This document shows, one piece after another, positions 1 to 64,000 of a DNA stretch of 64,000 nt (positions are counted from its first letter, which is position 1; every line of letters begins with the position of its first letter). Source of the stretch: Flavisolibacter longurius (GTDB lineage Bacteria; Bacteroidota; Bacteroidia; Chitinophagales; Chitinophagaceae); contig JABUMY010000007.1 of assembly GCA_013327885.1 (NCBI GenBank), positions 1-64,000 of the forward strand. The letters are read 5' to 3'. A model generated the notes under the pieces. The model made no database searches. It was not told the origin of the DNA and saw only the letters and a list, made by a program, of their open reading frames with translations. Position numbers and translations under genes: made by a program.

Positions 1-59
1 TGGTAAAAATGAAAGCGTAAGGGAATTTGTGTAGTTTCGGATTATTCGTAAATGCTAGT

Positions 60-68
60 GTTAGCCGC
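60..68 (+). other. Cassette boundary core (integron-like), start of cassette 1
   Basis: The 9 bases GTTAGCCGC are the exact reverse complement of GCGGCTAAC at 2010-2018. In integron cassettes the first bases of a cassette (TTRRRY) pair with the inverse core that opens the same cassette's attC site, so this fits the left border of a cassette with the cut between 60 and 61. The core deviates from GTTRRRY at one position. Only 59 bases precede it, so an attI or a previous attC cannot be judged. Confidence 0.5.
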
Positions 69-173
69 AAAAATTTTGGGCTGGTTTTATTGCAAGCAGA
101 GGGAGATTTCTTATTTGTGAATTCGTTTTGATTATTTTGCATCGAAGGCTTTTTACACCTGAATTAACTAAAT

Positions 174-1289
174 ATGAACTTAGAACAGGAGATTGCATCA
201 GCTAGAAAGGAGATAGTGTCTGATGGTTATGAGATGTCCGTCGGGGAAATTATAAACTTGTACACTAGCGATGAATTACATATAAACCCAGTATTTCAAC
301 GACTGTTCCGATGGGACGAATCTAGAAAGACGAAATTTATCGAATCGCTTTTATTAGGAATTCCAATTCCACCAATATTTGTTTATCAAAATGCAGATGG
401 TATCTGGGAGCTGATTGATGGATTGCAGCGGCTTTCAACAATACTTGAATTTGTTGGGGTGCTGAAAGATCCTGAAGATAATTCCAGAGCACTTCCTCAC
501 TTGGTTCTTGCTGGCACTAAGTTTTTACCTTCTTTGGCTAATAGTACCTGGGAAGAAACCGGCGTTGAAGGATTGACACCCATTGGAAAAATTCAACAAT
601 TACAGATAAAGAGAGCTAGGTTGAGGGTCGAGATTTTGAAGCAAGAAAGCGACGTTAATGCGAAGTACGAATTGTTTCAAAGACTAAATACAGGGGGGCT
701 AGAGCTTTCCGAGCAAGAGGTTCGAAACTCAGTTGCAGTGATGATCGATGAACATTTCTATGATTGGCTCAATGGTTTGGCAAATGATGCAAATTTTATT
801 CGAACAATTGATCAAACTGAGAATGCATTGAGTAAACAGATGCACATTGAACTGGCACTTAGATTTTTAATTTTTAGGAGCATTCCTTACCAGCCGGGAC
901 TAGATGTGCATGAATATCTTGATGATGCGATGGTACAGATTATTTCTGACCAAAACTATGACCGCGATAGTGAAGCGAGGATATTCCAAAATACGTTTGA
1001 AATAATAAGTGATGCTTTAGGAGAGAACGCTTTCAAGAAGTGGGATGGAAACAAGTTCAAAGGAATGTTTTTGATGTCGCTTTATGAAGTGATTGCCCCA
1101 GGCATTTCAAGGAATTTAGAACTATTGTTACAACAAGATCCGGCTAGACGCCGTGAAATTATTGCTGAAAAGTCTAAGCAACTCTGGCAGGACAGTACTT
1201 TCGTTCGAAATAATGGCGCTGGAGTAAGGGGAACAACTCGATTAGCTAATTTACTTCCGCTTGGAGGAAACTACTTCAGTACTTTATGA
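174..1289 (+). CDS. DUF262 (ParB/Srx-like, GmrSD N-terminal type) domain protein
   Basis: A 371-residue protein with the hallmarks of the DUF262 fold in its first half: FQRLFRWDESRKTKFIESLL near residues 42-61, the GIPIPPIFV stretch, and a W-x-LIDGLQRLSTI motif near residues 78-90. DUF262 is a ParB-like nucleotide-binding or nuclease fold found in type IV restriction enzymes (GmrS) and many uncharacterised defence genes. The C-terminal half is helical and not recognised. The stop overlaps the start of the HEPN gene by 4 bases (ATGA), so the two are translationally coupled. Codon use is AT-rich compared with the housekeeping genes further right, and the pair sits inside a cassette-like unit (61-2138). 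The family call is firm; a defence role is inferred. Confidence 0.85.
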   Translation: MNLEQEIASARKEIVSDGYEMSVGEIINLYTSDELHINPVFQRLFRWDESRKTKFIESLLLGIPIPPIFVYQNADGIWELIDGLQRLSTILEFVGVLKDPEDNSRALPHLVLAGTKFLPSLANSTWEETGVEGLTPIGKIQQLQIKRARLRVEILKQESDVNAKYELFQRLNTGGLELSEQEVRNSVAVMIDEHFYDWLNGLANDANFIRTIDQTENALSKQMHIELALRFLIFRSIPYQPGLDVHEYLDDAMVQIISDQNYDRDSEARIFQNTFEIISDALGENAFKKWDGNKFKGMFLMSLYEVIAPGISRNLELLLQQDPARRREIIAEKSKQLWQDSTFVRNNGAGVRGTTRLANLLPLGGNYFSTL

Positions 1290-1924
1290 AAATACGTACT
1301 GTAAATGATCTTTCTGATAGATTAGATACGGAATTTTCTTGGCGGCTTAAAGAACTTGCTGATTTGAAAGTATTAGTAAAGACGACGGAAAAGTTGAAAC
1401 AGTCGTCGATGATTCGTGCGGGTTTACCATTAACTTATGCACATTGGGAAGGATTTGTCAAGTCTTCTGCTCAGTTTTATTTAAACTTCGTCCTGATGCA
1501 AAAGCATGATCTGAAAGATCTGAGTTCATGCTTTCTTGCTCTAAGCGCACAAAACTTAATAAATAAATTCACCTATTCAAATAGGACGTCATTACAATTA
1601 GAGTTGGTGAATCATTTGACAACAAATTCCTCATTGAGCACGACAGCAAATTACTCTACTACAATAAATACAAAGGCAAACTTGAATTCATCGGTTTTTA
1701 CAGATATATCTCTTTCAATTGGAATTGCTATATCGCCATATGAGACTAAATTCAATTTCATCGATGAAAGTTTGTTAAAAAGGAGGAATGAGATAGCACA
1801 TGGAAACTATTTAGATATTGATTCAACAGCCTTTCGGGAGATCGTAGATGAGGTAATAGGATTGATGCGACAGTTCAAAAATGACATTATGAACAGTGCG
1901 GTACAAAAGAGTTACTTGAAATAA
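1286..1924 (+). CDS. HEPN-domain nuclease, MAE_28990/MAE_18760-like
   Basis: A 212-residue protein. Its C-terminal part contains RRNEIAHGNYLDID near residues 165-178, which carries the R-x4-H signature of catalytically active HEPN ribonucleases. The N-terminal helices (LKELADLKVLVK, then AHWEGFVKSS near residue 52) match the layout of the MAE_28990/MAE_18760 HEPN family as I remember it. HEPN proteins usually act as RNA-cutting toxins or abortive-infection effectors. The ATG lies inside the stop of the DUF262 gene, so the two form one operon. The likely reading is a two-component toxin/regulator or defence module, with the DUF262 partner sensing or restraining. The partner relationship is inferred from the overlap. 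The gene ends 85 bases before the attC-like site. Confidence 0.75.
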   Translation: MKIRTVNDLSDRLDTEFSWRLKELADLKVLVKTTEKLKQSSMIRAGLPLTYAHWEGFVKSSAQFYLNFVLMQKHDLKDLSSCFLALSAQNLINKFTYSNRTSLQLELVNHLTTNSSLSTTANYSTTINTKANLNSSVFTDISLSIGIAISPYETKFNFIDESLLKRRNEIAHGNYLDIDSTAFREIVDEVIGLMRQFKNDIMNSAVQKSYLK

Positions 1925-2009
1925 AGAAATACTTTTTTGTTTCATAAGAAAGATATGTTTGTCGAGAAGGGAATACAATAATTCAGAATGGTAGGTCGAC
2001 TGGCGTGCC

Positions 2010-2146
2010 GCGGCTAACATGCGCTTGGCAAAAAAGCGGCGGAAGTGCTATTTTGAGCAGTAAATCATTTTTCAGCTTGGGTGCATGTGCTCAGGTGACG
2101 GAACGCAGACTTCCGCTTCTTCGCCAAGCGCCGAACCGTTGTGTGC
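2010..2146 (+). other. attC-like recombination site closing cassette 1
   Basis: The site begins with GCGGCTAAC (2010-2018), the reverse complement of the core at 60-68, and ends with GTTGTGTGC (2138-2146). Between them lie paired arms: GCGCTTGGC (2021-2029) with GCCAAGCGC (2123-2131), and GCGGAAGT (2039-2046) with ACTTCCGC (2109-2116), leaving a central loop of about 60 bases. The layout R''-L''-loop-L'-R' and the length of about 137 bases fit integron attC sites. The R' core has one mismatch to GTTRRRY. An ordinary terminator is unlikely because there is no T-tract and the loop is very large. Confidence 0.6.
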
Positions 2147-2174
2147 AAAAGAAAATCCATCTACCAAAACAGCC

Positions 2175-3278
2175 ATGTTAAAAATCGACATCGTTAAGCG
2201 AAAAACAAATGACGGATATTATTCAAAGGCGGGACATGTCATTGTCAACTCCATTGAAGACACAGACTCATACTTCTATGAGTTGAAAGATGGCGAAAAC
2301 TCTGTAAACTTATATAACGAGGAGGCAATCAACGAATTGCTGAACTATTCATTCAATGAAGTTGGGGTTTTCTTCCATAAATTTTCGTATGACATTGAAG
2401 TTGAAGATTGGGACTTCTGGCTTGATATGAATTACATTTGTAAAAGCCAATCTGGTATAACAGCACCTTCTATTGAAGTTGCATTCCGAGTTGAAACAGA
2501 AGAATGGAATAGCCCTTACAGTCTTTTAGAATTTTCCAAAGCATTATCTGAAATTATTGAATTAGAAAACGACCCAGCAATCAAATATTATCAATCAGAC
2601 GAGGAATTTGTTTCAAATGGTTTTGGAATTCTTTTCAACTTAACTAACGGAGATGCCAAAATCCTTAAGGAAGAAGAAAAGGTAGTAGAAAAAGTAGAGA
2701 CTTACTTATCAAGAACAAAAGCTGTCGTGATTGATAGAATAGAAAGCGATGTTGTTACAACACTTTTTAGCTTTCCTGAGGAAATCAAAACAGCTTGTAA
2801 TCAGTACTTAGTTTATTTTGCCCAATTCCTAAGAGACACCGGAATTGAAGTTGAAACAGAAATCAAAGATGAGGCACATAAAACATTATTTCGAGTAATA
2901 CCAAAAAGCAAAGACGAATCTTTAGATAATATAAGAGCAGCATTGAACGTCTATTTAAAAGCCACAGAGTTTGATGATTTTGGTTCTTATACTGGGGCAA
3001 ACAATGATATTTCAGTTATGCAGTGGCAAGCCAACATTCTACATCTAAAATCACAACTAACACTTGCAAATTCAATCTTACAATTGAAGGAGGCAACAAT
3101 ACAATCGCTGCAGTTATCTAACTTCCAGTTAAATGAGCTTTTGGACAAAAACGAAAATGCCTCGGAAAGCGAGGAAGATTTGATAAAAGGAATAATAAGT
3201 GTAAAGAAATACGAAGCAAAAGGATTTACAGTCAACCTTGCCGAAATTCTTAGACGATTGAAACGGACCCTCAAATAA
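2175..3278 (+). CDS. Unknown protein carried on cassette 2
   Basis: I do not recognise the family. The frame is open from 2085, but I take the ATG at 2175 (MLKIDIVKRK, 367 residues), 36 bases after the presumed cassette cut at 2138/2139. A start at 2085 would lie inside the attC-like site and could not travel with the cassette. The protein is acidic and soluble, with no signal peptide or membrane segment. Residues about 285-340 form a probable coiled coil (repeated LKSQL, LQLKEATIQSLQ, FQLNELL), followed by a basic C-terminus ending RRLKRTLK. Base composition is AT-rich like cassette 1. Single-gene cassettes of unknown function are typical of chromosomal integrons; no function can be assigned. 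Confidence 0.75.
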   Translation: MLKIDIVKRKTNDGYYSKAGHVIVNSIEDTDSYFYELKDGENSVNLYNEEAINELLNYSFNEVGVFFHKFSYDIEVEDWDFWLDMNYICKSQSGITAPSIEVAFRVETEEWNSPYSLLEFSKALSEIIELENDPAIKYYQSDEEFVSNGFGILFNLTNGDAKILKEEEKVVEKVETYLSRTKAVVIDRIESDVVTTLFSFPEEIKTACNQYLVYFAQFLRDTGIEVETEIKDEAHKTLFRVIPKSKDESLDNIRAALNVYLKATEFDDFGSYTGANNDISVMQWQANILHLKSQLTLANSILQLKEATIQSLQLSNFQLNELLDKNENASESEEDLIKGIISVKKYEAKGFTVNLAEILRRLKRTLK

Positions 3279-3286
3279 ACTCTTCT

Positions 3287-3346
3287 GCACACAATAACTA
3301 AGGCTTCGTTGCGCCCAACGGGCGAACAATGAAGCCTTGGTTGAAC
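3287..3346 (+). other. attC-like recombination site closing cassette 2
   Basis: GCACACAA (3287-3294) is the reverse complement of TTGTGTGC at the start of cassette 2 (2139-2146). It is followed by AAC (3296-3298), an arm AAGGCTTC (3300-3307), an inner GCCC-AAC-GGGC hairpin (3313-3323), the opposing arm GAAGCCTT (3331-3338), and the core GTTGAAC (3340-3346), which matches GTTRRRY exactly. At about 60 bases it falls in the short attC class. It could be misread as a terminator, but no T-run follows. No later inverse core (CCGTTCAA) is found nearby, so the array seems to end here. Confidence 0.6.
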
Positions 3347-3412
3347 GGAACAGGTTAAATAAAGGAAAGGTTTTTATCTATGGAGTTATCGTGTGAGGGG
3401 TAAGGTTTGTAG

Positions 3413-3435
3413 AGAGGCGTGGAGCCTCTTTTTTA
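3413..3435 (+). terminator. Intrinsic terminator after the cassette array; 3347-3674 holds no gene
   Basis: AGAGGC (3413-3418) pairs with GCCTCT (3424-3429) and is followed by six T. It reads on the plus strand and would stop transcription coming through the cassettes. The rest of 3347-3674 shows no convincing coding potential. Confidence 0.7.
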
Positions 3436-3674
3436 TACGTCGTATTCGGTAGTATTTATTGAAAGGCATTGCTGCCAATGCCAAACCTGACAGCAACGAG
3501 CTGCTTTTAATGAAATAAGTCCAATGTCAAAGCACGGTGTACGGACAATTGCATAACCTTCAACATTCGTTTTTTCTTCTACAAAGAATAACTCCCTATA
3601 AAATCGCTGCAGACTTCAACCTGGTCTATCGGGAGAAACAAGTATAACAGCAAAGCCTAAAATGCAATATCTCA

Positions 3675-4262
3675 TTATCCTACTGTTTCACTATCCTCTT
3701 CCCCATGCTTTCCCCATCGGAATGACTTCACCGAAACACCTGCAAGGTCAAGTACCCTGTCAACCACCGTTTCAGCCGCCTGCTCCAGGGTTTGGGGCCG
3801 GCTGTAAAAAGAAGGAGATGCCGGGCAGACAATACCGCCGGCAAGGGTCACCGTTTCCATATTGCGGATGTGCACGAGGTTGTAAGGTGTTTCGCGAATA
3901 ACTAAAATGAGTTTCTTCCGCTCTTTTAACTGCACATCGGCACCACGGGTGATCAGGTCGTTAGACATGCCTGCTGCAATGCGACCCAGCGTGCCCATGC
4001 TACAGGGAACGACCAGCAACGCATCGTATTGAGCAGAACCGGATGCAAACGGCGCTGAAAAATCTTTGGTGGTAAAATACCGGGCAGGAAAGCTGTCATA
4101 GGTTTCTTCATTCAATTCGGTGCGCCACACCTCCTTTGCATTTTCCGTCATCACCAGCGAAAGTTCCGCAACCTGTTCTTTCAGGGCACTGAGCTTTTGC
4201 AGTAAGAGCTTTGCATAGATCGAACCACTGGCACCGGTAATGGCAACTGCAATCTTTTTCAT
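3675..4262 (-). CDS. ubiX: Flavin prenyltransferase UbiX
   Basis: UbiX attaches a dimethylallyl group to FMN, making the prenylated flavin used by UbiD-type decarboxylases. The 195-residue length is usual. The Rossmann-like flavoprotein start MKKIAVAITGASGS shows the GASG phosphate-binding turn at residues 10-13. Later come the conserved PCSMGTLGRIAAG stretch and RETPYNLVHIRNM, the region that binds the prenyl donor. I chose the ATG at 4262 rather than the ATG seven codons upstream because the family begins directly at the first beta strand. No ubiD gene lies in the window. The gene has its own unit downstream of the dipeptidyl peptidase terminator. Confidence 0.93.
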   Translation of the reverse strand: MKKIAVAITGASGSIYAKLLLQKLSALKEQVAELSLVMTENAKEVWRTELNEETYDSFPARYFTTKDFSAPFASGSAQYDALLVVPCSMGTLGRIAAGMSNDLITRGADVQLKERKKLILVIRETPYNLVHIRNMETVTLAGGIVCPASPSFYSRPQTLEQAAETVVDRVLDLAGVSVKSFRWGKHGEEDSETVG

Positions 4263-4326
4263 ATTGTCGTTGTGAAGATACAATCAAGCGCAGGTTTTGT
4301 TGTGTACAAGAGGGGCAGGCATAAAA

Positions 4327-4353
4327 AAAGAGACCACGATGGGTCTCTTTTTT
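4327..4353 (-). terminator. Terminator between the dipeptidyl peptidase gene and ubiX
   Basis: AAAGAGACC (4327-4335) pairs with GGTCTCTTT (4342-4350), with A and T runs on both sides, so it can work in either direction. It lies just past the stop of the dipeptidyl peptidase gene on the minus strand and separates it from ubiX. Confidence 0.8.
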
Positions 4354-4369
4354 ATCTTTCGTAAGTTTA

Positions 4370-6544
4370 TTAAAACGCCGCTTTGTCGCTGTTGATGCTG
4401 CTGCCAACTTTGGTTTTGTCAACGTTTTCGTTACCCAGGTTCTCTAAGATCCAATTGGTCATTTTAGTGAACAGGTGATAGGTTGTGTTGTCGGTTGTTC
4501 CCCTGATACCATGATTTTTATTGGGATAATAAACCGACTCAAAATCAACATTGGCTTTTACCAGCGCTGTAACCATTTGCGTGCTGTTCTGGAAGTGCAC
4601 ATTGTCATCGGCCGAGCCGTGAACCAACAGGTATTTGCCCCTGATCTTATCTACATAATTAATGGGTGAATTTTCATCGTAGCCTTTGGGGTTTTCCTGC
4701 GGCGTACGCAGGAAACGCTCCGTGTAAATATTGTCGTAATAGCGCCAGGAAGTTACCGGTGCCACCGCTACGGCTGCGGTAAATACATCAGCACCTTTGG
4801 TGAGTGCCAGTGAGCTCATAAAGCCCCCAAAGCTCCATCCCCAGTGCCCGATCTTTTTGCCATCAACGAAAGGTTGTTGGCGCAGCCATTTGGCCGCGTC
4901 TATCTGGTCTTCAATTTCATACTTGCCCAGTTCCAGGTAGGTTTTCTTTTTAAATTCTTCGCCACGGAAACCAGTACCCGTATTGTCGAAGCTCACGACA
5001 ATGATGCCGCGTTGCGCCATCAACTGGTACCAGTAATGATAGCGGTGAACACGATTGGCCACTTCCTGCGAGCCGGGACCGCCATAGTTGCAAAACAGCA
5101 CCGGGTATTTTTTTGCGGGGTCGAAGTTGGCAGGCTTCAGCATAAAGCCGTTGATGGTATCACCGTTGCGGTTAGGAACGCGGAGAAACTCGAATTTACC
5201 GAGGTCGTAAGCGGCACGCAGCTCTTTATGCTGGTTGTTTTCACTAAGAACCGCAACCTGTTCTGCCGACAACTTGCCGCCCTTGTTGCGGATGTTGTAG
5301 CGCACCACCCGTTGTGGCGTATTAATGTTGGAATGTCTGTCGACGAACGACGTAAAATCAGGACTAAGACTTACGGCATGCCAACCGGAGCCATTGGTCA
5401 GTTGCACGGTCTTTTTGCCGCTGAAGTCAGAGACAAAAAGGTTGCGATCCATCGGCGTAGGGTAGGCCACGGAGTAATAAACCAATCCTGCTTTTTCATC
5501 CACACCATGAATGTCGGTAACATCGCTGTTGAGCTTTGTCAGGGCAGTGGTTTTTTTACCATCGAGGCTATGCAGGTAAAGACGGTACCAGCCTTCTTTT
5601 TCCGACCCGTACAACATATGCTTTCCGTCTTTCAAAAACCACCAGTCGTCATTGATGTCTACGTAGTATTTGTTTTTTTCTTCGTATAGCGTTGCGGCCT
5701 GGCCGGTGGTTGCATCTGTCAACAGGAGTTGCAGGTGGTTTTGCAGGCGGTTCATCCAAAACACAACCAGGTTGTTGTCCGATTGTGTCCATTTGATCCG
5801 GGGAATGTAAATATCTCCCTGCGTGTATTGCGCCGGAACGGTAGCACCGCTGGCAACATTGTAAATATGGATCGACACGGTGGAGTTGCTGTCGCCGGCC
5901 TTTGGATATTTGTACCGGTATTCTTTGTTATACTGGTCGTCGAAAAGCGTAAAGCTGAATTCTTTTACGCGACTTTCATCAAACTTGTAATAGGCCAGGT
6001 GCTTGCCGTTGGGGCTCCATTCATACGCCTGGCTAAAGCTAAATTCTTCTTCGTAAACCCAGTCGGCATTGCCGTTGATGATGTGGTTCCATTTGCCATC
6101 GGTTGTAATAGCGGTTGTTTTGCCGCTGGCCACGTCGTAGAGGTAAAGGTTGTTTTCAAATACATAAGCCACCTTGCTGCCATCAGGGGAAAAGCTTGGG
6201 TGAAGAATTTTGCCCTTGTTAAGCCGCACTGTTTTTTTGCTGGCCACGTCATACAGGTAGGCATTGTATTGGGCCGAGCGGCGGTAAATCGCTTCACGGT
6301 CTGTTGTAAAAAGGAGGGACCTGTTATCTGCACTTACTTCGTACACATCGGTGTTGAGCAGCTTGCCGGTTTCGTCTTTTACGTCTTGGGGATCAAAAAG
6401 GGTGGCTAATTTGCCCACGTTCTGTGCTCTTACCGCCTCGTCGCGAAAAATATTCTTTTTAAAAACGTCATCAAGGGTCAGTTGCTTTTTCTGGGCAATG
6501 GCCAGTACGGGCAACAGAAAGAGGATTAAAAATAGCCTTCTCAT
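4370..6544 (-). CDS. Dipeptidyl peptidase IV-like serine peptidase (family S9)
   Basis: A 724-residue exported prolyl-type peptidase that removes dipeptides, usually Xaa-Pro, from peptide N-termini in the periplasm. Residues 1-17 form a signal peptide (MRRLFLILFLLPVLAIA). An N-terminal beta-propeller (DPPIV_N) includes NADWVYEEEF, the Glu pair that anchors the substrate amino group. The C-terminal alpha/beta hydrolase domain carries GWSFGG with the nucleophile Ser571, an Asp at 646 or 647 in HGSADDN, and His678 in NKNHGI. Length and order match bacterial S9B enzymes. It is a single-gene unit with its own terminator. Confidence 0.95.
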   Translation of the reverse strand: MRRLFLILFLLPVLAIAQKKQLTLDDVFKKNIFRDEAVRAQNVGKLATLFDPQDVKDETGKLLNTDVYEVSADNRSLLFTTDREAIYRRSAQYNAYLYDVASKKTVRLNKGKILHPSFSPDGSKVAYVFENNLYLYDVASGKTTAITTDGKWNHIINGNADWVYEEEFSFSQAYEWSPNGKHLAYYKFDESRVKEFSFTLFDDQYNKEYRYKYPKAGDSNSTVSIHIYNVASGATVPAQYTQGDIYIPRIKWTQSDNNLVVFWMNRLQNHLQLLLTDATTGQAATLYEEKNKYYVDINDDWWFLKDGKHMLYGSEKEGWYRLYLHSLDGKKTTALTKLNSDVTDIHGVDEKAGLVYYSVAYPTPMDRNLFVSDFSGKKTVQLTNGSGWHAVSLSPDFTSFVDRHSNINTPQRVVRYNIRNKGGKLSAEQVAVLSENNQHKELRAAYDLGKFEFLRVPNRNGDTINGFMLKPANFDPAKKYPVLFCNYGGPGSQEVANRVHRYHYWYQLMAQRGIIVVSFDNTGTGFRGEEFKKKTYLELGKYEIEDQIDAAKWLRQQPFVDGKKIGHWGWSFGGFMSSLALTKGADVFTAAVAVAPVTSWRYYDNIYTERFLRTPQENPKGYDENSPINYVDKIRGKYLLVHGSADDNVHFQNSTQMVTALVKANVDFESVYYPNKNHGIRGTTDNTTYHLFTKMTNWILENLGNENVDKTKVGSSINSDKAAF

Positions 6545-6670
6545 GTGTTTTTTGTTTAGGGGTAAAATTAACTGAAAACAGGGTTGGGAAGGCGAAGGGT
6601 TTCACTGTGACAGAATTTTAAGAAGGCTTTGAACTTACCAGGTAAATCGTATTTGTTCGCTTGCATTCGA

Positions 6671-7036
6671 TCAATGAAACACATGCATAAAGCAATAAAT
6701 AAAGACGCAAAGGTGCAGAATGGTTAGGAAGAGTTTTCCCGCAATCACCACCAGGTTCCTGCGCCGAAACAACGGTAGCCGCGAAAAATGGAAATTGTGG
6801 TTTTTGCCATCCTCCACTTCTTTTGGTCCTTTTTCTACGTGCGGCGAACCATGATCGGAGATGGGATCTGGTACTGTTAGGTCGACCTTGATCACTTTGT
6901 CTTCTGTCAGAACCGATTTTTCGGTGGCGCTTTTTACCAGTGCAACAGGTGTTTGAACCACGCCTTTGATCACAACGGAAGAGGTATGGGTTGTGGTGAG
7001 GAGGCAAAGCAGCAGGAGGAAGAGTTTTGTGTTCAT
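6671..7036 (-). CDS. Small exported or membrane protein of unknown function
   Basis: A 121-residue protein starting at the ATG at 7036 (MNTKLFLLLLCLL). That gives a clear signal peptide; the frame is open further upstream, but an earlier start would bury the signal. The middle is polar (VEKGPKEVEDGKNHNFHFSR), and an RRR cluster precedes a second hydrophobic segment near the C-terminus (LVVIAGKLFLTILHLCVFIYCFM). This suggests a periplasmic loop followed by a C-terminal membrane anchor. No family is recognised. The gene stands divergently to the operon starting at 7389, across the repeat cluster at 7089-7187, and could share its control. Confidence 0.55.
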   Translation of the reverse strand: MNTKLFLLLLCLLTTTHTSSVVIKGVVQTPVALVKSATEKSVLTEDKVIKVDLTVPDPISDHGSPHVEKGPKEVEDGKNHNFHFSRLPLFRRRNLVVIAGKLFLTILHLCVFIYCFMHVFH

Positions 7037-7088
7037 AACCAATGTTTTTCTGACACAAATCTTCTCCGCCAGGCACCCCGAAGTCAAG

Positions 7089-7187
7089 GCAGGAAATACG
7101 GGAAAAAGTAAACGGGTAGGACTACGGGACGATCAATAGGAACCTTGCGTAGGAATACGGTTTATGGGAATACACGTAGAAATACGT
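7089..7187. promoter_or_regulatory. Cluster of CGTAGNAATACG-type repeats, candidate operator
   Basis: CGTAGGAATACG (7148-7159) and CGTAGAAATACG (7175-7186) are near-identical 12-mers with dyad ends CGTA...TACG. Weaker copies are GGTAGGACTACG (7115-7126) and GCAGGAAATACG (7089-7100), plus a partial copy around 7164-7176. Starts are about 26-33 bases apart. The cluster lies between the divergent genes at 7036 (-) and 7389 (+). A closely related 12-mer occurs at 26526-26537. Binding by the NarL-type regulator at 10584-11234 is an inference. Apart from this cluster, 7037-7388 holds nothing recognised. Confidence 0.4.
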
Positions 7188-7388
7188 ATATAAATGCTTT
7201 GAAATATGAAAAGGGGTGATTAGCTTAGAAGAGGATTCCTGCCTTTCGAAAGCTGCGCTGACCCCATTCTCTCACCTTCAAAAACAAAGTGTATGCGCCT
7301 GGAGAAAGCCGCCCTTTTTTCTTCCGGAATCTTCCTGGGAACATTCCTGGCCCGAATGCTTTTCAACGGCAAAATAAGGTTGCGAACA

Positions 7389-7937
7389 ATGGCCCTTCGT
7401 TTTTCTGTTTTGCAGGACCTGCTTCTCGAGAAAGATTTTGAGTCGCTCCTGTTCAATCCTTTTTACGATAACGGTTTTTTGGCAAAAGATGTGGTGACAC
7501 TGGTGGCGTACCAAAAGAAGGCCGGTAAAGCAAAGCCAACGATGCCAGGTGTTTTGCTCGAGGTGGCAGGCAAGGGAAAGCTGTTTGAGAATGACAAAGA
7601 TTTTTCTGCCTATTGCCTGACAAGAGCAGACATCAAAACAGTCCTGGATTGTTTTAAAGACGTACCTGGCTTTACCTACCTCTTGTTTGTACCGGAAGCC
7701 TACCGTGAGAACGAAGCTTATTTTTCGTACCGGCTGGTGCCGGCCGATCACATGCAACATGCCCTTTTTTACAACGTAAGGGCGGCGGTACAAACGCAAA
7801 CCCTCACAGCCTATACAGGGACCGACGAAACAGAAGAGGCGCCGCGGCAGCAATTCTTTTCACTGACATCTTCCAGCTCGCGGGTATTGTACATGGATCC
7901 GTCTCCTCCCGCAACAGCCAGTTTGTGCCTTGTGTAA
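7389..7937 (+). CDS. DPSPPA-tail protein, paralogue 1 (unknown function)
   Basis: First of three adjacent related genes. I start it at the ATG at 7389 (MALRFSVLQ, 182 residues) because the second paralogue also starts MAL; the frame is open to 7293. The shared core is a block with hydrophobic strand, proline and aromatic pairs: TYLLFVPEAYRENEAYFSYR here, DYFLFTPMMQDGTRYVIYEI in paralogue 2, and HFLLVPVASKYNNYISYDI in paralogue 3. The C-terminus reads MDPSPPATASLCLV. There is no signal peptide with this start. It leads a probable six-gene operon with a two-component system; its function is unknown. Confidence 0.65.
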   Translation: MALRFSVLQDLLLEKDFESLLFNPFYDNGFLAKDVVTLVAYQKKAGKAKPTMPGVLLEVAGKGKLFENDKDFSAYCLTRADIKTVLDCFKDVPGFTYLLFVPEAYRENEAYFSYRLVPADHMQHALFYNVRAAVQTQTLTAYTGTDETEEAPRQQFFSLTSSSSRVLYMDPSPPATASLCLV

Positions 7938-8036
7938 CAAAAATCAAGATCTTAAAAAATATAACACGCCACGGCTCATGCCTGGAGTTTTACGAACTAA
8001 AACAACGATCCATTTTTGAACCCTAAATAGCTATCT

Positions 8037-8492
8037 ATGGCTCTCTATTCAAGGTTGTCGCTGACAAAACAGGATTTCGATTTTTTGAAAGATAAACCCA
8101 GTTGCCATACGCTTGTCTTCCAGTTTTGCTATACCTCTGGTAGTGGCAGCAATTCTCCTTTGCTCCGTGCTTATGCCATGAAAATGAACCATAAAAAGAT
8201 CAGCGATGATGCTTTTAAAGATCTAAAGCCGGACCCACTTGCAAGGCCCCCAATTAATCTGCCGGATGCAAGGATCCAGGGCGACCTCCAGGTTACCACC
8301 CGGCAAATGCTTGACATACTGAATGCATCGAACGACCCACCATCTGCTTATGATTATTTTCTTTTTACGCCTATGATGCAAGATGGTACCCGATATGTGA
8401 TCTATGAGATTGAAGTGGTGCCAACCACCAAGCCAGTACTTGTACCACAGCGCATACGGGCAGACCCTTCACCACCCGCAACAGCCAGCTAG
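8037..8492 (+). CDS. DPSPPA-tail protein, paralogue 2 (unknown function)
   Basis: A 151-residue protein, 99 bases after paralogue 1, beginning MALYSRLSLTKQDFDFLK and ending exactly in ADPSPPATAS followed by the stop. The central block VTTRQMLDIL...YDYFLFTP...YEIEVVP aligns by eye with the same block in its two neighbours. No signal peptide, membrane segment or known catalytic motif is visible. Conservation of a Pro-rich tail in three otherwise diverged paralogues suggests the tail is functional, perhaps a recognition tag. That is inference. Confidence 0.7.
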   Translation: MALYSRLSLTKQDFDFLKDKPSCHTLVFQFCYTSGSGSNSPLLRAYAMKMNHKKISDDAFKDLKPDPLARPPINLPDARIQGDLQVTTRQMLDILNASNDPPSAYDYFLFTPMMQDGTRYVIYEIEVVPTTKPVLVPQRIRADPSPPATAS

Positions 8493-8541
8493 TTTTAAAC
8501 CTGTCATTTATAATTCAGAAAGCAACAACCAAAACTTTTGT

Positions 8542-9078
8542 ATGAAAAAGATTGTTTTTTTCGCATCCATCATTTTTACCACCTGTGTAACCGTTGTTGA
8601 CAAGCCCAAAAAAGTACCGGCTGCCACCCGCGTTTATACCATGCGTGTTTCCAAAGAGGTGTTGTTGAATTTGAGTGAGAACCAGTCGTTTTATTGCAGC
8701 GTCAATTATGATGGTATCAAGCTAAAGAAAGATAAAGTTACACTGCTTGGTTACATCTATACAAACGGTGAATCAGAAATGAAAGATGTACAATTGGATA
8801 GTTTAAACCAGTTTACGCGTTTTTCTTTGGACAAGCGGTTTGGCAATTATTTCATAACAAAGAGCATGGTTGCTGAATTTACACAAAAGATACCTGCTGA
8901 GAAGCTTGCGGAACTAACTCACTTTTTGTTGGTTCCGGTTGCTTCTAAGTACAATAACTACATTTCTTACGACATTGAACCGGATAGAATTGTTGTAAGT
9001 GAAGGGCCAGCATCAAGAGTTCTATTACGATTAGATCCAAGTCCACCAGCACGTGCAAACTTCTTTCAAGGCAATTGA
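8542..9078 (+). CDS. DPSPPA-tail protein, paralogue 3, with N-terminal signal
   Basis: A 178-residue protein from the ATG at 8542 (MKKIVFFASIIFTTCVTVV). The frame is open further upstream, but this start gives an N-terminal hydrophobic signal. A Cys at residue 15 could be a weak lipobox, though the preceding FTT is not typical. The body has KVTLLGYIYTNGE, which resembles VVTLVAYQKKAGK of paralogue 1, then HFLLVPVASKYNNYISYDI. The end reads RLDPSPPARANFFQGN. Unlike its relatives it looks exported, which may place one family member outside the inner membrane. Its stop overlaps the TTG start of the next gene. Confidence 0.7.
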   Translation: MKKIVFFASIIFTTCVTVVDKPKKVPAATRVYTMRVSKEVLLNLSENQSFYCSVNYDGIKLKKDKVTLLGYIYTNGESEMKDVQLDSLNQFTRFSLDKRFGNYFITKSMVAEFTQKIPAEKLAELTHFLLVPVASKYNNYISYDIEPDRIVVSEGPASRVLLRLDPSPPARANFFQGN

Positions 9079-9797
9079 TCAAGGGAAACCTAAAAACGCA
9101 TAAAAATTCTCTGTTGCTTAATTTTCAAACCATATTTGACTGGTCCGAAGCATGGGCGCCTTTGGTTCCCCTAACCCTGTCTTTCCGTTTTCGGAAGCAG
9201 CCGGCCTATGTACAACCGGTGCTTATTTACCTATGGATCAGTCTTGTTTTACATTTTGCTGCAGACATTATCTGGAAACGAAAACCGCTGGGGCTGGACC
9301 TGCCGTTTACCAACAACAATCCTTTGTACAACCTGGCATCCATTGCCCGGTTTTTTTTGTTTAGCTGGTTTTTTATTCGCCTGCAACAATCATTTTTTAC
9401 CCGCCTGAAAGTCTTGCTGCCTTGCTTGTTTTTTATTTTTATGGTCGTGGACCTTTTCTTTTTGGAGAATTTTTGGGACACCCGGATCGCCAATGTATTG
9501 CATGCTGCTGAAGCAGGACTGCTCCTGTTTTACTGCCTTTTATATTACCTCTACCTGCTGCGGAGCGATGCTGTCAGGATCGGCAAAATGCCTTCGTTCT
9601 GGATTGTAACCGGGTTGATCATTTTTGTTGCCATCTGTCTCCCGATCTATATTTATTACGATGATTTGCTGAAAAGTTATGTAAAGTTTGCGGTCAATAT
9701 CTGGAGTGTTCCCAAGATTGGTTTTATTATTCTCTGTCTGGCTATTAGTATCGGTCTTTCTATCAACAAAAAATCAAACCTATCGCCTGATGAATGA
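9075..9797 (+). CDS. Multi-pass membrane protein, probable separate sensor partner of the kinase
   Basis: 240 residues with about six or seven hydrophobic segments, for example VLIYLWISLVLHFAADIIW, LYNLASIARFFLFSWFFI and KIGFIILCLAISIGLSI. No ATG exists near the start; the TTG at 9075 overlaps the stop of the previous gene (TTGA), so I take it as start, though another TTG about 13 codons later is possible. The 3' end overlaps the kinase start by 8 bases. No enzyme motif is visible. Because the adjacent kinase has only one membrane anchor and no input domain, this protein may supply the sensing part. That is inferred from context only. Confidence 0.65.
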   Translation: MIKGNLKTHKNSLLLNFQTIFDWSEAWAPLVPLTLSFRFRKQPAYVQPVLIYLWISLVLHFAADIIWKRKPLGLDLPFTNNNPLYNLASIARFFLFSWFFIRLQQSFFTRLKVLLPCLFFIFMVVDLFFLENFWDTRIANVLHAAEAGLLLFYCLLYYLYLLRSDAVRIGKMPSFWIVTGLIIFVAICLPIYIYYDDLLKSYVKFAVNIWSVPKIGFIILCLAISIGLSINKKSNLSPDE

Positions 9798-10587
9798 CAT
9801 CCGCTTCCAGATCATCATTAGTATCGCTATTATCCTGCTTTTGCTTTCAAGCTTCCTGATTGCCTTTGTCACCAACCAAAAAAAGAAACTCCAGCACCAA
9901 AAAGACCTCCAGTTACTTCGTGAGCAACAACAAAATCAATTGATCGAAGCCGCTGTTCGCAGCGAAGAGCTGGAGCGGCACCGCATTGCAGAAACCCTGC
10001 ACGATGAAGTTGGCGCCATTCTTTCCTCCACAAAACTCCACCTGCAAGGCATCAAGCCTGCCAATCTAAACCAACGCGACCTGCAGCTTTATGAACGCAG
10101 CAAGGAATTGCTGGATGAGGGCATTCAAAAGGTTCGCGGGATTTCGCATAACCTGCATTCCAACATCCTGAAAGAGTTTGGACTGAATGAAGCCATTCGG
10201 CATTTTATAAAAAAAGTGGTGCAAAGTGATATGCTAAAAGCAACCTGTGAGATGGATGATGCCTATGAAACCAAAAATCCCGAAAATGATATCAGCATTT
10301 ACCGCATGGTGCAGGAACTTGTGAATAACATTATGAAGCACGCCGGTGCTACCAACCTTCACATTACATCGGTATATGCACCGCATGCGCTTACGATAAA
10401 CCTTTACTACGACGGAAAAGGTTTGTCGCAGCAACAGTTTGAATCCTTTCGCTACAGCAAAAACGGCCTGGGGCTAAAAAACATTCAAAACAGGATTATC
10501 CTGTTAAAAGGAAAAATTTCTTTTCGTGCGACGCCAAATGAGAATACTATTCTTATCACCCTGCCACTTCAAAATGCAGTAGTATGA
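9790..10587 (+). CDS. Histidine kinase of the NarX/HisKA_3 type with one membrane anchor
   Basis: 265 residues from the ATG at 9790, which overlaps the stop of the membrane protein gene. Residues 8-27 form a single transmembrane helix, and a coiled segment (about 31-65) leads into the HisKA_3 domain with ERHRIAETLHDEVG and phospho-acceptor His71. The HATPase domain shows the N box ELVNNIMKHA (176-185), the G1 box YYDGKGL with Asp208, and GLGLKNI (226-232). There is no periplasmic, PAS or GAF sensor domain, so the signal must come through a partner. It autophosphorylates and passes phosphate to the regulator, whose ATG overlaps its stop by 4 bases. Confidence 0.9.
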   Translation: MNDIRFQIIISIAIILLLLSSFLIAFVTNQKKKLQHQKDLQLLREQQQNQLIEAAVRSEELERHRIAETLHDEVGAILSSTKLHLQGIKPANLNQRDLQLYERSKELLDEGIQKVRGISHNLHSNILKEFGLNEAIRHFIKKVVQSDMLKATCEMDDAYETKNPENDISIYRMVQELVNNIMKHAGATNLHITSVYAPHALTINLYYDGKGLSQQQFESFRYSKNGLGLKNIQNRIILLKGKISFRATPNENTILITLPLQNAVV

Positions 10588-11234
10588 GCAAGATAAAAAT
10601 TGCCATTGCCGATGATTACAAAATCTACCGCGATGGGCTAAAGGTCAATCTTACCGCGGATGATAATCTTGCTGTTGTGCTGGAAGCCGATAATGGTGAG
10701 GACTTGCTGAACGGGCTTACGGCCACCCAGCCCGATGTCATTATCATGGACCTGAAAATGCCCATAATGGATGGTATGGAAGCCACCAAAGAAGTGCGGA
10801 AGCGTTTTGGAGCGATGAAGGTTTTGGTGGTGACCATGTACGAGGACGACAAATTTATCATACACATGATGGAGATTGGCGCTAACGGATACCTGTTGAA
10901 AAACGCCGATTCGGGTGAGATCATCAAATCCATTTACTCCGTTCACGAAACGGGTTATTATTTCAATGACCTGGTGAACAAAGCGCTGCTAAAAAAATTA
11001 TTGTTGAAAGGAAACGTAAAGCCCTCTTTTAACCAAAACATTGAGCTTACCGAAAGAGAGCTGGAAGTGCTCAAACTGATTTGCGAAGAAAAGACCGCAG
11101 CCGAGATAGGGAAGGAGTTGTTCATCAGTGTGCGAACGGTGGAAGGGCACCGCACGAAGCTGATCGAAAAAGTAGGTGTCCGCAATACGGCAGGGCTGGT
11201 CATGTTTGCCCTTAAGAATGGAATTGTACAATAA
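10584..11234 (+). CDS. NarL/FixJ-type response regulator
   Basis: 216 residues. The receiver domain (about 1-120) has the acidic pair Asp10-Asp11, phospho-acceptor Asp56 in MDLKMP, the switch Thr in VVTMYEDD and the conserved Lys in YLLKNADS. The C-terminal LuxR-type helix-turn-helix (about 152-212) includes ELTERELEVLKLICEEKTAAEIGKEL in parts and the recognition segment SVRTVEGHRTKLIEKVGV. It is the DNA-binding output of the kinase encoded just upstream and probably controls its own operon. The CGTAGNAATACG repeats at 7089-7187 are the obvious candidate sites. The gene ends 11 bases before the stop of the convergent barrel gene. Confidence 0.93.
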   Translation: MSKIKIAIADDYKIYRDGLKVNLTADDNLAVVLEADNGEDLLNGLTATQPDVIIMDLKMPIMDGMEATKEVRKRFGAMKVLVVTMYEDDKFIIHMMEIGANGYLLKNADSGEIIKSIYSVHETGYYFNDLVNKALLKKLLLKGNVKPSFNQNIELTERELEVLKLICEEKTAAEIGKELFISVRTVEGHRTKLIEKVGVRNTAGLVMFALKNGIVQ

Positions 11235-11245
11235 GGCATCATATT

Positions 11246-12418
11246 CTAAAACAACCGTTTCAGGTTCAGGTGAAAACGCTTGTCGTCGTTGGAAATGCCG
11301 TAGGCCACCTTTACGGTTATTTTATTCAACGGCGACAGGATAATACCACCACCATATCCCACATGCATTTTATCCGACGATTCGCCGGGATGCCACACAC
11401 GTCCCTGGTCAACAAACGAGAAAATGCCAAACTCTCCCTGGTAAAATTTGGTATCTACGGTTGGAAGCCATAATAATTCGTTCTGGTTATAAAAGGCTGT
11501 TTTTCCATAAAACCGGAACCGCTCAAATCCACGAAGGGTATGTGTGCCGCCGATGGTATTGAGCTGGAAAAAGTCCGGGTTGCCCGTTACCGTGGCAAGG
11601 CCGGTGCTGACAGAAGCGAAAAAATCATTGAACAGCGGAACGTAAACATCCAGGTCACCGGTAAAGCGGGCAAAGGAGTGTCCACCTCTTTGTAGGTTTT
11701 CGGTATAAGCGGCGGAAGTTGAAAACTCAACTCCTTTTGTCGGAATGATACGCCGGTCCAGTTTACTGTACGCATAAATAATGCGGCTGCCCAAAAAGTC
11801 CTGGCGGTTATATTGTTCCGGCGCAATCACCCCCGTCTTCTCTGCACTGAGCCGGTATTTGTCCTCCCGTACGCGAACGCCATCATAATATAGATCAAAC
11901 CCCAGCAAGTGATGGTCCTGGAAGGATTTGTTCAGGCCAAGACTGCCGTAAAGGTTTTCGGTGCGCAGCCAGTTAAAACGTTGGTCGGTAGGGTTTCGCT
12001 TGGTCTCGTTACCGCTTCCAAAATAATTCATTCGTCGCACCCCGTCATAACCGGCTGTCAGCGAAACGTTCCAGCCTGCAAAAGCCTGGGGAAAAAATGC
12101 CCTGTAATAGGGGTGCAGCGAGTTTTCGGTAATGGAATAATTCAGCCCCACTGTGTGCTTGCTGTCATAAGCCCTTTCGGCGGAGTCCCCGCTAACAATA
12201 GAATAAGACAAACCAACATGCCAGCGGTAAAAAGTGTTGTGGTTGATAACCGGTTTAAAGCCTGTTTTTTCCTGCCCCCGGCTGCGGATCAGGGTGTCTT
12301 CCGGCACCTGTCCGCCACCGCCGCCTTGTTGGGCTACAGCTGTTGCCAACGTGAAAAAGGCCAGGAAAAGCGTTACAGTGGATTTTGTTTTTTGCATCAT
12401 CGTCTTGCACATATTCAT
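11246..12418 (-). CDS. Omp85/BamA-superfamily outer membrane beta-barrel protein
   Basis: 390 residues with an N-terminal signal peptide ending near AVAQ (two early Met codons; MMQKTKS may be the true start). A Gly-run linker follows, then a beta-barrel ending in an aromatic residue (LNLKRLF), as outer membrane barrels do. The segment GGTHTLRGFERFRFYG carries the LRGF motif of the bacterial surface antigen domain (PF01103). No POTRA domains precede the barrel, so it is not BamA itself; barrel-only members of this superfamily in Bacteroidota have no assigned substrate. It is transcribed toward the two-component operon. Confidence 0.8.
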   Translation of the reverse strand: MNMCKTMMQKTKSTVTLFLAFFTLATAVAQQGGGGGQVPEDTLIRSRGQEKTGFKPVINHNTFYRWHVGLSYSIVSGDSAERAYDSKHTVGLNYSITENSLHPYYRAFFPQAFAGWNVSLTAGYDGVRRMNYFGSGNETKRNPTDQRFNWLRTENLYGSLGLNKSFQDHHLLGFDLYYDGVRVREDKYRLSAEKTGVIAPEQYNRQDFLGSRIIYAYSKLDRRIIPTKGVEFSTSAAYTENLQRGGHSFARFTGDLDVYVPLFNDFFASVSTGLATVTGNPDFFQLNTIGGTHTLRGFERFRFYGKTAFYNQNELLWLPTVDTKFYQGEFGIFSFVDQGRVWHPGESSDKMHVGYGGGIILSPLNKITVKVAYGISNDDKRFHLNLKRLF

Positions 12419-12580
12419 AACAACACTTACATGTCTTTATTGCAGAAATTCTAAAATTGGGCCAGAGTTTTCGTTTTTTTTGGCAATAACGGCAATTGTC
12501 GGCATCAAAATGAAGGGAATGCTCGTTGCGGCAAAGCGCCATAAATCTTTTGAAGCTGTACTGATTTAACCCGAATCGCT

Positions 12581-12588
12581 TACATTTG
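12581..12588 (+). promoter_or_regulatory. -7 promoter box for efp
   Basis: TACATTTG matches the Bacteroidota -7 box TAnnTTTG exactly and ends 26 bases before the efp start codon. I see no clear -33 TTG at the usual distance. Confidence 0.5.
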
Positions 12589-12614
12589 CCGCCCGATTTA
12601 TTCAAAAATTTTTT

Positions 12615-13181
12615 ATGGCAACAACATCAGATATCAGCCGTGGCCTGATCATTAAGCTGGACGGCAGCCTTTACAAAATTGTAGAGTTTGGCGAAAACAA
12701 AACCGCCCGTGCAGCCGCCAAAGTGTGGGCTAAGCTTACCGGCGTGGACAACAACCGCTCCATTGAAAAAACATGGAACAGCGGCGATACCATTTACCCG
12801 GTTCGGGTGGAAAGAAAAGACTACCAGTTTTTATACAAAGACGACAGCGGCTATAATTTTATGGACAACGAAACCTTTGAGCAGGTGGCTGTTGCCGAAA
12901 CCCTCATCGATGCGCCGCAGTTCCTGCGTGACGGCGACCCTGTTTCTGTTTTGTTTAACACCGAAACCGAACAGCCAATGAACGTAGAACTGCCCGATAA
13001 AGTAGTAATGCGTATCACGTACAGCGAACCCGGGCTGCGTGGCGATACAGCTACCCGTACACTAAAACCTGCTACGGTTGAAACCGGCGCTACGGTGATG
13101 GTGCCCTTGTTTGTAAATGAAGGCGACCTGATTCGAGTCAATACCAAGACCGGTGAGTACGTAGAAAGAGTGAAGGAGTAA
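12615..13181 (+). CDS. efp: Elongation factor P with atypical tip loop
   Basis: EF-P enters the ribosomal E site and relieves stalling at consecutive prolines. The 188-residue length and the three beta-barrel domains are standard, and the C-terminal signature (GLRGDTATRTLKPATVETGA) is clear. The usual domain I tip PG[KR]G, whose basic residue reaches the P-site tRNA, is missing. Aligning the flanking VEF and AKL places GENKTARA there, with Arg32 at the tip position and no Pro or Gly. Similar loops may be normal in Chitinophagaceae; I recall this only loosely. No EF-P modification gene (epmA, earP) lies in the window. Confidence 0.95.
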   Translation: MATTSDISRGLIIKLDGSLYKIVEFGENKTARAAAKVWAKLTGVDNNRSIEKTWNSGDTIYPVRVERKDYQFLYKDDSGYNFMDNETFEQVAVAETLIDAPQFLRDGDPVSVLFNTETEQPMNVELPDKVVMRITYSEPGLRGDTATRTLKPATVETGATVMVPLFVNEGDLIRVNTKTGEYVERVKE

Positions 13182-13185
13182 GGAG

Positions 13186-13360
13186 GCTGAGGTTAAGGCC
13201 AAGGTTTAGGTTTAAGATAAGGTTAAGTGTAACCGTTGAAAATGAAGAAATAAGAATATGATAAGAAGGAAGAGGCTTTCAGGAGCCTCTTTTTTTGTCA
13301 ACCGAAGTTCAGCGTCAAACACATTCTCAACCTCAACCTCTATCTTAGCCTAATTCCATA
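13186..13360. repeat. Reiterated-word tract flanking the efp terminator
   Basis: On the left (13186-13225) a word like GAGGTTAAGG or AGGTTTAGG is repeated with variations. On the right (13310-13355) the reverse-complement word appears (CTCAACCTCAACCTC, ATCTTAGCCT). The terminator lies between them. The arms can pair imperfectly. A related word family recurs at 17938-18010. Confidence 0.5.
13271..13297 (+). terminator. efp terminator
   Basis: AGAGGCT (13271-13277) pairs with AGCCTCT (13284-13290), followed by a run of T on the plus strand, 90 bases after the efp stop. Confidence 0.85.
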
Positions 13361-13413
13361 ATGTCCTATCTTAGCCGCCTGTTTTAAATCAAAACCCAAA
13401 TAAATTAAAACAA

Positions 13414-13914
13414 ATGGATTTCAAGCAGATTCAGGAGCTGATCAAAATGATCAATAAATCGAATATTGGTGAGGTAAGTATCGAGCAAAAAGATTTTCGT
13501 ATCACTATCAAACAAAAAGAAGACAACATTACCCAGGTGGTGTCGGGCCCTGCTTCCCTGGGCATGCAGCCAACCTACCAGCCGGCAGCTCCGTCACCTG
13601 CACCTTCGCCGGTTTCGTTGCCGCAGGCAGATGGTGGCGCTTCGCAACCAGCCGCAGCCGCAGGCAATGCAAACCTGGTTACCATTAAAAGTCCGATGAT
13701 CGGCACTTTCTACCGCCGTCCTTCGCCCGACAAATCCAACTTTGTTGAAATCGGAAGCGAAGTGTCAACCGGCGACGTGGTTTGCATTATCGAGGCCATG
13801 AAACTTTTCAACGAGATCGAAAGCGAAGTAAAAGGCAGGATCGTCAAGATTCTTGCAGAAGACTCCTCGCCGGTTGAATACGATCAGCCGCTGTTCCTGG
13901 TAGATCCTTCTTAA
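13414..13914 (+). CDS. accB: Biotin carboxyl carrier protein of acetyl-CoA carboxylase
   Basis: 166 residues. AccB carries the biotin that AccC carboxylates for malonyl-CoA synthesis, the first step of fatty acid synthesis. The N-terminal 40 residues form the usual helical start (FKQIQELIKMINKS), then comes a Pro/Ala-rich flexible linker (about 50-85) and the biotinyl domain (about 88-165) with EAMKLFNEIE; Lys130 is the biotinylation site. It is followed 105 bases later by accC on the same strand, the conserved pair, with a repeat tract between them and no terminator. Confidence 0.96.
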   Translation: MDFKQIQELIKMINKSNIGEVSIEQKDFRITIKQKEDNITQVVSGPASLGMQPTYQPAAPSPAPSPVSLPQADGGASQPAAAAGNANLVTIKSPMIGTFYRRPSPDKSNFVEIGSEVSTGDVVCIIEAMKLFNEIESEVKGRIVKILAEDSSPVEYDQPLFLVDPS

Positions 13915-13917
13915 TAA

Positions 13918-14014
13918 TGCGATAAGGTGATAATCTGCCAATGTGATAATTGTCTTATCGCATGTTTGGTTCCAACCATTATCGAATTATCAAATTATCG
14001 AATTATCAAATTAT
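13918..14014. repeat. Reiterated-word tract between accB and accC
   Basis: The left part repeats GATAA-type words (GCGATAAGG, TGATAATC, GTGATAATTG). The right part repeats the complement (CTTATCGC, then ATTATCGAATTATCAAATT twice). GCGATAAG at 13919-13926 pairs with CTTATCGC near 13953-13960. The same word family occurs at 32237-32334. It lies in the probable accB-accC transcript, so it would form structured RNA. Confidence 0.5.
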
Positions 14015-14019
14015 AATCT

Positions 14020-15360
14020 GTGTTTAAAAAAGTTCTGATAGCCAATCGTGGCGAGATTGCTTTGCGGGTGATTCGTACCTGCCGTGAAATGGGCATTAAG
14101 ACCGTAGCCGTCTATTCCACGGCCGACCGCGACAGCCTGCACGTAAAATTTGCCGATGAAGCGGTGTGTATTGGTAAGCCCCAAAGCAGCGAGTCTTACC
14201 TGAACATTCCACATATCATGTCGGCCATCGAGATCACCAATGCTGATGCAGTGCATCCCGGTTATGGTTTCCTTGCCGAGAATGCTAAGTTCTCGCAGAT
14301 TTGCGCTGATCACGGGATCAAGTTCATCGGTCCCAGTGCCGATATGATTAACAAGATGGGTGACAAGATTTCGGCGAAAGAAACGATGATCAAAGCCGGT
14401 GTACCGGTCATCCCGGGCAGCGAAGGACTTTTGGACAGCCTGGAGCAGGCCAAAAGCATTGCCCGTGAAATGGGGTTCCCTGTGATTTTGAAAGCTACCG
14501 CCGGTGGTGGGGGCAAAGGCATGCGCATTGTGTGGGAAGAAAGCGAAATGGAAAGGGCATATTCTACGGCCAAGGCCGAAGCTGCTGCCGCGTTTAAAAA
14601 CGATGGCATCTACATGGAAAAGTTTGTAGAGGAGCCCCGTCACATCGAGATCCAAATTGCCGGCGACCAGTACGGCAATGTTTGCCACCTGAGCGAACGC
14701 GATTGCTCAATCCAGCGTCGTCACCAAAAGCTGGTGGAAGAATCACCTTCGCCGTTCATGACGCCGGAACTGCGGGAACGAATGGGAGAGGCCGCGAAAA
14801 AAGCGGCATCCGCCATCAACTACGAAAGCGTAGGAACCATTGAGTTCCTTGTTGACAAGCACCGCAATTTCTACTTTATGGAAATGAATACGCGTATCCA
14901 GGTAGAGCATTGCGTAACGGAAGAAGTGATCAATTACGACCTGATCAAAGAACAGATCAAGATCGCCATGGGCGAAAAGATCTCCGGTGCTGATTACCTG
15001 CCGCAACTGCATGCCATCGAATGCCGGATCAATGCGGAAGACCCGTACAACGATTTCCGTCCATCTCCGGGAAAGATAACCGTGCTGCACCAACCTGGTG
15101 GCCATGGCGTTCGGGTCGACAGCCACGTGTATGCCGGTTATGTTATTCCGCCCTATTACGATTCGATGATCGGGAAACTGATCACCGTGGCACAAACACG
15201 GAACGAAGCCATTGACACGATGTATCGTGCCCTGAGCGAATACGTGATCGAAGGCGTAAAGACAACCATACCTTTCCATTTGCAATTGATGAAAGACGAG
15301 CGGTTCCGTTCCGGCGACTTCAATACCAAGTTCATGGAAAACTTTAAATTGAAACCGTAA
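14020..15360 (+). CDS. accC: Biotin carboxylase subunit of acetyl-CoA carboxylase
   Basis: 446 residues from a GTG start ([14 protein letters not shown]); no ATG is available at the conserved N-terminus. It carboxylates AccB-bound biotin with bicarbonate and ATP. An ATP-grasp enzyme: the glycine loop GGGGKGM is at 162-168, KLVEESPSP follows, the metal-binding stretch [19 protein letters not shown] comes next, and RINAEDP is near the C-terminal domain. Length is normal. It shares a transcript with accB and ends before a bidirectional terminator. Confidence 0.97.
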
Positions 15361-15422
15361 GCGGAACGGCGGACGTGAAACGCGAGACGATAGACGCGAA
15401 ACGGTAAACGGTAAGCGTTTTC
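15361..15422. repeat. Reiterated-word tract after accC
   Basis: Variants of CGAAACGGTAAACGG (GGAACGGCGGACGTGAAACGCGAGACGATAG and so on) are repeated in one orientation directly after the accC stop. No complementary arm is obvious within the gap. Confidence 0.45.
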
Positions 15423-15445
15423 TAACCTATTCAAGCCTTTTATAG

Positions 15446-15475
15446 AAAAAACCTCCTGGAAACAGGAGGTTTTTT
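15446..15475. terminator. Bidirectional terminator between accC and the convergent gene
   Basis: ACCTCCTG (15451-15458) pairs with CAGGAGGT (15463-15470), with an A-run before and a T-run after, so it serves accC on the plus strand and the gene at 15526 on the minus strand. Confidence 0.85.
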
Positions 15476-15525
15476 ATTGGCAATTTGTCTATTGCATCTT
15501 GCCTATTGATTGTTGACGTATGTGA

Positions 15526-16020
15526 TCAGTCTCTTTTGCCTTTCTTCCAGTTTTTGTTCTTTTCTTTTTTGTACCAGCCTTTGTGTTTCCCGTTGTTGCC
15601 TTTTGCATGGCGGGCCTGCTCGCCACGGGAGTAACGGTCATCGTCGTACCGGCGGTCGTTCCTGTCGTTGTAGCCGCGGTTGATTTCCGCAATTCTTTGT
15701 TGCCGGTCGCGTTCCAGTTGCCGGATGGTTCTTTCCTTTTCGGCGTTGTTCAGCTGGCGGTTGTTACGAATGGAATTGATCTTGTCGGCGTACTCGCGGT
15801 TCACCCGGTCAATTTCGTATTGCCGGTTATTGGAGTAATTGCCGTTTGGATACCGCTCGTTGTTTCCCCGTCCGAGGACAACATCGCGATCGTTTCGGCC
15901 GTTGTAAGTGCCATTGTCTGTGCGGTCGCCAAGAACAACACGGCGGGTTTCTTCCCTGGATTGGGCGTGTAAAGAAAGCACAGCACCGGTAGCAAGCAAA
16001 AGTGTAAGGATCCGTTTCAT
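15526..16020 (-). CDS. Secreted, highly basic Arg/Asn-rich protein of unknown function
   Basis: 164 residues from the ATG at 16020 (MKRILTLLLATGAVLSLHAQ, a signal peptide cut near residue 20); the frame extends 14 codons further but would spoil the signal. The mature part is low-complexity and charged: an internal near-repeat RVVLGDR / DVVLGRGNNER, a helical Arg-rich stretch (REYADKINSIRNNRQLNNAEKERTIRQLERDRQQR in parts), and a Lys-rich tail (KKEKNKNWKKGKRD). Such proteins may bind nucleic acid or envelope polymers, but no function is known and I do not assign one. Confidence 0.7.
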   Translation of the reverse strand: MKRILTLLLATGAVLSLHAQSREETRRVVLGDRTDNGTYNGRNDRDVVLGRGNNERYPNGNYSNNRQYEIDRVNREYADKINSIRNNRQLNNAEKERTIRQLERDRQQRIAEINRGYNDRNDRRYDDDRYSRGEQARHAKGNNGKHKGWYKKEKNKNWKKGKRD

Positions 16021-16181
16021 AGTGTTTGTGTTTCCTTTTTTACACAGAAATATGTGCCACAACCGCTTGAATCTTACAAGCTTCTGTTAAAGGCGAATGC
16101 ACCTGTCTTGGTTTTGCACTTCTTTAAGCAAAAACGGCCGGGCACCTTTTTTGTGCCCTTTATTGGCTAAACCTGTGTACT

Positions 16182-17099
16182 ATGAAGCGATTCAGTGCCG
16201 TATTCAATTTTACCGGTGGAATGGTAGTTGCTTTTCTGCTCCTTTCACAATTGGCCTTTAAAGGCAATGCCAACAATAAAACCAACGCTGAAAGGATTAC
16301 GGCAGAATGGCGGGCACCGGCCATTCCGCAGCAGCTTTCCTTTGCTGGTGAAGCCGTGCCGCTCGACCGCTGGGATGTGCGTGAACGCTTCGACCGCGAA
16401 CTGATGATAAACTCCTATGCAACCGCCAATATCCTCTACCTCTTAAAGCTTAGCCATCGGTATTTCCCGGTTATCTCCGAACGGTTAAAGGCCAATGGTG
16501 TTCCCGACGATTTTAAATACCTGTGCATTGCCGAAAGCAACCTGCAAAGCGGGGCCAGGTCGAGCGTTGGTGCGGTGGGTTTTTGGCAGTTTATGAGTTA
16601 TACCGCACCGGGTTTTGGATTGGAAACGACGTCGAACGTTGACGAACGTATGGACCTTGTGCAGTCTACCGACGCTGCCGCCAAATACTTAAAGCAGGCT
16701 TACGATAAGTTTGGCAACTGGACGGCTGCTGCCGCATCGTTCAACTGCGGACAAGGTGGTTACAACAAGCAGGCGACGTTTCAGCGCACCAAGCATTATT
16801 ATGACCTGCAGCTTCCGGAAGAAACCAATCGCTATATTTTCCGCATACTTGCCTTCAAGCACATTTTGGAAAATGCCGATGCGCTTGGCTATAAAATAAC
16901 AGATGACGAAAAGTACGAGGAGATCCCCTCCCGGTCGGTAACGGTGACGGCAACCATTTCCAACCTCGCCGATTTTGCCCTGCAGAATGGAACAACCTAC
17001 AAGATCCTCCGGCTGATGAATCCCTGGCTCAGGGGACAATCGTTGCCCGTAGGGAAGGGTAAGTCTTACGTGCTGAAGCTGCCTGCGCAATCATCCTAA
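16182..17099 (+). CDS. Membrane-anchored lytic transglycosylase (SLT domain, MltD-like)
   Basis: 305 residues. Residues 10-27 form a signal or anchor segment. The SLT domain (about 100-240) has catalytic Glu118 in CIAESNLQSGARS, then GFWQFMSYTAPGFGL, and the AAAASFNCGQGGYN stretch that forms the sugar-binding groove. It cleaves peptidoglycan between MurNAc and GlcNAc, leaving 1,6-anhydroMurNAc ends. Residues about 265-300 (VTATISNLADFALQNGTTYKILRLMNPWL) resemble a single LysM-like region, degenerate. It is followed 51 bases later by the fatty acid hydroxylase gene and may share its transcript. Confidence 0.9.
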   Translation: MKRFSAVFNFTGGMVVAFLLLSQLAFKGNANNKTNAERITAEWRAPAIPQQLSFAGEAVPLDRWDVRERFDRELMINSYATANILYLLKLSHRYFPVISERLKANGVPDDFKYLCIAESNLQSGARSSVGAVGFWQFMSYTAPGFGLETTSNVDERMDLVQSTDAAAKYLKQAYDKFGNWTAAAASFNCGQGGYNKQATFQRTKHYYDLQLPEETNRYIFRILAFKHILENADALGYKITDDEKYEEIPSRSVTVTATISNLADFALQNGTTYKILRLMNPWLRGQSLPVGKGKSYVLKLPAQSS

Positions 17100-17150
17100 C
17101 GAACAATTAGCGGAATAAGATGTTACATTTATTCCGGAGAAAAACCCCGT

Positions 17151-17939
17151 ATGGAATTACCCGATCTGTCGCAGCCGCTTTGGTTTATCGTGGCCACGCT
17201 TGTAGTTTTTGCCGTTGTCATTGGACGCTATTTTTTGATAGCAGGTCTTTTCTATGCCGTTTTTTACAAATGGAACAGAGCCCGTTGGCAACAGCGGAAG
17301 ATCAACGAAAGGGACTACAAAGAAGGGCAGTTTCGCAAAGAAGTAGGATGGAGCATGCTCACGGCGGCCATCTTCGCCGTTTCCGGTGCGGCTATGGGTT
17401 TACTTTGGCAGAAAGGTTATACAAAGATCTATGATGACGTGCATGCTTACCCGCTCTGGTGGCTGCCTGTTAGCCTGCTGCTTGCGCTGCTTGTGCACGA
17501 AACTTATTATTACTGGCTGCACCGGTGGATGCACCATCCCAAGGTCTTTCGTGTTGTACACAAGGTGCACCACGACAGCAACATTACGTCGCCCTGGACA
17601 GCGTTTTCGTTTCATCCCCTGGAAGGACTGCTACAGGCGATCTTTCTCCCGGTAATGCTTCTCGTTCTGCCCATGCATTTGTATGTGCTGATCATCCATC
17701 TTACCATCATGACCTTTAGCAGTGTGATCAATCATCTTGACATTGAGGTGTATCCCAAAGGCTTCCACAAGAACTTCTTTGGCAGATGGCTGATCGGTGC
17801 CACGCACCATTCGCTGCACCACAAGCAATTCAAATACAACTACGGCCTGTATTTTACCTTTTGGGACATATGGAAAAAAACCGAAAGTCCTGTGTTTGAG
17901 AAGTTGTTTGAAGAGAAAACGGCGGGGAAAGCAGGTTGA
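17151..17939 (+). CDS. Fatty acid hydroxylase / sterol desaturase family membrane protein
   Basis: 262 residues with about four membrane segments and the di-iron histidine boxes of the family (PF04116): HETYYYWLHRWMHH starting at His116, HKVHHD at 137-142, and HHSLHH at 219-224. These residues bind two irons and hydroxylate or desaturate lipid substrates in the membrane. Bacterial members act on carotenoids or sphingolipid-type fatty acids; the substrate here is unknown. Its position next to a transglycosylase gives no clue. The stop lies directly against a repeat tract. Confidence 0.85.
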   Translation: MELPDLSQPLWFIVATLVVFAVVIGRYFLIAGLFYAVFYKWNRARWQQRKINERDYKEGQFRKEVGWSMLTAAIFAVSGAAMGLLWQKGYTKIYDDVHAYPLWWLPVSLLLALLVHETYYYWLHRWMHHPKVFRVVHKVHHDSNITSPWTAFSFHPLEGLLQAIFLPVMLLVLPMHLYVLIIHLTIMTFSSVINHLDIEVYPKGFHKNFFGRWLIGATHHSLHHKQFKYNYGLYFTFWDIWKKTESPVFEKLFEEKTAGKAG

Positions 17940-18010
17940 GATTGAGGTTTAGGTTTAGGTTGAGTAGTTGATAGGTTAATTGGTTTATAAGTTGAAAGGT
18001 AAAACGGTTA
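17938..18010. repeat. Reiterated-word tract after the hydroxylase gene
   Basis: Starts GAGATTGAGGTTTAGGTTTAGG and degrades into TTGATAGGTTAATTGG- and GGTAAAACGGTTAATG-type words. It shares AGGTTTAGGTT with the tract at 13186-13225. Another small tract (CACTCACCACTCACCACCTCACTC) sits at 18388-18415. The whole gap 17940-18407 holds no gene. Confidence 0.45.
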
Positions 18011-18170
18011 ATGAAAGTTTTTAGGTAGGATGTGATATCAATATAGCGGGGTCTTTCTGATAGATTGGAACCAACTACCGTTAGTAGATAAATGCCTCCA
18101 ATTGTTTTAGTCCAATTGATGTAAGAAAAGTAGATTGGCGACAATGACCCCGAACGAGTCTCCTGTTAAT

Positions 18171-18230
18171 AGCCCCGGGTGAAACCCGGGGGTAAGGAAA
18201 GACGAGAAATGCCCACAGCCCCGTAGGGGT
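18171..18230. repeat. REP-like twin hairpin element
   Basis: CCCCGGGT (18173-18180), loop GAA, ACCCGGGG (18184-18191) form a perfect 8-bp hairpin. About 28 bases later CCCC-GTA-GGGG forms a second one. GC-rich twin hairpins with a GGTGAAACC loop are common dispersed REP-type elements in Bacteroidota and other phyla. There is one copy in this window and no transposase next to it. Confidence 0.5.
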
Positions 18231-18300
18231 AGAACAGCAGCGCTAAAGAATAGAACAACACAACACTCCAGGAAAAAAAGGGCACAGTATTTCTCTTCTC

Positions 18301-18348
18301 AAATAAGTAAAGAGCCGGCTGCATTTGCAGCCGGCTCTTTACTTATTT
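18301..18348. terminator. Long perfect palindrome acting as bidirectional terminator
   Basis: Two perfectly complementary 23-base arms (18301-18323 and 18326-18348) are separated by two T. The core is GAGCCGGCTGCA / TGCAGCCGGCTC, and the outer part AAATAAGTAAA / TTTACTTATTT is AT-rich. It lies downstream of the SDR gene stop (minus strand) and can terminate in both directions. Confidence 0.7.
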
Positions 18349-18407
18349 ACTTCAGACTTATTACTTAGGACTTTGAACTCACGACCGACCACTCACCACT
18401 CACCACC

Positions 18408-19181
18408 TCACTCGTACAAATTCGCCGTGGTGGTTTCTACAAGTTTTTTCGGCAGGAGCCAGGATAAAAAGCTGCCGAGCTTATTCACTACGCCAACAAT
18501 TACTTCGGCTTTCTTTTTAAACATGCTTTCCACTGCCACTTTGCCTACCTGCTCCGGTGTCATGATCACTTTTTCCGCAGCCTTCATGGCTTTGGCACCA
18601 ACCTGCGCACGGGAATTAAATTCTGTATCCGTCGCGCCGGGACTGATACAGGTAACGCTGACAGAGGATTTGCGAAGCTCATGCCGCAAGCCTCTTGAGA
18701 AATAAAGCACCATAGCTTTGGACCCGGCATACAGGCTTAAAAACGGAACCGCCTGGTAGGCAGCCGATGACGCAATGTTCATGATATAAGCCTGCTTTTG
18801 CTTTTTAAGCTGCGGCAGAAAAAGGTAGGTCAATTGAACAAGCGCTGTACAGTTTACCTGCAACATGTTAACATGTTGTTCTAATGGGTAGCTCTCAAAA
18901 GCGCCACTCAGGCCATAGCCGGCATTGTTCACCAGTACAGATGTATCAAACGAATTCTCCGAAGCCCACTGAAACACTTCATTGGCTGCATTGGGTGCAG
19001 AAAGGTCCAGCGCCAAGTAGGCTACCTGTACGTTATGCTTTGCTTCGATCTCTTCGGAAACGGAATGTAAAAGGTCTTTGCTACGGGCCACAAGGGCCAG
19101 GTTATAACCTTTGGCGGCCAGGTCAAAGGCAATGGCTTTGCCAATGCCTTTGCTGGCGCCGGTTATCAATGCATATGACAT
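18408..19181 (-). CDS. Short-chain dehydrogenase/reductase (SDR)
   Basis: 257 residues, the classical SDR length. The NAD(P)-binding motif TGASKGIG is at residues 7-14, NNAG at 85-88, a catalytic Ser at 138 or 139, and Tyr151-x3-Lys155 in LYAGSK. The basic residue after the first strand (VARSKDL) suggests NADPH preference. The substrate is unknown; the sequence is of the broad DltE/YqjQ-like type. It starts 6 bases after the stop of the phytanoyl-CoA dioxygenase gene, so the two form an operon. Confidence 0.9.
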   Translation of the reverse strand: MSYALITGASKGIGKAIAFDLAAKGYNLALVARSKDLLHSVSEEIEAKHNVQVAYLALDLSAPNAANEVFQWASENSFDTSVLVNNAGYGLSGAFESYPLEQHVNMLQVNCTALVQLTYLFLPQLKKQKQAYIMNIASSAAYQAVPFLSLYAGSKAMVLYFSRGLRHELRKSSVSVTCISPGATDTEFNSRAQVGAKAMKAAEKVIMTPEQVGKVAVESMFKKKAEVIVGVVNKLGSFLSWLLPKKLVETTTANLYE

Positions 19182-19187
19182 GCAGGA

Positions 19188-20003
19188 TTAATTTTGTACG
19201 GTAGAGGCAAAACGGTGATAGAAAGGTGTTTTGCTGTTTTTGTCTTTTGGCATGTACTTGCCCGTTACCACGGGGAAATACATCACCCGGCGACGGCTCT
19301 TCTCACCAATGTAAGGTGATTTTTGAACGCGGTGCCACAGGCGGCCATCATGTACAGTAAGGTCACCGGCCTGGATATCAAAGCCAACCTCTTTTGGATC
19401 GGGCTTGTGATCGATAAAGTATTTTTTACCAAAGAGGAGACGCAGCATGCCTTGCTTGTGTGTGCCTGGGATAATGCGCAGGCCACCATTCTCAAACGGA
19501 ACCGTGTCCAGGTGCAAGCCCACGTTCAACATCGGCATGATCTTCTGGCCGAGGAAAAGGTCGCGGGGACTGTCGGTATGCCATCCCATTTGCGAGAAAG
19601 CACTGTCATCCGTACGAACATAGTTATTCAAAACAAGCCCGTCTTTTTCATCTTCACCGATACGGCCTTCGTAAGGTTTTACCAGGTCGAGAAGGGCCTT
19701 TAAGCGGTTGTCAGAAAGAAGTGATTTCAGTACAGGGCTATGTTGGGTTAAAAAACAAAGGCGCTGAATGCACTTGTTGCCGTTTTCATCTTTTCCAAAC
19801 TTCAGGGGAATTCCATTCACTTTGTCGATGCCAGAATCCAGCCATTCCTTTTCTATACGTTGGGTTTCAGCAATGATCTCTTTTACGTGTTCAGGCGTAA
19901 TAAAATTCCTGAACAGGATAGCGCCTTCCTTATCGAAAAATGCCAGTTGCTCTGCAGTCAATTTGGTTCCCAGTTCGTAGTAAGGAACAGTTAACTTTTT
20001 CAT
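19188..20003 (-). CDS. Phytanoyl-CoA dioxygenase (PhyH) family oxygenase
   Basis: 271 residues. An Fe(II)/2-oxoglutarate-dependent dioxygenase with the facial triad His142-x-Asp144 in GWHTDSP and a distal His in HDGRLWHR (His224, with His218 as the alternative). Arg residues in SRRRVMYF probably bind 2-oxoglutarate. GGLRIIPGTHKQG is the typical family stretch. The substrate is unknown; bacterial members hydroxylate lipids or small metabolites. Co-transcription with the SDR suggests hydroxylation followed by oxidation or reduction of the same compound, which is inference. Confidence 0.9.
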   Translation of the reverse strand: MKKLTVPYYELGTKLTAEQLAFFDKEGAILFRNFITPEHVKEIIAETQRIEKEWLDSGIDKVNGIPLKFGKDENGNKCIQRLCFLTQHSPVLKSLLSDNRLKALLDLVKPYEGRIGEDEKDGLVLNNYVRTDDSAFSQMGWHTDSPRDLFLGQKIMPMLNVGLHLDTVPFENGGLRIIPGTHKQGMLRLLFGKKYFIDHKPDPKEVGFDIQAGDLTVHDGRLWHRVQKSPYIGEKSRRRVMYFPVVTGKYMPKDKNSKTPFYHRFASTVQN

Positions 20004-20099
20004 GGTTGTAAGGTTTTATTGTTAACTGAATAGGTTTAAAAATAAATATTCTTTCAAAACTGTAAAGAAAAAGATATTTACAACCTACACAATCGGTTA

Positions 20100-20741
20100 T
20101 TAGTCAGATACCAGTTTTTTAGCGATGAAATAGCACAAAAATGCAAAAATAGGGGCCGCCAGTACATCAATGGTATAATGGATATGCTGTATCAGGATCA
20201 GTATGCCGATCATAATGCCACAAAGCAAGGCGATGGTCTTATCACGCTTTTGCTGAAAACAGTAAAAGAACAAAAACTGCCCGGCGGTGTGTCCTGAGTA
20301 AAAGAGATCCTTGGTGATAAACTCATCGCCATAAAATGAATTGCTCAGCGGGTCTACCAGCGGGATCAATCCCGGCGGTGCTTCCAGTGGTACCAGCGAA
20401 ATGGTGATATAACGAAAACAAAGATTAAAGCAAAACGCACAAAAAAACAGCAGGGCCAGGTGCGGGTTACGAATGCATTTGAGCAGCATCCAAAGCCCGG
20501 TACCCCAAAGCAGCACAAAAATACCCAACGATACATCGCGGGCCGGTATGGCTTCCAGTACCGGGTCGCTGATGGTGATGCCCTGCCTGGCCTCAATGAT
20601 CTGGAAAAAATAAGGGAGAACCGCAAGGCAAATCAAGCAACCACCAAATGAAACAAAGAACTTACGCCGGAAAGACGGGTCCTTTAATGACTGTAACCAA
20701 TTCTGCTGCTCTTTTGTCAAAGGTTTTATACTTACCTCCAT
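20100..20741 (-). CDS. PAP2-like (sphingomyelin-synthase-type) membrane phosphatase
   Basis: 213 residues from the ATG at 20741 ([13 protein letters not shown]); the frame is open 32 codons upstream, but that part is Arg-rich and unlike the family. About six membrane helices are visible. The PAP2_C motifs are present: [13 protein letters not shown] with the first His, and [12 protein letters not shown] with the second His and Asp. These form the phosphatase or phosphotransferase active site of sphingomyelin synthase-like enzymes. In Bacteroidota, which make sphingolipids, a lipid head-group role is plausible but unproven. Confidence 0.8.
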
Positions 20742-20937
20742 TAACGGGTCAAAAATTGAGTTTGCGAAGATAGGTAATCGGCCGAAGCGGCATGAACGCA
20801 AACGCAGGAAGCGCCGTTTTTGGTGAAATTTTGACATTTCCGCAGGTTAAAAAAATGCTTTTGCAGCGCTATATTGCAAAGAATGCAGCCTTTCCTGCAA
20901 TTTTTTCCGTTTCTGCCGCCATGGCACAATCTTCGTT

Positions 20938-20945
20938 TACCTTTG
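20938..20945 (+). promoter_or_regulatory. -7 promoter box for groES-groEL
   Basis: TACCTTTG matches TAnnTTTG and lies 78 bases before the groES start. No CIRCE operator (TTAGCACTC-N9-GAGTGCTAA) is seen, so HrcA-type control is not supported here. Confidence 0.45.
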
Positions 20946-21023
20946 CCCGCCTTCACTGATCGGCATTTTGTCTGATCGTGCAGGCAAAACCTCAATTCAT
21001 TTAAACCAAAAAATCATACACGT

Positions 21024-21305
21024 ATGGCTAACAAAGTAAATGTTACCCCTCTGCACGACAGAGTGATTGTGAAACCCGCTGCAGCAGAAGAAAAAACTGC
21101 CGGTGGAATTATTATTCCGGACACTGCTAAAGAAAAGCCCCAACGCGGAACTGTTATCGCTGCGGGTCCTGGTAAAAAAGACGAGCCTGTAACGGTGAAA
21201 GAAGGCGATACGGTATTGTACGGCAAATATGCTGGTACTGAAATCTCCATCGAAGGCGAAGATTTCCTCATCATGCGGGAAAGCGACATCCTGGCGATCG
21301 TATAA
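21024..21305 (+). CDS. groES: Co-chaperonin GroES
   Basis: 93 residues, normal length. It forms the heptameric lid of the GroEL folding chamber. The N-terminal [10 protein letters not shown] strand, the mobile loop around [21 protein letters not shown], and [25 protein letters not shown] are all typical. It is followed by groEL 113 bases downstream on the same strand, with a repeat tract and no terminator between. Confidence 0.98.
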
Positions 21306-21308
21306 GAA

Positions 21309-21380
21309 AGGCGGCGAGCCTTGAGCTTCGAGCCATGAGCCAAAAAGCTCGCAGCTCTTAGCTAATAGCTCACAGCTTCC
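21309..21380. repeat. Reiterated-word tract between groES and groEL
   Basis: Words of GAGCTT/GAGCC type on the left (CTTGAGCTTCGAGCCATGAG) meet AGCTC-type complements on the right (AAGCTCGCAGCTC, TAGCTCACAGCTT). The same family, with the shared GCTCACAGCT, occurs 30 kb away at 51328-51421. It would be transcribed as a hairpin between the two chaperonin genes. Confidence 0.55.
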
Positions 21381-21415
21381 TCAAAACATTTTCAAACAAA
21401 AAAACAACAACATAG

Positions 21416-23059
<1,644 letters not shown>

Positions 23060-23098
23060 TTCCCCTCAGCAGAAATGCAAAAAGCAAATCTGCTTCGA

Positions 23099-23137
23099 TA
23101 AAAAAAGCCCCGCCAAATTTTGGTGGGGCTTTTTTCT
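23099..23137 (+). terminator. groESL terminator
   Basis: AAAAAAGCCCC (23101-23111) pairs with GGGGCTTTTTT (23125-23135) around a CCA/TGG extension; strong T-run. Confidence 0.9.
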
Positions 23138-23441
23138 GCACGCCAACGTGCCCAATATGCAAATTTTGTTTTAACTTGTAAGCATTCCATTTTCTTGTTT
23201 TTCCAGATAATTGTTATCCAGGCGAAATTCCGCCCGGCAATCCTGTCCTCCGGAAGCGAAAATTTTATCATCGTTTAAACCAATGGCCATGATCACAAAA
23301 TTTTTTAGCTGGATCAAAAGACGCTTTACCAAAGGAAATAAAAAAGCAAAAGAAGGCTTGAACGATAACCCTTTTTTGATACTGTGAGAAATGGTTTCCA
23401 TCAACCGGCAATAGCAAAAAACAATAGTCCTCAACAAAGGA

Positions 23442-23467
23442 GCCGCTCTGCACGAGCGGCTTTTTTG
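23442..23467 (+). terminator. Intrinsic terminator in the gap after groEL
   Basis: GCCGCT (23442-23447) pairs with AGCGGC (23455-23460), followed by six T. No gene is visible in 23138-23441, so it ends either an unseen small transcript or residual read-through. Confidence 0.7.
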
Positions 23468-23510
23468 TGGGCCACTGAACTGCGGATGAAAAAAATAGTT
23501 CGTGCCACGC

Positions 23511-23705
23511 TTGACAACATATCTTCAATTCGATATATTCGTATACCGGTACAAAATCCGATTCCTTTATTTACCTGTTAATCTTGCCGGAGAAGAACAA
23601 GGTATCCTTACCGGCAGGTATCTCCCGGTTTTGCGGAAGATTCGGGTGAAGCCAACGATGCGTAAATTTTTTTTAAAGCTCCCTTTTCACGGGAGCTTTT
23701 TTCGT
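23511..23705 (+). ncRNA. Candidate attenuated leader or small RNA with promoter and terminator
   Basis: TTG (23511-23513), 20 bases, then TATATTCG (23534-23541) give a Bacteroidota-type promoter with one mismatch. The predicted transcript starts near 23546. It has a GCCGG...CCGGC stem around 23586-23617 and meets an intrinsic terminator (AAAGCTCCC 23675-23683, GGGAGCTTT 23691-23699, T-run). The outer membrane protein gene starts 68 bases later and shows no clear promoter of its own. This could be a riboswitch- or attenuator-like leader, or a free small RNA of about 160 bases. No known RNA family is recognised. Confidence 0.35.
23675..23705 (+). terminator. Intrinsic terminator upstream of the outer membrane protein gene
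   Basis: A 9-bp perfect stem AAAGCTCCC / GGGAGCTTT with loop TTTTCAC and a T-run, placed 68 bases before the start codon at 23774. Confidence 0.85.
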
Positions 23706-23773
23706 GGTGACCAAACAACGGCTGTGGTTCTGGCAAGCCGTTTGCAAATTCATTCGTACTTAAAGACGACAAT

Positions 23774-24469
23774 ATGAAAATGAAAGTTTTATGCTTTGGC
23801 GCTGCTTTGTTGCTGGTAGGATTAACATCGAATGCGCAAAGGGGCCAGTTCCGTGCCGGGTTGAACCTCGCTAATGTTTCCGTTACCGATAACGGCCGGG
23901 TAGATGAGAGCAACCAGTTATCAACGTTTCAAATCGGTTTGCTGACGGAAATTCCGTTGGGTGGAAATTTCCTCGTATTGCAACCGGGTGTCCTCTACAC
24001 AAGCAAAGGCGCCAAGGTAGAACGGGGTACCGAAGGCAATGCCGGGTATTTTAAACAAACCTTTAACCCGCGTTATATCGAGGTGCCGCTGAACCTGGTG
24101 GTGAAGGCGCCGATTGGTACCAGCAGCCGCTTTTTTGTGGGTGCAGGTCCTTATGTAGCCGTAGGTGTGGGTGGTGATGCCCGCACAGAAGGTACAAGAG
24201 CGATTTTGGGCGATTACAGTTTTGAGCGGGATATTAAATTTTCTGATGATGACCCTACCACCTTCAATGAAGAAGAAGGCACAGGCCTGGGCGTTGTTCG
24301 TCGTTTTGATTACGGCCTGAACGGTTCGGCTGGTATCGAAGGCAAAAGCCTGATACTGGGTGTAAACTATGGTTACGGTCTTGCCAAATTGCAAAGCGGA
24401 ACAAACAGTGGTGAAGACAACAACAACAAGCACCGTGTGCTGAGCTTCACCCTTGGTTTCAAATTCTAA
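23774..24469 (+). CDS. Outer membrane beta-barrel protein (PorT/OMP_b-brl type)
   Basis: 231 residues with a signal peptide (MKMKVLCFGAALLLVGLTSNAQ) and alternating strands typical of the small barrel family: FRAGLNLANVSVTD, FQIGLLTEIPLGGNFLVLQPGVLYTSKGAK, RYIEVPLNLVVKAP, RFFVGAGPYVAVGVGG, and a C-terminal strand HRVLSFTLGFKF ending in Phe, as the barrel assembly machinery requires. The conserved 'evPLnl' strand is diagnostic for the Bacteroidota OMP_b-brl domains. Function is unknown. Its expression may depend on the leader-terminator just upstream. Confidence 0.85.
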   Translation: MKMKVLCFGAALLLVGLTSNAQRGQFRAGLNLANVSVTDNGRVDESNQLSTFQIGLLTEIPLGGNFLVLQPGVLYTSKGAKVERGTEGNAGYFKQTFNPRYIEVPLNLVVKAPIGTSSRFFVGAGPYVAVGVGGDARTEGTRAILGDYSFERDIKFSDDDPTTFNEEEGTGLGVVRRFDYGLNGSAGIEGKSLILGVNYGYGLAKLQSGTNSGEDNNNKHRVLSFTLGFKF

Positions 24470-24580
24470 TTCAATTTTGTATGCAATCGTTTACAGGTAT
24501 GCATAACCAAAAATTCTTCTGCAAGCGGATACGAGGAAATGTGTAAACCTGTATATGAACAAAAAATTTATCGAAACAGA

Positions 24581-24608
24581 AAAAGCCGTCTTTGGGACGG
24601 CTTTTTCA
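24581..24608 (+). terminator. Terminator of the outer membrane protein gene; rest of 24470-24735 has no gene
   Basis: AAAAGCCGTC (24581-24590) pairs with GACGGCTTTT (24596-24605), with loop TTTGG and T-run. A short tract of GCAGTTAGCGGTTATGG-like words follows at 24612-24665. Confidence 0.85.
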
Positions 24609-24611
24609 ATG

Positions 24612-24665
24612 CTTGCAGTTAGCGGTTATGGGTGGCAGTTAGTAGTGGTTAGTTTTAGTTTGCTG
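24612..24665. repeat. Short reiterated-word tract
   Basis: Variants of GCAGTTAG / GGTTAG are repeated (CAGTTAGCGGTTATGGGTGGCAGTTAGTAGTGG in pieces), of the same character as the other intergenic tracts. No complementary arm is obvious. Confidence 0.35.
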
Positions 24666-24735
24666 TTTTGCAAATGATGTAAAAGCAGTTATGTCTTTTA
24701 TCACTTCTTGCAAAAAAACATTGGTGTTTCCTGCC

Positions 24736-26385
24736 TTATTTTTTCACCAGGCGACCGTTACCCACAACCTGGGTTCCGTTTTGCAATTCAATGATGTAGA
24801 TGCCTGGCTGTAACTGCGCCGCTTCGGTCAGCCGGATGGTGTTGGTTCCGGCAACAATAGTGATTTGCTTTTGCATTACTTGTTGTCCGGCAACAGTCAG
24901 GATACGTACAGTCAGTTGTTCGCTTTTTGTTGCAGTGAACTGAACAGAAGCCATATCCTGCGCAGGGTTGGGGTAAACAGAGAAGCTGGTTGCGGCCACG
25001 GTATTTTGTTTGATGGCTTTGATTTCTGTAAACCGAACATCACCGTCAACAGCACTCTTTCCTTTGATGCGGTAATAGATCACACCCGCTTTGCTTGAAG
25101 CAACAGCATCGGTAAAGGTGTAGTGCTCTGAAGGATTGGCATTGTATGAGGCAACAGATGTAAAGTTGGCTTTGTCAAAGCTTTTTTCAACGATAAATGT
25201 CATACCGGCTTCGTACTGTGCCGACCAGGTAATAACCGGCTTGTCCTGCTTCATTCTTACGTCAAATGACAACCATCTCACAGGGAGAATAATAGCGGAA
25301 GGCATTCTGTAGCTGGCAGCACATCCGGCGTATGAAATATTAAGCGTATCGGGTTTGTCAAATGGACGGTACACCACGTTTGCATTGACAGTACCGTTCT
25401 GTGTATCAAAAATCTGGTTGCTCTTGGTGCGGCTTACATCAAAAACCTGGATCGTATCGGTGGTTGTGCCGGCAATACCGATGGTGCCACTGGTGATGCT
25501 ATTCCCGGAAATATAGTAACCGCCTGCCCCACTGATTGTTCCATAGTTAGTGAACTTTTGTGCTCTTACAACGGCGCCATCTGCGTTGCTGAACTTGGCT
25601 GAGCCATTGTTTACAAATGCATCCGCATCGGTACCGGTTCTGCCTACCCAAAGCAAACCGTTGTTGGTAAAGTTTGCATTGTTGGTGAAACCGGCATTGG
25701 TGATTTGCAGACACTCATTTGTAAAATAGCTTCCGGAAGAGATCTCTAATTTACCCTTTGGCTCAATGGCGCCTTTGTTAGAAACGGTAGCACCTGTCCA
25801 TACATATAGGTTGTTTACAAAAATGCGGTTTTCGTTACGGAGCATACCCCCGTCTATTGACATGTCACCGCTAATGGTAGCAATGCCTTTGTTGGTAAAA
25901 CTTGTGGTGGCGGCATAGAACCTGAAATGGCCGCCAACGGTAAACGTGCCGCTATTGAAAATCTCCGCGTTCTTCATCGTAAAATCGTTGCTGATGGTTG
26001 TGGTAGCCGTGGCCCGGTTTGTCAGGTACTGTTTGCCATCGTACATGCTAAAGCCGCTTTTTACGGTCAGTGTGCCGTAATTGTCCATGCTAAAGCCACT
26101 GTGTGTGCCCAGAAAGCCAAACTCGCAGGTACCATAGTTGATGATGGCCCCGGCGGGAGAATTCAGGCTGGATGGTTTAAAGGAAGCGCCGGCAGAAACA
26201 ATGATAACCGACCCGGTAGGGAAAGAGCCCACCTGGCCCTTAAAGGTTCCGGCAGTGATGCGTAATGTATCACCGTTTGCCAGGTTATAGTTGCGGGTTT
26301 CGCCTTCGTTGGTATAATTGGTGGGTTGCGCGGTTGCAAAAAAGCAGGATAGTAAAAACAACACGAGGGTAGAAGTAGTTTTCAT
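24736..26385 (-). CDS. Type IX-secreted surface protein with C-terminal sorting domain
   Basis: 549 residues from the ATG at 26385 (MKTTSTLVLFLLSCFFATAQ, a signal peptide); the frame opens 13 codons upstream without benefit. The body (about 25-380) is a low-complexity beta-helix-like series of Asn/Gly-rich units such as FTNNANFTNNGLLWVG and AVVSNKG-type turns. A region around 390-460 resembles a fibronectin-like fold. The end is a type A T9SS sorting domain: FSVYPNPAQDMASVQF, then QPGIYIIELQNG and a basic end GRLVKK, which directs export and surface attachment. Its ligand is unknown, perhaps adhesion. The operator-like repeats at 26505-26556 lie upstream. Confidence 0.85.
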   Translation of the reverse strand: MKTTSTLVLFLLSCFFATAQPTNYTNEGETRNYNLANGDTLRITAGTFKGQVGSFPTGSVIIVSAGASFKPSSLNSPAGAIINYGTCEFGFLGTHSGFSMDNYGTLTVKSGFSMYDGKQYLTNRATATTTISNDFTMKNAEIFNSGTFTVGGHFRFYAATTSFTNKGIATISGDMSIDGGMLRNENRIFVNNLYVWTGATVSNKGAIEPKGKLEISSGSYFTNECLQITNAGFTNNANFTNNGLLWVGRTGTDADAFVNNGSAKFSNADGAVVRAQKFTNYGTISGAGGYYISGNSITSGTIGIAGTTTDTIQVFDVSRTKSNQIFDTQNGTVNANVVYRPFDKPDTLNISYAGCAASYRMPSAIILPVRWLSFDVRMKQDKPVITWSAQYEAGMTFIVEKSFDKANFTSVASYNANPSEHYTFTDAVASSKAGVIYYRIKGKSAVDGDVRFTEIKAIKQNTVAATSFSVYPNPAQDMASVQFTATKSEQLTVRILTVAGQQVMQKQITIVAGTNTIRLTEAAQLQPGIYIIELQNGTQVVGNGRLVKK

Positions 26386-26504
26386 GTACGATAGTTTTGT
26401 TCGTGAAATACCGCCTGGCGGCATTAATTGGGTTCGGATTGAAAAAGATAAGTAGAACTGTAGTTTTCACTAAATGATTTCCCTTATCTGGTGCAAACAT
26501 ACCG

Positions 26505-26556
26505 CGTGAATTACGGTTTTGCAATCGTAATTCTACGCAATTTTTGTAAAAATACG
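26505..26556. promoter_or_regulatory. CGTAGNAATACG-type repeats upstream of the T9SS protein gene
   Basis: CGTAATTCTACG (26526-26537) is the reverse complement of CGTAGAATTACG, one base from CGTAGAAATACG at 7175-7186. TGTAAAAATACG (26545-26556) and CGTGAATTACG (26505-26515) are weaker copies. They lie 120-170 bases upstream of the start at 26385. The spacing of about 20 bases equals two helical turns. The rest of 26386-26730 holds no gene. Confidence 0.35.
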
Positions 26557-26730
26557 GTTTTGGATAAGCGAAGGTTTACGGGAAACAGAGCGTAGATCGT
26601 GCAGGAAGCGGTGGGGTTATCACTTGGCAGCTATCGCGATAAATACAGTGTGGAAATAATTCCAGCGGTCTTTTATAAAGCAGCACGAATATTCTGCAGC
26701 TTAATAAAAAGTTGTTGAACGGCAATAAAA

Positions 26731-26756
26731 AAAGTCTCACATGCGTGAGACTTTTT
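26731..26756 (-). terminator. secA terminator
   Basis: AAAGTCTCAC (26731-26740) pairs with GTGAGACTTT (26745-26754), with loop ATGC and an A-run on the left that becomes a T-run on the minus strand. Confidence 0.88.
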
Positions 26757-26791
26757 AAGTTTATAAAAAACGTTATCCGTGTGATTGCCGT

Positions 26792-29700
26792 TTAGGCATC
26801 CTTACCGTGACAGTTCTTGAATTTTTTGCCACTGCCGCAAGGACAAGGATCATTTCGGCCAACTTTTGGTCCAACTTTGATGGGCTCCTGGCGAACGGCT
26901 ACATTGCCCGCAGGGCTGGAAGGATCGTAATAGTCTTTTTCGTTGGCGGCATAATCTTCACCCACTGCATCAATTTCGTCTTTGTTTGCCTGCAGGTTGC
27001 TCATGTCGGTGCGCTGCTGGTGGCCTTCGCGGAGATTGGGCATTTCCTGCTGCTGCACAGGCAATTGAGCGTGGCAAAGGAAGGATACAATGTCGCGATT
27101 GAGTTCAGAACTCATACGTCGGAACAAGTTGTAAGCTTCCATTTTATAAATCACCAGCGGGTCCTTCTGCTCCAGGTAAGCGGTTTGCACACTTTGCTTC
27201 AGGTCGTCCATCGAGCGCAGGTGCTCTTTCCAGCTATCATCGATGATGGCCAGTGTAATGTTGCGTTCCATGGCATTGCACAATTCTTCACCACCGGTTT
27301 CCACGGTTTTGTTCAGGTTTACTAATACGTTGATGCCTTTGCGGCCATCGCTGAACGGTACTACCACGTTCTCAATTTGCGCACCCTGCGTCTGGCGGAT
27401 GTTTTCAAATACGGGAACGGCTTCGGCTTTCACTACGTCTTTATGGCGCTGGTAGTTTTCGATGGCTTCTGTATACAGTCTTTCCGTCAGGGTATTCGCA
27501 TCTGTTGACTTGAAATCCTCCGGAGAAATCTGAAAGTCCAGGCCAAATGTAACAATGCAGGCCATGCGGAATCCCTCAAAATCTTCCTGCTCTTTGTAGG
27601 TGCTGACAATTTCTTCTGCCGTTACCGAGAAGGCATTGTCAATGTCCAATGCCAGGCGTTCGCCAAACAAAGCGTGGTTCCTGCGGTCATAGATAGCATT
27701 CCGCTGCATGTTCATCACGTCATCGTATTCCAGCAGGCGCTTGCGAATGCCGAAGTTGTTTTCTTCTACTTTACGCTGTGCCCTTTCGATGGATTTGGTG
27801 ATCATGCTGTGCTGGATCACTTCGCCTTCCTTGTAACCAAAGCGGTCCATCAGGCCGGCAATACGTTCGCTACCGAACATGCGCATAAGGTCATCTTCCA
27901 GCGATACATAAAACTGCGAGGTGCCGGGGTCACCCTGGCGACCAGCACGACCACGCAACTGCCTGTCTACACGGCGGCTTTCGTGGCGCTCCGTACCAAT
28001 AATGGCCAGGCCACCGGCTTCTTTTACACCGGGTCCGAGCTTGATATCCGTACCACGACCGGCCATGTTGGTGGCAATGGTCACTGCACCGGAGAGACCG
28101 GCTTCGGCAACGATTTGTGCTTCACGGGAGTGTTGTTTTGCGTTCAGTACGTTGTGCGGAATCTTTTTCACCTGCAGCATGCGGCTAAGCAATTCACTCA
28201 CTTCCACCGAAGTGGTACCCACCAGCACGGGGCGGCCCGCTGTGCGCAGCGCTTCAATTTCGTCGATAACGGATTTGTATTTTTCTTTTCTTGTTTTGTA
28301 AACAAGGTCCTGCTGATCTTTACGTGTGATGGGGATGTTGGTAGGAATGGAAACCACATCGAGCTTGTAAATACTCCACAATTCCGCAGCTTCCGTTTCA
28401 GCGGTACCGGTCATACCGGCCAGCTTGTGATACATCCGGAAGTAGTTCTGCAGGGTAACCGTTGCATAGGTTTGTGTGGCGGCTTCGATCTTTACATTTT
28501 CCTTTGCTTCAATGGCCTGGTGAAGTCCATCGCTGTAGCGACGACCATCGAGGATACGGCCGGTTTGCTCATCAACAATCTTCACGGCGCCATCCATCAC
28601 CACGTATTCCACGTCTTTTTCAAACAGGCTAAAGGCCTTCAAAAGCTGCTGAACCGAGTGAATACGGTCTGCCTTGGCAGAATATTCATTCAGTACGGCT
28701 TCTTTCTGGTGCATTTTTTCTTCGGCCGGTGCTTCTGCAGTTTCAATTTCAGAAAGCCGGAGATTGATATCGGGCAGAACAAAAAACTCAGGGTCTTCGC
28801 CGGCACGGGTCAGCATGTTAATACCCTTGTCAGTCAGTTCAACGGACTTGTTTTTTTCGTCGATATGAAAAAGCAGTTCTTCGTCCACAATATGCATGTG
28901 ACGTTGCTGGTCCTGCAGGTAATAGTTCTCTGCTTTTTGCAGCTTTACTTTGTTTCCAGGCTCACTTAAAAACTTGATCAGCGGTCCATATTTCGGTAAA
29001 CCACGGTAAGCTCTGAATAGGAAAAGGCCGCCGCTTTTTGGATCGTCATCGCCTTCGGCAAATTTCTTTTTGGCTTCGTTCAGGTAGCCACGTACCATGC
29101 GTTCCTGCGCTTCCACCATCTGCTGTACGCGTGGACGAAGGATATGGTACTGCTGGTCGTCGCCTTTGGGTACCGGACCCGAAATGATCAGGGGCGTACG
29201 GGCATCATCGATCAATACGGAGTCCACCTCATCCACCATGGCAAAATGGTGTTTACGCTGTACCATTTCTTCGGGGCTGTGCACCATGTTGTCACGCAGG
29301 TAGTCAAAACCAAATTCGTTGTTGGTACCGTAGGTAATATCGGCCTGGTAAGCACGGCGACGGTCTTCGCTGTTGGGTTGGTGCTTGTCGATACAATCGA
29401 CCCGCAGTCCCAGCCATTCGAAAATAGGACCGTTCCACTCGCTATCCCTTCGTGCCAGGTAATCGTTCACCGTTACAATATGCACCCCTTCGCCGGCTAA
29501 GGCATTGAGGTAGGCAGGAAGCGTAGAAACAAGTGTTTTACCTTCACCGGTAGCCATTTCGGCAATTTTACCCTGGTGCAATACGGTACCACCAATCAAC
29601 TGCACATCGTAATGTACCATGTTCCAGGTCACCTGGCCACCAGCGGCCGTCCAGGTATTCTGGAAGATGGCTTCATCGCCAACAACCGTAATATGGTTTT

Positions 29701-30130
29701 TCGTTGCAGCCAATTCCCTGTCGAGGTCTGTGGCCTGAGAACGCAGTTCGCTATTTTCTTTAAAGCGGCGGGCTGTTTCTTTTACCAAGGCAAATGCTTC
29801 CGGAAGGATCTCTTTCAGGATCTCTTCGATTTTTTGGTCGCGGTCTTTTTTCAGCTTGTCCACCTGCTGGTACACAGCATCTTTTCCAACCAGGTCATTA
29901 AAAGAAAGCCCTTCGGCCTGCTGGTTGGTTTCGGCTATTTGCGTGTCAATATCTTTCAGGTGCTCTTTAATGCGGTTGCGAAACACCACCGTCTTTTGCC
30001 GCAATTCGTCGTTGCTCAGTTTTTGGTAAGAGCTGAAGTGCTCATTGATTTGCTTGATCAGCGGTTGAATGCTTTTTACGTCTTTTTCGGACTTGCTGCC
30101 GCCAAACAATTTTGAGAAGAATCCTATCAT
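26792..30130 (-). CDS. secA: Preprotein translocase ATPase SecA
   Basis: 1112 residues from the ATG at 30130 ([17 protein letters not shown]). SecA drives exported proteins through SecYEG. Visible landmarks are [14 protein letters not shown] (Walker A), the DEAD-like [17 protein letters not shown], the conserved [24 protein letters not shown], and the C-terminal zinc-binding [14 protein letters not shown]. It is longer than the roughly 900 residues of E. coli SecA, as usual in Bacteroidota, which carry insertions (around 350-470 here: [20 protein letters not shown]). It stands alone with its own terminator. secG lies 27 kb away in another operon. Confidence 0.98.
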
Positions 30131-30426
30131 ATAAAAAATATCAGTTCTTAAAAGTATGACCGGTGTAAGAAAAGATGGGGATAAACCGGCCTCTCTTCTC
30201 ACCGACACCCGCGTATTTTTGACTTTTCTAACAGTTTTCTATTACCCGGCCGTTAGCTTTGTCAAAAAAGGTGCTAAGTACACTTAGTGGCCATTTTGAC
30301 AGAGCGGCCAAAGATAATTCATTTACACCGGCTTTTCTTTGCTGAAATCGTTCTTAATCATTGCCTGGCCGTTAAAAATTCTTATCGCAAAGCCTCCCGG
30401 GCCAGTCTGGAAATGAAAACAGGTTT

Positions 30427-31119
30427 ATGAAAAAGCTTTTGCCTTTTAGTTGCTTTCTTTTTTTACTTGCCTGCACCAACGAGCAGGAGGCAAAGCCCGT
30501 TGACATGCCCAGTGGTGGCGGCATCTACCAAAATTTTTTGGTGTCGGGAGAAGAAGGGCAGGAAGCGGTAACGGTGCGGCTGCAGTTTCACGACGGAGGC
30601 AGGGACGGCGATGCCATTCAGCTCAATGCGCCAGGGAGTGTTTTTCTTGATGACACGCCTTTGCCGCCTGACAGTACAAAATTCAATGGTGTTTATTATG
30701 AAGTGTCGGTGCCGGTAGCGGATTTTACCGGTCGGCATACCATTCGTTTTACAGCTCCTGACGGCAGGGAACACAGCGAGGAATTCAGCTTTGCGCCGTT
30801 TACACTGGCGAAAGAGCTCCCGGAAAAAATAAAAAAAGAACCGTTTGCCATACAGCTGGATGGGATTGGAGAAGCCTCAGAATTTATACGGCTTGTTATG
30901 GTAGATACGTCCATGCAATCGGCAGATGTGAATGAAGACGTATTGATGGAAGAAGGCAGGATCGCTATTACGGAAGATCATCTTGCCAACCTGACAGAAG
31001 GTCCTGTTTACCTCGAGCTTTACCGGGAGCAGGAGCAGCTGGTGAGAAATAGGGCAAAAGGAGGCGGGAAACTGGTAATTACTTATGCCCTGAAACGGCA
31101 GTTCACCTTATTGCCATAA
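30427..31119 (+). CDS. Lipoprotein of unknown function
   Basis: 230 residues. The lipoprotein signal MKKLLPFSCFLFLLAC has a good lipobox (LLAC, Cys16), so the mature protein is anchored in the envelope. The rest is a beta-rich fold with no recognised family; phrases such as GRHTIRFTAPDGREHSEEFSF suggest an immunoglobulin-like sandwich. The upstream gap 30131-30426 separates it from divergent secA and includes a TAGCTTTG box at 30254-30261, too far away to be assigned with confidence. Confidence 0.75.
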   Translation: MKKLLPFSCFLFLLACTNEQEAKPVDMPSGGGIYQNFLVSGEEGQEAVTVRLQFHDGGRDGDAIQLNAPGSVFLDDTPLPPDSTKFNGVYYEVSVPVADFTGRHTIRFTAPDGREHSEEFSFAPFTLAKELPEKIKKEPFAIQLDGIGEASEFIRLVMVDTSMQSADVNEDVLMEEGRIAITEDHLANLTEGPVYLELYREQEQLVRNRAKGGGKLVITYALKRQFTLLP

Positions 31120-31237
31120 TCAACTCGTCCGATTCTATTTATATATAAGCTTTCGGGGTAAAATGACGGGTTTCGTTAACATTTCCCCCAATTCTTCACA
31201 TGGCAAAACAAAGCATGGAATTTAAGCTGGCGTGTCT

Positions 31238-31245
31238 TACTTTTG
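31238..31245 (+). promoter_or_regulatory. -7 promoter box upstream of atpG
   Basis: TACTTTTG matches TAnnTTTG and lies 101 bases before atpG. The leader between them consists almost wholly of a reiterated-word tract. Confidence 0.45.
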
Positions 31246-31258
31246 CCGCCGAATTTTA

Positions 31259-31342
31259 GAGTTCACGGGTTCACAAGTTCCAAGGTTCACAAGTCAGTGA
31301 ACGAAACTCGTAAACCGCGAACTCGTGAACTCGTAAACTTTA
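31259..31342. repeat. Reiterated-word tract in the atpG leader
   Basis: Left words GTTCAC/GGTTCACAAG are repeated; right words CTCGTAAAC/GAACTCGTGAACTCG are repeated. GAGTTCAC (31259-31266) pairs with GTGAACTC (31325-31332), so the transcript leader can fold into a long imperfect hairpin just before the start codon. Confidence 0.55.
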
Positions 31343-31346
31343 AATA

Positions 31347-32234
31347 ATGGCTGGTCAGTTAAAAGAAGTTCGTAACCGAATTAAATCAGTACAAAGTACG
31401 CAGCAGATCACAAAAGCAATGAAGATGGTGAGTGCAGCCAAATTGCGCCGTGCACAGGATGCCATTGTTCAGATGCGCCCCTATGCCCGCAAACTGCAGG
31501 ACATGCTCAGCAACATTGTGAGCAATACCGAAGTGGAAGGCGGCAATACGCTGGCAGCAGAGCGTCCGGTAGAAAAAGTGCTCCTGCTGGTGATCACTTC
31601 TGACCGCGGACTGGCCGGCGCTTACAACGCCAATATTATTAAGCTGGCAAAGCAGATCGTTCGCGAAAAATACAGCAGTCAATTCAGCAAAGGCAATGTT
31701 ACCATTTGGAGCATTGGTAAAAAAGGTTACGAGCATTTTGCCAAGATCGGTGGCTACAATGTAAGTGATGCCCACAAGGATATTTTCCTGAACCTCACGT
31801 TTGAGAACGTACAAAAAGCATCGCAGGCAGCGGTGGAAGCTTTCCGCAACCGCGAGTTTGACCGTGTGGAAGTTGTTTACAGCGAATTTAAAAACGCGGC
31901 CACCCAGCGTTTTGCATCGGAGCAGTTCCTGCCCATTCCAAAAGCACAAAACACTGGAGAAAGCACTGCCAAAGCCGATTTCATATTTGACCCGGGCAAA
32001 GAAGAGTTGATAGCCGAACTGATGCCCAAGATCCTGAATACACAATTGTTTAAAGCCGTACTGGACGCCAATGCGTCTGAGCATGGTGCCCGCATGACAG
32101 CGATGGACAAGGCCAGTGAAAACGCCAACGAATTGTTGCGCAACCTGAAGATTTCGTACAACCGGGCCCGCCAGGCAGCCATCACCACCGAGCTTACCGA
32201 GATCGTAAGCGGTGCGGCTGCGCTGAAAGGGTAA
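31347..32234 (+). CDS. atpG: ATP synthase F1 gamma subunit
   Basis: 295 residues. The gamma subunit is the rotor shaft inside the alpha3beta3 head. The N-terminal helix AGQLKEVRNRIKSVQSTQQITKAMKMVSAAKLRRAQ and the C-terminal helix RMTAMDKASENANELLRNLKISYNRARQAAITTELTEIVSGAAAL in pieces are both strongly conserved and form the coiled coil. It stands alone: the upstream gene is a lipoprotein and the downstream gene is scpB, so it is separated from atpA/atpH and atpD/atpC, unlike the classical operon. Confidence 0.96.
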   Translation: MAGQLKEVRNRIKSVQSTQQITKAMKMVSAAKLRRAQDAIVQMRPYARKLQDMLSNIVSNTEVEGGNTLAAERPVEKVLLLVITSDRGLAGAYNANIIKLAKQIVREKYSSQFSKGNVTIWSIGKKGYEHFAKIGGYNVSDAHKDIFLNLTFENVQKASQAAVEAFRNREFDRVEVVYSEFKNAATQRFASEQFLPIPKAQNTGESTAKADFIFDPGKEELIAELMPKILNTQLFKAVLDANASEHGARMTAMDKASENANELLRNLKISYNRARQAAITTELTEIVSGAAALKG

Positions 32235-32236
32235 CT

Positions 32237-32334
32237 AATTCGATAATTGGATAATGTGCTAATATGATAATTGGCTGCTTAACTGTTTGCATGCCTTCAT
32301 TATCACATTAGCACATTCTCATATTAGCACATCA
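32237..32334. repeat. Reiterated-word tract between atpG and scpB
   Basis: ATGTGCTAATATG (32254-32266) pairs perfectly with CATATTAGCACAT (32320-32332), with further variants (ATTAGCACATT, GATAATTGG) in between. It belongs to the same word family as 13918-14014. Confidence 0.6.
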
Positions 32335-32336
32335 CC

Positions 32337-33281
32337 ATGGAGATTTCGAACCTGATCCCGCATATCGAATCACTCATTTTTGCCTCGGATAAGCCGCTGA
32401 CTTCCGCCGAAATTACAGACCTGGTAAACCAGGCTTTTGGCTTTATGGAAGACAAGGTAATTGTGGAGCAGGTGGATGCCGCCATTGAAGGCATTGTTGA
32501 AAAATACAATTCCGAGTTTTATCCTTTCGAAGTGAGAATGAGCGGCGGCGGCTGGCAGTTTCTCACCAAGAAAGAATACCACAAGACCGTTGCCCAACTG
32601 AACGGCGAAAAGTTTTTAAAACGGCTTTCTTCGGCTGCCATGGAAACCTTGGCCATTATTGCCTATAAGCAACCAGTTACAAAAGGTGAGATCGAGTCGA
32701 TCCGCGGCGTAAGCTCAGATTATGCTGTGCAGAAGCTTTTGGAGAAAGAGTTGATCGTGATAACGGGTCGTAACGAAAAGCTGCCGGGTCATCCCCTGGT
32801 ATATGCCACGTCGAAAAATTTCATGGATTATTTTGGCATCAACACGCCGGAAGACCTGCCGAAGATCAAAGAGGTTCTGGCCGACCAGATCGTAGAACCG
32901 ACCGTGGTGAATCATACTGATTTTGAGCAAAGCGAAACCTTCGCCGTTACAGATAACGGTGAATTGGTCCAGGCGGAGGATGAGGCACAAGAGGCACCAA
33001 AAGTGAACGGGCATTCGTTTGCAGCGGATGAAGCAGAAGAGCCAACCAGTGAAGAGGAAACCGATCCTAGTGACGAAGAAGGCCAACCGACGGAATCACT
33101 TGACGATGAAATAGCTGTTGAAGAAGCCATTTCAGACGAGATTTTTGCCCAGGAAGACGAGTGGGAAGAAGAGGTGAAGTTGGAGGAAGAAATTGCGGAC
33201 GAAGAGGACGAACCCCGTGAAGATATTCCTGGAGACGATTCCGATGAAACACCGGACGATGAAAAGGGCGATGAAAAATAA
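32337..33281 (+). CDS. scpB: Segregation and condensation protein ScpB with long acidic tail
   Basis: 314 residues. ScpB with ScpA and SMC forms bacterial condensin for chromosome segregation. The first 190 residues hold the two winged-helix domains: LIPHIESLIFASDKPLT, the conserved SSAAMETLAIIAYKQPVTKGEIESIRGV in pieces, and LPGHPLVYATSKNFMDYFGI. The remaining ~115 residues form an extremely acidic Glu/Asp-rich tail (for example EEEVKLEEEIADEEDEPRED), probably disordered. scpA is not in the window. Confidence 0.93.
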   Translation: MEISNLIPHIESLIFASDKPLTSAEITDLVNQAFGFMEDKVIVEQVDAAIEGIVEKYNSEFYPFEVRMSGGGWQFLTKKEYHKTVAQLNGEKFLKRLSSAAMETLAIIAYKQPVTKGEIESIRGVSSDYAVQKLLEKELIVITGRNEKLPGHPLVYATSKNFMDYFGINTPEDLPKIKEVLADQIVEPTVVNHTDFEQSETFAVTDNGELVQAEDEAQEAPKVNGHSFAADEAEEPTSEEETDPSDEEGQPTESLDDEIAVEEAISDEIFAQEDEWEEEVKLEEEIADEEDEPREDIPGDDSDETPDDEKGDEK

Positions 33282-33408
33282 TGCTGCAAAGCCGGTTTAT
33301 AATCGGTAAAAAGCAGGTAAAGAATTCCTGCGCTTACAAAAAGCGCATTGGAGATGACGGCAAATGGTTCCCCGCCATTTTGTAAAATTGTAACTACAAA
33401 AAGCAATC

Positions 33409-34623
33409 ATGTCGCAACAGTTAACACAAGAGCAATTGTTAGGTTTGGCCCAACAGTTTGGTACACCGCTTTATGTTTACCACGCTGAAAAAATAAAAGA
33501 GCAGTATGAAAAGCTCACCACCGGTTTTGCCGGTGTGGATGCCCGTTTTTTCTTTGCCTGCAAGGCACTAACCAACATTAATATCCTAAAATACATTGAC
33601 TCCCTGGGCTGTGGTATCGACTGTAGCAGCATCAACGAAGTAAAGCTAGCCTTGCATGCCGGCGTTTCGTCCCAAAAGATCCTGTACACATCAAACGGGA
33701 TTTCTTTTGCGGAGATCGAAGAAGCCGTAGAAGCAGGCGTACATGTCAATATCGACAGCTTGTCTAACCTGGAAAAATTTGGAAAAAAATACGGCGCCGG
33801 GTATCCTGTAGGCGTTCGCATTCGTCCGAATATTTTAGCTGGCGGCAATTTGAAGATCTCTACCGGGCATGAAAAAAGCAAGTTTGGTATTCCCATCGAC
33901 CAATTGGACCAGTTGGTGAAACTGGTAAACGAGCACGGCATTCGTGTAGATACCCTGCACATCCATACGGGCAGCGATATTAAAGACGCCGATGTATTTG
34001 TGCATGGCATTAAAGTTCTGAATGACCTTGTCCCTCATTTTCCTGACCTGGCAGTGATTGATCTGGGTGGCGGTTTTAAAGTGCCGTACGAACCGGATGA
34101 TGAAGAGACCGACATCAAACACATTGCCACGCGACTGAAAAAATATTTGGATACCCATCTTTTCAGCAACGGCAAAACCTACCAGCTTTGGTTTGAGCCG
34201 GGGAAATACCTGGTGAGTGAATGCGGTTATTTGATCACAACGGTAAATGTGATCAAGGACAACGGTTCGCAGATTTTTGCCGGCATCAACAGCGGCCTTA
34301 ATCACCTGATTAGGCCCATGATGTATGATGCTTACCACCACATTGTTAACCTGTCGAACCCGCAGGCCGAAGAAAAGGTTTACACCATAACGGGCTATAT
34401 CTGCGAAACGGACACGTTTGCCAATGACCGGTTGCTACATGAAATAAGAGAAGGTGATCACCTCGTGATCTACAATGCAGGTGCCTATGGCTTCGAGATG
34501 TCGTCGAATTACAACGCCAGGGAAAAACCGGCAGAAGTGCTGGTGAAAGACGGGAAAGGTTTGCTGATCCGCAAGCGGGATTCGTTTCAGGATCTTTTGC
34601 GAAACCAGGTGGAAGCGTTGTAA
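33409..34623 (+). CDS. lysA: Diaminopimelate decarboxylase
   Basis: 404 residues. A PLP enzyme that converts meso-diaminopimelate to L-lysine. The fold-III barrel has Lys52 in FFACKALTN as the PLP Schiff-base site, HIHTGSDI near 183, the phosphate-binding IDLGGGFKVPYE, and EPGKYLV. The C-terminal catalytic stretch is ICETDTFANDR with the active-site Cys, and AGAYGFEMSSNYN is the family signature. It is a single gene with a strong terminator shared with the convergent gene. Confidence 0.95.
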   Translation: MSQQLTQEQLLGLAQQFGTPLYVYHAEKIKEQYEKLTTGFAGVDARFFFACKALTNINILKYIDSLGCGIDCSSINEVKLALHAGVSSQKILYTSNGISFAEIEEAVEAGVHVNIDSLSNLEKFGKKYGAGYPVGVRIRPNILAGGNLKISTGHEKSKFGIPIDQLDQLVKLVNEHGIRVDTLHIHTGSDIKDADVFVHGIKVLNDLVPHFPDLAVIDLGGGFKVPYEPDDEETDIKHIATRLKKYLDTHLFSNGKTYQLWFEPGKYLVSECGYLITTVNVIKDNGSQIFAGINSGLNHLIRPMMYDAYHHIVNLSNPQAEEKVYTITGYICETDTFANDRLLHEIREGDHLVIYNAGAYGFEMSSNYNAREKPAEVLVKDGKGLLIRKRDSFQDLLRNQVEAL

Positions 34624-34686
34624 GAACAGTTTTTTATTTCGGTAAAGTCGCTTTCCTTTGAAAGCACGTTAACAGAACTGTATAAA

Positions 34687-34722
34687 AGAAAAACCCCTTC
34701 GATTGAGAAGGGGTTTTTCTTT
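34687..34722. terminator. Bidirectional terminator between lysA and the convergent gene
   Basis: Perfect 14-bp arms (34687-34700 and 34707-34720; core ACCCCTTC / GAAGGGGT) with A- and T-runs on either side. Confidence 0.9.
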
Positions 34723-34738
34723 TTACTATTGGTTCTCT

Positions 34739-35587
34739 TTACAACCTGTTTACCTGCATCACAGAAGTTATCTTATTGGATGTCGTCATTTCATTCCCGG
34801 AAAGATTCATCGTAGACTCGGTGTTGTTGGTAGTTGTCTTTTGCTTGATGATTCCCGTGGCTTTGTCAATCACCACATTGCCGGTGACTTTGGAAGCAGC
34901 GTTGACACCAATCTTCATTCCCATCGTTTCCTGGGACGTTACCGTTGTGCCTTCGGTTTCAAAATCAACCAGTACCTCCTGGTCAGTGATAGACTTCACC
35001 TTGTAAACTGATTTGTATTTATTGTCATTTGTGTTTACGCTGTCTCGCCATGTATCACCAGTGCCAACTTCGTACGAAGGCAAAACCTGGAAAACAGACG
35101 GCGTGCCTACTTTTGGTAAACCCGATCCATCAAGGCCCGGCAACAGCATGGCCATCATATTGCTCTCTGCACTAGCCTCTTTTGCCGCTTCGCCGCCTTT
35201 TACGGCCACCACGGTACCGGCGGCATCAATGGTGAATTCATGTTTTTGGCTCATGATCTCTTTCACGGGCTGACCCATCGGGCCCGTCAAATCGTTCGGA
35301 TTATCAGAGTCAAGCTTGATCGCCTGGCCGCCAACGGAAAAATCCATCTTGATGTGTTTGGGTGTTTTCACCAGTGTATACTTGCCAGCAGTTGCATCGT
35401 TAACAGTATAGGTATCGGCAATAGTTATTGTTCCCGATGAAGGACCCATCATCGATTGTGCTGTGACCGTAAGATTGGTAACCACTTCCAGCATTTGTCC
35501 CTTGGATAGGGTCAGCTTGCTGGCTGTTTTTTGCGCTGCAGCGCAAAGAGATATTGTACTAAGAAAAACGAGAGAGAGTTTTCGCAT
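34739..35587 (-). CDS. Secreted protein of unknown function, DUF6263-like
   Basis: 282 residues with a signal peptide (MRKLSLVFLSTISLCAAAQ). The mature part is beta-rich with many Thr and Val; the repeated theme 'GMKIGVNAASKVTGNVVIDKATGIIKQ' and the early KLTLSKGQMLEVVTNLTVTAQ match the DUF6263 family as I remember it, a Bacteroidota periplasmic family of unknown role. There is no catalytic motif. It is monocistronic; the upstream gap 35588-35837 shows no recognisable feature. Confidence 0.75.
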   Translation of the reverse strand: MRKLSLVFLSTISLCAAAQKTASKLTLSKGQMLEVVTNLTVTAQSMMGPSSGTITIADTYTVNDATAGKYTLVKTPKHIKMDFSVGGQAIKLDSDNPNDLTGPMGQPVKEIMSQKHEFTIDAAGTVVAVKGGEAAKEASAESNMMAMLLPGLDGSGLPKVGTPSVFQVLPSYEVGTGDTWRDSVNTNDNKYKSVYKVKSITDQEVLVDFETEGTTVTSQETMGMKIGVNAASKVTGNVVIDKATGIIKQKTTTNNTESTMNLSGNEMTTSNKITSVMQVNRL

Positions 35588-35837
35588 GATGAAATTTTGT
35601 CTTTCAAAGATGCTGAAAATTATGCTGGCAAGAACACCTGCTTTCCTACAATTATCATAAAGAATCGGAGCGTTGATACTTCACTCGTACGAAAGTTCAA
35701 ACACGTTTAATCCTTCACCTATTATCGCTTCGAAAAGAATCATCTACCATGAAGCATATCTTTCTATAAAAAATTAGTAACAGGTTTAATTTTATCTGAG
35801 CAAAGAATCGTTTTTTAAATAGCAGTAATTTCCTGAA

Positions 35838-36344
35838 ATGGAAAAAGCAGTTCCGGCAGCTACAAACCACAACACCGCGCCATTTTTTTCGATGCTAACG
35901 CACCCGGTAAAGTTTCGGCTTTACCTGTTGAAAAATATTCCGTCGGCTTTTTTCAGCGGCTTGAAAGTGGTACAGGCCAGTGAAAAAGAATGCTGCGTTT
36001 CGGTGCCGTTTAAATGGTTTACGCAAAATCCTTTCCGGTCGACCTATTTTGCTTGCCTGAGCATGGCCGCAGAACTAAGCACGGGGGCATTGGCCATGGC
36101 GAATATTTATGGACGAAAACCTTCGGTTAGTATGCTGGTGACCGGCATGGAAGCCCACTACCACAAAAAGGCAAAGGGCCAAACGTATTTTCGTTGCGGG
36201 GATGGTGAAGGCATTGCACAGGCCATTGCAACTGCCGTCACAACAGGAGCGGGGCAGGAGATGAAAGTGTACAGTCGCGGTACCAACAGGGAAGGAGAAC
36301 TGGTGGCTGAGTTTTGGTTTACGTGGTCGTTCAAACTGCGGTAA
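35838..36344 (+). CDS. DUF4442 hotdog-fold protein
   Basis: 168 residues. Members of DUF4442 have the hotdog fold of acyl-CoA thioesterases, but their substrate is not established. Landmarks are KWFTQNPFRSTYFACLSMAAELSTGALAM, which forms the central helix and its lead-in, and the following strands VSMLVTGMEAHYHKKAKGQTYFRCGDG. No membrane segment. It is 72 bases upstream of pyrB, but pyrB has its own promoter box, so co-transcription is uncertain. Confidence 0.8.
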   Translation: MEKAVPAATNHNTAPFFSMLTHPVKFRLYLLKNIPSAFFSGLKVVQASEKECCVSVPFKWFTQNPFRSTYFACLSMAAELSTGALAMANIYGRKPSVSMLVTGMEAHYHKKAKGQTYFRCGDGEGIAQAIATAVTTGAGQEMKVYSRGTNREGELVAEFWFTWSFKLR

Positions 36345-36401
36345 GAAGGGTTAGAAACAGCTTCAATCGTTGGGAAGAAACGTTCGAATACGAAACTGTT
36401 C

Positions 36402-36409
36402 TATATTTG
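36402..36409 (+). promoter_or_regulatory. -7 promoter box of pyrB, nearly leaderless
   Basis: TATATTTG matches TAnnTTTG and ends 7 bases before the pyrB start codon, so transcription would begin at or next to the ATG. Confidence 0.5.
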
Positions 36410-36416
36410 ATCTTTA

Positions 36417-37343
36417 ATGGCACTTTCTACCCGACATCTCCTTGGTATCAAAGACCTTCTTCCTTCTGATATTTCGCTCCTTTTGGATACCGCCAAACAG
36501 TTCAAAGAAGTTTTAAACCGGCCTGTAAAAAAGGTTCCCTCGCTACGTGACATTACGATCGTTAATCTTTTTTACGAAAACTCTACCCGCACCCGGATCT
36601 CGTTTGAGCTGGCGCAAAAACGTCTTTCAGCGGATGTAATCAATTTCAGCGCTTCGGGCTCTTCGGTTTCGAAAGGAGAAACCTTGCTGGACACGGTCAA
36701 TAATATTTTATCCATGAAGGTGGATATGGTGGTGATGCGACACAGCGCTTCCGGTGCACCGCATTTTCTTTCAAGGCATATTCCGGCGGCCATCATCAAC
36801 GCCGGAGACGGCATCAATGAGCATCCGACCCAGGCTTTGCTCGACGCTTACTCAATGAACGAAGTCTTTGGCAGCCTGAAAGGATTGCGGGTAGCCATCA
36901 TCGGCGACATCATGCACAGCCGTGTAGCACAAAGCAATATTTACCTGTTGTCGAAAATGGGAGCAGAGGTGATCGTTTGCGGTCCGCCAACGTTGATTCC
37001 GAAGTACATGGAAGAAGCTTTTCCGGTAAAAGTTGAATACAACGTTGACAAAGCCTTGCAGTGGTGCGATGTGGCCAATGTGCTGCGCATACAACTGGAG
37101 CGGCAAAACCAGGTGTTGTTTTCTTCCCTTCGGGAATACAGCCTTGTGTATGGCATCAATAAAGAGCGGCTGGCAAAGCTCAATAAAAAAGTTACCATCA
37201 TGCATCCGGGGCCCATCAACCGCGGTGTGGAGCTGGACAGCGATGTTGCCGACGGTGATCAATCCATAATTTTACAGCAGGTGGAAAATGGGGTGGCAGT
37301 GCGAATGGCAGCCTTGTACCTGTTGTCCAATCCGTCATCTTAA
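36417..37343 (+). CDS. pyrB: Aspartate carbamoyltransferase catalytic subunit
   Basis: 308 residues. It joins carbamoyl phosphate and aspartate, the first committed step of pyrimidine synthesis. The carbamoyl phosphate loop FYENSTRTRISFE has Ser56-Thr57-Arg58-Thr59-Arg60, GDGINEHPTQALLDAYS is the second signature, and MHPGPINRGVELD is the aspartate-binding loop. No pyrI regulatory subunit is adjacent. coaD follows 22 bases later and probably shares the transcript; pyrE lies 1.2 kb downstream. Confidence 0.97.
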   Translation: MALSTRHLLGIKDLLPSDISLLLDTAKQFKEVLNRPVKKVPSLRDITIVNLFYENSTRTRISFELAQKRLSADVINFSASGSSVSKGETLLDTVNNILSMKVDMVVMRHSASGAPHFLSRHIPAAIINAGDGINEHPTQALLDAYSMNEVFGSLKGLRVAIIGDIMHSRVAQSNIYLLSKMGAEVIVCGPPTLIPKYMEEAFPVKVEYNVDKALQWCDVANVLRIQLERQNQVLFSSLREYSLVYGINKERLAKLNKKVTIMHPGPINRGVELDSDVADGDQSIILQQVENGVAVRMAALYLLSNPSS

Positions 37344-37365
37344 TCTTTCATCTTAAGCCTGAGCT

Positions 37366-37860
37366 ATGCGCATTGGCCTTTTTCCCGGTACGTTCGATCC
37401 CGTTACGTTTGGACACATTGATATCATTGACCGGGCCTTGCCGCTGTTTGACAAGCTGTACATCGGTGTGGGCGTTAACGTGAACAAGCAGCCAATGTTT
37501 TCCGCCGAAGTGCGGGTGCAATGGATCAACGAGATTTACCGGAACGAAGCTAAAGTGGAGGCCATCATGTACGAAGGCCTGACGGTGGAATGCTGTAAAA
37601 AAATAGAGGCGACCTATATCGTTAGGGGCATCCGGTATGTGAATGATTTTGAATATGAAAAGGCCATTGCCGACATGAACCGCAGCCTGGACGATCATAT
37701 TGAAACGGTGTTCCTAACTTGCCTGCCCAAATACACGTCTGTAGCGTCTACATTGGTAAGGGATGTTATCCGCAACGGCGGCGACGTTTCGCAATTCGTT
37801 CCGGATGTTGTGCTTCGTTCGATCCGGCAGCGGGAAGCGCCACAGCACCAGTTTATTTAG
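37366..37860 (+). CDS. coaD: Phosphopantetheine adenylyltransferase
   Basis: 164 residues. It transfers AMP from ATP to 4'-phosphopantetheine, the penultimate step of coenzyme A synthesis. MRIGLFPGTFDPVTFGHIDII has the nucleotidyltransferase TxGH motif at 14-17, and YVNDFEYEKAIADMNRSL and YTSVASTLVRDV (the second ATP-binding motif) follow. Normal length. It overlaps the end of the convergent Nudix gene by 8 bases. Confidence 0.96.
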   Translation: MRIGLFPGTFDPVTFGHIDIIDRALPLFDKLYIGVGVNVNKQPMFSAEVRVQWINEIYRNEAKVEAIMYEGLTVECCKKIEATYIVRGIRYVNDFEYEKAIADMNRSLDDHIETVFLTCLPKYTSVASTLVRDVIRNGGDVSQFVPDVVLRSIRQREAPQHQFI

Positions 37861-38494
37861 CCGTTGTTTGGAGCATTTTCAGCCCTTTTTTCAGCACATC
37901 TGCTACGGAGGCATAGGAACCGTCAATATAAGGCTGAATATCGGCTATGGGCACCCAAATGCATTGGGCGATGTTTTCGTCCGTTTGGGGCGTTAACGGT
38001 GTTTTTTCGGCAGCCTTAACCAAGTACCAGTGCGACTCCTTTAAGATCTTGCGGCCGTCTTGCTGGTAGGTATGGTAAGAAACGTGAAGCGGCTTTTCCA
38101 GCGTAAGCTTCTCGGCCCCGGTTTCTTCGCTGATCTCCCGGATGGCACATTCTTCCAGTGTTTCCCCTTCGTCAAGCTTACCCTTTGGCAGGTCCCAGTG
38201 GCCCAGGCGATGAATAAGGAGCAGATCTCCGGCTTCTGTATGCACAAGTCCCCCGGCAGCCTGTATCACCTCCAATTGGGCTTTAAATGCCTCTAATAGC
38301 TCCTGAATGTTTGGGTGTTTAAACACACCGTAGTAAAATTCGGGCTGTTCCAGTTCGTGCAGCATGGTTTTTACGGCAGCAGGGCTTAATTCATCAATAA
38401 AAATGGTGGTGGGGCGGTGCAGGTAGTCTTCTGTTTCACCGTCCAGGGAGTCGACCAGGAAGAGGGGTTTGTTCTGAATGTAGATCTTGACCAT
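37853..38494 (-). CDS. Nudix hydrolase
   Basis: 213 residues. The Nudix box GKLDEGETLEECAIREISEETGA in pieces lies at 105-127 (Gly105, Glu111, Arg119, Glu120, Glu123, Glu124), and GHWDLPKGKLDEGE is typical of nucleotide-diphosphate hydrolases. The N-terminal 80 residues precede the usual Nudix start and are not recognised (MVKIYIQNKPLFLVDSL). The substrate is unknown. It is divergent from pyrE, with 44 bases between the start codons, and its stop overlaps that of coaD. Confidence 0.9.
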   Translation of the reverse strand: MVKIYIQNKPLFLVDSLDGETEDYLHRPTTIFIDELSPAAVKTMLHELEQPEFYYGVFKHPNIQELLEAFKAQLEVIQAAGGLVHTEAGDLLLIHRLGHWDLPKGKLDEGETLEECAIREISEETGAEKLTLEKPLHVSYHTYQQDGRKILKESHWYLVKAAEKTPLTPQTDENIAQCIWVPIADIQPYIDGSYASVADVLKKGLKMLQTTAK

Positions 38495-38504
38495 AGAAAT
38501 TTGC

Positions 38505-38534
38505 TTGCAACGAATATACCATCCAATACCTTCG
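38505..38534 (+). promoter_or_regulatory. Promoter of pyrE with leaderless geometry
   Basis: TTG (38505-38507), 19 bases, then TACCTTCG (38527-38534) give the two Bacteroidota boxes with one mismatch. The ATG is only 4 bases after the -7 box, so the mRNA would start at the initiation codon. Confidence 0.5.
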
Positions 38535-38538
38535 CAGC

Positions 38539-39174
38539 ATGACTGATGCTATTGTTACCGCCGAGAAATTACTGCAGGCAGGTTCTGTCAAACTCCGCCC
38601 TTCGGAACCCTTTACCTGGGCCAGCGGCTGGAAAAGCCCGATCTATTGCGACAACCGCAAACTGCTTTCGCTGCCCTTCACCCGTGATTTTATAAAAAGT
38701 GAACTGGCTAATGTGATATTTGAGAAGTTTGCCGATGCTGAAGTGATTGCCGGCGTGGCCACGGCGGGCATTCCCTGGGGTGCCATGGTGGCCGACCAAT
38801 TAAAGCTCCCGTTCATTTACGTTCGTCCCAAGCCCAAAGAGCACGGGATGGGTAATCAAATCGAAGGCGAAGTCCCGACAACGCAAAAGGTGATAGTGGT
38901 AGAAGATTTGATCTCGACCGGAAAAAGCAGTCTGCAGGTGGTGGATGTGCTGCGCCGGGAGGGCATTAAAGTAAGCGGGATGGTTTCCATCTTCAATTAC
39001 CAGTTTGACATCGCATTGGAAGCCTTTAAGGCGGCGGATGTGCCTTTCTTTTCCCTTACCGATTATCCCAACCTCCTGCAACTGGCATTGCAAAAAGGAT
39101 TGATCAAGGAAGAGGAGCAGGAAATTTTGTTAAAGTGGCGTGCCAATCCCGCTGCCTGGACGGGAGTTCAGTAA
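38539..39174 (+). CDS. pyrE: Orotate phosphoribosyltransferase
   Basis: 211 residues. It makes orotidine monophosphate from orotate and PRPP in pyrimidine synthesis. FTWASGWKSPIYCDNRKLLS is the N-terminal signature and VIVVEDLISTGKSS is the PRPP-binding motif. Normal length and start. The pathway partner pyrB is 2 kb upstream on the same strand. The HMA-protein gene follows 21 bases later. Confidence 0.96.
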   Translation: MTDAIVTAEKLLQAGSVKLRPSEPFTWASGWKSPIYCDNRKLLSLPFTRDFIKSELANVIFEKFADAEVIAGVATAGIPWGAMVADQLKLPFIYVRPKPKEHGMGNQIEGEVPTTQKVIVVEDLISTGKSSLQVVDVLRREGIKVSGMVSIFNYQFDIALEAFKAADVPFFSLTDYPNLLQLALQKGLIKEEEQEILLKWRANPAAWTGVQ

Positions 39175-39195
39175 ATTCGATAAAAACAACCTTAT

Positions 39196-39594
39196 ATGAA
39201 GAACATTCTTTGTGCGCTGCTGGCTGTGGGTCTTTCCTCTATGGCTGCCACTGCACAGACAAAAGCACTGGCCTCAGTAAAGATCAGCACACCCAGTGTG
39301 CAATGCGAAATGTGCAAGAACAGAATTGAGCAGTACCTCAAACGCATTGACGGGGTGACCTATGTGAACGTGGCCGTCCGCAAAAAAGAAACAGCCGTCA
39401 AATTTTTAAACGATCGGACCAACATTGAGATGATAAAAACATCCCTGGCCAATGCCGGGTATGATGTGGCCAAACCAAAAACAGATGCTGCAGCGGAAAC
39501 AGAAATTGAAATTGCCGCCAACCCCGATTCGTACAAGCTGTTGCCAAAATGCTGTAAAAAGCCGGAAGATGGCGGTGGCATGCAAAAACAATAA
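39196..39594 (+). CDS. Secreted heavy-metal-associated (HMA) domain protein
   Basis: 132 residues with a signal peptide (MKNILCALLAVGLSSMAATAQ). One HMA ferredoxin-like domain (about 26-95) has the metal-binding pair Cys37-x2-Cys40 in VQCEMCKNRIEQYL and the usual GVTYVNVAVRKKETAVKF strand. The C-terminal tail has CC (LLPKCCKK) and could bind metal too. It is probably a periplasmic copper or other soft-metal carrier. It is in line with pyrE and ends at a strong terminator. Confidence 0.85.
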   Translation: MKNILCALLAVGLSSMAATAQTKALASVKISTPSVQCEMCKNRIEQYLKRIDGVTYVNVAVRKKETAVKFLNDRTNIEMIKTSLANAGYDVAKPKTDAAAETEIEIAANPDSYKLLPKCCKKPEDGGGMQKQ

Positions 39595-39617
39595 ATTCAA
39601 AAATTTTCCCTCTTGAT

Positions 39618-39643
39618 ATCCCGCCAACCGGCGGGATTTTTTT
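39618..39643 (+). terminator. Terminator after the HMA-protein gene
   Basis: ATCCCGCC (39618-39625) pairs with GGCGGGAT (39630-39637), loop AACC, followed by a long T-run. Confidence 0.9.
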
Positions 39644-41516
39644 GCCCTTTCGTGACTCGTCAAACGTCTACTTCCTGTCCATTTGTCCAGGCCGGCAATT
39701 GCTAACTTAAGCTGCTGACGAAAATTTATTAAGCGAAAGTCTCCAGTTGGAGTCCTGACTTTTTAACAGGTTTTATCCAAGTGAATTTTTGACGAAACAA
39801 TTTCATGGTTAAGAAAAATTAGTTCTCGCCAAGAAATTCTATTACAAACGAAATCAGATGTTGTCTCTTCTAGCTTTCCAATTATCGCTATTTGCCCCCG
39901 ATCCAAGCCTGCCTCTCTGGCAGATCTTCGCTAGGCTTGGACTCAATTTGCTGATTTGAACTCCATTAATTAATAGGGAAGAGTGTCCATTTTAAATGTG
40001 GATAGCTGAAAAAGTTCTATGGTTTTCTTTTCACTCTGAGCTGAAAGGTCGGGGAGTGGATTTGGTTTATCTCGGACCGAGACTTCTTCACACTAGGGAT
40101 GCTAATGATTCGGTGAATAACAGCCAAATTCATATTGTAAATATAGTTTACCAAAATGTTTAGTATACGTCAAATACCTACGACCGCAAAGTAAAGCTAA
40201 AATAATTAGCAGAAATATATTCAATACTTATTTGACTATTAACAACTTATGAATACTAATGCATTTTTTATTCTGAAAGTTTACCGCTGGGAAATCAAAT
40301 TTGCTACTTGAGTCATTTTTAGATTTTTAGTAACTGTTTTAAATATTTAAACAATTGTTTTTCAACTGTGAAACATGTTTATGTAATAAACAAGTTGAGA
40401 AGAATTTTAATATTGATGATATGTGATATATGAAGTTTTGAAGGAAATTGAAAACTTCCATTTAAGGTCATTAAATTGAAAATTCAATAGTTTGGTTATA
40501 AAAGATTATAAGGCTGGGAGTAGGCCTCAAAATGCGTTAAGAGAAGGCAGGGCATAGTGTGGATAAACGGCTAGGTAGGATAGAATTTTCGAATTGAGTT
40601 AACGAAACTGAGTATGCTGAAATGACACTACTTTAATCAGTTCTTTCTCCAGATGATAAGAATTCTTTACTATCGGCTGTTTTAAAAAAATGGGTTTTCG
40701 TGGAATTCTGTTATCTCCAAAAGAGTAGGTCAGCATCTTATATCACTTTTTACTACTTAGTTGTAGGTAGCTATTGCCAACCAAAAAGCGACAAAATGGC
40801 TGACTCGGAGAATTTCTCATGATAAATAGTAGGCCAGAATAACCTTACATATAGGGCAGAAAGGATAATGTGTGATATCATTATGTCCTGTTTTCTTAAC
40901 TGCTTTTATATTGGATAATTCAATCATGAGAGGCTTAAAAAAAATCTCCGTTTTAAAAACGTAACAGGCATATTGGCGACCTGAAAACTCTTCAAAAACA
41001 GAATTTGTGTGGGGTTGTAGTGAAGGAAATTGGCGATCGAAATCTTCTTTTCGGTGGCAATTAGATAGAGTTTAAGTCACGATTGTGGGCGTCTTTTGTA
41101 TGTTTTCGAGGTCTCGTTTAGAGATTTGACACCGTTCGATTTTTGCCCGGAAAGAACATTCGTTAGTAAATAATTCCAGGTTTTTAACTGTGTCTTGATT
41201 ATTTTACCCGGTTGTTTTCTTAAACAAATGGGTGGGTTTAACAGTGCAGAATGTCTCTTCAAACTGCTTTTTTTATAACTAATCAGGGGATGAAATTTTA
41301 CCAAGTAACAGAAGTAGAGGCGGATTTTTTAGCCTCTCGGTGAGCAGATATTCTGTGCAAAGTGGAGGATATTACCAGCCCATTTTCAAGCTTTTTGAGT
41401 CTGTTTTAGTTGATTTTTGAAGCCGTTTCCGGCTGCTTTTTCCGGTCCTTTTACCCAAAATATTCGTGCAAATCTTGGTGTAAAAACGCTTTTAAAATGG
41501 GCATTTGACATAAAAA
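39644..41516. other. AT-rich region without recognisable genes
   Basis: Nearly 1.9 kb with visibly lower GC than the neighbours and no coding sequence I would defend; the longest open frame is 75 codons (41077-41304, minus) and reads as random AT-rich peptide. Small structures: a palindrome CTCCAGTTGGAG near 39740, and a hairpin with CCAAGCCT (39903-39910) and AGGCTTGG (39933-39940), with an inner TGCC/GGCA. No tRNA, tmRNA or RNase P signature was recognised. It could be a decayed island, a long untranslated region, or an unknown RNA. Confidence 0.5.
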
Positions 41517-41545
41517 AAACAGCCCCTGGAAGAGGGGCTGTTTCA
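41517..41545 (-). terminator. blaR1 terminator
   Basis: AAACAGCCCCT (41517-41527) pairs with AGGGGCTGTTT (41533-41543); the A-run to its left gives the T-run on the minus strand. Confidence 0.88.
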
Positions 41546-41567
41546 CAATATTTAAATCGAAAAATGA

Positions 41568-43277
41568 TTAAAGCTTAATGATCTTTTTGGCGTTTTTGGC
41601 CTTTTTCAGTTCGTCAAGATTTTTCTTTAAGGCTTCTTTTGCCAGCTGGATCTGGTCAACAGAGGCATCTGGCATTGGCGTATTGGCACATTTTGCTTTG
41701 GCAGCTTTCATGTTGTGTTCCGCTTTTTCCAGTTCGGTCAGTGCCAGGTGATATACGTTCTGTATGCTGTCCAGCTGAACTTGAGACATGGCTTTGGCGA
41801 CGTTGGCACCAATCGCATCCCAGTCCATTTTGTCAAAATTTACCTTCAGGTTCTGCTCGATATTGGTCCAGGAAACCTTTTCCAGTTCCTGCAAATACTC
41901 CTGTTTGGCCATTTCTTTTTCCTGCTGGCTCATAACCTCGCCAATGGAAGCCTCTATCTCGTTCCACTGCAGGGTTTTGGCTATTTTTTTGGTGGCCTCT
42001 ACTGCTGTCGACACCTTTTGTTTTTCTTCACTGGTAAGACTTCCATCCACATCGTCGTAATTCACCGGGATGATATTGTTGTTTACCGGAACAGGTGCAT
42101 TTTCGGCAACAAGCTCTTTTTCTTCGACCAAGTCATAAACTTCGATCTTCACCTGGTCGGTGGCCTTGTTTTCTTCGTACGTGGCTTTGGCCGTTAACGC
42201 TGACTCTTTCGCGGCCGGACTAAGCTCACGGGTGTCAAACTGTTCAGGCTTGTTGTTTAACTGCCAGGGCGTTAGCACAGCTACATCGCTGGTATATGTC
42301 ATGGCTTCACCGGACCTCGCGTCTTTAATGATCAGCACCGAATTAAAAAAGAGTACACAAAACATGGCCAGGAAGAGCGGAACGATCTGCACCAGCTTAA
42401 AGGTTTTTTTCTTTTCCATACCGACGATTTTTTCGATGCGGGCTAAGAGGTTTTGTTTCCCGGCAGCCGCCATGGCCAAGGCCTGGTGACGACCGGAGGA
42501 TTTCTCTAGGTGAAGCAGGGCAGAAGCGTAGCTTACTTTGTCGTAACCAAATTGCAGCACCAGTTCATCGCAGCAGGCTTCCCGTTCTGTTTCGATGACG
42601 TTCATGAACGATTTGACAAAGGGATTAAAATAAAGGAAGGTGTGCAGTACCGAAACCACCAGGTTCAGAAGGTAATCGTAGCGGCGGATGTGCGAAAGTT
42701 CATGAAGCAGGATCGCTTCCACCTGTGCTGGGCTCAGGTTGTTCATGGCGGCAACGGGCAACAGAATCACTGGTTTCAGGTAGCCAACAGTTACAGGAGA
42801 ACTAACCAGGGTTGATACCGCAACTTTTACTTTTTTGGTAATACCTAACAGAAAAGAAACCTTTTTTACATAGAGCCGGTAGTCCAATTGCGCTTTCAAT
42901 TGTCCTTCTTCCTTTATCTTTTTGACAAACTTCCAGTTACGGAAAAGCTTTATCGCCGGAAAAACCAACAGGAGCAAATACGTGATGGACGCTGAAATAA
43001 GGCAAACATTCAGGACGCTGTTGCTTTGGTTGATGGTATTTTCAAAAAAAGCGTAAGAGGAAGAGTTGTTCTGGTAATAAAGAACAAAAGTGCTGACAAA
43101 CCAAGTAAAACCAAGCAAAACTGCGGTTACCGCCCATTGGTATTTGCGGGTGGCCGAGAGTTTAAACAGGTGGTTGAAACCGGAAAATATTGCCCAAAGA
43201 AGCGCCATTTGCCAGATGCTGTTCAGGGTTGCCCATCCTAAGGCTTGCAAAAAATGGGACTGCGATAAAGCGGCCAT
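41568..43277 (-). CDS. BlaR1/MecR1-type M56 membrane metallopeptidase
   Basis: 569 residues. Four membrane helices (about 15-35, 48-68, 88-110, 298-318) surround the M56 peptidase domain with the zinc motif HELSH (192-196) in LLHELSHIRRYDYLLN. In BlaR1 systems this peptidase, once activated, removes the BlaI repressor. The C-terminal penicillin-sensor domain of true BlaR1 is absent. Instead there is an acidic helical extension with three similar units (LQWNEIEASIGEVMSQ, VSWTNIEQNLKVNFDK, MDWDAIGANVAKAMSQ). The signal is therefore probably not a beta-lactam. It is translationally adjacent to blaI (1-base gap). Confidence 0.88.
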   Translation of the reverse strand: MAALSQSHFLQALGWATLNSIWQMALLWAIFSGFNHLFKLSATRKYQWAVTAVLLGFTWFVSTFVLYYQNNSSSYAFFENTINQSNSVLNVCLISASITYLLLLVFPAIKLFRNWKFVKKIKEEGQLKAQLDYRLYVKKVSFLLGITKKVKVAVSTLVSSPVTVGYLKPVILLPVAAMNNLSPAQVEAILLHELSHIRRYDYLLNLVVSVLHTFLYFNPFVKSFMNVIETEREACCDELVLQFGYDKVSYASALLHLEKSSGRHQALAMAAAGKQNLLARIEKIVGMEKKKTFKLVQIVPLFLAMFCVLFFNSVLIIKDARSGEAMTYTSDVAVLTPWQLNNKPEQFDTRELSPAAKESALTAKATYEENKATDQVKIEVYDLVEEKELVAENAPVPVNNNIIPVNYDDVDGSLTSEEKQKVSTAVEATKKIAKTLQWNEIEASIGEVMSQQEKEMAKQEYLQELEKVSWTNIEQNLKVNFDKMDWDAIGANVAKAMSQVQLDSIQNVYHLALTELEKAEHNMKAAKAKCANTPMPDASVDQIQLAKEALKKNLDELKKAKNAKKIIKL

Positions 43278-43278
43278 T

Positions 43279-43665
43279 TTATTGTTTTTTGAGGTTCTCG
43301 ATCAGCTTTTGAATTTCTTCCAGCTCCTCGGCGGAAACCTTTTGTTCTCCGCTACCCAATGCCTGCAATACCAGTTGTGTGGATGAACCGCCAAAAAGCG
43401 AATCAATCATTTTACTTAATAAATGTTTTTGTGTCACTTCTTTTTTTACCACGGCCTGGTAAATATGGGTGCGCATGCTTTCGTCACGCTTCACCAGTCC
43501 TTTTTCATGCATGATCTGCATCAGCTTTAACGTGGTAGTATAGCCCACTTCTTTTGCCTGGGCCAGTTCTTCGTGCACATCCCGAACGGTAGCTGTGCCG
43601 TTTCGCCATAAAATTTGCAGGATCTCAAGTTCGCTTTCGGTTGGTTTAACGTATTTCTGGGCCAT
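43279..43665 (-). CDS. BlaI/MecI/CopY-family transcriptional repressor
   Basis: 128 residues. A winged-helix repressor: ESELEILQILWRNGTATVRDVHEELAQ, then the recognition region VGYTTTLKLMQIMHEKGLVKRDE, followed by a dimerisation helix region. Family members bind dyads in their own promoter and are cleaved by the partner peptidase. Here the partner gene follows directly. The dyad at 43690-43705 just upstream is a candidate autoregulatory operator. No beta-lactamase or copper gene is adjacent. Confidence 0.93.
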   Translation of the reverse strand: MAQKYVKPTESELEILQILWRNGTATVRDVHEELAQAKEVGYTTTLKLMQIMHEKGLVKRDESMRTHIYQAVVKKEVTQKHLLSKMIDSLFGGSSTQLVLQALGSGEQKVSAEELEEIQKLIENLKKQ

Positions 43666-43689
43666 GACAATTCGATTATGGGGCTAATT

Positions 43690-43705
43690 TACGACCATTT
43701 TCGTA
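43690..43705. promoter_or_regulatory. Dyad upstream of blaI, candidate operator
   Basis: TACGA-N6-TCGTA, a perfect 5-bp dyad, sits 25-40 bases upstream of the blaI start codon, close to a TACATTTC box on the minus strand (one mismatch to TAnnTTTG). BlaI-type repressors bind such dyads near their promoters; binding here is inferred. Confidence 0.35.
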
Positions 43706-43864
43706 TTAAAGAAATGTAGGGTGAAAATTTAATTTATGAGAATGAATTTTAACGATGAACGGCAGATTGGTTCGATGGCCGAATGGAGACATCAATAAAA
43801 GGTGTCGGAAATTTACATTGGCGTGGTTCTTTTTCCAACAAGGGCAAAAGAATTAGCTTTAGCC

Positions 43865-44800
43865 ATGGCAAAAATTGTTACCCTTACGTTCAATCCCTGT
43901 ATTGACAAAAACACCACGGTAAACGGTGTCGTCCCTGAGAAAAAAATGCGTTGCGCCAAAGCCAGTTATGGTCCTGGCGGTGGCGGCATCAATGTTTCAA
44001 GAGCATTGAAAAGTCTTGGCCAATCGTCAACCGCTATTTTTCCCATCGGCGGTTATTCGGGAAAATTCCTGCAGCACCTGATGACATTGGAAGGCGTCCC
44101 CTTTAAAAATATTGAAACCGCCACCCATACCCGCGAAAATTTTATTGTACTGGATACTGCCTCCAACCTTCAATACCGGTTTGGCATGCCGGGTAATTAT
44201 ATAGAAGAGGCAGAATGGAAAGCGCTGCTGGCCGAATTGGAATCGGTAGAAGCTGATTTTATTGTTGCCAGTGGCAGTTTGCTGCCCGGCATGCCGGCGG
44301 ATATCGTGGCGAAAGTTGCAGAAATTGCCAAGGCGAAAGGGGCGAAGCTTGTGCTGGATACCTCCGGCGAGGCGTTGAATAAAGCGCTGGAAATTGGCGT
44401 TTACCTGCTCAAGCCTAACCTGGGCGAATTGAGCTCTTTGGTGGGAGAAGATAAACTGGACCCGGCAAAAGTGGACAGCCTGGCCAGGGAAATTATTTCG
44501 CGGGGACAGTGCGAACTGATGGTGGTTTCGTTGGGAGGAGAAGGCGCAAAACTGGTGACGGCCGATGAAAGTTACCACGTGGCACCACCAGATGTAGACG
44601 AAGTAAGTACCCTGGGAGCTGGTGACAGCATGGTGGCCGGCATGGTGCTGGCACTTTCGCAGGGCCGGCCGTTGAAAGAAGTATTGCAGCTGGGAGTAGC
44701 CTGTGGCACCGCCGCTACCATCACGCATGGCTCGGAGTTGTGCCGGAAAGAAGATGTAGAAAGCCTGCTTAATCAAATTGCGTCAGCATCGAGAGGTTAG
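43865..44800 (+). CDS. PfkB-family sugar kinase, probable 6-phosphofructokinase II type
   Basis: 311 residues from the ATG at 43865 (MAKIVTLTFNPCIDKNT); a GTG 21 codons upstream is in frame but extends beyond the conserved start. The N-terminal part (KMRCAKASYGPGGGGINVSRALKSLG) is very close in pattern to E. coli PfkB (Pfk-2), and the C-terminal PfkB signature STLGAGDSMVAGMVLAL contains the catalytic Asp. It phosphorylates a phosphosugar, most likely fructose 6-phosphate; tagatose 6-phosphate or fructose 1-phosphate kinases share the fold and cannot be excluded. Monocistronic. Confidence 0.88.
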   Translation: MAKIVTLTFNPCIDKNTTVNGVVPEKKMRCAKASYGPGGGGINVSRALKSLGQSSTAIFPIGGYSGKFLQHLMTLEGVPFKNIETATHTRENFIVLDTASNLQYRFGMPGNYIEEAEWKALLAELESVEADFIVASGSLLPGMPADIVAKVAEIAKAKGAKLVLDTSGEALNKALEIGVYLLKPNLGELSSLVGEDKLDPAKVDSLAREIISRGQCELMVVSLGGEGAKLVTADESYHVAPPDVDEVSTLGAGDSMVAGMVLALSQGRPLKEVLQLGVACGTAATITHGSELCRKEDVESLLNQIASASRG

Positions 44801-44882
44801 CACTAGTTATTTGCTGTAATTGCTTTCCTTTTTTGTTTGAATGCGTTTGTCGATAGATTCTTAGCAACTTATATAAACGGGA

Positions 44883-44912
44883 AATCCTTTATGTATTGCA
44901 TGAAGGATTTTT
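44883..44912 (+). terminator. Terminator of the sugar kinase gene
   Basis: AATCCTT pairs with AAGGATT with an ATG..CAT extension and loop between, followed by a long T-run. Confidence 0.75.
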
Positions 44913-44968
44913 TTTCTTAAAAAGAAGTTAGTGAATGCTAGGATTTTACTTCAGGTTAGGACAAAAAA

Positions 44969-45000
44969 AAGTCCCCGCAAAGCAGTTAGCGGGGAACTTT
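44969..45000 (-). terminator. hppA terminator
   Basis: TCCCCGC (44972-44978) pairs with GCGGGGA (44989-44995), extended by AAG/CTT with a small bulge; the A-run before it is the T-run on the minus strand. Confidence 0.75.
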
Positions 45001-45021
45001 ATTGTCTCTCACAAAGCAGAA

Positions 45022-47283
45022 CTATCGTAAATGAATTGTATTCTCGGAAGTTTGTTTTTGCTGATTTATAGTAGAAGACAGTTCTACTTTTGTATTCGCT
45101 GCACCATCTTCAGAAATATTTTTTGTTTCGAAAACTTCGGCCAGCGTTGGGGCAATTACAAGCGAAACAATTGACATCAGTTTAATAAGAATGTTCATTG
45201 ATGGACCGGACGTATCCTTGAACGGATCACCAACAGTATCACCGGTTACAGAAGCTTTGTGAGGATCTGAACCTTTAAAGTATTTCTGCCCGTTGATATC
45301 CACGCCTTTTTCAAAACTTTTCTTGGCATTGTCCCAGGCACCACCGGCGTTGTTCTGGAACATTCCCATCAACACACCACTCACCGTAGCACCGGCCAAA
45401 AAGCCACCCAGTGCTTCGGGGCCCATCAGGAAACCAATGATCAGCGGGGAAACGATTGCAATCGCACCGGGCAGCATCATTTTTTTAATGGATGCCTCGG
45501 TAGAGATCGCCACGCATTTGTCGTACTCAGGCTTTCCTTTTCCTTCCATAATGCCGGGAATTTCGCGGAACTGGCGGCGAACTTCTTCCACCATCGCCAT
45601 CGCGGCTTCTCCCACAGCCCGGATGGCCAGTGAAGAGAAAATGAAGGGAATCATACCGCCAACAAACAGCGACGCCAGTACATCCGCTTTATAAATATCA
45701 ATACCGGTAATGCCTGATACGCCAACAAAAGCGGCAAACAGGGCCAGGGCCGTTAACGCTGCCGAAGCAATGGCGAAACCTTTACCCGTAGCCGCTGTTG
45801 TGTTACCAACGGCATCCAGTGTATCGGTTTTTTCGCGTACTTCTTTGGGCAGTTCACTCATTTCAGCAATACCGCCGGCGTTATCGGCAATCGGTCCAAA
45901 GGCATCAATCGCCAACTGCATGGCTGTTGTTGCCATCATACCCGCAGCGGCAATGGCCACACCGTACAAACCGGCAAATGCATACGAGCCATAGATGCCA
46001 CCAGCCAAAACCAGGATGGGAAGAAAGGTTGATTCCATACCTACAGCCAAACCACCAATCACGTTAGTAGCGTGACCGGTTGCCGACTGGCGGGTAATGC
46101 TCACCACCGGGCGTTTGCCCATGGCTGTATAATATTCTGTGATGATGCTCATCAGCGTACCTACCACAAGGCCTACGATGATGGCATAAAACACATCCAT
46201 TTTATCAAACTCAAAACCACGAAGAAACATGGAGCCTTCGGGTAAAATAAGGTTGCAAAGGAAATAGGCTGCAATGGCGGTAAGAATAATTGATCCCCAG
46301 TTACCCAGGTTCAGTGCATTTTGCACCACGCTGGTTTTAATACCGGCGCTGTCAGAGATCCGCACAAACCAGGTCCCTACAATGGAAAAAAGAATTCCCA
46401 CACCGGCAATCAACATTGGCAGCAGGATGGGTGCGAAACCTTCAAAGCCATCATTCAGGGCAACTGGATTGCTCATTACGTTGGTAGCTCCAACTTCATG
46501 ACCCAGTACAATTGTCGCCAAAACGGTTGCCACGTAAGAACCAAAAAGATCGGCACCCATACCGGCTACGTCACCTACGTTGTCGCCTACGTTATCGGCA
46601 ATGGTAGCAGGGTTTCGCGGATCGTCTTCAGGGATGCCGGCTTCCACTTTACCAACAAGGTCGGCACCCACATCGGCAGCCTTGGTATAAATACCGCCGC
46701 CCACACGGGCAAAAAGGGCAATGCTTTCGGCACCCAGCGAAAAACCGGTCAGGGCTTCAATGGCACGGGTCACTTCATGGCCCGTGGCCAGGGCACCCGG
46801 CGCCAGCCATTTCAATAAAATAATGAACAAGCCACCCAAGCCAAGAACAGCCAGGCCGGCAACACCCATTCCCATTACGGCGCCGCCGGTAAAGGAAACA
46901 TTCAGGGCTTTTGCGAGAGAGGTTCTTGCGGCGTGGGCTGTGCGTACGTTAGCTTTGGTGGCCGCACGCATACCGATGTAGCCAGCCAGTGCGCTGAAAA
47001 AGGCACCGATCAAAAAGGCAACACCAATAAACCAATGCGATTCTGCGCTGCGGCTTCCCATGTAGAAAAGCAGTACGGCCACAATAACGCCGAAATAGGT
47101 CAAAATTTTCCACTCTGCTCTCAAAAAAGCCATTGCACCTTCGGCAATGTAGTTCGAGATCTCTTTCATGCGGTCAGTTCCGGCATCCTGTTTACTTACC
47201 CATGCAAATTTCCATAAGGTGTAAAGAAGCCCGATCAATCCCATAGCAGGGACGAGATAAGCATAAGAATCGAATGAACTCAT
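45022..47283 (-). CDS. hppA: Membrane-bound ion-translocating pyrophosphatase
   Basis: 753 residues with about 16 membrane helices. It couples pyrophosphate hydrolysis to H+ or Na+ pumping. Catalytic motifs are [14 protein letters not shown] and [19 protein letters not shown] (Asp ligands of Mg-PPi), with [16 protein letters not shown] and [10 protein letters not shown] further on. The stretch [14 protein letters not shown] has Ala where K+-independent enzymes have Lys (GNTTKA), so it should belong to the K+-dependent class, which includes Na+ pumps. A hydrophilic C-terminal tail of about 35 residues ([15 protein letters not shown]) is unusual. Monocistronic with its own promoter box. Confidence 0.95.
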
Positions 47284-47312
47284 ATCGACGTTTTGATTTT
47301 TTTAACGGTTGG

Positions 47313-47320
47313 CAAAGATA
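47313..47320 (-). promoter_or_regulatory. -7 promoter box of hppA
   Basis: On the minus strand TATCTTTG matches TAnnTTTG, 29 bases before the hppA start codon. Confidence 0.5.
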
Positions 47321-47572
47321 GGGGTTTCGGATATTGGGCGGTAGTGGCTGCTTTTTTTCCTGAAAAGCTGCACGGAGCCTGTATTTCAGTACAGGCGCAG
47401 TGCTTAAAAAATAAAATGTATCTAAGAAACAGGCATATATATAGAATGGTGCATGAAAAATTAAGTAGGCAAGAATGGGGAAATTTCCCAATAGAGAGAA
47501 CAATCTAATTTTTTATTTCACCGGCAATATGCTGGCATATAATTTTAGTAAATTAAAAAAAGGAAATTAGTT

Positions 47573-48067
47573 ATGAAGGCATCAACGGTATTCGCTGGCG
47601 GATTGGCAGGAGCAACAGCAGTAACATTGATTCATGAAAGCATACGTGCCGTGGTACCCCAGGCGCCCCGAATGGACAGGTTGGGGATGCAGGCCATTGC
47701 AAAAGGCTTGCGCAAAGCCAATCAAAATGTTCCCAACCAAAAGGCGCTATTTACAATGGCCATGGCAGGTGACCTGGTGAGCAATGCACTTTATTACAGT
47801 GCAGCCGGCATTGGCAGCGATAAAAATTTATGGTTGCGCAGCTCTTTGTTGGGCCTTGCAGCTGGTATTGGCGCTGTGGTGCTTCCTGGCCCCATGGGAT
47901 TGAATAAACAATACAGCAACCGCACCGTGGCCACGCAACTTATGACGGTAGGATTGTATGTGACAGGCGCATTGGCTACGGCAGCCGTGATAAAACTGCT
48001 GAACAAGCGCAAAAAGGAAGATCATACCGAATGGGAGCGCAGGCTGGTTACGTCGGCAATGGGATAA
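47573..48067 (+). CDS. Small hydrophobic membrane protein of unknown function
   Basis: 164 residues. Three or four hydrophobic segments alternate with Gly/Ala-rich turns: STVFAGGLAGATAVTLIHESI, ALFTMAMAGDLVSNALYYSAAGIG, LLGLAAGIGAVVLPGPMG and TVGLYVTGALATAAVIKLL, followed by a charged tail (NKRKKEDHTEWERR). No family recognised; the gene is monocistronic with a strong terminator. The upstream gap (47321-47572) holds the divergent hppA promoter and nothing else recognised. Confidence 0.75.
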   Translation: MKASTVFAGGLAGATAVTLIHESIRAVVPQAPRMDRLGMQAIAKGLRKANQNVPNQKALFTMAMAGDLVSNALYYSAAGIGSDKNLWLRSSLLGLAAGIGAVVLPGPMGLNKQYSNRTVATQLMTVGLYVTGALATAAVIKLLNKRKKEDHTEWERRLVTSAMG

Positions 48068-48117
48068 TGCTGGAAGAAGTTATTTACAGGGGGCTTACCC
48101 TTTATGTAAATTGGTTC

Positions 48118-48147
48118 AACCGGTAGCAGTAACGCTACCGGTTTTTT
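48118..48147 (+). terminator. Terminator after the 47573 gene
   Basis: AACCGGTAGC (48118-48127) pairs with GCTACCGGTT (48134-48143), loop AGTAAC, followed by seven T. Confidence 0.92.
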
Positions 48148-48242
48148 TGTGCCAGCAAGAAAGAAATCGTGAATGTTTCTTCTTTTTAAAGGGTAAGAAT
48201 CAGCAGTTTTTTCCTTTAACGAAGCCGTTCAAAACTTTCCTA

Positions 48243-48250
48243 TACTTTTG
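48243..48250 (+). promoter_or_regulatory. -7 promoter box of the DHH phosphoesterase gene, nearly leaderless
   Basis: TACTTTTG matches TAnnTTTG and ends 8 bases before the start codon at 48259. Confidence 0.5.
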
Positions 48251-48258
48251 CGCCTTTC

Positions 48259-49266
48259 ATGAAAGAAATTCACGAACTGTACGATAAGCTGGCGGAAAAG
48301 AAAAAGGTAGTTATTACCACCCACCAGAAACCCGATGCGGATGCTATGGGCTCTTCGTTGGGACTGGCCCATTTTCTAAGGCAGTTTGGTCACGAAGTGA
48401 CGGTTATTTCGCCTACCAACTGGGCCCGCTGGCTCGACTGGATGGAAGGCACAGCCGAGGTGCTGGATTACGAGCTTCACCGTGCAGAAAGTAATGTAAA
48501 GCTGGAAGAAGCCGAATGGCTTTTTTGCCTTGATCACAACCATTTCAGTCGCACCAAAAGCATGGCCCCGAAGCTGGCCGAAATACAGTGCACCAAGATC
48601 CTGATCGACCATCACCAGGAGCCGGATGTAGCTTCGTTTGATTTTGGTGTTTCCAATACCGGGAAAAGTTCAACATGCGAGATGGTGTATGACTTTATCA
48701 CTGACTCAGGACACCGCGACAAAATCAATGTATACGTGGCCGAATGCCTGTACGCCGGTGTGGTGGCCGATACAGGGTCGTTTCGCTTTTCTTCTACACA
48801 TGCCTCTGTGCACCGTATGGTGGCCTACCTCAAAGAGATGGGGTTGGATCACACCAAAGTGCACGAAGCACTTTATGATAATTTTTTGGAGAATCGCTTA
48901 CGCTTCCTTGGTCATGTACTCAGCAACCGGATGGAGATCATTTACGAGCTGAACACAGCACTCATCTGGGTATCGCGGCAGGAGCTTCAAAAGTTCGATA
49001 TCCGCACCGGCGATACAGAAGGACTGGTCAATTACCCGCTGTCCATCCAGGGCATTAAGCTCGTAGGACTTGTGATTGACAGGGATGAAGAACGTAAGTG
49101 GAGTTTTCGTAGCAAACGATCGTTTGACTGCAACACCTTTGCCCGGAAATATTTTAGCGGGGGCGGGCACTACAATGCTGCCGGTGGCCGCGACGGGGAT
49201 TCACTCCAGGATACCATTAAAAAATTCAGACAAGCTATTGAAGAGAATAGCGCTCAATTACAATAA
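48259..49266 (+). CDS. DHH-family phosphoesterase, NrnA-like nanoRNase/pAp phosphatase
   Basis: 335 residues. The DHH domain has THQKPDADAMGSSLG (Asp26, Asp28), LDHNHFSR (Asp92) and the namesake LIDHHQEPD (Asp117-His118-His119); Mn2+ binds there. The C-terminal DHHA1 domain ends with the substrate loop GGGHYNAAGGRD. NrnA-type enzymes degrade oligoribonucleotides of two to five bases and dephosphorylate 3'-phosphoadenosine 5'-phosphate. The FKBP lipoprotein gene follows 13 bases later, probably co-transcribed. Confidence 0.9.
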   Translation: MKEIHELYDKLAEKKKVVITTHQKPDADAMGSSLGLAHFLRQFGHEVTVISPTNWARWLDWMEGTAEVLDYELHRAESNVKLEEAEWLFCLDHNHFSRTKSMAPKLAEIQCTKILIDHHQEPDVASFDFGVSNTGKSSTCEMVYDFITDSGHRDKINVYVAECLYAGVVADTGSFRFSSTHASVHRMVAYLKEMGLDHTKVHEALYDNFLENRLRFLGHVLSNRMEIIYELNTALIWVSRQELQKFDIRTGDTEGLVNYPLSIQGIKLVGLVIDRDEERKWSFRSKRSFDCNTFARKYFSGGGHYNAAGGRDGDSLQDTIKKFRQAIEENSAQLQ

Positions 49267-49279
49267 TTAAACAACAGAA

Positions 49280-50233
49280 ATGAAACGCACATCGCATCTT
49301 TTCCTCGTGGCCTTGCTTGCCCTTGGTTTCACGGCCTGCAAACAAACCGAATTCAAAAAAACAAAAGACGGGTTTCCCTATAAAATCTTCAGCAGCGGAA
49401 AAGGAGATGAGATCAAGCCTGGCTATTTTGTAAGCCTGCACCGCACCTCTAAAATCGAAGACAGCGTTCTGGAAACGTCGTATGGCAACCCACCGCAATT
49501 TTTACCAATTCCAAAAGACAGCAGTGCTGCCGGTGGCAGCAATGAGCTGATGAAGATTTTGTTGGAAGCAAGAAAGGGCGACAGCATCCAGATCAACCAG
49601 CCTATTGATTCTATCCTGAGCAAGAATCCAATGGCTGCACAGGATTCTTTTATTGTTTCCAAAAAAGGAAAAAACCTGGTTACGATTTTTAAAGTGATTG
49701 ATGTTTATAAAACGGAAGAAGAAGCGCAGGCTGCTTTTGAAAAACAAAACATCGAAGCCTATGGCAAGCGTCCTGGCATTGCCGAGCAGCGCAAAAAAGA
49801 CGAAGAAGCAATTGAAGCCTACCTGCGTGCAAACAATATTAAGGCCGACCGTACCGCCTGGGGTGCTTATGTGCAGGTGCTGGAACCAGGTTCCGGACCA
49901 AAAGCAAAATACGGCCAGTACATGATGGTGCGCTATACCGGCACTGACATGGACGGTAAGATCTTTGACTCCAACAACAAGCCCGGTGCAGATCTATTGC
50001 CAGTACAATTGGGCGGTGGCGGCTCCATCATTGGTTTTGAAGATGGACTGAAAAATCTTTCCAAAGGTGCAAAGGCCAATGTATACATTCCATCTTTTAT
50101 TGCTTACGGTGCCGAAGGCCGTCCGCCGGTGATTCAGCCCAATCAAAACCTGATCTTCAACATCGAAGTGGTAGATATTACGGAAACACAGCCGGCTCCG
50201 CCAGCACCTGTGGCACCGACATCTCCAAGATGA
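49280..50233 (+). CDS. FKBP-type peptidyl-prolyl isomerase lipoprotein with two FKBP-like domains
   Basis: 317 residues. Lipobox GFTAC, Cys20, so it is anchored in the envelope. The C-terminal FKBP domain (about 205-300) is intact: YGQYMMVRYTGTDMDGKIFDSNN, IIGFEDGLKNLSKGAKANVYIPSFIAYGA and QPNQNLIFNIEVVDI. It catalyses proline isomerisation during folding of exported proteins. Residues about 35-150 have the same strand pattern (YFVSLHRTSKIEDSVLETSY, then LVTIFKVIDV) but lack the GFEEGL and YG motifs, so they look like a degenerate FKBP domain that may act as chaperone. The C-terminus is Pro/Ala-rich. Confidence 0.9.
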   Translation: MKRTSHLFLVALLALGFTACKQTEFKKTKDGFPYKIFSSGKGDEIKPGYFVSLHRTSKIEDSVLETSYGNPPQFLPIPKDSSAAGGSNELMKILLEARKGDSIQINQPIDSILSKNPMAAQDSFIVSKKGKNLVTIFKVIDVYKTEEEAQAAFEKQNIEAYGKRPGIAEQRKKDEEAIEAYLRANNIKADRTAWGAYVQVLEPGSGPKAKYGQYMMVRYTGTDMDGKIFDSNNKPGADLLPVQLGGGGSIIGFEDGLKNLSKGAKANVYIPSFIAYGAEGRPPVIQPNQNLIFNIEVVDITETQPAPPAPVAPTSPR

Positions 50234-50265
50234 TAATTTTCGGTATCGAATCCTTCCCGATATTT

Positions 50266-50293
50266 ACAGTCCCGCAACAGCGGGACTGTTTTT
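50266..50293 (+). terminator. Terminator after the FKBP gene
   Basis: ACAGTCCCGC (50266-50275) pairs with GCGGGACTGT (50280-50289), loop AACA, then T-run. Confidence 0.9.
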
Positions 50294-50448
50294 ATCCTGC
50301 ACTGCGAAAACAAGGCTCCGTTTTTAATCCAAAAGCAAAAACCACTATCCGAAGCCTTTGAAACGAGCATGCCTGGTACCCGAACACAACAATCCTTTTC
50401 CTAAAATTCGTAAAGGATTGACGAACCTAATATCTTACTGTATGAGAG

Positions 50449-50480
50449 AAAGGCAGTCGAAAGACTGCCTTTTATTTTTG
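50449..50480 (+). terminator. Second plus-strand terminator overlapping the folP end
   Basis: AAAGGCAGTC (50449-50458), GAAA tetraloop, GACTGCCTTT (50463-50472), followed by TATTTTT on the plus strand; the minus side is less T-rich. It overlaps the folP stop codon and either backs up the first terminator or ends a short transcript from 50294-50448, where no gene is visible. Confidence 0.7.
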
Positions 50481-51299
50481 GTAAGCGAGGAAAAGGTCAA
50501 TGGCTTCCCTGGCTTCTTTTACATCGTGTGCCCGCAGGATGGTGGCGCCATTCATCAAGGCAATGGTATGCAGTACCGTAGTCCCATTCAGTGCTTTCTC
50601 CGGCGTTGTGTTCAGCGTTTTGTACACGGTTCCTTTTCGGGATAGTCCAGCTAAGACAGGCTTGCCCAGTTGCTGAAAAAATGGCAACTCCCGCAGCAAC
50701 TGGAAATTATGCGCAATGGATTTGCCAAAGCCAAATCCCGGGTCGATGATAATATCGTGTATACCTTGCCGTTGGAGGTCTTTCACTGCAAAAGAAAGTT
50801 GATCAAACACCTCTAGCGTCACGTTTTCATACACCGGGTTTTGCTGCATGTTCTGTGGGTTGCCTTTCATGTGCATGAGCACATACGGAACACCCAACGC
50901 TGCAACAGTGGGAACCAGGTTAGCGTCCAACGTTCCTGCACTGACATCATTAATGATACCGGCACCTGCGGCCACGGCTTCTTTTGCCACCAGCGCATAA
51001 AACGTATCAACGGAAATGATCAGATTAGGGAAGTGCCGGTGTATGGCTTCAATAGCAGGTACCACCCGGTCCCGTTCTTCTTCGGCAGACACTCTCTCGC
51101 TGCCAGGTCTCGTGCTTTGTCCGCCAATGTCAAGAATGGTCATACCATCGGTGAGCATAGCTTCTACTCGCTGCAGCAAGGTATCTGTTTGCGCCACCCG
51201 GCTGCCGGCGAAAAACGAATCGGGTGTGGTGTTGAGAATACCCATCACAATTGGCTTGTCGATCACCAGGAGTTGTGCTTTGCAATTGAGTGTAAACAT
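50472..51299 (-). CDS. folP: Dihydropteroate synthase
   Basis: 275 residues from the ATG at 51299 (MFTLNCKAQLLVIDKPIVMGILNTTPDSFF). The frame is open 30 codons upstream, but that part is a translation of the repeat tract. It condenses p-aminobenzoate with hydroxymethyl-dihydropterin diphosphate in folate synthesis. Signatures: MGILNTTPDSF, DIGGQSTRPGSERVS, the sulfonamide-target loop region MHMKGNPQNMQ, and DPGFGFGKS. It is divergent from the DUF1599 gene across the tract. Confidence 0.95.
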   Translation of the reverse strand: MFTLNCKAQLLVIDKPIVMGILNTTPDSFFAGSRVAQTDTLLQRVEAMLTDGMTILDIGGQSTRPGSERVSAEEERDRVVPAIEAIHRHFPNLIISVDTFYALVAKEAVAAGAGIINDVSAGTLDANLVPTVAALGVPYVLMHMKGNPQNMQQNPVYENVTLEVFDQLSFAVKDLQRQGIHDIIIDPGFGFGKSIAHNFQLLRELPFFQQLGKPVLAGLSRKGTVYKTLNTTPEKALNGTTVLHTIALMNGATILRAHDVKEAREAIDLFLAYQK

Positions 51300-51327
51300 T
51301 AGTACTTGTGCCTTACTTTTGAGCGAA

Positions 51328-51421
51328 TGTAGAGAAAAGCCTTGAGCCATAAGCTTTGAGCTGTTAGCGGAAATCCTGGCTTTGCTCATCGCTCAAAGCT
51401 CGTGGCTCACAGCTAAAATAA
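51328..51421. repeat. Reiterated-word tract between folP and the DUF1599 gene
   Basis: Left words TTGAGCC, AGCTTTGAGCTG; right words GCTCATCGCTCAAAGCTCG, GGCTCACAGCT. CTTTGAGC near 51353-51360 pairs with GCTCAAAG at 51391-51398. Same word family as the groES-groEL gap at 21309-21380 (shared GCTCACAGCT). Confidence 0.55.
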
Positions 51422-51426
51422 ATTTC

Positions 51427-51969
51427 ATGTCTACCATTGATCAATACAACCGGGTCATCCAGCTTTGTGAAGACATTTTTCTGAAAAAAACTGCCGACTA
51501 TGGAACGTCCTGGCGGGTGCTGCGTACCATTTCAGTCGTCGACCAGATCTACATCAAAGCTTACCGGATTCGCACCATTCAGGAACTGGGAAAGCAAAAA
51601 GTGGGGGATGACATTCAAGGAGAATTTATCGGCATTATCAACTACGGCGTGATCGGTCTTATTCAACTGGAGCTGACGGAAAACGACGAAGAAGAATTAG
51701 CTGCTGAAACGGTAAAAGAATTTTACGACAAATACATCGGCGCGGCGCAAAACCTGATGCAGGCAAAGAACCATGACTACGGCGAAGCCTGGCGGCAGAT
51801 GAGCCAGGAAAGTTTTGTAGACCTTATCCTGATGAAGTTGCAGCGCATGCGGCAGATCCTTTCCAACAAAGGTGTAACGCTTATCAGCGAAGGACTGGAT
51901 GCGAACTATTACGATATGATCAATTATGCTGTTTTTGCGCTTATCTTACTGAACGAATCGAAAACCTAA
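51427..51969 (+). CDS. DUF1599 protein with internal duplication
   Basis: 180 residues from the ATG at 51427 (MSTIDQYNRV); upstream codons are repeat tract. The family is conserved in Bacteroidota but of unknown biochemical function. Two halves share the pattern KK.ADYGTSWR (residues 20-30) and KNHDYGEAWR (115-124), each followed by a helix and a second motif INYGVIGLIQLEL (71-83) or INYAVFALILLNE (165-177). This indicates duplication of an all-helical unit resembling the MazG-like or nucleotide-modification folds, which is inference. It is 5 bases upstream of the DoxX gene; the pair is a conserved neighbourhood. Confidence 0.85.
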   Translation: MSTIDQYNRVIQLCEDIFLKKTADYGTSWRVLRTISVVDQIYIKAYRIRTIQELGKQKVGDDIQGEFIGIINYGVIGLIQLELTENDEEELAAETVKEFYDKYIGAAQNLMQAKNHDYGEAWRQMSQESFVDLILMKLQRMRQILSNKGVTLISEGLDANYYDMINYAVFALILLNESKT

Positions 51970-51974
51970 CCGCT

Positions 51975-53147
51975 ATGCGCCTGGCCGTAAAAGCTGTACA
52001 AATTATTGTTGGATTCCTGTTTATCGTTTCCGGCCTGGTAAAAGCCAATGACCCCATAGGCCTGAGCTATAAGATGCAGGAATTCTTTGAGCTTTGGTCG
52101 GAAGGTTTTGCACCCGGTTCGTTTGTGGCCAGCAGCCTGGCTTCCCTACATAGTGCATCGCTGGGGCTTTCCATCTTTATGATCACGCTGGAGATCGTTG
52201 CCGGTGTTGCGCTTTTGTTGGGGTGGAAGAAAAAATTCATCATTTGGCTTCTCCTGCTACTGATCGTTTTTTTTACTTTTTTAACCGGCTATGCGTATCT
52301 CTCCGGCAAGTTTACCAACTGCGGATGCTTTGGCGATTGTTTGCCCATTACGCCATTCGCATCTTTCCTGAAAGACATTGCACTTCTTCTGCTGATCGTT
52401 TTTTTGCTTATTGGGCAGAAATGGATAAAGCCTGCCTTTACACCAGTCATACGCACAGCCTTGCTTGTCCTCAGCCTTGTTCTTAGCCTCCTCCTGCAAT
52501 GGTATGTGCTCAACAATCTTCCGCTAGCTGATTGCCTCCCTTTTAAAACGGGCAACAATTTACCGGTGCAAATGAAACCGCCACCCGGGTCTGTACCGGA
52601 TAGTTTTGCCATCCGGTTTGTGTACGAAAAAGGAGGAAAGCAGTACGAGTTTGCGCCTGAAAGTTTGCCGGATGATTTTACTACCTACACGTTTATCGAC
52701 CGCAAGCAAACCCTGGTGCGAAAAGGCAATGCCGATGCACCCATCAAAGGGTTTACGCTGGCAAATGAAACAAAAGATTCCATTACGGGCAACACCGTTG
52801 ATTTTACAGGCGATTTACTTTCCGCACCAAAAGCCATCCTTGTTTTTGCGCTGACTTTTGACGATGCGGGTTGGATTACTGACCTGAAACCGCTCTTGCA
52901 GGCGGCCAATCAAAATAGTGTACCCGTTGCCGTTGCTTCCTCCAATTTTGCCCAAGCACAGGCTGCGTTTGAAAAACAAGGCATAACAGGCGTGCAGTTT
53001 TACAATACGGACTTTACCATTGTGCGAACAGTAGCCCGTACCAATCCCGCAGTGCTGTATCTTGAAAACGGAACGGTAGTAAAAAAATGGAGTGCCAACA
53101 GCCTTTCGGAAAGTGCAGCCTGGATCAGCCAACCCACAAAAAATTAA
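51975..53147 (+). CDS. DoxX-like membrane protein with thioredoxin-like domain (BT_3928 family)
   Basis: 390 residues. The N-terminal third has four DoxX/MauE-type membrane helices (AVKAVQIIVGFLFIVSGLVKAND, then LGLSIFMITLEIVAGVALLLGW and others) with a conserved loop FTNCGCFGDCLP carrying three Cys. The C-terminal part (about 260-390) is a thioredoxin-like fold without CxxC (LVFALTFDDAGWITDLKPLLQAANQ). MauE-like proteins handle disulfide or quinone redox in the membrane; the role in Bacteroidota is not established. It is preceded by DUF1599 and followed 6 bases later by a peptide-permease gene. Confidence 0.85.
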   Translation: MRLAVKAVQIIVGFLFIVSGLVKANDPIGLSYKMQEFFELWSEGFAPGSFVASSLASLHSASLGLSIFMITLEIVAGVALLLGWKKKFIIWLLLLLIVFFTFLTGYAYLSGKFTNCGCFGDCLPITPFASFLKDIALLLLIVFLLIGQKWIKPAFTPVIRTALLVLSLVLSLLLQWYVLNNLPLADCLPFKTGNNLPVQMKPPPGSVPDSFAIRFVYEKGGKQYEFAPESLPDDFTTYTFIDRKQTLVRKGNADAPIKGFTLANETKDSITGNTVDFTGDLLSAPKAILVFALTFDDAGWITDLKPLLQAANQNSVPVAVASSNFAQAQAAFEKQGITGVQFYNTDFTIVRTVARTNPAVLYLENGTVVKKWSANSLSESAAWISQPTKN

Positions 53148-53153
53148 TCAACC

Positions 53154-54200
53154 TTGTTGACGTTCATTCTTCGGAAATTGTTCTATGGCTTGCTGGTGCT
53201 GTTTGGCGTGGTGATCCTTGTTTTTGTGTTGTTCCAGGGTTTTGGCGATCCATCGCGATTGGTGATGGGACAAACCGGTGATGCCAAAACGCAGGAAAAT
53301 ATTCGCCGCGAATTGTATCTCGATCAACCCAAATGGAAACAATTTTTTCTTTACTTCAATGACATTTCGCCCCTGGCTATTCATTCAGCTGAGGAAATCA
53401 AAGCGAAAGAACTAAAAGGTGTTTTTATTGGCGGCGAAACAAAACTGGCCATCAAACTTCCTTACCTGCGCAAATCTTATCAAACCAAAAAGCCGGTAGG
53501 AGCGGTGTTGATGGAAGCGCTGCCCGGAACCTTGCTGCTGGCCTTTGCCGCCATGACCATTGCCGTGCTTATCGGTATTCCATTAGGTGTACTGGCTGCT
53601 GTAAAGCAAAATACCTGGATGGATACATCGGCCGTTTTTGCGTCGATCGTAGGCATATCGGCTCCTTCTTTTTTTATGGGGATTATTATGGCTTACCTCT
53701 TTGGTTTTGTGTGGAGCGAATGGACAGGACTGCACATTACCGGTAGTTGGTTCGACATTGATTCGGAAGGAACCCGTCGACTATCCCTGCAAAATCTAAT
53801 TCTTCCAGCCGTTACCCTTGGCATACGTCCTCTTGCGATCATTACCCAACTGACAAGGAGTGCCATGCTGGATGTGCTCGACCAGGATTATATCCGTACG
53901 GCTTATGCAAAAGGCCTTAGTCGTAGTACCGTCATCTGGAAACATGCGCTGCGCAATGCACTGAACCCTGTCATTACCGCCATCACCGGCTGGTTTGCCG
54001 AACTGCTTGCCGGCGCTTTTTTTATTGAGTGGATATTTGGATGGAAGGGTATTGGTAAGGTTACGGTGGATGCGCTCGAGAAACTCGACTTCCCCGTTGT
54101 GATGGGCTCTGTGCTTATTTCCGCCACGTTTTTTATCCTGGTAAACGTGGTGGCCGATATCTTATATGGCATTGTCGATCCAAGGGTTCGGGTAAAATAG
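53154..54200 (+). CDS. ABC transporter permease of the DppB/OppB type
   Basis: 348 residues. TTG start at 53154 (LLTFILRKLFYGLLVLFGVV); no ATG is available near the conserved N-terminus. Six membrane helices, and the EAA loop that contacts the ATPase (LDQDYIRTAYAKGLSRSTVIWKHALRNA) is intact. Family members import oligopeptides or nickel with a DppC partner, two ATPases and a binding protein, none of which lie within 10 kb. The large loop between helices 1 and 2 (about 38-110) is family-typical. It is probably co-transcribed with the DoxX gene. Confidence 0.9.
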   Translation: MLTFILRKLFYGLLVLFGVVILVFVLFQGFGDPSRLVMGQTGDAKTQENIRRELYLDQPKWKQFFLYFNDISPLAIHSAEEIKAKELKGVFIGGETKLAIKLPYLRKSYQTKKPVGAVLMEALPGTLLLAFAAMTIAVLIGIPLGVLAAVKQNTWMDTSAVFASIVGISAPSFFMGIIMAYLFGFVWSEWTGLHITGSWFDIDSEGTRRLSLQNLILPAVTLGIRPLAIITQLTRSAMLDVLDQDYIRTAYAKGLSRSTVIWKHALRNALNPVITAITGWFAELLAGAFFIEWIFGWKGIGKVTVDALEKLDFPVVMGSVLISATFFILVNVVADILYGIVDPRVRVK

Positions 54201-54345
54201 CAGTCTTTTTTTACCAGCGTTGAAACACTGTTTTCAGCGCAAAAAATATTCAACCTCAGCCACAGGAATACTGGCCTTAAAGAGTTACCTTTAAATAGAG
54301 CCCAGCCGAATTTCAACACCAATTTCCTAACATTAAAACTGTGCT

Positions 54346-54789
54346 ATGGAACAAGTAGCAGATCTCCTCAGTCGCATTTACCCGCAGTTTAACACGGCTG
54401 CAGTCAATTGCCGCGTAAGCGATGCACTTTACCAGATGTGCAGCGAAAACGTGGACTACCTTATTGTATTGGAAGATAACAAGTTCATGGGCATTATTAC
54501 TGACCATGACATAGCCTCGCGGATCCTGTTCGAAAACCGCCCTCTCAACCAGGTGGAAGTGCGGGAATACATGAACACCACGCTGCCGGTGGCCACTCCC
54601 GAAACATCGCTGCACCAGTGCATGCAGTTAATGGAGCGGTACAATGTGCGGCACCTTGCCATCTACGATCATTTTGATTTTAAAGGAGTGGTGTCGAGCT
54701 ATGAACTGATGCAGGAAGCCCTGAACAAACGCAGTGGTTTTTTTGAAGAAGACAAAACACCACGACAGGGTTATCCCTGGAACTATTGA
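54346..54789 (+). CDS. Protein consisting of two CBS domains
   Basis: 147 residues, essentially one Bateman module. First CBS: CRVSDALYQMCSENVDYLIVLEDNKFMGIITDHDIASRIL. Second: MNTTLPVATPETSLHQCMQLMERYNVRHLAIYDHFDFKGVVSSYELM. CBS pairs bind adenine nucleotides and regulate partners, but no enzyme domain is attached. The short C-terminal tail is Phe/Tyr-rich. The end overlaps the convergent DUF721 gene by 7 bases. Confidence 0.9.
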   Translation: MEQVADLLSRIYPQFNTAAVNCRVSDALYQMCSENVDYLIVLEDNKFMGIITDHDIASRILFENRPLNQVEVREYMNTTLPVATPETSLHQCMQLMERYNVRHLAIYDHFDFKGVVSSYELMQEALNKRSGFFEEDKTPRQGYPWNY

Positions 54790-55064
54790 ATCACGATGTC
54801 CTCAATCACTTTTTCGCCCAAAGCTTCGTTTACACGAAGCTTTATTTTTTCTTTCTGGTAAAGCAGCTCCTGCTTCAGCGGAGCCACATTGGTGGTGATA
54901 AATAGTGTTTTGTTGATGACCTTTATTTTTTCGGTGTATTTGGCAATGGTCTTGCCCATTACTTTTTCCCACACTTCTTCTATCTGGTAAGCCTGGATGG
55001 AACCTTTCAGGCGGCTTTGCGCCAGGTAAAGCTTAATGGCATCCCCGATGGAGTATTGTCCCAT
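54783..55064 (-). CDS. DUF721 (DciA-like) protein
   Basis: 93 residues covering the DUF721 domain: IEEVWEKVMGKTIAKYTEKIKVINKTLFITTNVAPLKQELLYQKEKI in pieces. DciA, of this family, loads or assists the replicative helicase DnaB in bacteria lacking DnaC. Bacteroidota members are usually short like this one. It may therefore be a helicase-operator protein; that is family knowledge rather than direct evidence. The promoter region lies next to an inverted repeat tract (55085-55314). Confidence 0.8.
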   Translation of the reverse strand: MGQYSIGDAIKLYLAQSRLKGSIQAYQIEEVWEKVMGKTIAKYTEKIKVINKTLFITTNVAPLKQELLYQKEKIKLRVNEALGEKVIEDIVIQ

Positions 55065-55084
55065 GCGGCTAAGGTAGGAAGAAG

Positions 55085-55314
55085 TTTGGGGTTAGGGGTT
55101 TGGAGTTTGGGGTTAAGGGAGTTTGCAGGATAAAAATTCTTTTCTTAAACAAAGGTTTCGTAGGTGCCAGTTCTTTGAGTTCAATAGAATCTATAAAAGC
55201 TTACATGCGACAGCAGGAAATTTTAAAAAAATAATTCTTATGGAAAAAAAGTTTGTAACCACCAATCAAACACTTCGGCCATAAGACACCAAACGCCAAA
55301 CCCCTAACCCCAAA
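55085..55314. repeat. Inverted repeat of 19 bases with reiterated-word tracts
   Basis: TTTGGGGTTAGGGGTTTGG (55085-55103) is perfectly complementary to CCAAACCCCTAACCCCAAA (55296-55314). Each arm continues with degenerate copies of the same word (GGAGTTTGGGGTTAAGG; CACCAAACG). About 190 bases without a gene lie between the arms. Confidence 0.65.
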
Positions 55315-55319
55315 CACTG

Positions 55320-55919
55320 CTATCTGACCCGCTTAATCCCGCAACCAACGGACCGGGTTTTGGTAACAGAAACGGATTTGCCGCCAAGCATTTCATCCAT
55401 AGCCAGGTAAAGGTGCTTGCGCTGAACGCTGGCTTCATCGGGATTGTCATCAATGGCGCCATGGTACACCAGTTTGCCTTCTTTGTCAAACAGGAAATTT
55501 TCGGGTGTGCGGGTAGCACCAAACGCATCGGCCAGTTTGTTGGCATCATCTACCACGTAATGCCAATTGTAATTTTGACTCTTTGCATACTGCTTCATGG
55601 CTTCAAAGGAATCATCGCCATTGCGGGCACCGGCATTGGAATTTACCAGGATCACACCAACGTCATTTTTCAGGGCATGGGCGGCAATGTCGCGGGTACG
55701 CTGCTGGTTCTTTTTTACGTAAGGACAAGTGTTGCAACTGAACATCACCAGGATGCCATTCTTGCGAATCGCGTCTTTCAGGGAAACTTCTTTCCCGCTA
55801 ACATCTTTCATCTTTACATCGGCAAGCGGCATGGCGGCGCCAATTGGCAGTTCAGGCATGGGAGCAAACGATACCAGCGCAAAAGCGGCAAGGCTGCAAA
55901 GCAGGAATATCTTTTTCAT
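55320..55919 (-). CDS. Periplasmic redoxin (thioredoxin-fold, AhpC/TSA-like)
   Basis: 199 residues from the ATG at 55919 (MKKIFLLCSLAAFALVSFA, signal peptide); the upstream in-frame Met would hide the signal. The thioredoxin fold carries CNTCPY (a CxxC pair) after FMVMFS-like strand ILVMFSCNTCPYVKK, then RTPENFLFDKEGKLVYHGAIDD and a conserved late Cys in SVGCGIKRVR. This pattern is common in exported redoxins of Bacteroidota and suggests thiol-disulfide or peroxide chemistry; the partner is unknown. It lies downstream of mltG on the same strand. Confidence 0.88.
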   Translation of the reverse strand: MKKIFLLCSLAAFALVSFAPMPELPIGAAMPLADVKMKDVSGKEVSLKDAIRKNGILVMFSCNTCPYVKKNQQRTRDIAAHALKNDVGVILVNSNAGARNGDDSFEAMKQYAKSQNYNWHYVVDDANKLADAFGATRTPENFLFDKEGKLVYHGAIDDNPDEASVQRKHLYLAMDEMLGGKSVSVTKTRSVGCGIKRVR

Positions 55920-56019
55920 ATACCAGGATGTTTCCTCAAAATTGGAGAAAATAAATTTGATACGGTTTCCATTGGTGTAGCGGAATCGTTGCTTTATCAA
56001 GTAAGCAGGGAAAATGATC

Positions 56020-57057
56020 CTACCCGCCCACCTTTTTTACGGAATCGGCAGTGGCACGGCGGCGGTCTTCCTGCCAATAGCCTCTTGCTTTTTGCAAGTG
56101 CTCGTCAAACGTGGTACTGTACAGGTGACCGTTTAGCCTGCTGTTGGCAACAAAATAAAGAAACGGCGTTTGCGCCGGGTTAAGCACGGCATCAATGGTG
56201 ATCTTTGACGGCGTGCTGATGGGTCCTGGCGGCAAACCTTTATTGCGGTAGGTATTGTAAGGCGAAGCAATTTGCAGGATAGGACCAGCGATGCGCTTGA
56301 GCGCAAAATTACGGGCCGCAAATTTCAGTGTAGGATCGGCCTGCAGGGGCATCCCGATCTTCAGGCGGTTGAGGTACACGCTGGCAATGGTATCTTTTTC
56401 CTTGTGATTGGTGGTTTCTTCTTCAATGATGGAAGCAAGGATATAGGTTTCTTTTGGAGAAAGCCCGATGGTTTTGGCTTTGGCTTCCCGCTCTTCGTTC
56501 CAAAATTTTTCCGACTCGGCAGCCAGGCGTTTGTACACCGCAGCAGGGGAGGTAGACCAAAGAAAAGAATAAGTGTCCGGCACCACCTTCCAAAGCACTG
56601 ATGCGGTATCGGTACCATAGGCCTGCATCGAATCGCCGTTGTTTAAAAACGTGATCATCTGCAGGGAGTCAAACTCAAACTTCGACCCGGTAAGCCGGGC
56701 AAAATCTTCTTTTGTGCGCAGCTTGTTGATGGTAAGGTTTACCGGGTCCTGCGCCCCGTTGCGCAGCTTGCGTACAATGGACAAAACGCTGCTGCCTTTT
56801 TTGATCTCGTACCGGCCCGGCCTTATCTTTTCCCAATAGTCGAGCAAGCCCGCCAGGAAAGAAAATGCTGTTGTGTTGGAAACAATGTTGTTGGCACGAA
56901 GAGAATCCATCACCGATTCTTTTGTGGCACCCTGGGAGGAAATGTAGAGGGTTTCGGTTTTTTTATCGAATCCTGTGCCGGAACCCAAAAAGATCCAGGC
57001 TGCCACCAGCGCACCCAAAACAATAGCGAAAAGAATTGTCCAAACCAGTTTTTTCAT
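56020..57057 (-). CDS. mltG: Endolytic transglycosylase MltG
   Basis: 345 residues. MltG cuts nascent glycan strands in the inner membrane and limits chain length. One N-terminal membrane helix (TILFAIVLGALVAAWIFLG), a LysM-like region (about 40-130), and the YceG catalytic domain: ETYILASIIEEETTNHKEKDTIASVYLNRLKIGMPLQADPTLKFA in pieces, with the catalytic Glu in SIIEEE, and YNTYRNKGLPPGPISTPSKITIDAVLNP. Normal length. It is separated from upstream secG by a terminator. Confidence 0.95.
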   Translation of the reverse strand: MKKLVWTILFAIVLGALVAAWIFLGSGTGFDKKTETLYISSQGATKESVMDSLRANNIVSNTTAFSFLAGLLDYWEKIRPGRYEIKKGSSVLSIVRKLRNGAQDPVNLTINKLRTKEDFARLTGSKFEFDSLQMITFLNNGDSMQAYGTDTASVLWKVVPDTYSFLWSTSPAAVYKRLAAESEKFWNEEREAKAKTIGLSPKETYILASIIEEETTNHKEKDTIASVYLNRLKIGMPLQADPTLKFAARNFALKRIAGPILQIASPYNTYRNKGLPPGPISTPSKITIDAVLNPAQTPFLYFVANSRLNGHLYSTTFDEHLQKARGYWQEDRRRATADSVKKVGG

Positions 57058-57077
57058 AACGCTTCAAAGTAACAAAA

Positions 57078-57101
57078 AACCCTGCCGTGCAGGCAGGGTT
57101 T
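57078..57101 (-). terminator. Terminator between secG and mltG
   Basis: AAACCCTGCC (57078-57087) pairs with GGCAGGGTTT (57092-57101), loop GTGC; A-rich left flank gives T on the minus strand. It ends the miaB-secG unit and lies only 21 bases before mltG. Confidence 0.85.
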
Positions 57102-57127
57102 CAAAAATATCGTTTTGTGGAATTTGC

Positions 57128-57463
57128 TTACGGTTGCTGCGGAGCAGGGGCTACAGGCTGCGGAGCGGGTGCAGGCGCCGTTTGCTGCGTGTTGGTAACA
57201 CCACCACCCAGGCCTTCGGCACGGTTGATCGAATCGCCACCGGCAATAAAAAGTGTGGAAACAATACAAAGCACGGCAATCACACCGGCAAAGATCCAGG
57301 TGCCTTTTTCCAGCACATCATTGGTTTGCTTCACACCCATAAATTGGTTGCTGAAACCGGCAATGTTTCCGGCAAGGCCACCGCCTTTTGGATTTTGCAC
57401 CAGCACAATCAGCGTCAATACTACACAAGCCAGGATGATCAGAATGATAAATAAGGTGGTCAT
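57128..57463 (-). CDS. secG: Preprotein translocase subunit SecG
   Basis: 111 residues. Two membrane helices (TLFIILIILACVVLTLIVLVQN and WIFAGVIAVLCIVSTLFIAGG) flank the conserved cytosolic loop QNPKGGGLAGNIAGFSNQFMGVKQTNDVLEKGTW. The C-terminal tail is Pro/Ala/Gln-rich (APAPQPVAPAPQQP). SecG assists SecYEG translocation. Its ATG overlaps the stop of the upstream gene by 4 bases, so they are coupled. Confidence 0.93.
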   Translation of the reverse strand: MTTLFIILIILACVVLTLIVLVQNPKGGGLAGNIAGFSNQFMGVKQTNDVLEKGTWIFAGVIAVLCIVSTLFIAGGDSINRAEGLGGGVTNTQQTAPAPAPQPVAPAPQQP

Positions 57464-58509
57464 GATCCTTTTAGATTTTCAATTTTGGCAGCAAAATAAG
57501 TCTTTTTGGAGGGATTAAGCAAACTTAATTTGTTATAGGTTTCTATAGCTTTTTGGTGGGCGCCCTGTTTGGCCCACACCTCGGCCATGGCCTCTGTAAC
57601 GATCTCGCTTTCCTCCACGGAATGCGTGGCCATGTTGACAACCGTTTTTTCTGCCGACGATTGCGGCGATCCTGCCATCTCTGCCGCAGGCAGGCGTTTC
57701 ATTACTTTCAGCCATTCGGTAAAGCTCCGGAGTTGCTTTGAAAGCTTGTCCTTTGGCAGATCGGTTGCCGTAACCTTGATGCCTTGGGAAGCAAAATAAT
57801 CTACGGTGTGGTAGGGCTCAAACAGGGCATCGGTGCCTGCCGCTGGTATCGTAACATTTAATTTGCCCAAAAGGGAAGGGGCTTGTTCAGAACTATCCTT
57901 TGCTATGTCGGTTTCCCCGTCAACTAAAACGTCTTCACGAACGCTTTCTTCTTCACTATTTGACTGCGTTTCTTGTGGTGTAAGAGTTGCTACGGGCGGT
58001 TCTTCGGGAAGTACAGCCGGTTCGTTGGCTGGCTCCACAAAGGGTTCTGTTATCGTATCCGGGTCAGGAAAAACAGTAATGGTTTCACTTTCTGCCGTTT
58101 CTTTTTTTTCCGTGATTAGAATGCCACGCCGGTCGTTTTCCTCAAATTCTTCTGCGACGTTTTCAGACGATTCTGCGCTGGTTGAGTAGGCAGGCGTTGC
58201 GATCGTTTCATCAGCGCTATGTTCTTTCTCAGCTAAGTGTTCTACTGCAAAGTCCTCGTCTACAACATGCGATTCCGCAGAAAGAAAAAGATCGAACTGG
58301 AGCGGGTCGTGGAAATACAAAACAGCCTTGCGTTGTTGGGCCTCTGCATCGGGCGAACCGGTTTCTTTTAATTTTTGCAGCAATAAAAACTGGGCGGGTG
58401 CAAAATAAGGGTAACGTTTGGTGAGATGCTGCAACTTTTCCAGGCTACATTCTTCAACGGAGGATTTACCGAGCAGGTGCTGAGCCAAGGCATGGATTCG
58501 TTCGCTCAT
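57460..58509 (-). CDS. Unknown protein with acidic middle and TPR-like end
   Basis: 349 residues from the ATG at 58509 (MSERIHALAQHLLG); 17 earlier in-frame codons exist but overlap the lptE region. The N-terminal 90 residues are helical (CSLEKLQHLTKRYPYFAPAQFLLLQKLKETG), the middle (about 95-240) is Glu/Ser/Thr-rich and probably disordered, and the C-terminus (ESEIVTEAMAEVWAKQGAHQKAIETYNKLSLLNPSKKTYFAAKIENLK) looks like a tetratricopeptide helix pair. It sits between lptE and secG in a conserved Bacteroidota order; function unknown. Confidence 0.75.
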   Translation of the reverse strand: MSERIHALAQHLLGKSSVEECSLEKLQHLTKRYPYFAPAQFLLLQKLKETGSPDAEAQQRKAVLYFHDPLQFDLFLSAESHVVDEDFAVEHLAEKEHSADETIATPAYSTSAESSENVAEEFEENDRRGILITEKKETAESETITVFPDPDTITEPFVEPANEPAVLPEEPPVATLTPQETQSNSEEESVREDVLVDGETDIAKDSSEQAPSLLGKLNVTIPAAGTDALFEPYHTVDYFASQGIKVTATDLPKDKLSKQLRSFTEWLKVMKRLPAAEMAGSPQSSAEKTVVNMATHSVEESEIVTEAMAEVWAKQGAHQKAIETYNKLSLLNPSKKTYFAAKIENLKGS

Positions 58510-58525
58510 AGTGCGGCAAGTTACA

Positions 58526-59074
58526 TTACCAATTGGAAAAAAGACGGTTGAAAATTTCATCCGAAAGGTTTCGGATCATTTCTTCCAAAAGCGAAGCCTC
58601 TGCTGCCTGCAGCGATTGCTGTGCACTGAAATCAAAGCTGCGGCTGACATCAAATTCTTCGGGAGTATTGCCAAACCGCGAAAGAGAAATATGCACCCTT
58701 ACCGTTAACCGGTTGACCGATGTCTGCTGTTGCCCGTTGTTGGAGGTAACACCGGTTGTACTTACCGCATAGTCGGCAACATAACCGGTAATCTGGTAGT
58801 CGGCGTTGTCGTTGTTGGTATTGGTGAGTCTTGTTTGATTTTGCACTTTTGTGCGGAACCGTTCCGTCAAGGCCGGTGTGATCTGCGGGTTCACATAAGA
58901 AGCCTTGTTTTCAAACGGTGTGATGCGTACCGTTTTGGCACTGTCAACCACGTTTCCCTTTTCGTTAAAGCTGTAAATACCGCAGGAAGAAACGGCAATT
59001 GTCAGTAGAAAAAAGCCAACAAAAGGTGCTGCCAGCAGCAACATCCCGTTCTTTTTTAAAAAGGGTTGAAACAT
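58526..59074 (-). CDS. lptE: LptE-like lipopolysaccharide assembly lipoprotein
   Basis: 182 residues. A lipoprotein signal with lipobox VSSC, Cys31 (MLLLAAPFVGF at residue 11 may be the true start). The sequence continues GIYSFNEKG, AKTVRITPFENKASYVNPQITPALTERFRTKV and SVNRLTVRVHISLSR, the pattern of the Bacteroidota LptE family. LptE plugs the LptD barrel and delivers lipopolysaccharide to the outer surface. It is downstream of the sigma54 activator gene by 34 bases on the same strand. Confidence 0.85.
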   Translation of the reverse strand: MFQPFLKKNGMLLLAAPFVGFFLLTIAVSSCGIYSFNEKGNVVDSAKTVRITPFENKASYVNPQITPALTERFRTKVQNQTRLTNTNNDNADYQITGYVADYAVSTTGVTSNNGQQQTSVNRLTVRVHISLSRFGNTPEEFDVSRSFDFSAQQSLQAAEASLLEEMIRNLSDEIFNRLFSNW

Positions 59075-59108
59075 GGTGTTTTTATTCGTTTCGTTTTCTT
59101 GTAAAATA

Positions 59109-60353
59109 CTATTGATCGATGTCGTATTCTTTCAGCTTGCGGTACAGCGTCCGTTCGCTGATGCCCAGGTCCATAGCCGCATCTTTCCGTTTGTTGCGGT
59201 GCTTTTTCAGCGCTTTGATGATCAGCTCTTTTTCCTTGTCCATGATGTTGAGGCTTTCATCCACTTCTTCGTGTGCATGAATGTCAGACGTGTTGTGCAT
59301 AAGCACTGGTTGCGCCACCACCGGCTGGTGGGAGGGAACCATCATCTGCCCGCCGCCGTCTACCCGCTGCAGGTCTTTTACCCCATCCAGGAAAGAAGGA
59401 TTTTGCGCCGCCACCGAAGGGTTCTGCAACATTTCCAAAAAAAGCTTTTTCAATTCCGTCACATCCCGCTTCATGTCAAAGAAAAGTTTGTACAGTATCT
59501 CCCGTTCGTTGTTGAATTCATGCGCTTCCTGTCCGTGCGGATGTGCCAGCACAGGCAGGCGGTTCATGTGCTTATCCTCTGGCAGAAAACGTCCCAGCTC
59601 TTTTAAAGAAACCTGCTTTTCTTTTGCCAGCACCGATATCTGCTCGGCCAGGTTTTTCAGTTCCCGCACATTACCGGGAAAAGGGTAATTGGTCAATTGA
59701 ATCCTGGCTTCTTCATCCAGTTGCACCGGTGTTGTTTTATAGCGTTCGGCAAAATCAACCACGAACTTCCGGAACAAAACAAAAATATCTTCCTTGCGGT
59801 CCCGTAAGGACGGAACCCGGATCGGTACCGTGTTCAAGCGGTAATAAAGATCTTCCCTGAACTTGTTGTTCTGTACCAAGTGCAGCAGGTCTTTGTTGGT
59901 AGCCGCAACCACCCGTACGTCTGTCTTTTGTACTTTGGACGAACCCACGCGGATAAATTCACCGCTTTCCAAAACCCGCAGCAAACGTGCCTGTGTACCC
60001 AGTGGCATTTCGCCAATTTCATCCAGGAAAATGGTACCGCCGTTCACGGTTTCAAAATAGCCTTTGCGACTGTCCACCGCACCGGTGAACGAGCCTTTTT
60101 CATGCCCGAACAATTCGGAGTCAATGGTACCTTCCGGTATGGCGCCGCAGTTAACGGCAATAAACGGGTTGTGCTTTCGTGCCGAAAGTGAATGAATGAT
60201 TTGCGAAAACGCCTCTTTTCCCACGCCGCTTTCACCCGCAATGAGCACCGTAAGGTCGGTGTTGGCCACTTGCACGGCCACCTCCAGTGCATAGTTTAGT
60301 GCCGGTGAATTTCCAATAATGCCAAACCTGTTTTTTATACTTTGTAGATCCAT
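59109..60353 (-). CDS. Sigma54-dependent transcriptional activator without receiver domain
   Basis: 414 residues. The AAA+ domain (about 8-240) has Walker A AGESGVGKE at 39-47, the sigma54-contact loop as GSFTGA (87-92; usually GAFTGA), Walker B GGTIFLDEIGEM and the arginine-finger region. The C-terminal Fis-type helix-turn-helix is NKRKDAAMDLGISERTLYRKLKEY. There is no N-terminal sensory domain, so activity must be set by abundance or a partner. In Bacteroidota this gene commonly sits between miaB and lptE. Gene-specific targets are unknown. Confidence 0.93.
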   Translation of the reverse strand: MDLQSIKNRFGIIGNSPALNYALEVAVQVANTDLTVLIAGESGVGKEAFSQIIHSLSARKHNPFIAVNCGAIPEGTIDSELFGHEKGSFTGAVDSRKGYFETVNGGTIFLDEIGEMPLGTQARLLRVLESGEFIRVGSSKVQKTDVRVVAATNKDLLHLVQNNKFREDLYYRLNTVPIRVPSLRDRKEDIFVLFRKFVVDFAERYKTTPVQLDEEARIQLTNYPFPGNVRELKNLAEQISVLAKEKQVSLKELGRFLPEDKHMNRLPVLAHPHGQEAHEFNNEREILYKLFFDMKRDVTELKKLFLEMLQNPSVAAQNPSFLDGVKDLQRVDGGGQMMVPSHQPVVAQPVLMHNTSDIHAHEEVDESLNIMDKEKELIIKALKKHRNKRKDAAMDLGISERTLYRKLKEYDIDQ

Positions 60354-60362
60354 TCCTTTGTT

Positions 60363-61781
60363 TTATACGATTTCGCCAAACAGCGTTGCCTGCGAGCAGT
60401 CATGAATTTTTACATTCACATAATCGCCGGGTTTGAGGTCAAACGTTCCTTTGCTAAAGATCACCACTTTGTTTTGTGAGTTCCGTCCCATCCACGCTTC
60501 ATCGCTGCGGCGTGAATTGCTTTCGATCAGTACCTTGAATGTTTTGCCCAGGTCTTTCTGGTTGCTTTGCAGCGAAAGCCGGTTCTGTGTTTCGACAATT
60601 TCCTGCAGCCTTCTTTTTTTCACGTCGAGTGGAATATCGTCCGTATAGCGGCGCTGGGCCAACGTGCCGGGACGTTCGCTGTAAAAGAACATATAGCTCA
60701 TGTCATAACCGGCGTATTCCATCATGCTCACCGTTTCTTTGTGCTCTTCTTCGGTTTCGGTACAAAAGCCAGCAATCACATCGGAGGAGAGGCTGCAGTC
60801 GGGCATGATTTCCTTAATGCGGGCAACCTTGGCCATGTACCATTCGCGGGTGTAGTTGCGGTTCATCAGTTGCAATACACGGGTGGAGCCGCTTTGGAGC
60901 GGCAGGTGAATGTATTTGCAGATGTTCTCATACTTGGCCATGGTATGCAGCACATCGTCGGTAATGTCCTTGGGGTGAGAGGTTGAAAACCGTACCCTTA
61001 AGTCCGGCGAAATAAGCGCCACCATCTCCAGCAGGTTAGCAAACGTAACTGTCGGCGCCGTGTCGGAAACATAATAATAAGAATCCACGTTCTGTCCCAG
61101 CAGTGTTACTTCTTTGTAGCCCGCGTCAAACAACTCCTGGCATTCGTTAAGAATACTGGCAGCATCGCGACTGCGTTCCCGTCCGCGGGTGAACGGCACC
61201 ACGCAAAACGAGCACATGTTGTTACAGCCCCGCATAATGCTTACAAAAGCCGTAATGCCATTGCTGTTCAGGCGAACCGGCGCAATGTCGGCATAGGTTT
61301 CTTCACGGCTCAGTAAAACGTTCACGCCTTTCTGCCCACCGTTGGCTTCTGTTATCAAGCCCGGCAGAGTGCGGTAAGCATCCGGACCCACCACCAGGTC
61401 AACCAGTTTTTCTTCTTCAATAAATTTTGCTTTCAGGCGTTCGGCCATACAACCCAGCACACCCACCAGCACACCAGGCTTTGCTTTTTTCAGTTTCCTG
61501 AATTCCGTCAGCCGCTTGCGAACGGTTTGTTCTGCTTTCTCACGGATGGAACAGGTGTTCAGTAAGATCAGGTCTGCTTCTTCAAAATTGCGGGTGGCGC
61601 CAAAGCCTTCTTCGTAAAGAATAGAAGCCACGATCTCGCTGTCGCTGAAATTCATCTGGCAACCATAGCTTTCAATATAAAAACGGCGGCTGTATTGGGT
61701 TTTGTCGCCCTGGAAAGGAGAATAGGCTTCTCCCTGGCGGGCTTCATCCTGCTTTTTATCGATCAAAAGTTCTTGCATCAT
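60363..61781 (-). CDS. miaB: tRNA-2-methylthio-N6-dimethylallyladenosine synthase MiaB
   Basis: 472 residues. A radical SAM methylthiotransferase that modifies A37 of tRNAs reading U-starting codons. The N-terminal MTTase domain has the auxiliary cluster Cys41, Cys77 and Cys111 ([28 protein letters not shown]). The radical SAM motif Cys186-x3-Cys190-x2-Cys193 is in [20 protein letters not shown]. The TRAM domain is at the C-terminus. It is the first gene of the minus-strand operon leading to secG. Confidence 0.97.
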
Positions 61782-61794
61782 AATAAGGTGGGGT

Positions 61795-61802
61795 CAAAGA
61801 TA
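61795..61802 (-). promoter_or_regulatory. -7 promoter box of the miaB operon
   Basis: TATCTTTG on the minus strand matches TAnnTTTG and lies 13 bases before the miaB start codon. Confidence 0.5.
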
Positions 61803-61910
61803 AAGAATCCCACCTTTTGTGACAGGATGTCAGCAGAAGGGGCCTTTCTTTTTGCAAAGCCTTTGCAGTTGCGGCAATTCTATTATCTTTAAAGGAAACT
61901 GGCTGTTGAT

Positions 61911-62360
61911 ATGCGATTCTCCCGAAATCAATACCGGGCCATTTATGCCTCGCTGATTATAGTTGCCTTTTTTATTCCGGCTTACAACAACATCAGCGCT
62001 GCTGGCTTTTTAAGCCTCGCCCTGAATACGGTCAGGAGCGATGATGAAATGACCATGATCGACTTTGTCATTATTTCTTTCCCACTTTTCCTGATCCTGT
62101 TGACTGCCCTTATCATTCTTTTTCAATCGCTGCGCAAACGAACATCTACAAGTTTGCTCCTGGGATTACCGCTTTTCTCTCTGGCCTTTTTTATTGTTTT
62201 GCTCTCCTTTGATGTCAACAAAGAGGTCAGCAATGCCGGTGTTTTCAGCTTGCTGAAAAATATGCGTTATGGTTTTTACATTGCCAGCCTTGCCTCCGTG
62301 CTGCTTTTTCTTTCGCATAGCCGGCGTGAAGCCTTGAACTCAGGTCAACGCCGCTGGTAG
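61911..62360 (+). CDS. Four-helix membrane protein of unknown function
   Basis: 149 residues with four clear membrane segments: AIYASLIIVAFFIPAYNNISAAGF, MIDFVIISFPLFLILLTALIILF, LLLGLPLFSLAFFIVLLSF and YGFYIASLASVLLFLSHS. The layout resembles small DUF4293-type proteins, but I am not certain of the family. No motif indicates function. It starts divergently from miaB and is followed by the receptor-like gene, which has its own promoter box. Confidence 0.75.
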   Translation: MRFSRNQYRAIYASLIIVAFFIPAYNNISAAGFLSLALNTVRSDDEMTMIDFVIISFPLFLILLTALIILFQSLRKRTSTSLLLGLPLFSLAFFIVLLSFDVNKEVSNAGVFSLLKNMRYGFYIASLASVLLFLSHSRREALNSGQRRW

Positions 62361-62442
62361 ATTGGCTGCTACCGTGCGCAGTAATTAACTATAATTAACC
62401 TCTGTAAGTCCCGATCCGTTTTTTCGCTATCCAACGAGGGAA

Positions 62443-62450
62443 TACCTTTG
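62443..62450 (+). promoter_or_regulatory. -7 promoter box of the receptor-like gene, leaderless geometry
   Basis: TACCTTTG matches TAnnTTTG and ends 5 bases before the ATG at 62456, so the mRNA would begin at or just before the start codon. Confidence 0.5.
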
Positions 62451-62455
62451 GCGTC

Positions 62456-64000
62456 ATGCGGGCCTTTCTCCTTCTTTTTCTTTTCATCGCCATCAATGCT
62501 TCTGCGCAAGAGGGAACGATTGGTGGAACCGTAGTGGATGAAGGCAACAAACCACTGGAACAGGCAACCGTACAATTGGTAACGCTGGAGAATCCTGCTT
62601 TTCAAAAAACAGTTTCTGCTGATGGAGCCGGCTCCTTTTTATTTTCTGCCCTTCCAATGGGCTATTATCGTTTAACGGTTTCCTTTGCGGGATTACAAAC
62701 TCTGACCCTAGACAGTATTTACCTGCGGCCGGAACGGTATGATTTCCTGTTGGGTGACCTGGTGGTAAAACCTAAAGCTGCAGCAGGGCTGAACGAGATT
62801 GTAATTTATGCGGAAAAGCCACTGATCCAGAGCAAGGACGGCAACATTACGTTTAACGTAAGCGAATCGGCAGCAAGCCAGGGCAGCAATGCCAGCGACC
62901 TGTTGACGCAGGTACCGCTGGTATCAAAAGATGCCGACGGAAAAGTTACGGTAAGGGGCAAAGAGCCAAGAATTTTGATAGACGACAAGCCGGTGGAGAT
63001 GAATGCGCAGCAACTCCAGGACCTTTTAGAGTCGTTGCCCGGGAATGCCATTGAAAAAATTGAGGTGATGACCAACCCGCCACCGCAATATGCCAACGAG
63101 CAGGGTGGGGTGATCAACATTGTTACCCGCAAAGGAACAGTTGGTATCAATGGTCGCCTGAGTGTGTTTGCCGGCACCCGTGGCGAGAAAGGCACCAATG
63201 GCCATTTTACCTATCGCAAAACAGGGCTGTCTATAAATGTGAATGGTGGCGTATCGGATAACGATTTCCGTGGCGATGGCTCCTCGGTGCGGCAAAACCT
63301 TTACGCCGACAGTTCGAATTTTTTTAAGACCAACAACCGCTATAACAACAGCGCCGTCCGTCCCAACTTCCGGGCCTCCATCGATTACGAGCTTTCAAAG
63401 GCGCATCAATTGAATTTTGTCGGGCAGTTTAACCAAAACCGATCTTTTAATACCAGTACAACGAACTTTCAAAATATCAACCGCTTTGAAGAACTGTACC
63501 GGTTGAGCCAGCGTACGGTGGGCAACCGTGGCCAAAATAACAATCATAACCTGGGCTTAAATTATACCTTCCGCAGCCAGCGACCCGGCGAAGTGCTGCG
63601 AATCTTTACCAGCCAGTGGGCATCAAATCATTCATCGGACCGCCTTTTCTTCCAGGAATTTTTTCATCCCGATTACACACCCACGGGTTACGATTCGACC
63701 AACCAGCAGATCAACGGAACGGAGAACACCGGTTACAACGTAAGGGTTGCCTACGACCGGCCCATCATCGGGGAGAAGACCTTTCTTTCCGTTGGGAGCT
63801 TTTACACGCATACCGCGTCGGATGTGAGGGTAGATGCGCTTTACAAAAGCAAGGCCGATGGCAGCTTTGTGCCCATAGACCTGCAAAGCAATTTTTTCCT
63901 GTTTTACCAGGATATCACCAATTTCCGCTTATCGCTAAAGCAGGTCTTTCAGCCCGGTTTTAGCGCCACGGCCGGTCTGTCCGAAGAGCGGACAGGCGTT
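62456..64000 (+). CDS. TonB-dependent-receptor-like outer membrane protein (partial, cut by window end)
   Basis: The frame runs from the ATG at 62456 to the window end, 515 codons so far, with no stop. A signal peptide (MRAFLLLFLFIAINASAQ) is followed by a carboxypeptidase regulatory-like domain (EGTIGGTVVDEGNKPLEQATVQL, about 20-95). Next is a plug-like domain (about 110-220) with LNEIVIYAEKPLIQ, KVTVRGKEPRILIDDKPVEM and NAIEKIEVMTNPPPQYANEQGGVINIVTRKG. The barrel then begins. This matches the Bacteroidota outer membrane beta-barrel family that resembles SusC-less TonB receptors. Substrate unknown. The rest lies beyond the window. Confidence 0.88.
   Translation, partial: MRAFLLLFLFIAINASAQEGTIGGTVVDEGNKPLEQATVQLVTLENPAFQKTVSADGAGSFLFSALPMGYYRLTVSFAGLQTLTLDSIYLRPERYDFLLGDLVVKPKAAAGLNEIVIYAEKPLIQSKDGNITFNVSESAASQGSNASDLLTQVPLVSKDADGKVTVRGKEPRILIDDKPVEMNAQQLQDLLESLPGNAIEKIEVMTNPPPQYANEQGGVINIVTRKGTVGINGRLSVFAGTRGEKGTNGHFTYRKTGLSINVNGGVSDNDFRGDGSSVRQNLYADSSNFFKTNNRYNNSAVRPNFRASIDYELSKAHQLNFVGQFNQNRSFNTSTTNFQNINRFEELYRLSQRTVGNRGQNNNHNLGLNYTFRSQRPGEVLRIFTSQWASNHSSDRLFFQEFFHPDYTPTGYDSTNQQINGTENTGYNVRVAYDRPIIGEKTFLSVGSFYTHTASDVRVDALYKSKADGSFVPIDLQSNFFLFYQDITNFRLSLKQVFQPGFSATAGLSEERTGV

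Follow-up and report, generated by a model that had tools for sequence, protein, structure and literature searches.

Organization of the gene cluster

We analyzed a window of 64,000 nucleotides from Flavisolibacter longurius and found at positions 7116-11234 a module that comprises the genes for three diverged paralogues with a common C-terminal tail, a seven-helix membrane protein (7TM), a HisKA_3 kinase, and a NarL-type response regulator, together with palindromic boxes (Table 1). The open reading frames, the DPSPPA tails, and the gene overlaps of 4, 8, and 4 bases reported in an earlier note on this DNA were all recovered from the window sequence; to these we add the residues that lie beyond the tail in tail proteins 1 and 3, and a possible alternative start of tail protein 1 at position 7293, which adds a hydrophobic N-terminus. 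The earlier note knew of no described system with this make-up, and our searches of Pfam, of NCBIfam (10 proteins), and of the literature, as far as its listings reach, likewise yielded no described counterpart of the signalling circuit. The PADLOC models of anti-phage defence did not match the three tail proteins, the 7TM, or the kinase, and the weak matches of the regulator were confined to its HTH stretch.

Table 1. Features of the module in the F. longurius window.
Feature	Position	Strand	Remarks
Box 1, GTAGGACTACG	7116..7126	.	GTA-N4-TAC, short of the full palindrome
Box 2, CGTAGGAATACG	7148..7159	.	full CGTA-N4-TACG
Box 3, CGTAGAAATACG	7175..7186	.	full CGTA-N4-TACG
Tail protein 1	7389..7937	+	182 aa; tail DPSPPATAS, then LCLV
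Tail protein 2	8037..8495	+	151 aa, leaderless; DPSPPATAS is the C-terminal end
Tail protein 3	8542..9078	+	178 aa; hydrophobic leader, Cys at 15; DPSPPARAN, then FFQGN
Seven-helix membrane protein (7TM), proposed tail receptor	9075..9797	+	below every Pfam cut-off
Sensor histidine kinase	9790..10587	+	HisKA_3 and HATPase_c
NarL-type response regulator	10584..11234	+	receiver and GerE/LuxR HTH

Kinase and regulator are ordinary HisKA_3/NarL two-component members, with Pfam matches above the curated cut-offs. The kinase begins with one hydrophobic segment (judged by eye), which is followed by its two catalytic domains; Pfam detected neither a further domain nor a sensor domain of its own.

The paralogy of the three tail proteins is weak. 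Alignments of tail protein 3 with tail proteins 1 (E=2e-7) and 2 (E=4e-5) extend into the tail, and the good alignment between tail proteins 1 and 2 is restricted to it. The tail proteins, of which 32 were scanned, reached no Pfam cut-off. The AlphaFold model of tail protein 2 (pLDDT 85.4) consists of two beta-alpha-beta-beta units and a tail of low confidence, and a Foldseek search with a tail protein found no match (best E 0.13). When two of the tail proteins were each searched against 58 relatives, only the window's own copies came back; the family can be detected through profiles or via the 7TM gene. A tail-protein alignment contains 28 of the 39 tail proteins from L114-L158, the window's three, and one further protein (L158). 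These loci hold 40 tail proteins, the one from L130, which ends in masked letters, being omitted from the alignment; its trailing X letters were removed before its tail was read. Matches to the window in the profile search are no test, since the window proteins are rows of the profile.

Recurrence of the module in Bacteroidota

When the module is defined by a P[SC]PP-tailed protein adjoining genes for a 7TM and a kinase, the window locus belongs to it. We reduced 103 places with a 7TM gene to 89 by shared 12-mers and dropped seven with less than 700 bp of upstream DNA, which left 57 close places (profile E<1e-50 and at least 700 bp upstream) and 25 far ones. Both the E 1e-50 border and the CPxxC pattern used with the far set were chosen once the data had been inspected, and one far count accepted at least 300 bp upstream and thus covers 27 places, not 25. 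A P[SCTAV]PP-tailed protein is encoded at most 1.5 kb upstream, on either strand, of 52 of the 57 assessable close 7TM genes from Bacteroidota (in nine of these 52 places on the opposite strand only), compared with 1/786 other genes of the same loci; since redundancy was removed at near-identity only, related loci inflate these counts. The kinase gene follows directly downstream of the 7TM gene in 48/57 close places. The earlier note had named three tests on which its reading could fail; in the two of them applied here, it held, the tail being conserved in homologues and the family being linked to two-component genes in many genera.

The one control gene with such a tail protein in front of it precedes a second, truncated 7TM gene. 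Other counts speak against the circuit proposed below. The strict tail motif was rare among the distant 7TM loci (3/25). Seven tail-protein loci lack a 7TM gene in the DNA examined, which covers only part of L220, and the fragmented genome G267, with an intact orphan tail, gave no 7TM match at all.

Conservation of the tail and its sharing within loci

The tails follow the consensus [N/D]-P-[S/C]-P-P-x. Among 68 tails, the position between the prolines is occupied by Ser in 47, by Cys in 17, and by Ala, Thr, or Val in four, and 1 to 17 residues follow the PP. Ala directly after PP was found in 19/31 short-kinase vs 2/16 long-kinase places (Fisher p=0.0018); kinase type was assigned by length, and the L130 kinase, clipped by masked letters, thereby counts as short. 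A DNA pattern for D-P-[S/T/C/R/W]-P-P-A occurs at five places in the genome from which the window derives; three of them are the tail genes described here, and at the other two no listed open reading frame of at least 80 residues ends in the motif.

Tail proteins of the same locus resemble each other in their tails. In 14 loci with at least two tail proteins, tail identity was 0.655 within loci vs 0.338 for shuffled partners, and none of 20,000 shuffles reached 0.655. Their domains, too, show a somewhat higher similarity within loci (local score 65.9 vs 43.5 for shuffled partners, p=0.002; global identity 0.261 vs 0.249, p=0.07), so that part of the tail likeness reflects descent. A domain comparison with free end gaps (p=0.11 for domain identity) understated this likeness and was replaced. 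When same-locus pairs were compared with between-locus pairs matched for domain score, the variable tail positions were shared at 0.652 vs 0.291 (11 loci, p<=5e-5). In these sequence comparisons, tail sharing within loci exceeds what domain similarity explains, and the suggestion of the earlier note that the tail is a recognition tag gains support. Proline-rich ends are not rare among proteins generally, and the small proteins might be mere bystanders of an ordinary two-component system, their tail being a composition effect. The linkage counts, the linkage on the opposite strand, and the sharing of tails at matched domain similarity largely contradict such an explanation, which we regard as exceedingly improbable.

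Predicted lipoproteins, other proteins whose N-terminus is hydrophobic, and leaderless proteins all bear such tails, and the alternative suggestion of a sorting tag is for this reason not specially supported. A related possibility is that the tail serves as a signal for export, anchoring, or processing, with the 7TM as the corresponding enzyme or channel and the kinase as a sensor of processing. This would account for the leaderless members and for the presence of tails on all three N-terminal types, and one of 46 7TM proteins has a weak Acyl_transf_3 match (E=0.0034). We nevertheless consider it quite unlikely, given that 44/68 tail proteins already have leaders, that the 7TM is so regularly paired with a kinase, and that transporters are absent among the 50 Foldseek matches listed for the 7TM.

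The seven-helix membrane protein

AlphaFold predicts seven helices for the window 7TM (pLDDT 91.1, pTM 0.87). By their titles, 44 of the 50 Foldseek matches listed are GPCRs, with TM-scores of at most 0.58 among the matches listed and 0/509 matches at E<=0.001; the 7TM sequence found no match better than E=0.11 among PDB chains. A Pfam scan of 46 7TM proteins detected no 7TMR-DISM or LytS-type receptor domain, and matches at E<=0.01 were limited to Acyl_transf_3 and DUF5976, in one member each. Conserved polar positions are concentrated in the outer half of the protein, which holds 10/12, 14/16, 15/20, and 18/24 of the top ranks (p=0.018, 0.0014, 0.016, and 0.007, respectively) against a background of 46/89; this test was picked after conservation over all positions had given no significant outward bias (p=0.23). 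The charge distribution supports the topology only modestly: helices 5 and 6 are joined by a loop that is assigned to the inner side and in which acidic residues outnumber basic ones.

A palindrome upstream of the tail genes

The suggestion of the earlier note that the tail proteins might be controlled by the two-component system is backed by a palindrome that is conserved in front of their genes. CGTA-N4-TACG was present in 18/27 NarL-type loci vs 0.6% of 998 control windows; the window, where the box was first sighted, is one of the 18, and without it the count is 17/26. Upstream regions of long-kinase loci (0/7) and distant 7TM loci (1/19) gave few or none. Spacings of 0-11 apart from N4 were near expectation, save N2 (10 vs 3.3 expected).

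A proposed self-regulating circuit and its relation to known systems

These sequence data suggest a circuit in which the tail is read by the 7TM and expression of the tail-protein genes is governed by the regulator, and we consider it somewhat probable that the module regulates itself in this manner. A fast-evolving domain, built of two beta-alpha-beta-beta units, would carry a flexible C-terminal tail, and the binding of something to this domain may cause the tail to be presented, hidden, or freed. We infer that the 7TM contacts and recognizes the tail, most likely through its outward-facing half, and that such contact activates rather than inhibits signalling. The 7TM would provide the sensory part absent from the kinase and relay the signal to it; the kinase would in turn phosphorylate the NarL-type regulator, which would bind to the CGTA-N4-TACG boxes. 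By a simple rule, all adjacent tail proteins are leaderless in 15/53 places, where contact on the outer side would require another export route; these places are unexplained by the proposed model. Among the 15, L146 is clipped by the contig end, and at L140 a lipoprotein member is encoded farther upstream.

The interaction might also have the opposite sign, such that the tail protein keeps the 7TM and the kinase off and releases them once it has been consumed or titrated out. Accessory inhibitors act by such negative feedback in envelope-stress systems, the same sequence evidence is compatible with either sign, and a kinase that by Pfam lacks a sensor domain fits here as well; we rate this alternative as improbable.

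AgrBDCA and FsrABDC likewise combine a precursor, a polytopic membrane protein, a kinase, a regulator, and autoregulation, with Cys/Ser exchange in the signal, and the proposed circuit resembles them in these respects. By analogy with quorum sensing, the tail might be cut off, released as a peptide (perhaps cyclised via Ser/Cys), and read by the 7TM of neighbours, with autoinduction closing the loop. The boxes, the Ser/Cys exchange at one tail position, the locus-specific tails, and the low-confidence, unstructured tail in the AlphaFold model would all fit. Such a mechanism is still unlikely in our view: by eye, no recurring protease or exporter gene was noticed in nine loci with complete gene lists, four tails have neither Ser nor Cys at that position, the number of residues beyond PP varies from 1 to 17, and some tail proteins are leaderless. 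Unlike AgrBDCA and FsrABDC, the module has a conserved tail and a variable remainder, and Pfam found no AgrB-type membrane protease family among 46 7TM or 32 tail proteins.

In LiaFSR of Firmicutes, too, a membrane protein accompanies a HisKA_3 kinase and a regulator of the NarL type, and the window kinase matches the LiaS model, although below its cut-off. The membrane protein of the module, in contrast, reaches no Pfam cut-off, and LiaFSR is not known to include tail proteins. Compared with NarL/FixJ and HisKA_3 systems at large, it is the sensory front end that is unnamed here. In 7TMR-DISM and other bacterial seven-helix families, a membrane receptor feeds a signalling enzyme, but none of these families came up in the Pfam matches of the 46 7TM proteins. 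BtsS of Escherichia coli, a LytS-type 7TM histidine kinase, resembles the proposed circuit in its seven helices, an N-terminus in the periplasm, the periplasmic location of its ligand residues, and output through kinase and regulator (PMC10653868). In BtsS, 7TM and kinase are combined in a single polypeptide, which has pyruvate as its ligand (PMC10653868); here, the 7TM is encoded by a separate gene, matches no Pfam receptor family, and would bind the tail of a co-encoded protein.

More tentatively, and with less than even confidence, we envisage a GPCR-like receptor that is split from its kinase and whose agonist is a conserved tail tethered to a fast-diversifying sensor; with a tail code for each locus, one receptor would read several sensors by way of their common tail and rewrite their expression. 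Such a code would make specificity and crosstalk testable through swaps of a few residues in laboratory strains. If true, the proposed circuit would establish what feeds into an entire class of two-component systems of Bacteroidota, with a protein as the ligand, a separate receptor, a short specificity motif, and an operator, and two unnamed protein families would gain a testable joint function.

The box offers an immediate reporter. We do not infer a wide regulon from the box, since full sites show no genome-wide excess (52 vs 150 for the reversed pattern). Of 48 sites inspected, 27 lie inside open reading frames, and intergenic clusters near a gene start were seen, besides the window operon, only at 26526/26546 and at C44:34654.

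A module of tail proteins, a membrane protein and a kinase-regulator pair

Small proteins with a DPSPPA-type C-terminal tail, a seven-helix membrane protein (7TM) and a kinase-regulator pair form a genuine and recurrent module that has no name in the libraries searched. In the window (contig C50 of a 5.75-Mb genome), the ORF coordinates reproduce the overlaps of 4, 8 and 4 bases that the earlier note had claimed. The three small proteins and the membrane protein gave Pfam matches below the cut-off or none, and no match in NCBIfam. The best-supported explanation, drawn from sequence comparison, is that the 7TM protein would read the tail of the small proteins encoded at the same locus and that the kinase-regulator pair would control expression of the tail genes.

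Features of the window operon and its upstream region
Feature	Position	Strand	Basis
Small tail gene 1	7389-7937	+	ORF
Small tail gene 2	8037-8495	+	ORF
Small tail gene 3	8542-9078	+	ORF
Membrane protein (7TM) gene	9075-9797	+	ORF
Kinase gene	9790-10587	+	HisKA_3, HATPase_c (Pfam, above cut-off)
Regulator gene	10584-11234	+	Receiver, GerE (Pfam, above cut-off)
GTA-N4-TAC sites	7116, 7148, 7175		Sequence match

The tail-protein family

The tail-protein family is real. Pairwise similarity among the three window proteins is slight, and searching 58 relatives with single sequences turned up no match beyond the window genome. A profile of the three gave matches in 14 of 394 genomes of the family (E ≤ 0.1); the weak matches are probably for the most part due to chance, and four beyond the window genome were recognized by eye as family members. 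Three of these have the tails NPSPPRTAE, SSPMPP and DPSPPA, and the fourth, from the same genus, ends in SDPCPPYC, with a homologue of the window's 7TM encoded after it.

AlphaFold predicts a small domain of two beta-alpha-beta-beta units (pLDDT 85.4, pTM 0.76) and a C-terminal end of low confidence without secondary structure; structure and sequence searches of the PDB gave no convincing match for the domain. A simple rule assigns a lipoprotein-like leader to 26 of 68 tail proteins, another hydrophobic start to 18 and none to 24, borderline assignments being doubtful and the window's third protein counting as "none" since its longest-ORF start was taken. Every adjacent tail protein is leaderless in 15 of 53 places, the chief difficulty for the proposed explanation.

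Linkage of the tail to the membrane protein

Homologues of the window's membrane protein occur in 55 of the 394 genomes of the family, and the 7TM profile matched 10 of 296 genomes at phylum level. A second collection of 45 loci with organism names, overlapping in part with the first set, includes records from Niastella, Puia, Mucilaginibacter, Pedobacter, Daejeonella, Segetibacter, Flavihumibacter, Spirosoma, Persicitalea, Terrimonas, Ferruginibacter and Ginsengibacter, among others. Removal of near-identical copies reduced 103 7TM places to 89.

Among close places (profile E < 1e-50) with enough upstream sequence, 52 of 57 have a gene within 1.5 kb whose product carries P[SCTAV]PP among its 30 C-terminal residues, compared to one of 786 other genes of the same loci; this single control positive lies ahead of a second membrane-protein gene, a truncated one. 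The remaining five places are L154, where no tail protein was seen near the 7TM gene; L062, whose upstream protein has a hydrophobic start and lacks the motif; L156, with the variant tail NPCPKC; L140, with the motif further inside the protein; and the second of two membrane genes at L081. The recurring neighbours of the tail genes are the membrane protein and a kinase (48 of 57). Nine of the 52 places have their tail gene solely on the opposite strand, mostly adjoining a kinase of about 350 residues, so shared transcription alone is insufficient to explain the linkage.

The 7TM family is one front end paired with two kinase types. At L133, L137, L141 and L155 it accompanies a kinase of about 350 residues, with no NarL-type regulator directly behind; that of L060 (same locus as L133), the only such kinase scanned, matches AtoS-like models below cut-off.

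At distant 7TM loci the strict motif was found in 3 of 25. A broader pattern defined after viewing them (CPxxC or P[SCTAV]PP within the C-terminal 60 residues of the preceding gene's product) occurs in 15 of 27, versus 0 of 257 control genes. One distant group (L102, L110, L095, L097) has LCPPFC or LCPPYC followed by some 20-30 further residues, which shows that the motif need not be terminal. Two distant sets lie in the window's genome (G000): at L214 (C22, 2639-5021), an 87-aa protein ending in EGCPKPPCTTDEEDDGQP precedes the 7TM, kinase and NarL-type regulator genes; at L213 (C52, 2700-6237), the 7TM gene of a 7TM-kinase-regulator set has no called ORF of at least 80 residues immediately ahead of it.

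Seven tail loci have no 7TM gene within the sequence available around them (L111, L112, L113, L215-L218). Four keep the motif (NPSPPRTAE, DPSPPAPHQ, NPSPPAAPEY, DPSPPALIF); the other three, from one genus, have the tails SSPMPP, SSPQPP and one cut by the contig end. Across the three genomes of this genus, one has no 7TM match and two have only distant ones, which would fit decay of the motif in the absence of its reader. Counter to this reading, the genome with DPSPPAPHQ (680 contigs, 92% complete) has no 7TM match either.

Locus-specific information in the tail

In the 68 tail proteins, the first proline is preceded mostly by N (53 proteins) or D (7); S (47), C (17) or, in four proteins, A, T or V stands between the prolines; and a median of 5 residues follows PP. 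The tail carries locus-specific information. At 14 loci with at least two tail proteins, same-locus agreement over six variable positions was 0.655 versus 0.338 for shuffled partners, and none of 20,000 shuffles reached 0.655; minus two loci closely kin to a third, it was 0.653 versus 0.313 (12 loci, p = 2e-5). Same-locus domains are likewise somewhat more alike (local score 65.9 versus 43.5 shuffled, p = 0.002; global identity 0.261 versus 0.249, p = 0.07), and descent therefore contributes to the likeness of the tails. Against other-locus pairs matched for domain score, possible for 11 of the 12 loci, tail agreement was 0.652 versus 0.291 (p ≤ 5e-5). For the eight pairs whose domains are least similar, the averages were 0.73 versus 0.25. 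The simplest reading of these comparisons is that a common partner at each locus would read the tail. Alanine follows PP at 19 of 31 places with a short kinase and at 2 of 16 with a long one (Fisher p = 0.0018), a difference that may come partly from shared descent.

The seven-helix membrane protein

The AlphaFold model has seven helices (mean pLDDT 91.1, pTM 0.87). Charge distribution favours a predicted topology with the N-terminus out and the C-terminus in: K and R are commoner inside in 42 of 46 sequences, although one loop assigned inside is acidic. Foldseek found no PDB match at E ≤ 0.001. By title, 44 of the 50 matches listed were G-protein-coupled receptors, with TM-scores up to 0.58 among the matches listed; this likeness of the predicted shape does not prove kinship. 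Conservation across all positions showed no outer-side bias (p = 0.23). Conserved polar positions, a test picked after the former, are outer-biased: 10 of the top 12, 14 of 16, 15 of 20 and 18 of 24, versus a background of 46 of 89 (p = 0.018, 0.0014, 0.016 and 0.007).

A palindromic box upstream of the tail genes

Upstream of the first tail gene, 27 NarL-type loci contain 33 GTA-N4-TAC sites versus 2.9 in shuffled sequence (maximum 6 in 100 shuffles); other spacings from 0 to 11 are near expectation, save N2 (10 versus 3.3). The full box, CGTA-N4-TACG, is present in 18 of the 27 regions, or 17 of 26 once the window, in which it was originally noticed, is set aside, versus 0.6% of 998 control windows drawn from these loci. 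Measured from the longest-ORF start (in the window 7293, not 7389), 27 of the 33 sites lie 100-190 bases upstream. Long-kinase loci show no enrichment of GTA-N4-TAC (2 sites versus 1.3 in 16 regions), and none of the seven with a same-strand tail gene has the box; the full box occurs at 1 of 19 distant loci. Control of the tail genes by the regulator would be the natural reading of this distribution.

A full box also lies at 1220 of L216, about 110 bases upstream of the orphan tail gene 578-1111 (DPSPPAPHQ), in 6 kb of sequence containing no 7TM gene; another, at 3483 of L213, lies between the 7TM-kinase-regulator set and a divergent NarL-type regulator gene. The 64-kb window holds three full sites versus 0.26 expected. 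One, at 26526-26537, with an imperfect box 20 bases further (to 26556), lies upstream of the minus-strand gene 24736-26424, which may be a further target of the regulator and encodes a secreted protein whose C-terminus, by eye, resembles a type IX sorting domain.
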